A stretch of 37,179 nucleotides of DNA from assembly GCA_003563895.1 (NCBI GenBank), contig PWTK01000094.1, positions 1 through 37,179 of the forward strand, read 5' to 3'. The position numbers and the translations under genes were made by a program. This stretch comes from Syntrophomonadaceae bacterium (GTDB taxonomy: Bacteria; Bacillota; Dethiobacteria; DTU022; UBA8154). This document shows, piece after piece, positions 1-37,179 of the stretch (position 1 is its first letter; every line of letters begins with the position of its first letter). The notes beneath the pieces were generated by a model, which was not told the DNA's origin, did no database searches, and was given only the letters and a program-made list of their open reading frames with translations.

Positions 1-384
1 ACCCCCCCTCCCCACTGCCGCTGCTACTTATCCACAACTTCGTTGTTTACTTTTACCATACCAGTTTAAATGACCCTTCCGAAATTGCAAGTCGTCCCTC
101 ATTGACCATTTGCCCGGGGCATTCACATTTTCAAACTTTTTATGGCGCCCCTGTCTTGCGGGGACGTGAGATCCTGCCCTGCAACCCCTGCGCTCCTCAT
201 CATCCATCCGACTGGACACGTCTAACGGGGGGAGCGGTCACCAAACCTCGCAAACTTCTCCCGGCCGGGCCTGTCCAGCACCCAAATAAAGATATGTAAA
301 AAGGAACTTTTCAGCTCAACCGGCAGCAGTCCCCCTCTTATTTTGTTTTCGCGCGTTAAGGTTTCCCCACGCCCTGCGTTCATG
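1..384. other. Leading stretch without a supported gene
   Basis: No reading frame here has a convincing ribosome site or protein-like composition, and no RNA gene was recognised. The short open frames on both strands are rich in Arg, Pro and Cys in the way of chance frames. It lies downstream of the minus-strand gene that ends at 385. Confidence 0.5.
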
Positions 385-864
385 TCATCCCCCGGGCCCA
401 TTCAACCGCCTTTTTTCCAATTCTTCCACCAGGATGCCGACGGCGGCAGTGACGTACTGGCGGCATTTTTCACGCCCTTTTTTGTCAATCATATATCGTT
501 TGAGCTGCGCAGGGTCTTGAAGGTCGTATTCGATCAGTTCGCGGCATTGAATGGAACCGTGGACTTTTGCAAAGCGCTTTACCATTTCTGAAACGGTTGC
601 CTGTAATCGATTGTAAAGCTCTTTCTGCTCCGGGGAAGTTCTTCCTGCGCAAAGTCCCGCTGCCATTACTGAGCCCGAGATGGCACCGCAAACATGGCCG
701 AGCCTGCCGATGCCCCCTCCAAAGCCGCTGGCTGTGCTGGTAGGTGTGTTTCCCCCCAACTCCAGCACTTCTTTTGCAGCTTGAAATGTTGATTCGGCAC
801 AGTTAAAGCCCTGTCTGAAATAATCGTCGGCAATTTTTTGGGCCTGCTCTTTCTTCTGATACAA
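385..864 (-). CDS. C_GCAxxG_C_C family protein (probable redox protein)
   Basis: This protein of about 159 residues belongs to the C_GCAxxG_C_C family, named for its spaced cysteines. They are visible in order: FNCAES near the N-terminus, a glycine-rich GFGGGIGRLGHVCGA segment that carries the signature, then IQCREL and REKCRQY towards the C-terminus. The family is common in anaerobes and is thought to act in electron transfer or metal/redox chemistry, but its reaction is not established. An ATG lies at 882, but the ribosome site (GGGGAGG) falls inside that extension. A TTG at 864 sits nine bases after it and is the better start. The gene is divergent from the selenoprotein pair that begins at 1204. 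The family call is firm; any function is inference. Confidence 0.85.
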   Translation of the reverse strand: MYQKKEQAQKIADDYFRQGFNCAESTFQAAKEVLELGGNTPTSTASGFGGGIGRLGHVCGAISGSVMAAGLCAGRTSPEQKELYNRLQATVSEMVKRFAKVHGSIQCRELIEYDLQDPAQLKRYMIDKKGREKCRQYVTAAVGILVEELEKRRLNGPGG

Positions 865-1059
865 ACCGCTCACCCTCCCCATTTTTTGTTTCGGCAGTGA
901 GGTTACCCACCCTTACAGTTCAATTCTACAACCAGACTGGGTTTGCTCAGGATGGCAATGAAAGAAGCCCCGCAAAAAAGAGGTTTTAAAAGGACACACT
1001 TACAAAAAGGCCTTGATCTGCTAAAAAGCTGTATTTGGGGGGCCACTCAACAAGAATTC

Positions 1060-1081
1060 CCTGAGCTAAGTTGATAATCAT
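1060..1081 (+). repeat. Single copy of a 22-bp motif shared with the 8.1/9.3 kb inverted repeat
   Basis: The motif begins CCTGAGCTAA and ends GATAATCAT. It matches 9336-9357 on the same strand and 8082-8103 on the opposite strand with two differences (AGTT here, AATC there). The sequence around it does not match the other copies, so only this end-like segment is shared. It may be an element end left behind, or a protein-binding site containing the near-palindrome TGATAATCA. Confidence 0.6.
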
Positions 1082-1146
1082 GTTCTACAATTCAATTCCT
1101 GCCGCTCTTTTTCCTTTAAGTGCTTTTATGGCTCTGTATTTTGTTA

Positions 1147-1152
1147 TATAAT
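1147..1152 (+). promoter_or_regulatory. Probable -10 box for the selenoprotein pair
   Basis: A perfect TATAAT lies 52 bases before the peroxiredoxin ATG. The hexamer 17 bases upstream (TTTTAT, 1124-1129) is a poor -35, so an activator or a weak promoter is possible. No clear PerR or Fur operator was found. Confidence 0.45.
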
Positions 1153-1203
1153 AGAGACAGTGTTTTAGCAGAGAAGAATTTTCGAAAAGGGGAGGAATCA
1201 AAA

Positions 1204-1821
1204 ATGAGCTGCGGAGAAGAAGTACAGCACGCAAGAGTGGGCAGGAAAGCGCCGGAATTTGAAACCAATGCCTTTGTGGACGGAGCTTTTAAAAAGGTTA
1301 AGCTCTCCGATTACCAAGGCCAGTGGCTTGTACTCTGCTTTTACCCGGGAGATTTTACCTTTGTTTGACCAACCGAGCTGGCGTCAGTTGCCGCCAGGTA
1401 CAGCGAGTTAAAGGAGTTAGGGGTAGAAGTCCTCTCCTGCAGTGTAGACAGCCAGTTTACACACAAAATCTGGCAGGAGCAGGAGCTGTCCAAAATGGTT
1501 TCCGGGGGTGTGCCCTTTCCCATGCTCTCCGATACCGGAGGCCGCATCGGCAGACTTTATGGTGTTTACGATGAAGAGGGAGGCGTAAACATCCGTGGCA
1601 GATTTTTGATCGATCCCGATGGAGTTATCCAGGCCATGGAAGTTCTGACCCCTCCGGTAGGGCGCAATTTCGAGGAGTTGGTGCGCCAGGTCAAGGCCTT
1701 CCAGCATGTACGGAAAACGGGGGAACCTACACCTGCCGGCTGGCAGCCGGGCAAAAAAACCCTCAAACCAGGCCCCGATTTGGTGGGCAAGGTTTGGGAG
1801 GTTTGGAAAATCGGGGAATAA
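1204..1821 (+). CDS. prxU: Selenocysteine-containing peroxiredoxin (AhpC/Prx family), UGA recoded at codon 55
   Basis: The ATG at 1204 follows a GGGGAGGA ribosome site. The frame runs to a TAA at 1819-1821 with one internal stop, TGA at 1366-1368. Reading it as selenocysteine gives 205 residues and restores the peroxidatic motif as PGDFTFVUPTE, where ordinary family members have Cys. Everything after the TGA is a normal peroxiredoxin: [33 protein letters not shown] and [10 protein letters not shown]. The enzyme would reduce peroxides in the cytoplasm. The usual C-terminal resolving Cys (V-C-P in AhpC) is absent; the matching place reads [11 protein letters not shown]. The other cysteines are C3, C45 and C79. 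Peroxiredoxin selenoproteins are known in anaerobic bacteria. A nonsense mutation is the alternative, but it would have to hit exactly the catalytic codon and leave no other damage. Confidence 0.93.
1378..1397 (+). promoter_or_regulatory. Candidate bacterial SECIS hairpin of the peroxiredoxin
   Basis: CTGGCG (1378-1383) pairs perfectly with CGCCAG (1392-1397) around an eight-base loop, TCAGTTGC. The stem starts nine bases after the UGA. A loop G (1387) lies 21 bases from the U of the UGA, in the range usual for bacterial SECIS elements. It lies within the coding sequence, as these elements do. Confidence 0.7.
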
Positions 1822-1827
1822 CTCAGG

Positions 1828-1869
1828 TTTTTTGGGGCAGGGGTCATGAAGATTCCCTGCCCCAAAAAA
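1828..1869. repeat. Perfect 15-bp inverted repeat between the two selenoprotein genes
   Basis: TTTTTTGGGGCAGGG (1828-1842) and its exact complement (1855-1869) flank a 12-base loop, six bases after the peroxiredoxin stop. A normal terminator has A residues before the stem and U residues after it. Here the order is reversed on both strands, so this is a strong RNA hairpin without a U-tract. It could be a processing site, an mRNA stabiliser or a partial transcription block before the ArsC-like gene. Confidence 0.8.
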
Positions 1870-1891
1870 CTATATATCGGGAGGGCGGCAG

Positions 1892-2236
1892 ATGTTACAA
1901 TTTTATTGTGTAACTACGTGAAGCACCTGCCAGAAAGCGAAAGCGTGGCTTTCGGAAAAGAATGTGGAATACGAATACCGGAACATTTTAAAAGAACCCC
2001 CTTCATTCGAAGAGTTGCAAAAGCTCGCTTCGATGGGAGGGATGGAGGTCGTTCACCTGTTAAACCCCAAAAGCAAAGGGTTTAAAGATAAAGGGCTGAA
2101 GCTGGAGAATATTTCGTCCACGGAAGCGGGCGAAATTATTTCTGAAAACCCCCGGATCATGTGCCGGCCTTTGCTCACCGATGGGGAGAAGCTGGTGGTC
2201 GATTTTAAACCCGAGGAAATGGAAAAGCTTCTTTAG
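1892..2236 (+). CDS. Selenocysteine-containing ArsC/Spx-like thioredoxin-fold protein, UGA recoded at codon 10
   Basis: An ATG at 1892 follows a GGGAGGG site and opens a frame that meets TGA at 1919-1921 and then runs uninterrupted to TAG at 2236, giving 114 residues, normal for small ArsC/Spx/YffB proteins. With the TGA as selenocysteine the N-terminus reads LQFYCVTTUSTCQKAKAWL. The UGA therefore replaces the first Cys of the family's C-S-T-C active site, leaving a U-x-x-C pair (U10, C13). The later blocks NILKEPPS, ISENPRIMCRPLL and VDFKPEEM are typical of the family. It is probably a cytoplasmic thiol/selenol oxidoreductase; true arsenate reductase activity is not implied, since the CxxC type includes Spx-like proteins. 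It lies 70 bases after the selenoprotein peroxiredoxin and could recycle it. An ATG-first caller would start at 1964 and lose the active site. Confidence 0.9.
1938..1954 (+). promoter_or_regulatory. Candidate bacterial SECIS hairpin of the ArsC-like gene
   Basis: CGAAAGC (1938-1944) pairs perfectly with GCTTTCG (1948-1954) around the triloop GTG. The apical G (1945) is 26 bases from the U of the UGA at 1919, within the usual range. An alternative fold with a larger loop uses 1930-1938 paired with 1948-1955 and one bulged A. Confidence 0.7.
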
Positions 2237-2274
2237 CGCCAAAAAGGTTTGACCGTTTGGGGGTATCGCTGCAA

Positions 2275-3015
2275 ATGAGGGTATGGGATGTACATCCCGG
2301 ATATCTTTCTCGCAGCAGCTTGCTGGGGCAACATGCGGAAATACATGCCTTGATGAGCATCTTGAGCGGACACAAAAAAGGGTACCGCGCGCACCCGGAA
2401 ACCCTGCGCTGGAAAGGGTACCTGGAAAAACTCAAATGGAGGCATGAGCTGACCGTTAAAGAGATGGGGCTGCGCGGGTTTGGTCATAACAGCCCTTGTG
2501 CCGACAACTTGGCCTGCTGCGGCATATCGGAAGGCATGAGCCATATAGACCCTCCCACCCAACAGTTTCATATACTTCGGCAGAAGTACCTGGAACGCTC
2601 TGTATCGGGGAGGATTCCCCTCCCCGGGCGAGGCACTGATTTTTGGGCACACCACACGTATTCGGTGATGGCACGCGGTGATAATTATTATGAAGAGATC
2701 CAGGCTTTCTCGGCTCAGAAAAAGGATCTGCCCATCGGCCAGGAAAAAGAGCTGGTGGAGCGCGTGCAGGAAATTATGGAAAAACCGGCCACAAAAGAGG
2801 CCCTCTTCCATGTTGTACAGCACTTGTGGGGCTATTTTAAGGACGAAGTTTCTCCTTCAGAAAAAAGGCGTTACTTTTTCTGGTTAGAGGGGCGAGAGAA
2901 AGAGCCCACTTCTTTGCTGCCTTTTTTTTACCGCATGGCAGCAAAGTACCAAAAAGCTTATCTCTTGCATTCTACCGTATTTGCGGATTTTGTTGAGGGT
3001 GCATTGTTATCATGA
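2275..3015 (+). CDS. Pyrimidine dimer DNA glycosylase-like / DUF1722-like protein
   Basis: The protein has about 246 residues. The N-terminal third (MRVWDVHPGYLSR, LLGQHAEIHAL, KKGYRAHPETLRWKG, RGFGHNSP) resembles the family annotated as pyrimidine dimer DNA glycosylase, related to T4 endonuclease V. The C-terminal part (LFHVVQHLWGYFKDEVS, YFFWLEG, LLPFFYRMAAKY) resembles DUF1722/YbgA. Both halves occur in proteins linked to DNA repair or stress, but no reaction is shown here. An in-frame GTG-like extension begins at 2257, but ATG 2275 fits the family start and follows a G-rich site. It starts 38 bases after the ArsC-like selenoprotein and its stop overlaps the next gene's ATG, so these genes are probably cotranscribed. 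The two family assignments are from memory of motifs, moderately sure. Confidence 0.65.
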   Translation: MRVWDVHPGYLSRSSLLGQHAEIHALMSILSGHKKGYRAHPETLRWKGYLEKLKWRHELTVKEMGLRGFGHNSPCADNLACCGISEGMSHIDPPTQQFHILRQKYLERSVSGRIPLPGRGTDFWAHHTYSVMARGDNYYEEIQAFSAQKKDLPIGQEKELVERVQEIMEKPATKEALFHVVQHLWGYFKDEVSPSEKRRYFFWLEGREKEPTSLLPFFYRMAAKYQKAYLLHSTVFADFVEGALLS

Positions 3016-3926
3016 TCAGACTGCTGAGAAACCGCACCTTTATCCTGGTATTGGCTTTTGTGTTGGGCCTGATTTTTAGCGATGCGGCCACCCTGGCCGG
3101 GGGGCTGACCATGCCCGCCCTGGCCGTGGTTTTGACCGTTTCTTCCGGCCAGGTTTCGGTAAAAGATTTTCTGCCCCTGCGCAAAATGCTGCCCCCGGTT
3201 TTATGGGCTTTGTCACTGAATTACCTGCTGCTGGGGGCGCTTATTCTAGGGTTGGCCTGGTGGCTGATGCCCACCTGGGACCTGTGGGTAGGGTACGTGC
3301 TGGTCGCAGCGGCACCGCCTGGCGTGGCCATAATCCCGTTTACGTATATCCTCGGCGGTGACGTAAAGCTCTCCCTGTTGGGCACGTTTGGCGTGTACCT
3401 TCTCTCTTTGTTGCTGACACCGGCGCTGGTATATTTTTTTACGGGAGATGCAGCTGTTTCTCCCTTTCGCCTTTTAAATACTATGCTCATGCTCATTTTG
3501 ATCCCTTTCGTGCTCTCGCAGGTGATCAATTTCAGCCAAAATGCATCCAACATCATTGCCAGGTGGAGGGGGACCATTGTAAATTGGGGGTTTTTCCTGG
3601 TTATTTTCACAGTGGTCGGCCTTAACCAGGAAGTTTTTTTAACCCAGCCGCACGTGCTGCTTCCGGTATCGATGGTGGCCGTTGCAAGTTCTTTTGTGCT
3701 TGCTTTGTTCATAGAAATGCTGGGCAAAAAGCTCAGCATTGAGGAGGCGCAGCGTAACAGCTTTATGCTGCTTTCCACCATCAAAACCTCTGCTTTCGCA
3801 GCAGCCGTGGGCCTCAGTCTTTATAATGAAGCGACTTCGGTCCCGGGGGCGGTTATAAGCGCCTGGTATGCACTCTACTTTATTTACCTGGGGATAAAAG
3901 GCGACCGAAGCACAAAAACAAGCTGA
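3012..3926 (+). CDS. Bile acid:sodium symporter family (BASS-like) permease
   Basis: This 304-residue membrane protein has about nine or ten hydrophobic segments from residue 8 to 298 and the small-residue-rich AAAPPGVAIIPFTYILGGD block seen in sodium-dependent BASS/SBF-type carriers. Such proteins move organic anions or related solutes with Na+; the substrate is unknown here. Its ATG overlaps the stop of the upstream glycosylase-like gene (ATGA), which points to translational coupling. The next gene, sufC, follows after 19 bases, so one transcript could run from the selenoprotein genes into the suf genes. The gene has the same base composition as its neighbours and appears intact. Related auxin-efflux or arsenite-type carriers have a similar fold, so the family call is moderately sure. 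Confidence 0.75.
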   Translation: MIRLLRNRTFILVLAFVLGLIFSDAATLAGGLTMPALAVVLTVSSGQVSVKDFLPLRKMLPPVLWALSLNYLLLGALILGLAWWLMPTWDLWVGYVLVAAAPPGVAIIPFTYILGGDVKLSLLGTFGVYLLSLLLTPALVYFFTGDAAVSPFRLLNTMLMLILIPFVLSQVINFSQNASNIIARWRGTIVNWGFFLVIFTVVGLNQEVFLTQPHVLLPVSMVAVASSFVLALFIEMLGKKLSIEEAQRNSFMLLSTIKTSAFAAAVGLSLYNEATSVPGAVISAWYALYFIYLGIKGDRSTKTS

Positions 3927-3945
3927 AAGGAGGAGCAAGAGAATA

Positions 3946-4692
3946 ATGTTGAACTTGATTCACGTAGGTCTCGAACTGGATACAGAAGAAGGAAAAATAC
4001 GCATTCTCGAGGATATTAACCTGGAGCTGGGAAAAGGGAAAATGTACGCCGTTACCGGGCCAAACGGGAGCGGCAAATCTTCAGTGGCCCGGGTCATCAT
4101 GGGCATTGCCCTGCCTACAAGCGGCAATATTTTGTTTAACGACAAAGACATTACCGACCTGGGTATTACTGAACGCGCAAAACTGGGAATCGGCTATGCG
4201 TTCCAGCACCCTCCCCGGTTCAAGGGGATGCGGGTGGTGGATATGCTGGAAATAGCCATGCGCACCGGGGAAATGGCTGACTGCCAGTGCCTGCGCAATA
4301 TAGGCCTCTGTCCCGACGATTACCTGGAGCGCGCCCTGGATGCAAGCCTCTCCGGGGGAGAGATCAAGCGAATTGAAATCGCTACCCTGTTGGCCCAGAA
4401 CCCAAAAGTGCGCATCTTTGACGAGCCCGAAGCCGGGATTGACCTATGGAGTTTTGAGCAGCTGATCGATGTGGTAGGCAGCACTCACCGGGAGGATAAT
4501 GTGACGGTGGTTATCTCTCACCAGGAGAAGATACTGAACATGGTCGATGAGATCATCCTCGTGGAAAACGGTATGATAAGCATGAAGGGTGACCAGGAAA
4601 CAATTTGGCCGCAAATTAAGGAGAGCGCGGAATGTGAATGCCGCAATAGTTGTACCAGGGAGGGTGAGATCTATGCTGACTGCCCTCGATAA
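3946..4692 (+). CDS. sufC: Fe-S cluster assembly ATPase SufC
   Basis: SufC is the ABC-type ATPase of the SUF iron-sulfur cluster system and works as a dimer with SufB/SufD in the cytoplasm. All ABC motifs are visible in the 248-residue product: Walker A GPNGSGKSS, Q-loop YAFQHPP, signature LSGGEIKR, Walker B VRIFDEPEAGID and the switch His in VVISHQE. The ribosome site is AAAGGAGGAG before ATG 3946. Its 3' end overlaps the sufB start by 20 bases. With only sufB beside it, this matches the two-gene SufBC arrangement common in anaerobes and archaea. There is no sufS or sufU here; a cysteine desulfurase lies at 33930-35102. Confidence 0.95.
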   Translation: MLNLIHVGLELDTEEGKIRILEDINLELGKGKMYAVTGPNGSGKSSVARVIMGIALPTSGNILFNDKDITDLGITERAKLGIGYAFQHPPRFKGMRVVDMLEIAMRTGEMADCQCLRNIGLCPDDYLERALDASLSGGEIKRIEIATLLAQNPKVRIFDEPEAGIDLWSFEQLIDVVGSTHREDNVTVVISHQEKILNMVDEIILVENGMISMKGDQETIWPQIKESAECECRNSCTREGEIYADCPR

Positions 4693-5590
4693 AAAGCTGC
4701 TGCAGGAAACGGCCGGCCTTGAGGAGGATCCCCCCGGCGCTTATAACATCCGCAAAGACGGAGAAGGCATTCAACGCCATTCCCTTCCAGGAATTGAGAT
4801 CGTCCCCAAGAAAGATAAGCCCGGGATCGATATTATTGTGGAAAAGGACAGAACCGGCACCGTTCACATCCCGGTGATTCTCACCCAGTCTGATCTGTCC
4901 GATCTGGTGTACAATACCATTGAGATCGGACCCGGTGCCGATATTGAGCTGGTGGCCGGCTGCGGCATCCACAACCCGGGCCACGGTGAGGCCCGGCACG
5001 ACGGGGTTCACGAGATCTTTGTGCGCGAGGGTGCCCGCCTGCGCTATACCGAAAAACACTACGGGGAAGGGGAAGGGAAAGGCAAACGCATTCTCAATCC
5101 CAAGACGGTGCTGGTGGTGGAACCGGGCGGGTATGCCGAAATGGAACTTGTCCAGATTCGAGGTGTTGACGATACCGTTCGGGAAACAGAGGCCCGCATT
5201 GAGGCTGGCGGGCACCTGGTGATCTACGAGCGGATGCTGACCCACGGGGAACAAACCGCTCGCTCTGATGTGGTGGTGAACCTGCTGGGAGAGGGCAGTG
5301 CGGCACGGATCGTCTCCCGTTCTGTGGGGCAGGGCAATTCCAGGCAGGTCTTTCAGCCCCGACTGGTGGCATACGGTCCCGGCCGGGGCCACGTGGAGTG
5401 CGATTCCATCATCATGGACAAGGCGGTTATCCGCTCTATCCCTGAGATCTGGGCCGAAAGCGCCGAGGCGGAGCTGGTCCACGAAGCGGCCATCGGCAAA
5501 ATTGCCGGAGAACAGATGATGAAGCTGATGGCTTTGGGCCTAACCGAAGGAGAGGCGGAAGAGGCGATCATCAAAGGATTCTTGAAATAA
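4673..5590 (+). CDS. sufB: Fe-S cluster scaffold SufB/SufD-like protein (minimal type)
   Basis: This is the SufB/SufD-family partner of SufC. The C-terminal signature is plain: RSIPEIWAESAEAELVHEAAIGKI followed by MALGLTEGEAEEAIIKGFLK, with the conserved His and Glu used at the SufB/D interface. At 305 residues it is much shorter than classical SufB (about 470) and fits the short single-partner form. The start at 4673 (MLTALDKK) has an AGGGAGG site and overlaps sufC; an upstream in-frame ATG at 4589 lies deep inside sufC and is rejected. No sufD is present, so this protein probably forms a homodimer on SufC. The short form is best compared with the minimal systems described as ancestral SUF machines; that equivalence is inference. 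Confidence 0.9.
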   Translation: MLTALDKKLLQETAGLEEDPPGAYNIRKDGEGIQRHSLPGIEIVPKKDKPGIDIIVEKDRTGTVHIPVILTQSDLSDLVYNTIEIGPGADIELVAGCGIHNPGHGEARHDGVHEIFVREGARLRYTEKHYGEGEGKGKRILNPKTVLVVEPGGYAEMELVQIRGVDDTVRETEARIEAGGHLVIYERMLTHGEQTARSDVVVNLLGEGSAARIVSRSVGQGNSRQVFQPRLVAYGPGRGHVECDSIIMDKAVIRSIPEIWAESAEAELVHEAAIGKIAGEQMMKLMALGLTEGEAEEAIIKGFLK

Positions 5591-5642
5591 AACGGGCAGG
5601 CCCGCTTCCAGGAAGTTTTAAGGAAACTATGCGCGAATCTGA

Positions 5643-6008
5643 CTATTGAGATTTCTCTTCGGGCTTAGCGCCTGCCTGGACTTTGGCGATAATTTCCGGG
5701 ACCATTTCCATGATTCGTTCCAGCGAACCTCTTCCGGTCAGGGGTAATGCGCTGACATCGCTGCCCTTGATGATCAGCATGGCGTTGGGGGCAATGCGGC
5801 ACCCTACGCCGGTGCCGGAACCCTTGCCGTCGTTGCCTTCGCTATCCTTGCCTGCGCCTTCGCCTCCGGCGATGCCGAAAGAAACGTTAATAATGGGGAT
5901 GAGGGTGACTTCGCCCACCTGGAAGGATTCTCCTACCACCGTTTCCGTTCGCAAAAATTTCTCCAGCTTTTCAAACATAGATTCTAGTACCGATCTGCCT
6001 GTTTCCAT
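5643..6008 (-). CDS. ytfJ: Sporulation protein YtfJ (GerW family)
   Basis: This 121-residue protein is a clear GerW/YtfJ family member. It has an N-terminal helix (VLESMFEKLEKFLRTETVVGE), then VTLIPIINVSFGIAGGEG, a glycine-rich linker and GVGCRIAPNAMLIIKG. In Bacillus subtilis YtfJ is made in the developing spore and is needed for normal germination. The ATG at 6008 follows GGAGGG. The gene lies downstream of, and on the same strand as, a DUF2953 gene, as ytfI-ytfJ do in Bacillus, so the pair is probably one operon. Its presence is the best single sign in this window that the organism makes endospores. Confidence 0.93.
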   Translation of the reverse strand: METGRSVLESMFEKLEKFLRTETVVGESFQVGEVTLIPIINVSFGIAGGEGAGKDSEGNDGKGSGTGVGCRIAPNAMLIIKGSDVSALPLTGRGSLERIMEMVPEIIAKVQAGAKPEEKSQ

Positions 6009-6083
6009 CCGTTTTCCCTCCGTTTTAATTCTTTAGATGTTTAGATTTATTTTGCTCTCATTATAAGTATACCCCGCGGCACA

Positions 6084-6767
6084 TTATCCGGTTGCAGCTC
6101 TGGCCGCTTTTTTTTCGCGCCTGATCTTTTTCCAAACCTGGCGGGTTTTTTTCTTCAGCAAAAAGCGCAGCAGATGAAAAAAGACGATTGCGAGCAGGGT
6201 TTTGCCTTCGAGTTCCAGTTCAATGTCACAGTATTCCTCATCCCAGATCAGTTCCAGGTTTGAACAGGACTTGCGGCAGGCGCTCTCAACGGTGTAAAGG
6301 ACGGCTGCCAGAAGGCCTGTGAGGTGCGGTTCGTAAAAACCCGCCTTCCCTTCCACCCGAATGGAGTGGGGCTTGGCCAATCTGATCAGTTTTTTTATCA
6401 ATCCCCAGGCCTCGGAAGCAAACTGCCGGTCGGCAAAGTGTTGTAAATACTTGAGTAAAGCCGCTCTCTTTGTTTCCCGATCTTCCTTCTCTTCTTTCTC
6501 CTTCTCTTCCTCCTTTTCTTTTTTCCGACGCGGAAGATCGAAGGAGATGGCGGCTTTGAAACCGCCAATGGAAAGCTTCCACTTTCCATGCTGGAAGAAA
6601 CCGCCGAGCCACAGGATGCCGAAAGCCCGGATCTTCAGCCCTCCAAAAAGGCTGGTCCCCCGGCAGCCGCCCGAGAACACGTATTTGACCGGGACCAGAA
6701 GCAGACCTCCCAGCAAGGCGGCTGCTACAAGAATAGCGATCAACACAATCAGGAAAACTGTTTGCAA
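6084..6767 (-). CDS. DUF2953 domain protein (YtfI-like)
   Basis: The 227-residue product starts with one hydrophobic segment (residues 4-27) and then a beta-rich region (LFGGLKIRAFGILWLGG). A highly charged Lys/Glu stretch follows (about residues 80-103), then helices and a Lys/Arg-rich tail. This is the architecture of DUF2953 proteins. The start is a TTG at 6767 behind AAAGGAGAA. It stands just upstream of ytfJ on the same strand, the order seen for ytfI-ytfJ in Bacillus. Its role is unknown but is probably tied to sporulation and the membrane. Confidence 0.85.
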   Translation of the reverse strand: MQTVFLIVLIAILVAAALLGGLLLVPVKYVFSGGCRGTSLFGGLKIRAFGILWLGGFFQHGKWKLSIGGFKAAISFDLPRRKKEKEEEKEKEEKEDRETKRAALLKYLQHFADRQFASEAWGLIKKLIRLAKPHSIRVEGKAGFYEPHLTGLLAAVLYTVESACRKSCSNLELIWDEEYCDIELELEGKTLLAIVFFHLLRFLLKKKTRQVWKKIRREKKAARAATG

Positions 6768-6906
6768 AACAGGTTCTCCTTTCGGGATCCGTGATCAAAT
6801 CTTTTGTCGCGATGTCACTTCACATCCTGCCAAGTAACAACCTTATTATGAATTCGTGCAGCAGTCCATTTCGTACAGCATAATGCCGGACAAGCGCGCG
6901 AAGGGG

Positions 6907-7347
6907 CTATCTTAGCAGCGAGAACAATTTTTGAGTAGAGAGGCATCGCCGGGAAGCAATTGAAGGATATTGCCCGATGTGTTTCAGCGATTTTTGAACG
7001 GCCTTGCTGCCCGGCATATAATGGAAGAAGCGCAGGGTATAACGGAACGTGTGGTACTGCATCTGCAAAACACCCCTTGTTTTTGGTCCCCGGGCCCCTT
7101 TCTCTCCCTGCCCGGCCCCCTTTCTCTGAAAATGGCGGTCCAGGGTGATATGCCGGACATGGGAAAGCTCGCCGGGCACGGGAATCTCCGGCATGCTGTG
7201 TAAGTCCCAGTCCAAAATTTTCAGCCGGTTGAGCTCCCGGCGACAGTTCTTGCAGGAACGCAGGTGCTCTTCCACCAGCACCTTTTCGGAAGGCAGGAGT
7301 TCTCTATCAATGTAATGCTGGAGCAGGGTCTTGGGACAGCCGTGCAT
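6907..7347 (-). CDS. Zinc-finger anti-sigma factor, partner of the adjacent ECF sigma factor
   Basis: The first 60 residues form a zf-HC2 anti-sigma domain with the H-x3-C-x2-C ligand set (EEHLRSCKNCRREL) that binds an ECF sigma factor and releases it on signal. The gene starts three bases after the sigma stop, and its GGAGGTG ribosome site lies in the end of the sigma gene, so the two are translated together. The remaining residues (LDRHFQRKGAG to the end) are basic and lack the usual membrane-spanning helix. At 146 residues this is either a soluble anti-sigma factor or one whose C-terminal part was lost. The function follows from the domain and position; the signal sensed is unknown. Confidence 0.85.
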   Translation of the reverse strand: MHGCPKTLLQHYIDRELLPSEKVLVEEHLRSCKNCRRELNRLKILDWDLHSMPEIPVPGELSHVRHITLDRHFQRKGAGQGEKGARGPKTRGVLQMQYHTFRYTLRFFHYMPGSKAVQKSLKHIGQYPSIASRRCLSTQKLFSLLR

Positions 7348-7350
7348 TTA

Positions 7351-7926
7351 CTACACCTCCAGGATTCCACAACGCTCAAGCTGTTTTTTCAAAGCACCGC
7401 GAGCGCGAAAAACGCCGTTTTTCACTGTTCCCAGCGGAAGATTCATTGCGGCGGCGATCTCCTCGTAGCTCATCTTTTCCCTGTAGCGAAGCGTCAGGGC
7501 CATGCGGTGGGTTTCCGGAAGTTCCCCGATGAACTTTATAAGAAGGGCTTCCGTCTCCCGGGCCAGCACTTCTTCTTCCACATTATCGCCGGAGCAGACG
7601 GTTTCCAGCAGGATGCCGCCGCCATCCGGCCCGCTTTCATCCAGGGAGAAGCAGCGGTACTTTCGCCCGTCTCTTCTGTGATTGAGGGCTGTGTTCACCG
7701 CAATTTTTTTCAACCAGGGGTAAAAAGGACGTGTCTCTTCGAAGTTTTTTATGGATCGAAAAACCTTGAGATAAACTTCCTGCAGGGTATCCAACGCCTC
7801 TTCTTTATTGAGGGTAAAGCTGTAGCAAATTCCATAAAGCTGCTTTTCGTAGCGTTTCAACAGGGCATCAAAGGCTTCCCTTTCATTGTTTTTGCAGCGC
7901 CGGATCAGGCTTGAGAAGATCTCCAT
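7351..7926 (-). CDS. RNA polymerase ECF-type sigma factor
   Basis: The 191-residue protein has the two domains of extracytoplasmic-function sigma factors. Region 2 includes EALDTLQEVYLKVFRSIKNF and PWLKKIAVNTALNHRR. Region 4 includes THRMALTLRYREKMSYEEIAAAMNLPLGTVKNGVFRARGAL, the helix-turn-helix that reads the -35 element. The linker is somewhat long and acidic (DESGPDGGG). The ATG at 7926 follows AGGGAGAATG. It is the first gene of a two-gene operon with the anti-sigma factor and probably activates its own promoter, but no target promoter was identified. Confidence 0.95.
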   Translation of the reverse strand: MEIFSSLIRRCKNNEREAFDALLKRYEKQLYGICYSFTLNKEEALDTLQEVYLKVFRSIKNFEETRPFYPWLKKIAVNTALNHRRDGRKYRCFSLDESGPDGGGILLETVCSGDNVEEEVLARETEALLIKFIGELPETHRMALTLRYREKMSYEEIAAAMNLPLGTVKNGVFRARGALKKQLERCGILEV

Positions 7927-8080
7927 TTCTCATTCTCCCTTTCAGCCCTTATCCTATTACTACACATTCCCCGGGGCAAGAGTTGCTTCCAGGTGTTCTT
8001 CCGGCAAAATAATTTCCTGTCGCTCCGCGGGCGGAAAGAACGAAATATTTTCCCCCTCCCGCTTCGTGGTCTAAACATAA
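7927..8080. other. Upstream region of the sigma/anti-sigma operon
   Basis: Leader of the minus-strand sigma gene. No consensus promoter was recognised. It ends where the left arm of the 140-bp inverted repeat begins. Confidence 0.35.
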
Positions 8081-8221
8081 AATGATTATCGATTTAGCTC
8101 AGGTACCCTATATATATGATGCGCCGGCTAAATAGATTCCAGTGCCCCAGTTGCGGGTATGAGCATACTTGCGAGATTGTAACCAAGAAAACCGTCCTTT
8201 CCCGGGTTAATCGGATAGCCA
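8081..8221 (+). repeat. Left arm of a 140-bp inverted repeat
   Basis: This arm is nearly identical to the reverse complement of 9219-9358. The two arms are about 1.0 kb apart and face inward. Both arms carry the 22-bp motif at their outer end and the N-terminal coding region of a small zinc-ribbon peptide. Differences are scattered, with one single-base length change that shifts the reading frame in one copy. This suggests an old inverted duplication or the two ends of a decayed mobile element. Confidence 0.85.
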
Positions 8222-8277
8222 CAAAGCATAATTGCGGTGACGTATTCTTTTATACGAAAAGCTTGCCTTTCGCCTGA
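8116..8277 (+). CDS. Small zinc-ribbon-like peptide, possibly decayed
   Basis: An open frame of 53 residues starts at tandem ATG codons and reads MMRRLNRFQCPSCGYEHTCE before diverging. It has a C-x2-C pair, a lone Cys and a later H-N-C, compatible with a metal-binding knuckle. The first 25 residues match the peptide encoded on the other arm of the inverted repeat (9132-9323), but a one-base change shifts the frames after that. No clear ribosome site precedes it. It may be a relic of an element-borne gene rather than an expressed gene. The family was not recognised. Confidence 0.35.
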   Translation: MMRRLNRFQCPSCGYEHTCEIVTKKTVLSRVNRIATKHNCGDVFFYTKSLPFA

Positions 8278-8333
8278 AAATCAATGTTTCTAACAGATTA
8301 CCCTCGGAACTATGTTTGTTTTAAGGGGCACTT
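8215..8333 (+). repeat. Dispersed repeat A, copy 1
   Basis: This segment matches 12802-12919 in the same orientation, with shared blocks CGGTGACGTATTCTTTTA, ACGAAAAG, TTCGCCTGAAAA and TTTCTAACAGAT. It overlaps the inner end of the left inverted-repeat arm. A piece of it, TTCGCCTGAAAA, recurs inverted at 8533-8544. Function unknown. Confidence 0.8.
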
Positions 8334-8760
8334 GGTGCTTCTGCCCCGAGCTTGACGACATAATTTTCCAGGATCCGGGTTTCAGCATGTTTATGGTTAC
8401 GGCACAGAACACGCAGCAGCGAAAAATAATCACTTTGAGCCTTCTGAAATCCCATAAATGCGTGGAATATTTAACAGCCAAACCCGGGTTCTGAACACCA
8501 TTATTGTTCCAAGCGTGAAACACCAGAATTTATTTTCAGGCGAAGATCGGGCACAACAAAAATGTTTATTGCGCTATCACCTGTCGCAGTAATGATGTTT
8601 TAGCGCAATGAGCAACCCGTGCCGGGCGGGGGCGCCGTTATGTGTTATAATGGGTGCAGCAGCGTGCACTTCATCCCCCGGGAGAGGCGAAAAAGGCATA
8701 CATATAAATGAACCGTTTAGGGGACAAGGCTCGAGAGGAACGTCGCCAGGGGAACGGCTC

Positions 8761-8912
8761 AAGCGTCACCGCAGCGAAGCAAGGGGACACTCCTCCGCAG
8801 GAGGTGTGTCCCCTAATCTTGAAAGATGACATTTCTCCGCGGGAGGTGTGTTCCCCACACCTTGAAAGATGACACTCCTCTGCAGGAGGTATCCTCCCCT
8901 GCCTTGAAGGGT
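8761..8912 (+). repeat. Array of three hairpin-forming units of about 43 bp
   Basis: The phrase CTTGAAAGATGAC or CTTGAAGGGTGA recurs at 8818, 8861 and 8903. Each unit carries a TCCTCYGCAGGAGG-like palindrome. The first hairpin is the best: 8783-8796 pairs with 8800-8813 over 14 positions with one mismatch and a GCA loop, and contains GGGGACAC/GTGTCCCC. Related single copies lie near 21690 and 29491. The units are too short and too divergent for a CRISPR array and have no spacer-like variety. Confidence 0.75.
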
Positions 8913-8948
8913 GAACCGGTAGTGGTGTTTTTAATAAGCACACAAGCC

Positions 8949-9016
8949 CGGAAAAAGATTCAAGGCTAAGAGATGGCCGGGGGGGCTTGACACGCTACTT
9001 CCATATCAGCAGTTAC
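8949..9016 (+). repeat. Dispersed repeat B, copy 1
   Basis: This matches 13160-13227 in the same orientation, with shared blocks AGAGATGGCCG and TTGACACGC followed by ACTTCCA. On the minus strand both copies can be read as the same peptide (about MEVACQ-P-AIS), with different frame breaks. Repeat B therefore looks like the decayed end of a once-coding sequence, present twice in the window. Confidence 0.7.
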
Positions 9017-9141
9017 CCGCATGCATTGTTCTTTATCACCGCTGCCACTGCCTCGATCCCTTGCCCGGACTGGGGCAGGTCGGTTTTGGCCAAGTGAATA
9101 CCTCTGCCCTGTGTAGCCTCGAAAACGCTTTTTAAGGCAGA
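9013..9141 (-). pseudogene. Decayed coding fragment, unrecognised family
   Basis: A minus-strand frame of 42 codons has protein-like composition (SVFEATQGRGIHLAKTDLPQ, GQGIEAVAAVIKNN) but begins after a stop without a start codon and ends early. In a shifted frame the sequence continues as VTADMEVACQAPPAIS across repeat B. It seems to be the remnant of a longer gene. The family was not recognised. It lies between the repeat units and the right inverted-repeat arm. Confidence 0.4.
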
Positions 9142-9323
9142 TCAATGCAGATAGCTTTGTTATTCTTTCCCCTGCTCCTGTTTCCTGCTTTGTTCTGCCA
9201 ATTCGAAAAAATATTTTTTGGCTGTCCGATTAACTCATGAAAGGGCAGTTTCTTGGTTACAATCTCGCAAGTATGCTCATACCCGCACTTGGGGCACTGG
9301 AATCTATTTGGCCGGCGCATCAT
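9132..9323 (-). pseudogene. Small zinc-ribbon peptide on the right inverted-repeat arm, probably frameshifted
   Basis: The 63-codon frame starts MMRRPNRFQCPKCGYEHTCE and is the counterpart of the peptide on the left arm. It carries a C-x2-C pair and a further Cys. After ELIGQP the annotated frame becomes Asn-rich and unconvincing, while a neighbouring frame reads KKYFFELAEQSRKQEQGKE and then stops. A one-base indel in the A-run there would restore a sensible peptide of about 50 residues. Probably a decayed member of a small unknown family. Confidence 0.4.
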
Positions 9324-9358
9324 GTATAAAGGGTACCTGAGCTAAATCGATAATCATT
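9219..9358 (-). repeat. Right arm of the 140-bp inverted repeat
   Basis: Inverted copy of 8081-8221. The outer end carries the 22-bp motif at 9336-9357. The interval from here to the HAD gene (9359-9598) has no further supported gene. Confidence 0.85.
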
Positions 9359-9598
9359 AGATATTTTTTAAAAGGGCTTGCTCTCCTCCGGCCTTCGGTT
9401 GGAAACCGCGGCTGGGGTGGAGCAGAAACCAAAAAAACAAGGCTCATTTAAATTTAAGTGTTGATATTGTTTGGAATTTAGCTGCCGTGTCCTCGAACAA
9501 GAAAATGGAAAACGAAATGAGGTAAGCAATAAAGGGTATTTAATGCTCTCAACTATGCTTTTTAAAAGAGCCAAAAACAAAAACGAAGGTGGTAACTC

Positions 9599-10078
9599 AT
9601 GGGCATATGCTTTGATGTACCGGGAAGAGGGTCCTATCACCTGGACGCGATCGTGTTTGATTTAAACGGCACCCTCACGGTTGACGGCCGGCTGAGCCCC
9701 AGTACCAGCGAGCTGTTGTTCAGGGTATCTGAAAAAGTGGCCCTGTATGTTTTGACAGCAGACACGCAAAGCTCTGCTTCACGGATACAGGATTCTTTGG
9801 GGGAAGGCATTCAATTAATGGTGCTCTCCGGTGACGATACCACCCGGGCCAAGCGACGCTTTGTTCAGAAGATGGATTCACATCATGTTGCAGCCGTAGG
9901 GAACGGTGCAAATGATGCCGGTATGCTGGAGGAAGCCGTGTTAGGCATTGCCGTTCTGGAAGAAGAGGGGTGTGCAGCAGAGATACTGTTAAAGGCCGAT
10001 ATCGCGGTGCGGCACATAGACGAAGCCCTGGGGCTGTTTTTGAACCCCGGGAGGCTCATCGCCACCCTGCGGCGCTGA
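9599..10078 (+). CDS. HAD-family phosphatase (soluble P-type-ATPase-like)
   Basis: This 159-residue protein has the HAD core without a cap. Motif I is VFDLNGTLT with the nucleophile Asp; the second acidic position is Asn, as in the group called soluble P-type ATPases. The TADT segment is motif II, a Lys/Arg-rich helix (TRAKRRFVQK) supplies motif III, and VGNGANDAGML is motif IV with the Mg-binding Asp. It probably hydrolyses a small phosphate ester in the cytoplasm; the substrate is unknown. The ATG at 9599 follows AAGGTGG. It stands alone between the repeat region and comEC. Confidence 0.85.
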   Translation: MGICFDVPGRGSYHLDAIVFDLNGTLTVDGRLSPSTSELLFRVSEKVALYVLTADTQSSASRIQDSLGEGIQLMVLSGDDTTRAKRRFVQKMDSHHVAAVGNGANDAGMLEEAVLGIAVLEEEGCAAEILLKADIAVRHIDEALGLFLNPGRLIATLRR

Positions 10079-10187
10079 TCCGCGGCCCCGCAAAAAAACC
10101 GGCTTTTTCACAACAACAAAGAAGGATAAACGATGGCGGACGTAGAATTTTTTCTTCGTTTCACAGTGCCAGCCGAGGAGAACACCG

Positions 10188-12683
10188 ATGCCGCGTCCCC
10201 TTGTTATGATGACTGCTTCTTATGTGCTGGGTATTATCCTGGGACGGTATTATTTTTCGTTTTTTTTGTTCGGTTTTCTGGTGCTGGCAGCGTTGGGATG
10301 GGTGTTTTTGGAACGCCGCAGGGACAGCGGCGGAAACGTTTCTCTTCTCCCCTTTTTATTGATTCTCCTGGCCGTCGGCAGCCTGGCGTGCAGCCTGGCT
10401 TGCGAAAGCGTTTCCGGCAGCATCAGGCATTTCAGCGGCTCAAGGGGCACCCTGACGGGCAAAGTCGCCGGTGAGCCCTTGTGGAGAGAAGGGGATGTGG
10501 TTGTTACCCTGCAGCCCGGCTCTTTTATGATTGAAGGCGAAGAACATCGGGTAACGGGAAAGGTGAGGGTTTCCCTCAGCCTGGAACCGGAGCAAGAAGG
10601 CCCGGTGTTTTTGCGTTATGGGGAAAAGGTTTCGACGAGGGGAACGCTCTATGAGCCCTGGGAAAGGCGAAACCCCGGCGGATTTGACCACCGGGCTTTC
10701 CTGGAGACGCAGGGGGTGGCGGCAACCTTTTACGGCTCGGCGGGGGAAGTGGTTCATCTGGGCCTTTCCCCGGAGCTTTCTCCGTTTCGGCGCACAGCCC
10801 TGCAGGTCAAAGAAAAAATGTCGGGGACGCTGCAGGCTCACCTCCCTGCAAGGGAAGGGAATCTGCTGCAAGGCATGCTTTTTGGGGAGAGAAACGTCCT
10901 CGATGCGGACACGGAGGGTATGTTCAGGGCCTCGGGCATATCCCACCTGCTGGCTCTGTCCGGGCTTCACGTGGGGCTGGTGGCGGCCATGGTGTGGTTT
11001 TTATGGCGGCGGCTGGGGCTTGGCGGATGGCCCCTGCTGGCCTTTACCCTGGGTGTTCTTTTCTTCTACGTGTTCATGACGGGGTTGAGGCCCTCTGCCC
11101 TGAGGGCGTTTGTCATGTTTGGACTGGCCGCAGGAGCGGTGAGCCTCGGCCGGGAGCGGGACCTTCCCAACGCCCTGGCCGCTGCGGCCGGGGTCACCTT
11201 GATTTACAACCCCCTGCTTCTGTTTACGGTTGGTTTTCAGCTGTCCTACGCGGCTACGGGGGCCATCATTGCCGTCGTCCCTTTCCTGTCGTCGAAGATT
11301 GCCCCTTTTTTTGCTGCCCTGCAGCGGAAGGTGCCCTGGTTTCCCGCGGAAAGGTTCGCCTCCCTTGTGTCTGTAACCCTGGCCGCCCAGCTGGGGGTGC
11401 TGCCGCTCACGGCCTACTACTTCGGCGAAATATCACTGGTAGCGCTGGCGGCCAACTTGCTGGCCCTTCCGGCCGTATCCCTCGTGCTGGGCATCGGGTT
11501 TTCAGCGGCCCTCGCGGGATTGCTGCTGCCGGCAGCCGGTGCCCTGGCAGCCTTGGCCTCCTATCCGCTTCTGCTCTACCTCCTCCTGGTAGCCGGTTCA
11601 CTGGGATCTCTGCCCTTTTCTTTTCGGACTGTTTTCCCGCCGCACGTATTCCTGCTGCTGGGTTGTTACGGCTTTTTGTTTTTCCTGCTGGCCGGGGGCG
11701 AGGGCAGGCTGGTTTCTTTTTGGTCGCGCGTTAAAGAGGGGCTGAGACCGGCACACTTCATCATATCACTGCTCATTCTTGCCCTTGTTTTTGCCTGGCC
11801 CGCCGACCTCCTGCGGGGAGGGAAGGACCTGGAAGTGGTTTTCCTGGATGTGGGTCAGGGGGATGCAGCATATATCAGCACACCCGGCGGCAAAAAGGTA
11901 TTAATCGACGGCGGAGGGCGGCCTGCCTTTACCGGAGATCTGGAAGGGGTGGGGCACAGGGTGGTACTGCCCTTCCTGCGGCAGCGCAGGGTGAGCGCGC
12001 TGGATGTGGTGGTAGTGAGCCACCCGCATGAAGACCACTACGGCGGCCTTATCCCCGTCCTGGAAGAGCTTCCGGTGGGCCTGTTGGTTGTAAATGCCGA
12101 TGAACCGGATTCCCCCACCTACTGTCACCTGCTGGAACTGGCCGATGAAAGAGGGGTGCGCCGCGAAATCCTCTCCGCCGGCGACAGGCTGCAGCTGGAA
12201 CCCGGGGTGGTACTAAAGGTGATGGCCCCTCCCCGGGAGCTGTTCAGCGGAACCGGCAGCGATATAAACAACAACTCCCTGGTGAAGCGGCTCTCTTTCC
12301 GGGAGTCCGGGGTCCTTTTCACCGGCGATATTGAAGAAGCGGCCGTGGCATCCCTGCTGGAAAAAGGACTGCTCGGCCCGGTGCAGGTCTTAAAAGTTCC
12401 CCACCACGGGGGCTACCTGCCCAACATGGCCTGGATGCTGGAAGCGGTGAACCCGGAGGCGGCAGTCATTTCCGTCGGGAACAATTCCTTCGGGCATCCC
12501 CACCCGCATACCCTGGAAACCCTGGCCGAAAGGGGGGTCAGGGTTTATCGCACCGATTTGCATGGGGCCGTCAGCATGCGCACAGATGGATATGCCTGGA
12601 GGGCAGAAACGGTGCTGGAACCCCAGGAAGAAGAGATTTTTTTGCGCGGCGGCGGAGATCCGGGCGAGGCTGCAGCACAGTGA
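10188..12683 (+). CDS. comEC: DNA internalization competence protein ComEC/Rec2
   Basis: The 831-residue protein has the full ComEC layout. The N-terminal hydrophobic pair and DUF4131-like beta region cover about residues 1-210. The multi-span competence domain (GISHLLALSGLHVGL at about 255, then LRPSALRAF) runs to about 530. A C-terminal metallo-beta-lactamase domain begins with VVFLDVGQGDAAYI and carries the metal site SHPHEDHYGG (H612, H614, D616, H617), VLFTGD and VPHHGG. ComEC forms the membrane channel through which single-stranded DNA enters during transformation, and the lactamase domain may degrade the other strand. The ATG at 10188 follows GAGGAGA. No comEA is next to it. The gene is intact, so natural transformation is possible but not shown. 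Confidence 0.95.
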   Translation: MPRPLVMMTASYVLGIILGRYYFSFFLFGFLVLAALGWVFLERRRDSGGNVSLLPFLLILLAVGSLACSLACESVSGSIRHFSGSRGTLTGKVAGEPLWREGDVVVTLQPGSFMIEGEEHRVTGKVRVSLSLEPEQEGPVFLRYGEKVSTRGTLYEPWERRNPGGFDHRAFLETQGVAATFYGSAGEVVHLGLSPELSPFRRTALQVKEKMSGTLQAHLPAREGNLLQGMLFGERNVLDADTEGMFRASGISHLLALSGLHVGLVAAMVWFLWRRLGLGGWPLLAFTLGVLFFYVFMTGLRPSALRAFVMFGLAAGAVSLGRERDLPNALAAAAGVTLIYNPLLLFTVGFQLSYAATGAIIAVVPFLSSKIAPFFAALQRKVPWFPAERFASLVSVTLAAQLGVLPLTAYYFGEISLVALAANLLALPAVSLVLGIGFSAALAGLLLPAAGALAALASYPLLLYLLLVAGSLGSLPFSFRTVFPPHVFLLLGCYGFLFFLLAGGEGRLVSFWSRVKEGLRPAHFIISLLILALVFAWPADLLRGGKDLEVVFLDVGQGDAAYISTPGGKKVLIDGGGRPAFTGDLEGVGHRVVLPFLRQRRVSALDVVVVSHPHEDHYGGLIPVLEELPVGLLVVNADEPDSPTYCHLLELADERGVRREILSAGDRLQLEPGVVLKVMAPPRELFSGTGSDINNNSLVKRLSFRESGVLFTGDIEEAAVASLLEKGLLGPVQVLKVPHHGGYLPNMAWMLEAVNPEAAVISVGNNSFGHPHPHTLETLAERGVRVYRTDLHGAVSMRTDGYAWRAETVLEPQEEEIFLRGGGDPGEAAAQ

Positions 12684-12801
12684 AGTGGATTGAAGAGGGC
12701 ACAATCCAGAACAGGGAATCCTCTTCAGATCTTCAAATCCCAGCCTGGATATTGCCAGAACCATAATAGTTGATTTTATGAAATCCCCCCTTCTAAGCTT
12801 A

Positions 12802-12919
12802 GTGCTACAAAACATAATTACGGTGACGTATTCTTTTACACGAAAAGTCTTGTCCTTCGCCTGAAAACCTTTTTTCTAACAGATCAGATTCGGAACCATA
12901 TTTGTGTTAGAGAGCACTT
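12802..12919 (+). repeat. Dispersed repeat A, copy 2
   Basis: Same orientation as 8215-8333 and clearly homologous, with small length differences. The zinc-ribbon coding part found upstream of copy 1 is absent here. Confidence 0.8.
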
Positions 12920-13159
12920 AGTAAGCATTGGTGTTCAAGAGATGGCTTGAAAAAGTTTTGCAAATTTGCAGAGGACTTAAGACTTAAGGACTGAAAACAT
13001 TTTTGAAGCAGCGAGAACCTCCTCCTGCGGACTATTCCGGGCAGGGCGCCGCCTTTCCTCTACCTGCCCTGACTTTACAAACAGGGTCGGGAATGCCATA
13101 ATGCCTGAGGAGCCCGCCGGCTGGTGCTAAAATGCCGGTGTGTTTTCCAACCCGCAGCC

Positions 13160-13227
13160 CCGAATAAAAGATACCGGCCGAGAGATGGCCGAGGGGATTT
13201 GACACGCACTTCCACAACAGGTGTTAC
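13160..13227 (+). repeat. Dispersed repeat B, copy 2
   Basis: Same orientation as 8949-9016. The A to B distance is about 240 bases here and about 615 in copy 1, which additionally contains the hairpin array. This fits one ancestral unit that gained or lost internal sequence. Confidence 0.7.
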
Positions 13228-13422
13228 AGGGATCCCTGCCATGTTGGTCAAAGCGGGGTGCTCCAGGGAGGCGGCAGCGGCGTGGCTTGTTCCATGGCCG
13301 GTGGAAGTGAAGATGCCGGCAGGAGGGGATCGCAAACCGAAAACGAGAGAAACGCTTTATACATAAATATCGCCGCGTCATGAAATCCCCGGCTTTAGAC
13401 CTGGAACCCGGGAGCAAAATCG

Positions 13423-15645
13423 ATGAGCGTGAACGAGCTTGTTCAAAAATTAAAAGCCGACAAGGCGGGTGGGGGGTGCGCGGCCGCCGTCTTTGAGATC
13501 CCCGGAAAAAAGCCGGACTACGCAAATATCGAGCTTAGCGGGGAATTTGGCCCATACCTGCGGCGAAAAAACATCAACCTTTACCGGCACCAGGCCGAAG
13601 TGATCGATCACATACGGAGCGGCAAAAATGTGGCGCTGGTTACCCCTACCGCATCGGGTAAAACGCTGGCCTTTTCTTTGCCTGTAATGGAAAGCCTGCG
13701 GGATGATCCGCGGAGCTCGGCCCTCTACCTGTACCCGATGAAAGCCCTGGCCAATGACCAGTTAAAGGAGTTGGAAGAACTGGAAGGGGCGGCGGGGCGA
13801 AATATCGGCATCGGTGTGTATGACGGGGACACCCCCAGGGCGAAACGCAAGCACCTCAGGGAAAACTGCCGCCTGATCCTGACCAACCCCCATGCCCTGC
13901 ACTGGTACCTGGCTTGGCACCGCCTTTGGCAGAAATTTTGGACAGGCCTGGCATACATCGTCCTGGATGAAGCGCACTGGTACAGGGGCATTTTCGGCAC
14001 CAACGTGGCCTTTTTGCTGCGGAGGCTGCAGCGCATTCTCCAGTATTACGGCGCCGCCCCTCTTTTTGTGCTTTCCTCGGCCACCATGGCCGATCCACTG
14101 GAGCATGCCCGGAAGCTGACCGGCGGAGAATTTGAACTGGTTGAAAGCGACGGCAGCGCCCGCGGCCAGAAAACCTATGTTTTTTGGGATGCTTCCCGCA
14201 ATCCCGACAGGTCGCCCCATGTGCAGACCGCCGATTTGGTGGCTCTGTGCGTGAAACGTAACCTGCAGACCCTCTGCTTTACGTTGAGCAGGAAAATGGC
14301 CGAGCTGACGGCCAGGTGGTCAAACGAGCAGGTGGAAGGGGAAATCGCCCCTTACAGGGCGGGCTACCTGCCGGTGGAGAGGAGAGATCTGGAGGAAAAA
14401 TTTAAAAGCGGGAACCTGGCCGGTATCGCCTCGACCAATGCCCTGGAGCTGGGCATCAACATCGGGGGGCTTGATGCGGTGATCGTGGGCGGCTACCCCG
14501 GCACCGTTTCTTCCTTTCACCAGAGAGCGGGCCGAGCCGGCCGCACCGGGAAGGAAAGCCTGGTGGTGCAGGTGTTGTACGACAATCCCCTTGACGGGTA
14601 TATCCTGGCCAATCCCGGCTACCTTTTTGCCGAGCCCAGCGAGCAGGCTGTTATTTCGCTGGACAACGGGCAAATCATGAAGAACCATGTGCTCTGCGCA
14701 TCCGAAGAGCTGCCCCTGGAAAAGGAAGACGAGGAGTGGTTTGGCGAGGGGTATGTGGACTGTGTAAAGGGGCTTCTTAAGGAGCGCCTTATCAGGCCTG
14801 GCCGGCCTGTACCTTCCTCAAAAAGCAATCCGTCCAGGCGCTACGTTTATAACGGTCAGGGCTCTTATTTTAACATAAACCTCTCTTCCCTGGAGAGCGA
14901 AACGTACCGGTTGACTTGCGGGGAGGCGGTGCTGGAAGAGCTGGGCAGGCGTCAGGCTTATTACGAAGCCCATCCCGGCGCGGTATTCCTGCACCGGGCT
15001 GAGCCGTACCGCGTGACCGATTTAAACGAAGCTGCCAGGGAAATAAAGCTGGAGCCCTGCAGGGGCGAAATACATACGACTCCTTTGAGCGAGGTGGATA
15101 TAAAAATTGAAGAAGCGCAAAAAGAGCGGGCCGGGGAAAAATTCACGCTATATTTCGGCACGGTAGCGGTGACAGAAACCGTTTACGGCTATATTCTGCG
15201 CTCTTATAACCGCATTTTAGGCAGGGAATATTTGAAACGTCCGCTGGAGGTGAGCTTTAAAACCAAGGGCACGTGGGCTGTGCTGCAGCCGAAGGTGATC
15301 AGGGGCAGCAGGGACGGCGGGTTCCACGCTGCAGAGCACCTCCTCATCGGCGTCTCCCCGCTGCTGGCCATGTGTGACCGCTGGGACTTGGGCGGCCTTT
15401 CGATTTCAGGGGCAAGAAAAATTTACCTCTATGATGCCTTCCCAGGCGGTATCGGCATCGCAGCAAGGCTGTTTGAAAAATTTGAGGTGCTGGCCGAAAA
15501 AGCGCTGGAGGTGGCCCTGGCCTGTGTCTGTGAAGACGGCTGCCCCCGATGCGTCATGTCCCCAAGGTGTGGGAACAATAACGAACCGCTGGACAAAAAA
15601 GCCGCCATAGACGTGCTCAGCGGTGTGATCGGCCGCCCTGAGTGA
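13423..15645 (+). CDS. DEAD/DEAH-box helicase with DUF1998 zinc-binding C-terminus (MrfA/YprA-like)
   Basis: This 740-residue superfamily 2 helicase has Walker A TPTASGKT (residues 74-81), DEAH at 182-185, SSAT motif III and the C-terminal helicase motifs GIASTNALELGINIGGLDAV and HQRAGRAGRTG. The C-terminal part is a DUF1998-type domain with a cysteine cluster (C701, C703, C707, C710, C716). In Bacillus subtilis the homologue MrfA, with the nuclease MrfB, repairs mitomycin C damage. The start at 13423 has only a weak GGGAG site. No MrfB-like nuclease is seen beside it; the next gene is a methyltransferase. The family call is firm; the repair role is by homology. Confidence 0.92.
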   Translation: MSVNELVQKLKADKAGGGCAAAVFEIPGKKPDYANIELSGEFGPYLRRKNINLYRHQAEVIDHIRSGKNVALVTPTASGKTLAFSLPVMESLRDDPRSSALYLYPMKALANDQLKELEELEGAAGRNIGIGVYDGDTPRAKRKHLRENCRLILTNPHALHWYLAWHRLWQKFWTGLAYIVLDEAHWYRGIFGTNVAFLLRRLQRILQYYGAAPLFVLSSATMADPLEHARKLTGGEFELVESDGSARGQKTYVFWDASRNPDRSPHVQTADLVALCVKRNLQTLCFTLSRKMAELTARWSNEQVEGEIAPYRAGYLPVERRDLEEKFKSGNLAGIASTNALELGINIGGLDAVIVGGYPGTVSSFHQRAGRAGRTGKESLVVQVLYDNPLDGYILANPGYLFAEPSEQAVISLDNGQIMKNHVLCASEELPLEKEDEEWFGEGYVDCVKGLLKERLIRPGRPVPSSKSNPSRRYVYNGQGSYFNINLSSLESETYRLTCGEAVLEELGRRQAYYEAHPGAVFLHRAEPYRVTDLNEAAREIKLEPCRGEIHTTPLSEVDIKIEEAQKERAGEKFTLYFGTVAVTETVYGYILRSYNRILGREYLKRPLEVSFKTKGTWAVLQPKVIRGSRDGGFHAAEHLLIGVSPLLAMCDRWDLGGLSISGARKIYLYDAFPGGIGIAARLFEKFEVLAEKALEVALACVCEDGCPRCVMSPRCGNNNEPLDKKAAIDVLSGVIGRPE

Positions 15646-15721
15646 TGACCGGTTCAGGCAGCACTGCCGCCGGCAGAGGATCGTCTGCATGGGCCCTTCG
15701 CAAAAAAAGAGGTGTTCGGCA

Positions 15722-16645
15722 ATGGTTCCTTTTCAAGAAGCCCTTCAAAAAGAAATCCTGGTGGCCATGGGGCCGCTGGGAACGAATCTCCACGAGAGGG
15801 GGATGCTGCAGCTCGGCTGCTCCAATACCTCCCTGTGGTGCCTGGAAAATAAAGAAACTTATGTTTCTTTTTTGCGCGAATGGATGGGTATCGGTTGCGA
15901 TATCATCTATGCCAACACGAGCGCCCTGAACCCGCTTTTGTTAGAGGTAAAAGGGGGGCTTGCGGGGGCCAGGCGCATCAATGCGCAGCTGACAGCATAT
16001 GGCAGGGAGGCCGCATCCTCCTCGGCCTATCTCGCTGCCGATCTTCAATCGGTCATTCTCAGCACGGGAAGATTCCTCCCTCCCCTTGGGGACCTTTCGC
16101 GAGAGGAACTGTATGAAAGCTACCGGGTTCAGGCCCAAGCCTTCGGTGAGGCCGGTGCCGATTTGGTCTGGCTGATGACCATGGCGGAGCTGGAAGAGGT
16201 GAAGATTGCCCTGCAGGCGGTCAGGGATGCTGCGGAGCTGCCGGTGCTGGTCAGCTTTGCTTTCGATCGCACGAAAACAGGTTTCAGGGCCCTTATGGGG
16301 TCAAGTGCAAAAGATGCCGCTTCCTGCGCGGAAGAAATGGGGGCGGACGGGGTTGGCACAAACTGCGGGGGCATCACCCCAGGGGAAACAGCAGATCTGG
16401 TTAAGGAAATAAGTACAATATGCGACCTGCCGGTAATTGCCATGCCCAGTGCCGGGACGCCTCACCTAAGGCAGGGCAGAACCATTTACCCTGTTGGCCC
16501 GGAAGAGATGGCCCGGGAAGCGGTCGGCTGGGTTGAGGCCGGTGCTCGCATAATTTCCGGCTGCTGTGGATCGACCTTGGAGCACATTGCCCACATGATC
16601 CGTGACCTGAGGAATAGGGGGCATATCGGCCACCGGCGCGGCTAA
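15722..16645 (+). CDS. Homocysteine S-methyltransferase family protein
   Basis: The 307-residue product is a stand-alone homocysteine S-methyltransferase (TIM barrel) domain. It shows the N-terminal GPLGTNLHERG, the zinc ligands in GTNCGG and GCCGS, and VSFAFDRTK in the middle. Such enzymes move a methyl group to homocysteine to make methionine, or act on other thiols with a partner corrinoid protein. There is no B12-binding domain or partner gene here, so the methyl donor is unknown. An upstream ATG at 15689 has no ribosome site; ATG 15722 follows AGAGGTG and is preferred. It starts 76 bases after the helicase on the same strand. Confidence 0.88.
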   Translation: MVPFQEALQKEILVAMGPLGTNLHERGMLQLGCSNTSLWCLENKETYVSFLREWMGIGCDIIYANTSALNPLLLEVKGGLAGARRINAQLTAYGREAASSSAYLAADLQSVILSTGRFLPPLGDLSREELYESYRVQAQAFGEAGADLVWLMTMAELEEVKIALQAVRDAAELPVLVSFAFDRTKTGFRALMGSSAKDAASCAEEMGADGVGTNCGGITPGETADLVKEISTICDLPVIAMPSAGTPHLRQGRTIYPVGPEEMAREAVGWVEAGARIISGCCGSTLEHIAHMIRDLRNRGHIGHRRG

Positions 16646-16826
16646 AACAGCATGAAGCTGCCGGAAACGGCTGTCTGAACTCATTCCCGGAGGGCGATCG
16701 AGCAGTGCCGGAGCAGAACTCAGCTCCGGCGGGGAAGGCTGCGGAAAAGCGTCCCCGGGTTTCCGCGGTTCCTGGTGGTGCTTTAAGCATATTGCCGTTT
16801 TTCGCTGAAGGGTGGGCCGGCATTCC

Positions 16827-17177
16827 TTACCAGCCGGCGCTGTCGATGTCCATTCCCGATATTTTGGGAATGGGGATTTTCAACAGCTCTTCCCCGCAGG
16901 ATAACAGTATTTCGGCCGGTCGGGAGCGCTTTGCCGTGATCACACCCTTAACGGTGCGGCACTCCTCGCCTGAGCGGTAGGTGATGGTCAGAGCGATTTT
17001 TTGCTGCAGCGAAAGAGAGAGCATTCTGTCCCACAATTCCAGCTGCTGCTCGTCAAATAGAGGGAGGCGGGTTTCTTCTTCCTGCCGCCTGTCGTGCTCC
17101 TGTTTTTGCAGCTCACGGCGATGTTCAGGCAGCATCATTTTGCTGCAGCAAAACTGCTGGTAGAGTTTTTTGCTCAT
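16827..17177 (-). CDS. YolD-like family protein
   Basis: The 116-residue product resembles the YolD-like family: a basic N-terminus, a Glu/Arg/Gln-rich helix with LPLFDEQQLELWDRML, and a small beta domain (KIALTITYRSGE, VKGVITAKR, ISGMDID). These proteins are common in spore-formers and are often linked to SOS or sporulation genes; their role is not settled. A longer frame begins at 17255, but ATG 17177 (MSKKLYQQFC) follows a GGGAGGGGGG site and is the likely start. The gene is divergent from the Lon-type protease. No DinB-type polymerase is adjacent. Confidence 0.75.
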   Translation of the reverse strand: MSKKLYQQFCCSKMMLPEHRRELQKQEHDRRQEEETRLPLFDEQQLELWDRMLSLSLQQKIALTITYRSGEECRTVKGVITAKRSRPAEILLSCGEELLKIPIPKISGMDIDSAGW

Positions 17178-17284
17178 CGCCCCCCTCCCTCGCAAACAAA
17201 TAGAACACAAGTTGTTACTATTATAGGGGATTTGTTCGCTCCAGGCAAGGTCCAATTTGTTTTTTCGCTAAAAGACTAACTGCA

Positions 17285-17314
17285 TTGACATGCAAAAGAG
17301 ATCTTTTATATAAT
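17285..17314 (+). promoter_or_regulatory. Near-consensus sigma-A promoter of the Lon-type protease
   Basis: TTGACA (17285-17290) and TATAAT (17309-17314) are both perfect, with an 18-base spacer. The leader to the ATG at 17397 is about 75 bases. This is the best promoter in the window. Confidence 0.9.
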
Positions 17315-17396
17315 GGAGGAAATTTTGACGACATGTGAATGGTGCTGTTAATGGAGTCGGGTTGAAGCAGGGCACAGCATAAAGGAGGTTTGGGTA

Positions 17397-19868
17397 ATGG
17401 TTGATGTTAACGCAAAAAAACTGCCGGCAGATCGTCTCAGGGCTGTTTGCTACCCGGAAGAATTCAGCAAAGTGAAAGAAAGAGAGGAAGGCGCGGAGGG
17501 CGACAGCATTATCGGGCAGGAGAGGGCCCTGCATGCCCTGGAGTTCGGCCTGAAGATAAAGAGCCAGGGTTTCAATGTTTTCGCTGCCGGGATGCCGGGT
17601 ACGGGTAAGGAAACAGCCGTCAAAGAGTACGTGGACAAAGTGGCCTGGGAAGCGCCGGTGCCTTCCGACCTCTGTTATGTGAACAATTTCAAGGACCCTT
17701 ACCGGCCCAAGGGGCTCACCATGCCTCCAGGGAATGGGGTTGAGCTTGCCAGGGATGTGAAAAACCTCATCGATGCCGTCAAGCGCGAGATCCCCCGCGC
17801 TTTCGAAAGCGACGAGTACATGGCGCAGAAAGAAAAGCTTACCCGCAGCTACAATGAGCAAAAGCAGGAACTTTTTAACAACCTCAACCAGGAGGCCACG
17901 GAAAAAGGGTTTGTGATTCAGAGCTCTCCGGCCGGTTTTTTATTTGTCCCCCAGCGGGACGGCACACCCATGCAGGAAAAAGACCTGATGGAGCTGTCCG
18001 AAGAGGAGAAAAAAGAGATCTTCGAGAAAAAATCCGACTTGGAAGAAAAGCTCAAGACGACCATGCGCCAGGTGAAAAATATCGACCGTCAAGCCTCCGA
18101 AGAAATAAAAAAACTGGACCGGGAGGTCACTTTTTTTGCCGTGGAGCATCTTTTTTTCGAGTTGAAGGAAAAGTACCGCGAGCTTCCCAATGTCACCTCT
18201 TACCTGAAGGAGATGGAAGAGGACATCGTGGAGAACGTTCATCTCTTCCGCCAGGATGACCAGCAAAAGCAGCAGATGCCCGCGCTTTTCGGCTCCATTC
18301 CGGTTCCATGGGCCCAGGAACCCCAGTTTAAAAAGTATGAAGTGAACGTGGTGGTGGATCATTCCAGGCAGGATGGCGCGCCTGTCGTCATGGAGATGAA
18401 CCCTACATACAACAATACATTCGGCCGTATCGAAAAAGAGACCCAGATGGGAGGCCTGGTGACCGATTTCACCATGATCCGCGGCGGTTCCCTGCACCAG
18501 GCCAACGGCGGTTTTTTTGTGGTCTCTATAGAAGAACTCTTGAAAAACCTTTTTGCCTGGGAAAGCCTGAAGCGAGTGCTCAAGACCGGGAAGCTTGATA
18601 TTGAAGAAGCTGGTGAACGGCTTGGCTTTATTTCAACAAAAAGCCTTCGCCCCGAGCCCGTTCCGCTGAATCTCAAGGTGGTGCTCATTGGCCCCCCGCT
18701 TTTTTATCATCTGCTCTATATCTATGATCCCGATTTCAGGGAGCTTTTCAAGGTGAAAGCCGAGTTCGATGTGGTGATGGAACGCAAGCCGGAGAATATT
18801 CGAAGCTACAGCTCCTTTATTGACAGTTTTTGTCAAAAGGAATCCCTTATGCCGCTCAATCCCTCAGCCATGGCCAAAGTCGTTGAATACGGCTCTCGCC
18901 TGGCCGAGGACAAGCAGAAGCTTTCCACCTGTTTCGCGGAGATCGCCGATATTGTGCGGGAAGCCTGCTATTATGCCGGGAGCGGTTCATGCGAACAGGT
19001 TGAAGCGGAACATATCAAACGCGCCATCGAAGCGAAAACATATCGGTCCAACCTCATACAGGAAAAGCTGCAGGAAATGATGGAAAGAGATGTGCTCCTG
19101 ATCGATACGACCGGAGATATGATGGGGCAGGTTAACGGGCTCTCTCTGCTCAGTGTCGGTGATTTTACTTTCGGGCGGCCGACACGCATTACATGCAGCC
19201 TTGGATTGGGCCGGGAAGGAATAATCGATATCGAGCGGGAGTCACGACTTGGCGGGCGCCTGCACACGAAAGGGGTAATGATCTTAAGCGGCTTTCTTTC
19301 CTCACATTATGCCAGGGAAGCCCCGTTAACACTTGGTGCCCGGCTCGTTTTTGAGCAGAGCTATTCTGAGATAGAGGGGGACAGCGCATCCAGCGCCGAG
19401 CTTTATGCTCTCCTTTCTTCCCTGGCCGAACTGCCCCTCCGGCAGGACCTGGCCGTTACCGGTTCGGTGAACCAAATGGGAGAAATCCAGGCCATCGGAG
19501 GGGTAAACGAAAAAGTGGAAGGCTTCTTTGAGCTTTGCCGGCAAAGGGGCTTGAACGGCAGCCAGGGCGTCATCATACCGGCCAGCAACGAGCAGAACCT
19601 TATGCTCAAGGAAGAAGTTTTGGAAGCCGTGCGTGAAGGAAAATTTAATATTTACGCTGTAAATCATGTGGATGAGGGTGTCGAGCTTTTGACCGGTGTG
19701 AGAGCAGGTCAAAAGCAGGAAGACGGTTCATATGAAGAGGGCAGCGTCAACGATCGGGTGGAAAAAGCCCTCCTCTCCTTTGCCGAAAAAATGAGAAACT
19801 ATGGCGCCAGAAGAGACGAAGGCGAGGGACGGGATGGGCGAAAAAAAGAAGATGAAGAAGAGGAGTGA
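17397..19868 (+). CDS. Lon-type ATP-dependent protease (AAA_32 / LonB-like)
   Basis: The 823-residue enzyme joins an AAA+ module and a Lon S16 protease domain. Walker A is GMPGTGKE (residues 65-72). Helical insert segments lie at about 140-270, and the second half of the ATPase (GGLVTDFTMIRGGSLHQANG) follows. The protease domain holds the catalytic Ser region GDSASSAELYALLS (from residue 661) and the catalytic Lys K706 in GGVNEKVEGFF. It is not the classical LonA, which has a large LAN domain. It degrades damaged or regulatory proteins in the cytoplasm. The start has AAAGGAGG and a consensus promoter, so expression is probably strong and constitutive. The tail is acidic and Lys-rich. Confidence 0.92.
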   Translation: MVDVNAKKLPADRLRAVCYPEEFSKVKEREEGAEGDSIIGQERALHALEFGLKIKSQGFNVFAAGMPGTGKETAVKEYVDKVAWEAPVPSDLCYVNNFKDPYRPKGLTMPPGNGVELARDVKNLIDAVKREIPRAFESDEYMAQKEKLTRSYNEQKQELFNNLNQEATEKGFVIQSSPAGFLFVPQRDGTPMQEKDLMELSEEEKKEIFEKKSDLEEKLKTTMRQVKNIDRQASEEIKKLDREVTFFAVEHLFFELKEKYRELPNVTSYLKEMEEDIVENVHLFRQDDQQKQQMPALFGSIPVPWAQEPQFKKYEVNVVVDHSRQDGAPVVMEMNPTYNNTFGRIEKETQMGGLVTDFTMIRGGSLHQANGGFFVVSIEELLKNLFAWESLKRVLKTGKLDIEEAGERLGFISTKSLRPEPVPLNLKVVLIGPPLFYHLLYIYDPDFRELFKVKAEFDVVMERKPENIRSYSSFIDSFCQKESLMPLNPSAMAKVVEYGSRLAEDKQKLSTCFAEIADIVREACYYAGSGSCEQVEAEHIKRAIEAKTYRSNLIQEKLQEMMERDVLLIDTTGDMMGQVNGLSLLSVGDFTFGRPTRITCSLGLGREGIIDIERESRLGGRLHTKGVMILSGFLSSHYAREAPLTLGARLVFEQSYSEIEGDSASSAELYALLSSLAELPLRQDLAVTGSVNQMGEIQAIGGVNEKVEGFFELCRQRGLNGSQGVIIPASNEQNLMLKEEVLEAVREGKFNIYAVNHVDEGVELLTGVRAGQKQEDGSYEEGSVNDRVEKALLSFAEKMRNYGARRDEGEGRDGRKKEDEEEE

Positions 19869-20005
19869 TCACGTACGCTGCAAGATGGGGAAAGGACGAA
19901 CGCCATAGCATAAACTGAGGGCGTGCAGGCAGGAAAAATGTTGTTCTCCATGGGGGCCGTTTTCAGAGATTTGTTGTCCCTTGGTTCTTAATTTCCCTGT
20001 AAATT

Positions 20006-20031
20006 AAGGAGGGGGAAGTTTCCCCCTCCTT
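20006..20031. terminator. Bidirectional terminator between the Lon-type protease and the PhoU-like gene
   Basis: A perfect 12-bp inverted repeat (AAGGAGGGGGAA and complement) has A residues before and T residues after the GC core on both strands. It lies between convergent genes and can stop both transcripts. Confidence 0.85.
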
Positions 20032-20053
20032 TCTCATGCTCTTTTTTCGACCC

Positions 20054-20665
20054 CTATTTTTTAAGTTCCTCTGCCATGGCCTGAAAGTGCCACAGGATAT
20101 CTTCCAACGCGTCAAGCATGTTGAGATAGAGGGAGGAAGATTGGGCCAAGCAAACTCCTTTAATTAATCTTTCTTCGTGCTCCTGGGCAAACTGGCGGAC
20201 CAGGCGGCTGTATTTTCTCTTTTCGCTGAGCACATGGTCAACCAGGACGGCGTTTCTGGTCAGGATTAAATCATTTAAATGAACGAACAGGTTCCCTATC
20301 CCCCGGAAAAGCTCTTCCAGCTCCATGACGGCCTTTTCCGTAAACAAGATCCCTTCCTTGTTCTTTTTTCGGGTATGCTCACTGAGCTTCTGCAGGTCAA
20401 AGGTGATTTTCTGGTAATGGCTGATGATGGCAGCGGCAGCAGCTATTTCTTCCGCCTCCAGAGAGGATCTTTCCGATAGGGCCCTTTGCAGTTCAGCAAG
20501 TTTTTGCTCGATGCTTTTTGTTTTTTCTTCTGCTTCTTCCATATACTGCACCTGTGCCCTGTAAAAGCCGTCGAATATTAAGGACAGGGCATCTTTCATG
20601 ACCCCCGTAACTTCTTTTAGGTCCTGGGCCAGTATCAGGTCAGCCCTGCTGAGATCGTGTTCCAC
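20054..20665 (-). CDS. PhoU-like helical protein
   Basis: The product of about 203 residues is almost wholly alpha-helical with heptad-like Leu/Glu/Lys patterns, resembling the PhoU domain found alone or at the end of Na/phosphate cotransporters. Recognisable helices are SIEQKLAELQRALSERSSLE, EEIAAAAAIISHYQKITFDL and LNDLILTRNAVLVDHVLSEK. PhoU proteins modulate phosphate uptake or signalling. No phosphate transporter is beside it; the upstream gene is a universal stress protein. Start: a GTG at 20674 touches the AGGAGG site, while GTG 20665 sits nine bases after it and is preferred. The family call is moderate. Confidence 0.65.
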   Translation of the reverse strand: MEHDLSRADLILAQDLKEVTGVMKDALSLIFDGFYRAQVQYMEEAEEKTKSIEQKLAELQRALSERSSLEAEEIAAAAAIISHYQKITFDLQKLSEHTRKKNKEGILFTEKAVMELEELFRGIGNLFVHLNDLILTRNAVLVDHVLSEKRKYSRLVRQFAQEHEERLIKGVCLAQSSSLYLNMLDALEDILWHFQAMAEELKK

Positions 20666-20733
20666 TCGTTGCACCCTCCTTTTTGGAATTGTGCAAATAT
20701 TATAACATCGAAGCGGTCTTCTTGTAAAACACC

Positions 20734-21597
20734 TTATCCCTTTTCTTTTCCTCTATAGACCAGCACCGGGCATTTTGCCCTGCGGATCACCTGGTCTGCC
20801 GTGCTGCCGATAATGAGCCGACCGCCCAGCCCGCCTCTGCCGTGGCGTGACATGGCGATGAGGGTTGCACCTTCCTGTTCTGCAGTAGTAATAATCTGCT
20901 GTCCTGGAGGGCCTATGGCCAGTTGAAATTCCGTTTCGATCTCCTGGGCAGAAAACTGTTCTTTCCAGGCTTCCAACCTGGCCAGCGCTTCATCCTTCAG
21001 GGACTTGATTTGTTCTTCCGTATCCCCCCTGTCCACAACGTGGAGCATGATCACCTTTTCCAATTGGGAAGCAATCTCCAGCATCTGCTGGAAGACGTTT
21101 TCAGCGCTGGTGGAAAAATCGGTGGGCAGCAGAACGGTGGCCAGTTTTTGCTGGAAAATCGGGATGCGGCGGGACTTGCTTCCTGCCGACATATATCGCT
21201 CTACCAGCACCGGCACGGGGGAGGTGCGTACCACATCGGCAACAGTGCTGCCCAAAAAAAGCTCCCGCACGCGGCTGCTTTCCCCCACGGAACCGATCAG
21301 GACCAGATCGACCGCCCTCCCCACAACGAGCTTCCTTATTTCTTCTGCGGGGGCCCCTATAGGCACCTCTATTTCTACCTTCAGGCCTTCTTTTTCCAAT
21401 TCTTCTTTCTTCTTTTTTACCTGGTCTAGAAATTTAAGTTGAATAGGGCTTATGCCGTCTTTCGCCGTGAGTTCCACCCTTACGGCATGTACCAACAGCA
21501 GCTCTTCCAGGCCAATCTTTTTTAAATCCGGTATGGAACCGAAAAGCTCCATTGCCGGACCGGAAAAATCGAGGGCTATCAGAACTTTTTTGAACAT
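20734..21597 (-). CDS. Universal stress protein with two tandem USP domains
   Basis: The 287-residue protein has two USP domains, at about residues 3-140 and 155-285. Each begins with a beta strand and a conserved Asp (VLIALDFS; TVLLPTDFS) and ends with an ATP-binding loop of the form G-x2-G-x9-G-S-T (IGSVGESSRVRELFLGST; SRHGRGGLGGRLIIGST). Such proteins bind ATP and help cells survive stress or growth arrest. The frame opens with a TTG at 21606, but the ATG at 21597 follows GGAGG at good spacing and starts MFKKVLIALDF. It precedes the PhoU-like gene on the same strand with a gap of about 70 bases, so cotranscription is possible. Confidence 0.93.
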   Translation of the reverse strand: MFKKVLIALDFSGPAMELFGSIPDLKKIGLEELLLVHAVRVELTAKDGISPIQLKFLDQVKKKKEELEKEGLKVEIEVPIGAPAEEIRKLVVGRAVDLVLIGSVGESSRVRELFLGSTVADVVRTSPVPVLVERYMSAGSKSRRIPIFQQKLATVLLPTDFSTSAENVFQQMLEIASQLEKVIMLHVVDRGDTEEQIKSLKDEALARLEAWKEQFSAQEIETEFQLAIGPPGQQIITTAEQEGATLIAMSRHGRGGLGGRLIIGSTADQVIRRAKCPVLVYRGKEKG

Positions 21598-22130
21598 GCG
21601 ATACAACCTCCGTCCGTGGAGTCAAGAAATGTTGTTTTGCTGTAACTGTTCAGGGGGCAAGGTTTGCGGTGAGCGCTGCCGCGCAGACAGTTCGAGCGTC
21701 ACCGCACCGAAGCGGAGCAAAGGGACATTCCCTTGAAAGAACCGTGCCCCAACACCCTAAAAAAAGCGAGAAGATGGAACGATCCTCAGTGGCACGCGTA
21801 TTATGCCTGAACAGTTACATTTTGTTAATAAATGATTTCGACGCCGAGTGCGAAAATCCTATATCCTTAAGGGGGCCTTCCTTTCTTTTTTTGCGGGAAA
21901 AGGTCTATTTGACTTACAGGTTGCAATTATTATCTCCTGCAGAACCGAATCCGAAGAGGCGGCCGGCTGCGCTTCCCGGGCAGGAATTTGCCTGCGAAAA
22001 GAGAATGATAAACATAAGTGCAAAAAAGACCCGTTCCAGAATTGTTTTAAAGAAGTCTATCTATGTTGCGGGTCGGGGATCACGGTGATCGCAGACGGTG
22101 CAGGAAAACAATGAAGGAGGATATTCCCAA
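21598..22130. other. Divergent intergenic region with a dispersed repeat
   Basis: This gap of 533 bases separates the minus-strand universal stress gene from the plus-strand amidohydrolase. A copy of the GCGTCACCGCA / GGGACA repeat lies at 21691-21751. No gene with a ribosome site was found. Confidence 0.5.
21691..21751 (+). repeat. Single copy of the GCGTCACCGC / GGGACA dispersed repeat
   Basis: The sequence GCGTCACCGCA, then GAAGC, then AAGGGACA, a CTTGAAAGA phrase and GTGCCCC match the start of the hairpin array at 8761-8831. Only one unit is present, and its palindrome is degraded. Confidence 0.65.
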
Positions 22131-22970
22131 ATGACGGTAGTCGATGTTCACGTCCACGTCTTTCCGCCCGAGGTGATCAAAGGGATCGGGCGTTATCTCC
22201 AGAAGGATGAATTTTTGAAGGAAATCTGTAACAGCCCTGTGCACCGTTATGCCACGGCCGAAGACCTGATTCAAAAGATGGAGCAGACCGGTGTGGAGGT
22301 GGCGGCGGCAAGCGGTTTTGCTTCTTACGATCACGGGCTTTGCCGCGAAATGAACAATTACGTGCTGGATGCCGCCCAGCGCTACCCTGGGCGGATTCTT
22401 CCCATGGTGTCGGTATGTCCTCACGATCCCGGGATGATCAAAGAGATCGTTCGCTGCAAAGAAGCAGGGGCGGTTGGAGTGGGAGAGCTGTTCCCCTGGG
22501 GGCAGAATTTTGCGCTGGACGGGCGGGAGGCCAACCGGTTGGCTGCTGTTTGCCTCGAACAGGGGCTTCCCCTGCTGCTTCATGTGAACGAGACCGTCGG
22601 GCACGATTATGTGGGGAAAGGAGATGTTTCCATCGAAGAAGCCGCCGATTTTGCTGCAGCGCACCCCGATCTGACCCTTATCCTGCCCCATTGGGGCGGG
22701 GGGCTCATTTTCTATGAATTGATGCCCCAACTAAAAAGGCAGCTGCGGAACGTTTATTACGATACTGCAGCCGGGCCTTTCCTCTATGATCCCAAAATAT
22801 ACCAGGTGGTGAAGGAGATCGGGGTGCTGCACAAAGTGCTTTTAGGCACCGATTACCCTCTCATATCTCCTGCACGCTACCTGAAAGAAATAAAAAACTC
22901 TTCCCTGACGGAGGAAGAGGCAGCAATGGTCTGCGGAGAAAATGCCCGAAAACTATTTTCTCTTTTCTAA
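22131..22970 (+). CDS. Amidohydrolase family protein (TIM-barrel metal-dependent hydrolase)
   Basis: The 279-residue enzyme belongs to the amidohydrolase-2 group. Metal ligands appear in order: VDVHVHVF (H-x-H), VGELFPWG, LLLHVNETVG (His), LILPHWGGG (His) and LLGTDYPL (Asp). It probably hydrolyses or decarboxylates a small organic molecule in the cytoplasm; the substrate cannot be told. A start at 22098 is possible, but ATG 22131 follows AAGGAGG and begins MTVVDVHVHVF, the usual start. Its stop overlaps the stop of the convergent site-2 protease by 18 bases, so the two 3' ends share sequence. Confidence 0.88.
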   Translation: MTVVDVHVHVFPPEVIKGIGRYLQKDEFLKEICNSPVHRYATAEDLIQKMEQTGVEVAAASGFASYDHGLCREMNNYVLDAAQRYPGRILPMVSVCPHDPGMIKEIVRCKEAGAVGVGELFPWGQNFALDGREANRLAAVCLEQGLPLLLHVNETVGHDYVGKGDVSIEEAADFAAAHPDLTLILPHWGGGLIFYELMPQLKRQLRNVYYDTAAGPFLYDPKIYQVVKEIGVLHKVLLGTDYPLISPARYLKEIKNSSLTEEEAAMVCGENARKLFSLF

Positions 22971-24068
22971 CAACATATGCATTCGGATAAGCTTCATCAT
23001 GTCCGTTCTGCTGAGGATTCCCATCAGCTCCCCGCCTTCCACCACCAAAATCCTTCCGACATTGCCCGCGGCCATTTTCATCATTGCTTCCACCGCTTCT
23101 GTGTTGGGAGCTACTTTAACCAATTTTTCTTCAGGGATCATTATGCGGGAAACAGGTGTGTTGGGCCACTCTTCCGAAGGAACCCCGCGCACCTGGTTAA
23201 AATCGACCAATCCCCGGAGCCTTCCATTATCGGCTACCGGAAATGCGCCGAACCTGTATTTGTAAAATTTTTCGACCAGCCTGTCCAGGGTGACGTTGGG
23301 CGAGACGGTTTGCACCTCAGTGCTCATGATCTGCGACACAGGAACGCCTTTGAGGGCCTGGTGAAAGACAAGCTGAACATAGCTGGACTGCCCCGCCTGG
23401 TAGAGCATCCAGCCCAGGAAAATGTACCAAAGCCCCCACCAGCTCGTTTGGAAGATCATTACAAAACCGATCCCGATGGCCAGAAAAGCAAATACGCTCC
23501 CTACGAAAGCGGCGGCACGGGTGGCGCGGATCATGCTTTTCATAATATGCCAGAGGCCTGCGCGGAGGACCCGGCCCCCGTCCAAGGGAAAGGCAGGGAT
23601 GAGGTTTATTATGCCGACGACGAAATTAACCTGGGCCAGAAACCTCAACACGTGATTCAACGCGATCTCGGGTGTCGTCAGATAATAGAACGCCAAGAAG
23701 ATGAAACCGAGCACGATGCTTACCCCGGGGCCAAAAAGCGCAATTTTTAATTCACCGGCCGGGCTTTTCGGTTCTTCTTCCATGTGGGCCACTCCACCGA
23801 AGATGAACAGGGTTATCTTTTTGATTGATATTCCTTCTCTTATTGCGACGAGGGAGTGGCCCAGCTCATGGAGCAGGATGGAAACAAAAATCAGGATGGT
23901 GGAGATGATCCCCATCGACCAGTAAACCGTAGGGGAAAACTCAGGCGCAAACATGGGATAATAATGTTGGGCCAGGGTAAAACTGAAAAGAGCAAAAACC
24001 AGCAGCCAACTAACATTTATTTCCACATCAATCCCAAAAACCCTGCCTGCCCTGAAAGAACCTTGCAA
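22953..24068 (-). CDS. Site-2 protease family zinc metalloprotease with CBS domains
   Basis: This 371-residue membrane protein is an M50-type intramembrane protease. It has several membrane segments, the zinc motif HELGH (67-71 from this start), NLIPAFPLDGGRVL with the third ligand Asp (163), and two CBS domains in the cytoplasmic tail (about 240-300 and 305-365). Such proteases cut membrane-bound regulators such as anti-sigma factors, and the CBS pair may sense nucleotides. The open frame reaches a TTG at 24101 without a ribosome site. TTG 24068, behind AGGGGGG and beginning LQGSFRAGRVFGI, fits the family best; GTG 24077 is a second option. Confidence 0.9.
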   Translation of the reverse strand: MQGSFRAGRVFGIDVEINVSWLLVFALFSFTLAQHYYPMFAPEFSPTVYWSMGIISTILIFVSILLHELGHSLVAIREGISIKKITLFIFGGVAHMEEEPKSPAGELKIALFGPGVSIVLGFIFLAFYYLTTPEIALNHVLRFLAQVNFVVGIINLIPAFPLDGGRVLRAGLWHIMKSMIRATRAAAFVGSVFAFLAIGIGFVMIFQTSWWGLWYIFLGWMLYQAGQSSYVQLVFHQALKGVPVSQIMSTEVQTVSPNVTLDRLVEKFYKYRFGAFPVADNGRLRGLVDFNQVRGVPSEEWPNTPVSRIMIPEEKLVKVAPNTEAVEAMMKMAAGNVGRILVVEGGELMGILSRTDMMKLIRMHMLLEKRK

Positions 24069-24605
24069 AAAAGCCACCCCCCTATCCCGGGCTCGACGCA
24101 AGATGTGTTTCGATCTTTATTGTTCGGAACAATTTTGCGGGTTCGTTCCGCCATGAACCTGCCATTTTCTTCTGTATTGAAACAGTATATCAAAAAACCC
24201 CGGTCGAGACAATCCTGGCCAAGATTTGTCACATTCCATCCCCAAACTCCCATGAAAGCGTTTTCGTTTATCGGCCTGAGCCAATTATTTTTGGAAAAGT
24301 AAACAGCCATTTTTGCCGGAGGATATTGATTGTTCGAATGTCAAGCAGTCATCGTGGAGCCGTGTTTTAAAAAAAGGGGACCCCACGCGAATAAAAGACC
24401 GATTTATTTTCATTTTTGGAGATTATTCACCGGTTGACGCAAAAAATGCCTTCTTGTGCGGAAGCATTTTTGCTATAATAAGAGAAAAGCCATCTTTTGC
24501 AGATTGCTTTTGTGGAGCAAGCACAAAGCCGTGCATAATAATTTGGTGGAGAGGAGTTGCCGGGCTCTTTTCGTTTGAGGTTTCAAAGAGGCCGGAGGCA
24601 GATTT
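24069..24605. other. Divergent intergenic region upstream of the phospholipid genes
   Basis: A TATAAT box (24474-24479) lies 126 bases before the decarboxylase ATG, with a weak -35 (TTCTTG, 24451) 17 bases upstream. Overlapping it, 24441-24471 can form an imperfect hairpin (AAAAATGC(C)TTC with GAAGCATTTTT). A TTGACG at 24434 is too far upstream of that -10 box. No gene was found. Confidence 0.4.
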
Positions 24606-25331
24606 ATGTCCAGATTTCCCATTGCCGGGCCGGGATATCCCTATATTATTGCAGCGATTGCTGCCACCATATTTTTCTGGTGGTGGGGAAGTGTATTGTT
24701 TTACCCCTCCTTTCTGATATTTTTTTTCATCGGCTGGTTTTTTCGCGACCCTTCCCGAAAAATACCGGAAGGAAAAGGCTTGATTTTAGCTCCTGCCGAC
24801 GGTCGGGTTATAAGGGTGGAAGAGGTCGAGGAATCGGAGTATATGTTCGGCAGGGCCCGGAAAATCAGCATATTCCTCTCTCTCTTTAATGTACACGTGA
24901 ACCGCTCTCCGTGTGAGGGGGATGTGACTTTTTGCCGTCATATTCCGGGCATTTTTCTTCCCGCCTACAAAAGTGAAGCCTCTTCCAGGAATGAGCGCAA
25001 TATGATCGGTTTAGAGACTGCTGAAGGGAAAATGATGTTGGTCCAGGTGGCGGGCATGGTGGCGAGGCGTATTGTGTGCTGGGTAGTGCCGGGGGACAGC
25101 GTAGAACCGGGGGTGCGTATTGGAATGATAAAGTTTGGGTCCTGTACCGAGCTTTATCTGCCAGCTGATGCACATATAAACGTAAAGGAGGGGGACAAGG
25201 TTCGTGGAGGAGAAACTGTTCTTGGAGAGTTTCGGAGAAGCGCTGAAAAAGCAGGTAGCCAATATTGTCACCCTGGGCAACCTTGTTTTGGGGATGCTGG
25301 CTCTATTCCAGGTGATGGCAGGGCGATATGA
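24606..25331 (+). CDS. psd: Phosphatidylserine decarboxylase (short, FGS type)
   Basis: This enzyme makes phosphatidylethanolamine from phosphatidylserine at the membrane. The 241-residue proenzyme has two N-terminal membrane segments (residues 10-46), FFRDPSR, LAPADGRV, FNVHVNRSP with the catalytic His, and a self-cleavage site GMIKFGSCTEL, where S179 would become the pyruvoyl group. It is the short FGS-type form rather than the E. coli LGST form. The conserved protein ends near VRGGETVLGEF, but the frame runs on for about 33 more residues with no family resemblance. These overlap the start of pssA by 128 bases in another frame. The ATG follows a GGAGG site. Confidence 0.93.
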   Translation: MSRFPIAGPGYPYIIAAIAATIFFWWWGSVLFYPSFLIFFFIGWFFRDPSRKIPEGKGLILAPADGRVIRVEEVEESEYMFGRARKISIFLSLFNVHVNRSPCEGDVTFCRHIPGIFLPAYKSEASSRNERNMIGLETAEGKMMLVQVAGMVARRIVCWVVPGDSVEPGVRIGMIKFGSCTELYLPADAHINVKEGDKVRGGETVLGEFRRSAEKAGSQYCHPGQPCFGDAGSIPGDGRAI

Positions 25332-25953
25332 GCTCGGCATTATTCTTGTGTTAATTGCGATGGTTTTGGACGGGGCCGACGGCAAGTTGGCCCTGAAGCT
25401 GAATGCGCAGAGTGAAATGGGCAAGCAGCTGGATTCGCTTTGCGACCTGGTTTCTTTTGGAGTTGTGCCGGCGCTGATTATTTATGAGGTATCCCTCTTC
25501 CACCTCGGCCACTATGGAGCAGCCATCGCGGTGCTTTTTCCTCTGGCCGGTGCCTACCGCCTGGCGCGCTTTAATATTGCCAGTTCGACCTCTTCCACAT
25601 TTTCGGGGCTTCCCATTACCATGGCCGGCGGCGTGCTGGCAGCTTTTGCCCTGCACGCTTATCTCTATGAAACCTGGATGACCCCCTTTTTTGTTGCTGC
25701 CCTGGCTTACCTCATGGTGAGCCGCATAGAGTATCCGGCGGCCAAAAAAGGAAGGGAAATAGGGCTGCCCAGGTTCCTCCTTTTATATTCCGCAATGTCG
25801 GGCTTTGTGCTTCTGATTCTCTTTAAGCGCGAGCTGGTTCTTTACCTTCTGACATTTTATGTAGTGTCTGGGCTGCTGGGAAAAATTATCCGCCTGAAAA
25901 ACGCTGAAAAGGAACGTTTTTCTTTTTCCTCGGCAGGAGAAAATGGGGATTGA
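25204..25953 (+). CDS. pssA: CDP-diacylglycerol--serine O-phosphatidyltransferase
   Basis: PssA joins CDP-diacylglycerol and serine to give phosphatidylserine, the substrate of the preceding decarboxylase. The 249-residue membrane protein shows NIVTLGNLVLGMLAL, then the CDP-alcohol transferase motif as DGADGKLALKLN and GKQLDSLCD, and LVSFGVVPALI. In the usual DGxxAR element the Arg is Leu here (L64), which is unusual. GTG 25204 follows AAAGGAGGGGG at nine bases and is the likely start, inside the psd frame. A TTG at 25222 would shorten the overlap but lacks such a site. A good terminator follows at 26199. Confidence 0.92.
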   Translation: MEEKLFLESFGEALKKQVANIVTLGNLVLGMLALFQVMAGRYELGIILVLIAMVLDGADGKLALKLNAQSEMGKQLDSLCDLVSFGVVPALIIYEVSLFHLGHYGAAIAVLFPLAGAYRLARFNIASSTSSTFSGLPITMAGGVLAAFALHAYLYETWMTPFFVAALAYLMVSRIEYPAAKKGREIGLPRFLLLYSAMSGFVLLILFKRELVLYLLTFYVVSGLLGKIIRLKNAEKERFSFSSAGENGD

Positions 25954-26123
25954 TTTTTCCTGCTTTTTCGCCGGCGCTTGAAGGAACAAGCTGCGGGCAA
26001 TAATCCAGGAAATCCAATGCTAACACCGGCTTTTTAGGTGATTTTATCGGGTTTGGAACGCTCTCCAAAGCAGCGGAGACTCCCCTCTCTGGCTGTTCAG
26101 GCAGCTCCCCCTCACACCATGTG

Positions 26124-26147
26124 TGCAGGTGGCTGACACCACCTGCA
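26124..26147. repeat. Perfect 9-bp hairpin downstream of pssA
   Basis: TGCAGGTGG (26124-26132) pairs with 26139-26147 around CTGACA. No U-tract follows. It could protect the 3' end of the psd-pssA transcript or mark a small RNA. Confidence 0.6.
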
Positions 26148-26198
26148 TTCTGAGCCAATCCTGTCGCTCTTGTCTTTTATGCCATGTGCTGGTTCACT

Positions 26199-26220
26199 AT
26201 GCCCTGGGGGCATTTTTTTT
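26199..26220 (+). terminator. Rho-independent terminator of the psd-pssA operon
   Basis: ATGCCC pairs with GGGCAT around TGG and is followed by eight T residues. Confidence 0.85.
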
Positions 26221-26347
26221 CGAGGACGTTGGGACCCGGTTAATGAGAAAAGACAGTAATAAAATTTGAAGAAATTTCCGTGCTGTGATTTTGTGATATG
26301 TTGTATGATGGAGCCAATGAGCGGCTTGAAAACCGCGGGAGGGCTAA

Positions 26348-26863
26348 ATGAGAAAAAATTTCATTGCCTTTCGCTGGAACACCCTGAAAAGGCGCTTCTA
26401 CAGCACCGTTCAACATCAGATCTTTGAAATAAAGGAAAAACCGCGCAAAGTGGCATTGAGCTGCACGCTCGGCGTCGCCATTAATTTTTTCCCCACCCTG
26501 GGGTTTGGCTTTTTGTTTGCTTTTTTGCTGGCCGGGCTTTTGAAAATGAACAGGGCTGCTGCAGCTGTAAGCAGCCTGGTCACCGCCCCGCTGGTCCCTT
26601 TCATGTATGCTTCAAATTTTTTTGTGGGTGGGGCTGTGCTGGCCCCCTCGATGGGGGCGGAAAGCTATTCCTATTTCATTGTGCAGCAGTATTCGAAAAT
26701 GTTGAAGATCGGTCAACTCCAGGAAAAGCTTTTCGGCTTCCTGGAGCTGTTTGGATTGACCTTTTTGGCAGGGGCGCTCATCAACGCCTCCCTTGCCGGA
26801 GTGCTCTTTTATCTCTTTGTTTTGTTTGTAATAAAAAAGAAGCTCAGGGAAAACGATCCCTGA
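26348..26863 (+). CDS. DUF2062 domain membrane protein
   Basis: The 171-residue protein shows the DUF2062 pattern: a basic N-terminus, then KPRKVALSCTLGVAINFFP, membrane helices from about residue 42, the conserved VTAPLVPFMYASNFFVGG segment, and a final pair of membrane helices near 135-165 ending in a basic tail. The function of DUF2062 is unknown; in some bacteria it is fused or linked to glycosyltransferases. The ATG follows GGGAGGG. It stands alone between the pssA terminator and the convergent lipid kinase gene. Confidence 0.85.
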   Translation: MRKNFIAFRWNTLKRRFYSTVQHQIFEIKEKPRKVALSCTLGVAINFFPTLGFGFLFAFLLAGLLKMNRAAAAVSSLVTAPLVPFMYASNFFVGGAVLAPSMGAESYSYFIVQQYSKMLKIGQLQEKLFGFLELFGLTFLAGALINASLAGVLFYLFVLFVIKKKLRENDP

Positions 26864-26943
26864 CTCCCGCGGATCTCCACGAAAAATTTTGCCTTCACCT
26901 GGCAAAAGCAGCCCCGGTTTTTTCAGCGCCCGGGATAGCGGAG

Positions 26944-27006
26944 GGTTGAACCATTATATTGTCAATGTGTCCAGGCTGCAAGGGGGGAATAGTGGTTCAT
27001 TCAACC
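26944..27006. repeat. Imperfect inverted repeat between convergent genes
   Basis: GGTTGAACCA (26944-26953) pairs with TGGTTCATTCAACC (26993-27006) with a four-base bulge. It spans the stop of the lipid kinase gene. It is a weak terminator candidate with no T-tract. Confidence 0.35.
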
Positions 27007-27909
27007 CGGCCTGCCGGGTGAGAAAAATTGCATCTTTTTGGGGTGTACGATAATGGACAGGGGAAAGGGAGGTCCCGTTTCCCCGTCTATGTCTGTGTCC
27101 AGTCCCAGGGGGCCGTCTATGGAAAACTCTTTTCCCTGGTAGTATTCCACCCGCGGATCATCGAGATGGAGGCCTTTCATTATTCGTGGGAAAAGGGGCA
27201 GCAGGCCCGGGATGCCTCCCAGATTTTTAAAAATGAGCAGGTCCATAAGGCCGTCATCGAGGGAGGCATTGGGGGCGAGGCAGCGAAACCCTCCCGCTCC
27301 TCTGCCGTTGAGAACAAGAAAAAGATACACTTCCGCTTTTTTTTCCCTGCCGCCGGGAAAGCGGATGCGCAGGTTAAAAGGCTTGTAAGCGGGGAAACTG
27401 CGAGCTCCCTCCAGGTAGTAAGCGAGCATTCCCATACGCTGCTTAAACGTGGAACTGGTCTTGTGGGCGACGTCGACCAAAAGCCCCGCCCCGGCGACAT
27501 TGAGAAAATATCTTTCTCCGTTCACACAGCCCAGGTCTACTTTTTGTAACTGCCCGTTCTTTATGGCCGAAAGCAGATCATCAGGGCTGTAGTCGACCCT
27601 GCCGCTCAATACTTCGGCAAAGTCGTTCGAGGTGCCCCAGGGAAGAATGCCGACGGGGGGATGATGCTCATTTTTCTTCAGCAGGGTGTTGACCACCCAG
27701 TTCAGGCTGCCGTCGCCCCCGGCCACGACAATGGCTGCCGTTTCCGGAAAAAGAGACTCCAACGACTTTTCCAAGCCTTTTTCCTTGAGCGGTATTGTTT
27801 CAACCCTGTACCCGTAGCGAGCGGCTTTGATGATGAAGTCTTCAATTTTTTTATTGCCGGAAAATGGGCTGCTTACCTGTGGATGAAAAATAAACTTGAG
27901 ATAGCTCAT
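27001..27909 (-). CDS. Diacylglycerol kinase family lipid kinase (YegS/DgkB-like)
   Basis: The 302-residue soluble protein has the catalytic domain of the DAGK/YegS group: an N-terminal FIFHPQ where GxxR-type family members have a nucleotide loop, VVAGGDGSLNWVVN, GILPWGTSNDFA, then the C-terminal beta domain with GFRCLAPNASLDDGLMDLLIF and SIDG. It would phosphorylate diacylglycerol or a related lipid at the membrane surface using ATP. It stands near the phospholipid genes psd and pssA but on the opposite strand. The ATG at 27909 follows GGGAGCG. The substrate is inferred from the family only. Confidence 0.9.
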   Translation of the reverse strand: MSYLKFIFHPQVSSPFSGNKKIEDFIIKAARYGYRVETIPLKEKGLEKSLESLFPETAAIVVAGGDGSLNWVVNTLLKKNEHHPPVGILPWGTSNDFAEVLSGRVDYSPDDLLSAIKNGQLQKVDLGCVNGERYFLNVAGAGLLVDVAHKTSSTFKQRMGMLAYYLEGARSFPAYKPFNLRIRFPGGREKKAEVYLFLVLNGRGAGGFRCLAPNASLDDGLMDLLIFKNLGGIPGLLPLFPRIMKGLHLDDPRVEYYQGKEFSIDGPLGLDTDIDGETGPPFPLSIIVHPKKMQFFSPGRPG

Positions 27910-28117
27910 ACTGTCGCTCCCTGACTTCCTACGAGGATATTTTTACCGGCTTGAAGAACCGGCCGGTTTTCTTTTCCGGTTTTCATCAACATTTTTTCAC
28001 CTATATTATTAAAGGTTCACCCAAATCTGTTTAATTCCTTCATACATAAGGAATGCGGCAAATATTTTCATTTTAACGCACCAAACTTAAGCTGTGTGGT
28101 TGGAGGGCTTATCCAAA

Positions 28118-28822
28118 TTGAACATCAAGGGCCTGCAAAAGACCAGCCTGATCGATTTTCCGGGAGAAATATGTGCCACGGTTTTCGTCGGAGGCTGCAA
28201 TTTCAGGTGTCGGTACTGCTACAACAGCGATTTGGTAATTAACCACGGTGAAATGCGGCATATTTCCCAGGAAAGGGTTTGCTCCTTTTTAGAAGAGCGC
28301 TCTTTCCTGCTGGACGGGGTGTGCATCTCTGGAGGCGAACCCACTCTCCAGGAGAATTTGCCGGGTTTTGTGGCGCGGATAAAGTCACTGGGGTTGAAAG
28401 TCAAACTTGACACCAATGGCGGGCGCCCGGAGATCATTGAGGCGCTGGCCCGAGCGGGGCTGCTGGACTATATCGCGGTAGACATTAAGGCGCCCTGGCA
28501 CAGGTATCCCATGATTGCTGGCGCAGAGGAAGAAGTGCCTCGTATAAAAAAGACGGTTCTTTCCCTGCTAAACAATGAGCTGGAAGTAGATTTTGAATTT
28601 CGCACCACAGTTGTTCCCGGTTTGCTGGATGAAGAGGATATGGTGGAGATCGCCGGGCAGATCGGGGGGTGTAAAAAATTTGTGCTGCAGCAGTTCCGTC
28701 CCCAAACGGGGCTGATGGATCCTGCCCTGGAGACAGTGAAGCCCTACTCCCCGGAAATAATGGAGCGCTTCGCTGCTGCCTGCAAAAGGCATGTCCAATC
28801 AGTGATCCTCCGGGGACTGTGA
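28118..28822 (+). CDS. Anaerobic ribonucleoside-triphosphate reductase activating protein (radical SAM, NrdG2 type)
   Basis: This 234-residue radical SAM enzyme begins LNIKGLQKTSLIDFPGEICA and carries the cluster motif CNFRCRYC (C27, C31, C34), then CISGGEPT and LKVKLDTNG. Members of this subgroup generate the glycyl radical of the class III ribonucleotide reductase NrdD. An earlier in-frame GTG at 28094 has no ribosome site. TTG 28118 lies about ten bases after TTGGAGGG and starts where the family starts. No nrdD is in the window. An alternative is activation of another glycyl radical enzyme. Confidence 0.88.
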   Translation: MNIKGLQKTSLIDFPGEICATVFVGGCNFRCRYCYNSDLVINHGEMRHISQERVCSFLEERSFLLDGVCISGGEPTLQENLPGFVARIKSLGLKVKLDTNGGRPEIIEALARAGLLDYIAVDIKAPWHRYPMIAGAEEEVPRIKKTVLSLLNNELEVDFEFRTTVVPGLLDEEDMVEIAGQIGGCKKFVLQQFRPQTGLMDPALETVKPYSPEIMERFAAACKRHVQSVILRGL

Positions 28823-29151
28823 GATCCACGAACCGGGAGGTGGGAGCATTTTTTCAGCATCATCGAGGCGAGAAAAAAAACCCCTGCTTTTCTGGGCTCT
28901 TCCTATAAGCTCGATACTTGTGTATTGTTATATTTTACCATGTGACGCAGTTACAAGCTTTCATCGACTTTAAGACATCTTGGTTTGCTAAATTTATCGA
29001 TATTTTCGGAAGAGCCCTTTTCTGTAATTGGCTGTCCAGCGGACGGCATCAAAGTTGACGAAAGCGGCGCCAGGCTGATAGAATGAGGTAGATATCCAAT
29101 ACATATTTAAATGTATTTTCCATCAAAAACAAAGTGGAGTGTTGAGAAAAA
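28823..29151. other. Intergenic region upstream of the ArsR-family gene
   Basis: AT-rich stretch of 329 bases. The only notable element is the palindrome at 29098-29117. No gene was found. Confidence 0.45.
29098..29117. promoter_or_regulatory. Candidate ArsR operator
   Basis: AATACAT and ATGTATT form a 7-bp inverted repeat around an AT-rich centre, 35 bases before the arsR ATG. The size and AT-rich form resemble ArsR/SmtB operators, so the repressor may control its own gene. Confidence 0.5.
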
Positions 29152-29472
29152 ATGAAAATTCTGGTCCCTTTTTTGAAGGCGCTGGGGGAAGAGGTGCGCC
29201 TGCGCATTATTAAAATGCTGCTGGAGCGCGAAATGTGTGTGTGTGAAATCATGGACGGCTTGAAGCTCTCCCAGCCGGCTGTCTCGCATCACATGAAAAT
29301 ACTCAAACAGGCCGGGCTGGTACGCGACCGGCGGCAGGGGAAATGGGTTTATTATTCCCTGGACAAGGAAATCTTTTCTTCGCTGGAAGAGCTTCTGGGG
29401 ACAGAGCTGTTCGAACCCGTCCGTCAAGGCAGCTGCGAACAGGCTGCGCCAACCTTGAGCCAGTGCAAGTAA
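29152..29472 (+). CDS. ArsR-family metal(loid)-responsive repressor
   Basis: This 106-residue winged-helix repressor has the DNA-reading helix LSQPAVSHHMKILKQAGLV and a C-x-C pair (C29, C31 in REMCVCEIM). That pair matches the C-V-C site of arsenite/antimonite-sensing ArsR, and two more Cys lie near the C-terminus. It would sit on its operator and release it when As(III) or a related metalloid binds. No ars transport or reductase gene adjoins it; the next gene is 345 bases away on the other strand. The ATG has only a weak ribosome site. The ligand is inferred from the Cys motif. Confidence 0.88.
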   Translation: MKILVPFLKALGEEVRLRIIKMLLEREMCVCEIMDGLKLSQPAVSHHMKILKQAGLVRDRRQGKWVYYSLDKEIFSSLEELLGTELFEPVRQGSCEQAAPTLSQCK

Positions 29473-29771
29473 GGTTCCTTCTTTCACCCCCACTGTAGCG
29501 CAAGGGGACATTGCCGGCCGCATTGCGCCCCACAGGGATGTGCCCCCCCGCTGCCAGGGGTACGGGGGGCAAAGCATGAAGCTCCGGAGCCCCGCCGATC
29601 TCCGGTCGCATCATCAGGGCAAGCAGGAGCGAAATATGCCGAAACACCATGCCTCCAACGCTTGCTCTTGCCCAGGAGGAGGAAGAATATTTCCGGCGGT
29701 TGCCTCATGGCTTTATGATTCTGCCTTTTTTTGGCCTGATTTTTTTGGAAAGAGCGGCCTCGATTATGAAG
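29473..29771. other. Intergenic region with a dispersed repeat
   Basis: Contains a degenerate copy of the GGGGACA hairpin repeat at 29491-29550 (GTAGCGCAAGGGGACATT, then ATGTGCCCCC). No gene was found. Confidence 0.5.
29491..29550 (+). repeat. Degenerate copy of the GGGGACA hairpin repeat
   Basis: AGCGCAAGGGGACAT and a distal GGGATGTGCCCCC pair in the manner of the hairpins at 8783-8813. This is the third location of this repeat in the window; all three lie between genes. Confidence 0.5.
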
Positions 29772-29808
29772 AAGAGCCCTGTTTGGGTGTAAGCAGGGCT
29801 CTTTTTTT
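29772..29808. terminator. Bidirectional terminator
   Basis: AAGAGCCCTG (29772-29781) pairs with 29794-29803 and is followed by a run of T residues. It serves the minus-strand aminotransferase ending at 29817 and anything read from the arsR side. Confidence 0.85.
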
Positions 29809-29816
29809 CCAGTTTC

Positions 29817-31040
29817 TTAAACCTCCCTGGAATGCAGCGGGGCTTCCAGCTCTTCAAGAAAAGATCCCATTCGCGACAGCCCTTTCTCTATTTGGGGCAT
29901 GGCCAGCGCGTAAGAAAGGCGCACATAGTTGGGAGCCCCAAACCCATCTCCCGGCACAACGGCCACCTTGAAATGCTCCAGCAAATGCTTGGCAAAACAG
30001 TGCCCGTCTTTTATGATTTCCCCCTTGAAGTTGCTGCCGAAGGTCTTTTCAATATTTACAAACATGTAGAACGCACCCTCCGGTCGGATGCACGAAAGAA
30101 GGGGCATATCGTCGATCCGGCTCACCATGAAGTCCCGGCGCTCTTCGAACGCCAGCCGCATCTCCTCCACACAATCCTGGGGCGCCCTCAAGGCTTCCAG
30201 CACCGCTTTTTGGGCTACAGCATTGGGGTTTGATGCTGCATGGCTTTGAATACTCCCCATGGCAGAGGCGATCTCTTTTTCCGAGGATGTGTAACCGATG
30301 CGCCAGCCCGTCATGGAATAAGTTTTTGACGCTCCGTTTACGGTTACGGTGAGCTTTTTGATTTCTTCCCCCAGCGAAGCGATGGAAATGTGACGATTAT
30401 CCCCGTAAACCAGCTTTTCGTAAACTTCGTCCGAAATGATGTATATTTCATTTTCAACGGCCAGGGCAGCAATTTCTTCCAGTTCTTCCCGGTTATAGAT
30501 CTTTCCGGTGGGGTTGCAGGGGCTATTGATGATAAGCGCCCGTGTTCTGGGTGTAAGGGCTTCCTTTAATTTATGCCCGTTTAACTTGTGATCGGTTTCT
30601 TTGCCGGTTTCCGCAACGACAGGGGTTCCGCTGTTCAGCTTAACCAGCTCGGGGTAACTGACCCAGTAAGGAGTCGGTATGATTACTTCATCGCCTTCGT
30701 TTAAAAGGACGGCAAAAACATTATCCAGGGAATGTTTTGCGCCGTTGCTTACCACGATTTGCTCCGGCGAATAGTTAAGCCCGTTGTCCCGTTCCAGTTT
30801 CTCGCAGATGGCTTCCCTGAGCTCCTGCATTCCGTTGGGGGGGGTATACTTGGTAAAACCACTGCGGATGGCGGCGACCGCCGCTTCCTTAATATGCTCC
30901 GGGGTGTCGAAATCCGGCTCTCCGGCCCCGAAGCCGATCACATCTACCCCCTGGTTCACTAATTCTTTTGCCCTGGCAGTGATGGCCAGGGTGGAAGAAG
31001 GGTTAATGCTTGCCGCTTTTCTTGAAATTGCAGCACTCAA
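29817..31040 (-). CDS. Aspartate-type aminotransferase (class I, PLP-dependent)
   Basis: The 407-residue enzyme is a fold-type I aminotransferase of the bacterial aspartate/aromatic group. It shows INPSSTLAITARAKEL at the start, GAGEPDFDTPEHIK, PYWVSYPEL, INSPCNPTGK, DEVYEKLVY, the PLP lysine in VNGASKTYSMTGWRIGY, and VRLSYA. It would interconvert aspartate and oxaloacetate with 2-oxoglutarate; a related substrate is possible. A GTG at 31049 is open, but TTG 31040 sits six bases after AAAGAGGTG and begins SAAISRK. It follows serC by about 46 bases on the same strand, so the two form an amino-acid biosynthesis operon. Confidence 0.92.
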   Translation of the reverse strand: MSAAISRKAASINPSSTLAITARAKELVNQGVDVIGFGAGEPDFDTPEHIKEAAVAAIRSGFTKYTPPNGMQELREAICEKLERDNGLNYSPEQIVVSNGAKHSLDNVFAVLLNEGDEVIIPTPYWVSYPELVKLNSGTPVVAETGKETDHKLNGHKLKEALTPRTRALIINSPCNPTGKIYNREELEEIAALAVENEIYIISDEVYEKLVYGDNRHISIASLGEEIKKLTVTVNGASKTYSMTGWRIGYTSSEKEIASAMGSIQSHAASNPNAVAQKAVLEALRAPQDCVEEMRLAFEERRDFMVSRIDDMPLLSCIRPEGAFYMFVNIEKTFGSNFKGEIIKDGHCFAKHLLEHFKVAVVPGDGFGAPNYVRLSYALAMPQIEKGLSRMGSFLEELEAPLHSREV

Positions 31041-31086
31041 TGAAAACACCTCTTTGTTTTGTATATGGGAAGATGGAATAACCGTT

Positions 31087-32181
31087 TTACCCTTTTTGAT
31101 GACAATAGTGTTCCATAAACTGGGCCAGGGTCTCGCAGCCTTCCCTGGGCATGGCGTTATATATGGAAGCTCGGATGCCCCCCACCGAGCGGTGTCCTTT
31201 TAGCCCAACCATCCCTTCCCGGGAGGCCCTCTCCACGAACTCTTTTCCCATTTGCTCATCGGGCAGCCGGAAGGTGATGTTCATCAGGGACCGGTGTTCT
31301 TTTTGGGCGTGGCCCTGGTAGAAATGGGGGTACTTGTCGATGGTGTTATAAATAAGTGAGGCTTTTTCCCTGTTTTTCTTTTCCATCTCTTCGAGGCCCC
31401 CCTTTTCACGGACCCACTTTAAAACAAGCTCCACCATGTATATATTGAAGCACGGCGGGGTGTTGTAGAGGGAGCCGGATTCTGCATGAATGCGGTAGTC
31501 AAGAATGGACGGCAGCCCATCGGGGATTTCCTGGAACATTTCCCTGTTAATGATCACCGCCGTTACGCCGGCCGGCCCCAGGTTCTTTTGGGCTCCGGCG
31601 TAAGCCAGGGCGAAGCGGCCCATATCCAGCTTGCAGGACAAGATATCGCTTGACATGTCCGCTACCAGGGGCACATCTCCAACATCGGGTAGGGCTTTGT
31701 ACTGGGTGCCGTAGATGGTGTTGTTGGTGGTGATATGCACGTAAGCGGGGTTTGGGCTGATCTCCAGCTCGTTTTCATCCGGTATTCGGCAAAACCCTTC
31801 CCTGGCGGCGGAGGCGGCTGTATGCGTTGGCCCCACCTTTGCCGCTTCCTGCAGCGCTTTTTGTGAAAAACTGCCGGTGATAATATAATTGGCCTCTTTG
31901 CCGGCGGTCAGGAAATTAAAGGGAACCATGAAAAACTGCAGGCTTGCCCCTCCCTGGAGAAAAAGTACTTCATGGCTTTCGGGCAGCCCGAGCAGTTCCC
32001 GCAACAGCTCTTTGGCGGAAGTAATCGTCTCTTCAAACTGGGGGGAACGATGGCTGATTTCCATGATGGACATGCCAGTTCCCTCGAAATTGAGCATTTC
32101 GCTTTGAGCTTTTTCCAATACAGATTGCGGCAGTATGGCCGGTCCAGGATTAAAATTGTAGGCCCGATGTGGCACTGGCAA
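31087..32181 (-). CDS. serC: Phosphoserine aminotransferase
   Basis: SerC converts 3-phosphohydroxypyruvate and glutamate to phosphoserine in serine synthesis. The 364-residue protein has YNFNPGPAILP, ISHRSPQFE, LFLQGGASLQF, NNTIYGTQ, ADMSSDIL, the PLP lysine in AYAGAQKNLGPAGVT, and the C-terminal GLKGHRSVGGIRASIYNAM, all characteristic of SerC. The frame opens at a TTG (32181), with a GTG (32175) as an equally good start behind AGGGGAAG. It is the first gene of a minus-strand operon with the aminotransferase. The serA gene for the preceding step is not here. Serine also feeds the pssA reaction. Confidence 0.95.
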   Translation of the reverse strand: MPVPHRAYNFNPGPAILPQSVLEKAQSEMLNFEGTGMSIMEISHRSPQFEETITSAKELLRELLGLPESHEVLFLQGGASLQFFMVPFNFLTAGKEANYIITGSFSQKALQEAAKVGPTHTAASAAREGFCRIPDENELEISPNPAYVHITTNNTIYGTQYKALPDVGDVPLVADMSSDILSCKLDMGRFALAYAGAQKNLGPAGVTAVIINREMFQEIPDGLPSILDYRIHAESGSLYNTPPCFNIYMVELVLKWVREKGGLEEMEKKNREKASLIYNTIDKYPHFYQGHAQKEHRSLMNITFRLPDEQMGKEFVERASREGMVGLKGHRSVGGIRASIYNAMPREGCETLAQFMEHYCHQKG

Positions 32182-32816
32182 TCTTCCCCTTCCTGTTTTT
32201 ATGCAACTATTATAACTGATCTATAAATAAATTTAAAATAAGAAATTTTGAGGTGAAGCAAAATAATTTTGCCCATTTTATTTAATCGGTGCGAAAGGGA
32301 AAATATCCACCTCTATGCTGCCGGCAAACCCCGTGGGCAACATTGTGCAAAGTGCACAGGAGGAAGGATAATTGGAAAAGAAGGCGTAGTTATACAGTAA
32401 CATAAAAAGGTGAAAAATGCGCGTGGTCGAAATATTTGGTGTAAAGCCCTGAAGATAAATCGCCGAACGTGAAGCCAGCCTTCCTCGCACTGCACGTTTT
32501 CGCTGCCGAACCATAATATTTTTCCATGTCAACCACCTCCACCCGGCCATTGCCCCCTCCCGTTTTTAAAAGCAGAGGAATGTTGTTCTTACTGCAGTCC
32601 CTCGCTGGGGGGTGATTCCACCTTCTCAACATCTTTTTGCCACGGAACCGGCTGGCCTTTATTGGTGTTGTCCCCCGGCCTGCGATAATTTCCATATACA
32701 GATGCGAGCGGTAAGGTGGCAGCGCTTACGTTTGTGTTTTACCGGCTTAAGCCGCAGCCGTGTTTTGCCGAGGCGGATCAAGGGTTCCATCCTGCAAGAG
32801 CATGGGAGGGGTTTTT
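32182..32816. other. Divergent intergenic region between serC and the radical SAM gene
   Basis: Gap of 635 bases. It contains one small minus-strand frame with a good ribosome site (32390-32527) and several frames of low quality. An AT-rich zone at 32220-32290 may hold the serC promoter, but no consensus pair was seen. Confidence 0.45.
32390..32527 (-). CDS. Possible small protein of 45 residues, unknown
   Basis: An ATG at 32527 lies eight bases after a GGAGG site and opens a frame that starts MEKYYGSAAKTCSARK and ends FSPFYVTV. It has one Cys and several aromatic residues and is not recognised. An overlapping minus frame of 90 codons (32278-32550) starts almost against its own G-rich site and looks less protein-like. 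The frame could be a real small gene, a remnant, or chance next to a strong Shine-Dalgarno. Confidence 0.25.
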   Translation of the reverse strand: MEKYYGSAAKTCSARKAGFTFGDLSSGLYTKYFDHAHFSPFYVTV

Positions 32817-33869
32817 GTGGTAAAGTGCTTGCACTGCGGGACTCCGACAGCAGCTGGGATACTGCTTTACTGCAAGGAGTGCATCTCCTCCGGAGAAGAA
32901 GAAATCGCGGAGCACCTGAAAAGAGTCCACTGCACTGTGCGGGAAGCCAGCGGGCTTCCGCAGGTGTCCGGCGAGGAAGGTCCCCAATGCCGGGTTTGTT
33001 ATCGCTCCTGCCGGCCTGCTCCGGGGAGTCGGGGCTACTGCGGTTTGCGGGAAAACAGGGGCGGGAAACTGATCCACCTGGCCGGGACGCCTTCCAAAGG
33101 CCTCCTGCAATATTATTACGATCCGATTCCCACCAACTGCGTTGCCGAATGGGTTTGCCCGGAAAAGGGCGGTGTGCCGGGCCGGCGAAAAAACCTGGCC
33201 GTGTTTTACGGCGCCTGTACCTTGAACTGCCTTTTCTGCCAGAACTGGCAGTACCGTTCTTTAGCCGTTCGAATGCCGCGTTTTTACAGTGCCGATGAAC
33301 TGGCCGCTGCCGCAGACGGCCAAACGGCCTGCATCTGTTTTTTTGGGGGAGACCCCGCCCCCCAGGTCCCGCACGCTTTATCTGCAGCTCGACGGGCGCT
33401 GCAGAAGAAACCGGACCTGCGCATTTGCTGGGAAACCTCAGGACTGATGTCTGCGCCATTCTTTGCGCGCGTCCTGGATCTTTCTTTGCAGAGCGGGGGG
33501 ACGGTTAAATTTGACCTCAAGGCATGGGATAAAGGGATTTATTTTGCCCTAACGGGAGGAAATAACGAACAGGCGCTGAAGAATTTTACCTTGAGCGCCC
33601 GCGCCGGCAGGGAAAAGGGGGTTACCCTAACGGTGGCGAGCACCCTGCTGGTGCCCGGCTATGTGGACGCCGAAGAAGTCCGGGCCATCGCTTCGTTTAT
33701 TGCCGGGGAGGACCCCGCCATTCCCTACACGCTTTTGGCTTTCCATCCCCAGTTTTACATGAAAGACCTTCCCCTGACTTCCAGGGAGACCGCCCTGGAA
33801 TGCCTTGAGGCAGCTCAAGAGGAGGGTTTGAAACGGGTTCGCCTGGCAAATGAACACCTTTTGTTTTGA
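32817..33869 (+). CDS. Radical SAM protein (PflA-like, COG1180/UPF0026 type) with N-terminal zinc ribbon
   Basis: The 350-residue product starts with a Cys-rich part (VKCLHCG, LYCKEC, CRVCYRSC, YCGLREN) that probably binds zinc or a second cluster. The radical SAM core follows, with cluster motif GACTLNCLFCQNWQ (C134, C138, C141), then CFFGGDPAPQ and KFDLKAW. Related proteins are annotated as pyruvate-formate-lyase activase homologues, but many have no known partner. GTG 32817 lies five bases after GGGAGGGG; an ATG at 32802 overlaps that site and is less likely. No glycyl radical enzyme is adjacent, so the substrate is open. Confidence 0.87.
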   Translation: MVKCLHCGTPTAAGILLYCKECISSGEEEIAEHLKRVHCTVREASGLPQVSGEEGPQCRVCYRSCRPAPGSRGYCGLRENRGGKLIHLAGTPSKGLLQYYYDPIPTNCVAEWVCPEKGGVPGRRKNLAVFYGACTLNCLFCQNWQYRSLAVRMPRFYSADELAAAADGQTACICFFGGDPAPQVPHALSAARRALQKKPDLRICWETSGLMSAPFFARVLDLSLQSGGTVKFDLKAWDKGIYFALTGGNNEQALKNFTLSARAGREKGVTLTVASTLLVPGYVDAEEVRAIASFIAGEDPAIPYTLLAFHPQFYMKDLPLTSRETALECLEAAQEEGLKRVRLANEHLLF

Positions 33870-33929
33870 CGAGCTGGTTGACACCGCCCTTTCTTATCGG
33901 GGATAAAATGGCCTTCCGCAGGGCGGATA

Positions 33930-35102
33930 TTAACGGGTGCTGAAGAGTTTAAGCTCATGGACGGCATTATTTACCGCTGAGGCGGCATATTCGATTTCCT
34001 CCGGCGTATTTAAAAAAGAAAAACTGAAGCGCAGGGCGCCTTCGGCGGTTTTTTCATCCAATCCCAATCCCAATCCTTCAAGTACATGGCTGGTTTTCTT
34101 TTCCCTGGAACCGCAGGCCGAGCCTGTCGAGACGTAAACCCCTTGTTCTTCCAGGGCATGCAGGAGCACCTCCCCCTTCAGGCCGGGGAAGGAAATGTTC
34201 GCAATGTGTGGCGCCCCATTTCCGGGGGAGGGGCCGATAATTTTCATCCAGGGATGTTCCGCTGCGATTGCAGAAAGCAATTTTTCTTTCATTTTCTGCA
34301 GCGCCTCGACCATCTCTTTCCTGTTTTCCATGCTCAACCTGGCCGCCAGCGCCATGCCCGCGATGTCAGGGGTGTTCTCTGTGCCCGGGCGCAGCCCTTT
34401 TTCGTGACCCCCTCCTCCGAAGAGGGGTTCTGCCAAAACCCCTTCCCGCAGATAAAGCGCTCCCGTGCCCTTGGGCCCGTGAAACTTGTGGCCGCTCAGG
34501 GTGAGGGCATCGACCCCCCACTGCTCTGGAGAAAAATAAAGCTTGGTAAAAGACTGCACCGCATCCACGTGCACAAGGGTGTCGGGATTCTTTTTCTTAA
34601 CATATCTGGTAATATCTGCTATTGGCTGTACGGATCCGATTTCGTTGTTGACATGCATGACACTCACCAGCACGGTGGATTGGTTTACTGCGCCGGCTAC
34701 ATCCAAGGGATTGATATGCCCTTCAGGGTCCGGCTCTACGAAGGTTACTTCAAAACCTTCGGTTAACAATTTGTGAAAAGGCTCCAGCACCGAGGAATGT
34801 TCGATCGTAGTTGTGATGAGGTGGTTTCCCTTTCTGCGGTTGCGGCGTGCCATGCCAAGGATCGCCAGGTTGTTGGATTCCGTGCCCCCCGAGGTAAAAA
34901 AGAGGTTCTCGCTTTTGACACCCAAAAGATCGGCCAGTAACCGGCGTGAGGCATTTAACACGCGTTCTCCCCCGGTACCCTTGCGGTGCAGGGAGGAGGG
35001 GTTGCCATAGTCCTCTTCCATGATTCGGCGAACTTCCTCGGCCACCTCAGGATAAACGCGCGTTGTGGCGCTGTTGTCAAGGTATACTTCTTTGGGGGTC
35101 AT
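33930..35102 (-). CDS. Cysteine desulfurase (NifS/IscS family)
   Basis: This 390-residue PLP enzyme takes sulfur from cysteine and passes it as a persulfide. It shows VYLDNSATTRVYPEV, YGNPSSLH, FTSGGTESNNLAI, TTIEHSSVLE, HVDAVQS, the PLP lysine in SGHKFHGPKG and the catalytic Cys in STGSACGSREKK. The ATG at 35102 sits six bases after AAAGAGGTG. It lies eight bases after the end of thiI on the same strand, so the pair forms an operon in which the desulfurase feeds ThiI. It could also supply SufCB, the NifU-like protein or, through selenocysteine chemistry, the selenium pool; those links are inference. Confidence 0.95.
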   Translation of the reverse strand: MTPKEVYLDNSATTRVYPEVAEEVRRIMEEDYGNPSSLHRKGTGGERVLNASRRLLADLLGVKSENLFFTSGGTESNNLAILGMARRNRRKGNHLITTTIEHSSVLEPFHKLLTEGFEVTFVEPDPEGHINPLDVAGAVNQSTVLVSVMHVNNEIGSVQPIADITRYVKKKNPDTLVHVDAVQSFTKLYFSPEQWGVDALTLSGHKFHGPKGTGALYLREGVLAEPLFGGGGHEKGLRPGTENTPDIAGMALAARLSMENRKEMVEALQKMKEKLLSAIAAEHPWMKIIGPSPGNGAPHIANISFPGLKGEVLLHALEEQGVYVSTGSACGSREKKTSHVLEGLGLGLDEKTAEGALRFSFSFLNTPEEIEYAASAVNNAVHELKLFSTR

Positions 35103-35119
35103 CCCGTTCACCTCTTTAT

Positions 35120-36331
35120 TTAAAATGGGGATTCGCGGTTTCTATTCGTCAAGGCGGCAAAATAGGCGGGGTATATCACCCTCGCTTCTATTTTCTCCAG
35201 CGCTGCCTCGATCAATTCTTTTTCTCCCAACTTTTCTTCAGCCGCTTGCACGCGCTCCAAAGAAGGACGGGTTGAGGGGTGCTGTGGCACGAATAGCGTG
35301 CAGCAATCTTCGTGGGGACGAGTGGATATATCATAGGAGTTTATTTTTCGGGCGATGGCGGTGATTTCGTCCTTATCCAGTCCGATAAGCGGCCTTAAAA
35401 CGGGGAGGCTGACAGCATTGTCGATCACCGCAATGTTATCCAGTGTTTGACTGGAAACCTGCCCCAGGCTTTCCCCGGTATAGAGGACCCGGGCTTTCAT
35501 GCGATGGGCTGTTCTCTCGGCTATTTTCATCATGTAGCGCCGCATGATCGTAATGGCCATCTCTTCTGGGGACCGAAGTCGGATTTCTTTTTGAATATCC
35601 GTAAAGTGAACCAGGTGCAGCCGGACACGCCCCCCATACTCCGCAAGCAGTTGACAGAGGTCAACCACTTTGTTCAGGGCGGCTTCTCCGGTAAAAGGGG
35701 GGCTGTGGAAGTGGATCGCCTCCAATTCGATCCCCCGCTTGAGCGCCATCCAACCTGCAACCGGGCTGTCGATCCCGCCCGACAGCAGCAGCAGCCCCCT
35801 GCCGGAAACGCCTACGGGAAGGCCGCCCGGTCCGCGCAGCCTCGAGGTGTATATATAAGCACCCTCATCGCGCACTTCAATGGTCAGCAGCAGCTCGGGT
35901 TTGTGAACATCAACCGAAAGGTCAAGCCCGCTCTGCATGATAAAGGCTCCAACTTCCGTGTTGATTTGGGGAGAGGTATAAGGAAAACGCTTGTTGGGCC
36001 TTTTTGTTTCCACTTTAAAGCTCATCCCCGGCCGGCAGTGCTGCTTGATCAGTTCCAGTGACTTGCGGGAGATGTCCTCCAGGTCCAGGTCGGCCTCAAA
36101 GACGGTGCTGATGGAAACAATGCCGAAAATGCAGCACAGCCTTTTCTGCGCTGCGTGCAGGTTTTCACGAGCGATACGCACATAATAACGCCCTCTTCGG
36201 AAGTCCAATTTAAAGGGTTCCAGGCCCTTTAAAGCGGTGCGGATATTTTGCAGCAGTTTGCGTTCAAAAAAAGGGCGGTTTTTGCCTTTTAAAGCGATTT
36301 CGCCGTAGCGAATGAGGAGCAGAGAATCCAT
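35120..36331 (-). CDS. thiI: tRNA 4-thiouridine synthase ThiI (no rhodanese domain)
   Basis: ThiI thiolates uridine 8 of tRNA and in some bacteria helps make the thiazole of thiamine. The 403-residue protein starts MDSLLLIRYGEIALKGKNR, then a THUMP domain (about 60-165), and a PP-loop ATPase domain with LLLLSGGIDSPVAGWM and YTGESLGQVSSQT. It ends after the PP-loop domain, lacking the C-terminal rhodanese domain of E. coli ThiI, as is normal in many Firmicutes where a dedicated desulfurase provides sulfur. The open frame reaches far upstream to 36652, but the family start is ATG 36331. It is followed by the desulfurase gene. Confidence 0.95.
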   Translation of the reverse strand: MDSLLLIRYGEIALKGKNRPFFERKLLQNIRTALKGLEPFKLDFRRGRYYVRIARENLHAAQKRLCCIFGIVSISTVFEADLDLEDISRKSLELIKQHCRPGMSFKVETKRPNKRFPYTSPQINTEVGAFIMQSGLDLSVDVHKPELLLTIEVRDEGAYIYTSRLRGPGGLPVGVSGRGLLLLSGGIDSPVAGWMALKRGIELEAIHFHSPPFTGEAALNKVVDLCQLLAEYGGRVRLHLVHFTDIQKEIRLRSPEEMAITIMRRYMMKIAERTAHRMKARVLYTGESLGQVSSQTLDNIAVIDNAVSLPVLRPLIGLDKDEITAIARKINSYDISTRPHEDCCTLFVPQHPSTRPSLERVQAAEEKLGEKELIEAALEKIEARVIYPAYFAALTNRNRESPF

Positions 36332-36721
36332 TGCCGCAGTGCTCACCCCACTTAATATGCAGTCCTGAAACGGTCCTTTTTGTAAAACTTTTGCCCCCGC
36401 CCTTGCAAGCCGGCCCAAACGGTGTCGGCAGGGAAGCCGCTGATTATGCTCAAGGCGGAGTGTTCCGGTGTGTGCTATTTCCTGGTGTTGGCCTGGCAGG
36501 GGGTTTCTTCCCCTACCCATCATTGCCGGGACGGATTTCATTGTTAAGAATAATGTGCAAAAAGAAAGAAAGGCGGAACGGCCTCCTGATGGCGAGGCGG
36601 CGGCGGAGGCGCGGGCACCCCTTATTTTGCCACATCCGCCCCACCAAAGCAACGGGGCAGGCGATAAAAAAAGCCGGCTGCTCAGGCCGGCCTTTTTATC
36701 GGATCCACACGGGCATGTCCC
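36332..36721. other. Intergenic region between thiI and the NifU-like gene
   Basis: No gene is supported; the minus-strand frame that runs through it is an open extension of thiI without family similarity. The terminator of the NifU-like gene lies at its right end (36667-36697). Confidence 0.5.
36667..36697. terminator. Terminator after the NifU-like gene
   Basis: AAAAAAGCCGGC (36667-36678) pairs with GCCGGCCTTTTT (36686-36697) with one bulged C. A residues and T residues flank the stem on both strands, so it can act in either direction. Confidence 0.8.
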
Positions 36722-36943
36722 TTATACTGAGAGGACTTCTTTTACTTCGGGGATCTCTCTTTTCAGCTGCCTTTCAATACCCTGTTTCAGGGTAATGGTG
36801 GACATTGGACAACCGCCGCAAGCGCCGGTGAGTTTAACCTTAACGGTGCCATCGTCTTCGACGGCAATTAACATTACATCCCCTCCATCGGCCTGGAGCA
36901 TGGGGCGGATTTTATCCAATGCTGTCTGTACTTTTTCCTTCAT
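36722..36943 (-). CDS. NifU-like C-terminal domain Fe-S scaffold/carrier (Nfu)
   Basis: The 73-residue protein is a stand-alone NifU C-terminal domain: [20 protein letters not shown], then the cluster-binding C-x2-C in [19 protein letters not shown], and a final helix. Such Nfu proteins carry a 4Fe-4S cluster between subunits and deliver it to target enzymes. The ATG follows TTAAGGAGG, with a TATAAT box on the minus strand at 37011-37016. It is upstream of thiI and the desulfurase on the same strand but separated from them by a terminator, so it is its own unit. It complements the SufCB scaffold at 3946-5590. Confidence 0.95.
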
Positions 36944-37179
36944 CTGATTAACCTCCTTAAATTATGCAGCCGCACTTGTTTTGTGCCCTTCGGCTTTCCG
37001 TTTCAGCTTTATTATATCATAGAAACATCAAAATAAAACCCCCCGGGCTATAATCGCTCTAGGGGGTATCCATTTAACCGGCCTAACGGCCAACCCTCCG
37101 CCACGGCCGTCGCCCATACGCCAACCACCGGCATGGCGCAGTTAGGGCACACAAATACGTCGCACCACCGCAACCACTC
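36944..37179. other. Upstream region of the NifU-like gene and window end
   Basis: The minus-strand TATAAT (37011-37016) is the likely -10 of the Nfu promoter; the -35 is weak. The last 100 bases are GC-rich with a short GGCC-TAAC-GGCC palindrome and hold no recognisable gene before the window ends. Confidence 0.45.

Follow-up and report, generated by a model that had tools for sequence, protein, structure and literature searches.

The window, meaning the whole stretch of DNA analysed (37,179 nucleotides), comes from a Syntrophomonadaceae bacterium. It carries a short gene, referred to below as the ArsC/Spx-U gene, directly downstream of a gene for a selenocysteine peroxiredoxin (PrxU). The features of the locus are as follows.

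1204 to 1821, plus strand: prxU, the directly upstream gene, encoding a selenocysteine peroxiredoxin (TGA at 1366-1368; NF040737 369 bits, cut-off 270)
1826 to 1871, plus strand: very stable hairpin in the gap separating the two genes (-33.6 kcal/mol, z -5.8)
1879 to 1885, plus strand: Shine-Dalgarno-like GGGAGGG, read from the sequence, with the ATG 6 nt downstream
1892 to 2236, plus strand: ArsC/Spx-U gene, predicted to encode an ArsC/Spx-fold selenoprotein with a CxxxUxxC active site (114 aa, then TAG)
1907 to 1909, plus strand: Cys6 codon, aligned with ArsC His8 and invariant in the clade
1919 to 1921, plus strand: in-frame TGA, codon 10, predicted selenocysteine
1928 to 1930, plus strand: codon for Cys13, the putative resolving thiol of the U-x-x-C motif
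1938 to 1954, plus strand: SECIS-like hairpin, CGAAAGC-GTG-GCTTTCG, identified by synonymous constraint, a hairpin survey and pair counts

The frame translates as MLQFYCVTT-U-STCQKAKAWL..., with 114 sense codons ahead of the TAG stop and one TGA, which takes the place of the first Cys in CxxC. A preliminary description made from the sequence alone had claimed a 114-codon frame with a good ribosome site, a lone TGA at the first Cys of the motif, and a perfect 7-bp hairpin at the right distance; all of these are borne out. It had also proposed looking for homologues with Cys or UGA at codon 10. Searches of the order, the class, the phylum and the GTDB contigs yielded about 55 distinct relatives in which exactly this codon is TGA, and the recoded UGA is retained by more than 50 relatives from anaerobic Bacillota. 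All matches better than 1e-24 in the Bacillota sample had TGA, and the weaker ones were nearly all Cys proteins. The only member inside the Sec clade with Cys10 (TGC) was found in the class search and lies in a SelB-positive genome (L122, G088:C17:37037-37378, minus strand). It has lost the hairpin (best stem, 3 bp), its SECIS codons have decayed, and it is an apparent Sec-to-Cys reversion. L038 was considered as a homologue without TGA and rejected as such, as its codon 10 is TGA and a frameshift comes after it; additional damage is present in L039 and L061. The plasmid search returned only matches below 60% identity, and those among the matches listed were either annotated as arsenate reductase family proteins or unannotated.

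The residues preceding codon 10 are also conserved. F4, Y5 and C6 are conserved at the protein level with variable third positions; within the Sec set, F4 is encoded by TTT or TTC in 36/36 sequences and C6 by TGT or TGC in 35/36. Translation therefore starts upstream and crosses the UGA, and no homologue has its start past codon 10. A tree of 123 proteins over 119 columns placed the window gene in a clade that is well supported and almost entirely Sec. The true Spx proteins, which carry Cys, branch among Sec lineages with moderate support. The Sec label requires five changes on this tree, at least four of them forced by well-supported branches, and the deep branching is not secure because the alignment has 119 columns. 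A separate Sec case, L108:1261-1602, belongs to a cousin Cys family (Oscillospiraceae-type ArsC-related proteins) and has its own 7-bp hairpin with a GGC loop.

Translated with Cys at the TGA, the protein matched the Pfam ArsC domain (2e-14), and TIGR01617 (Spx/MgsR) was the only NCBIfam model passed, at 80.4 bits against a cut-off of 75.05. Among solved sequences, Spx and an ArsC-related protein are the closest. The AlphaFold2 model (pLDDT 93.5) predicts a thioredoxin-type fold that has a strand at 2-6 and a helix at 11-22, with the redox motif where helix 1 begins; its best structure matches are Spx and ArsC-related proteins (TM 0.86-0.89), with glutaredoxins as weaker matches. Seven residues (C6, U10, T12, C13, L20, N58 and R92) are invariant in the 48-member alignment A2. 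Cys6, also found in 51/51 sequences, aligns opposite ArsC His8 and completes a CxxxUxxC arrangement that appears suited to selenol-thiol exchange. The model agrees with the sequence, the comparative genomics and the selenocysteine machinery described below in supporting the original proposal of an ArsC/Spx-fold protein with a U-x-x-C active site.

The family scores could be taken to mean that the protein is a selenium-based Spx-type transcription regulator, in which a U10-C13 redox switch would control binding to the alpha-CTD of RNA polymerase. Besides the TIGR01617 score and the nearest solved folds, which are Spx, such a regulator would be consistent with the retained R92 and with the partly kept basic residues at Spx positions 60 (K/R in 37/51) and 62 (K/R in 27/51). 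However, the residue reported as absolutely required for the alpha-CTD interaction of Spx, G52 (PMC2801614), is Gly in 7/7 Spx-group members, whereas it is E in the window protein and T, E, S, D and others in the Sec clade, Gly not being among the residues listed. The C-terminal tail of Spx is also missing (114-120 aa, compared with 126-132 aa in 5/6 Spx-group members). The linkage to a peroxidase gene also speaks against a regulator, and such a role is thus unlikely. Less probable again is an ArsC-type arsenate reductase that uses selenocysteine. The ArsC Pfam domain is present and UxxS ArsC selenoproteins are known, but the protein scores only 42.4 bits with TIGR00014 (ArsC arsenate reductase; cut-off 106.05), it has Cys in place of ArsC His8, and the window holds no arsenic genes adjoining the ArsC/Spx-U gene. 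Of the ArsC arginine triad R60/R94/R107 (PMC3169414), R94 alone is kept (as R92), with N58 at R60 and a third place that lacks a conserved Arg, in a comparison with E. coli ArsC. The preliminary description had favoured a redoxin role over arsenate reduction. This preference is supported by the unconserved triad, the absence of G52 and the linkage to prxU, and the sequence data point to a redoxin rather than either an arsenate reductase or an Spx regulator.

The machinery for selenocysteine insertion was identified in the host genome, whose assembly comprises 1.82 Mb in 114 contigs. It encodes a tRNA-Sec with a UCA anticodon and SelB, and the gene adjoining selB is presumably selA, assigned by recognising its sequence. 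SelD gave no match above the cut-off in this assembly, which is 79.6% complete; SelD is carried by 19/23 genomes of the family, with an in-frame TGA in every case among the matches listed. SelB is present in 62/71 genomes of the order. Outside the order, it was found in 21 of the 22 checked genomes with a TGA homologue (the exception being 75% complete) and in 5 of the 13 with Cys homologues only. TGA is the stop of other clear genes in the window and is therefore not reassigned wholesale. This codon usage, the presence of tRNA-Sec and SelB, and a hairpin of the bacterial SECIS type make it very improbable that a different tRNA inserts Cys or Trp at the UGA.

The stem of that hairpin begins 16 nt after the TGA, and its GUG loop begins after 23 nt. 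The published bacterial SECIS model has G followed by G or U at 16-37 nt from the UGA (PMC13188914), and both the GUG loop and the GGC loop seen in some relatives conform to it. Folded as a single sequence, the hairpin is unremarkable (z about -0.1 to -0.8); a 40-nt fragment containing it gave -8.9 kcal/mol, with an alternative 6-bp register as its minimum-energy fold, and Rfam gave no match in the window at gathering scores. Synonymous choice in the Sec set is frozen only over codons 16-21, and these are the codons that form a hairpin of 6-8 bp. Across 36 Sec sequences, the normalised codon entropy was 0.30, 0.58, 0.09, 0.07 and 0.57 at codons 16, 17, 18, 20 and 21 (codon 19 is Trp), whereas almost everywhere else it was roughly 0.6-1.0. 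The 58 Cys homologues, which encode the same residues, gave 0.72-0.91 at codons 16, 17, 18 and 20. Protein constraint or codon bias was rejected as the cause of the frozen codons, since KAKAWL is also encoded in Cys homologues and its codons vary freely there.

Conservation of the hairpin had been proposed as a check on the initial reading. Stems of at least 6 bp were found in 50/55 Sec sequences versus 8/72 Cys sequences. A chance hairpin in the KAKAWL codons was considered; the excess is seen at the level of the set, and isolated cases, L060 and L137 for example, carry little weight because 8/72 Cys sequences also have such a stem. Compensatory pair changes were observed from C-G to G-C in two cases and from G-C to A-U in five. 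The seven cells with both sides of a pair changed were matched in 0/500 shuffles, and there were fewer with the partner slid. Three close relatives (L133-L135) keep just 4 bp, and the hairpin is displaced by 1-3 nt in the divergent members L060, L108, L126 and L137, with a GGC loop in the last three. On this comparative evidence, the hairpin is far more than chance. That the TGA is an ordinary stop, a sequencing error or part of a pseudogene, with a shorter protein beginning downstream, would fit the insignificant single-sequence folding but is effectively refuted by the comparative data: the TGA recurs at the same codon with conserved residues on both sides, the synonymous constraint is confined to the hairpin, and the Sec machinery is present. 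The product of the ArsC/Spx-U gene is almost certainly a selenoprotein.

The window is one of 17 distinct loci at which the prxU and ArsC/Spx-U genes are paired, and in most of these the gap between them is 14-23 nt. PrxU has TGA at codon 55 in all 17 loci, one of which (L053) is annotated to another family, Desulfitobacteriaceae. In the class, PrxU occurs in 45/98 genomes, always with TGA. More than half of the clade's loci have the ArsC/Spx-U gene away from prxU, so PrxU cannot be the sole client. The hairpin between the two genes in the window (TTTTTTGGGGCAGGG...CCCTGCCCCAAAAAA) is possibly an attenuator or a processing site; a hairpin of different sequence occupies the same gap in L017 (z -4.6). 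Elsewhere, FUR and desulfoferrodoxin genes lie upstream of the ArsC/Spx-U gene in L030 and a FUR gene in L027. An EVE-domain gene is directly downstream in five loci, tested by profile in two (L030:1895-2305 and L048:4372-4794) and assigned by sequence likeness in L052, L121 and L123. Genes resembling AmmeMemoRadiSam in sequence are found near the ArsC/Spx-U gene in the Syntrophomonas-like group. In the window, the downstream region (2275-3926, plus strand) contains a pyrimidine-dimer-glycosylase/DUF1722 gene and an SBF-family transporter gene, and these also follow the ArsC/Spx-U gene in L045/L119. Divergent beside prxU at 385-882 (minus strand) is a gene for a C_GCAxxG_C_C protein, whose family is annotated "(seleno)protein"; this copy has no in-frame TGA inside it.

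In our view, the product of the gene is probably an ArsC/Spx-fold redoxin that contains selenocysteine, and we give this reading, including the mechanism proposed here and the link to PrxU, a probability of about 0.72. The UGA at codon 10 would be decoded by SelB and tRNA-Sec through the downstream hairpin, for which the comparative evidence is strong. The selenol of U10 would most likely attack an oxidised substrate, and the resulting selenenyl-sulfide would be resolved by Cys13, possibly with the invariant Cys6. A thiol/selenol oxidoreductase role fits these residues and is likely. The gene context, with PrxU here and FUR and desulfoferrodoxin elsewhere, makes selenol-thiol exchange in oxidative defence the most likely role, presumably as thiol-disulfide exchange in the peroxide or oxygen defence of anaerobes. 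The best candidate client suggested by the operon-like linkage is the adjoining, probably cotranscribed PrxU selenoperoxidase, which the redoxin may reduce or supply with relayed electrons. PrxU would be a favoured, nonexclusive partner; that it is the main one is possible, at a little short of even odds. More tentatively, PrxU and the CxxxUxxC redoxin could form a two-selenoprotein relay for peroxide reduction in anaerobes, in which the redoxin, recruited from or sister to the Spx regulator lineage, would serve as the dedicated electron donor.

Several known systems resemble the window protein. One of the domain classes involved, cd03032, is presumably the Spx subfamily. Under this class, the 2008 GOS survey of marine metagenomes listed "Arsenate reductase 2," a UxxC type with 42 Sec sequences (PMC2398784). 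An "arsenate reductase-like" UxxC selenoprotein appears in a later review (PMC9312934), and a 2026 review assigns the UxxC ArsC-like selenoprotein to NF041106 (PMC13188914). These share with the window protein an ArsC/Spx-type domain and Sec as the first residue of UxxC. However, the window protein scores 20.7 bits with NF041106 (cut-off 85), and the GOS set could be compared by description only. The best clade member reached E 4e-11 with NF041106, or an estimated 45 bits or so, and no match above the cut-off was obtained in 398 Bacillota genomes. With UxxC ArsC-like proteins listed in the survey and the reviews, the kind is known; this clade falls below the NF041106 cut-off. The preliminary description had held a selenol-thiol pair in this fold to be much less familiar than Sec peroxiredoxins, which is partly right, but the UxxC kind had already been listed in 2008. 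In the literature searched, we did not find this clade, its extra Cys or its linkage to PrxU.

The window protein also resembles Spx/MgsR (TIGR01617; Bacillus subtilis Spx) in its fold, the position of the CxxC motif, R92 and a score above the family cut-off. It differs in having Sec10 for Cys10 and the extra invariant Cys6, and in lacking G52 and the C-terminal tail. YffB and other ArsC-related thiol reductases likewise have a short ArsC fold without the full arginine triad, and a thiol reductase role has been proposed for YffB (PMC3169414); in contrast to the CxxxUxxC of the window protein, Brucella YffB has a single Cys. The Uxx-star/glutaredoxin-like selenoproteins (NF041212) are UxxC-type redoxins similar to glutaredoxin. 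Those are short glutaredoxins, whereas the window protein has a full-length ArsC/Spx fold and scores 29.5 bits (cut-off 66).

These results have consequences for annotation. The sole NCBIfam model passed names an RNA polymerase-binding regulator, and standard gene calling would cut the gene at the UGA. Behind the gene-regulator label that the clade protein receives in databases there is probably a functional redox enzyme. The clade also offers a clear natural test of how SECIS elements evolve: the hairpin comes in two types, it was lost in the one reversion to Cys, and Sec occurs separately once in a cousin family. Judged from sequence comparison, its product is a real, small, selenium-containing redox protein of Spx-like shape. 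The ArsC/Spx fold thereby gains a clade that is widely conserved, consists almost purely of Sec proteins, carries one more invariant Cys and is repeatedly linked to a selenoperoxidase. This would give a selenoprotein type so far known mainly from metagenome entries a concrete partner and function to test.
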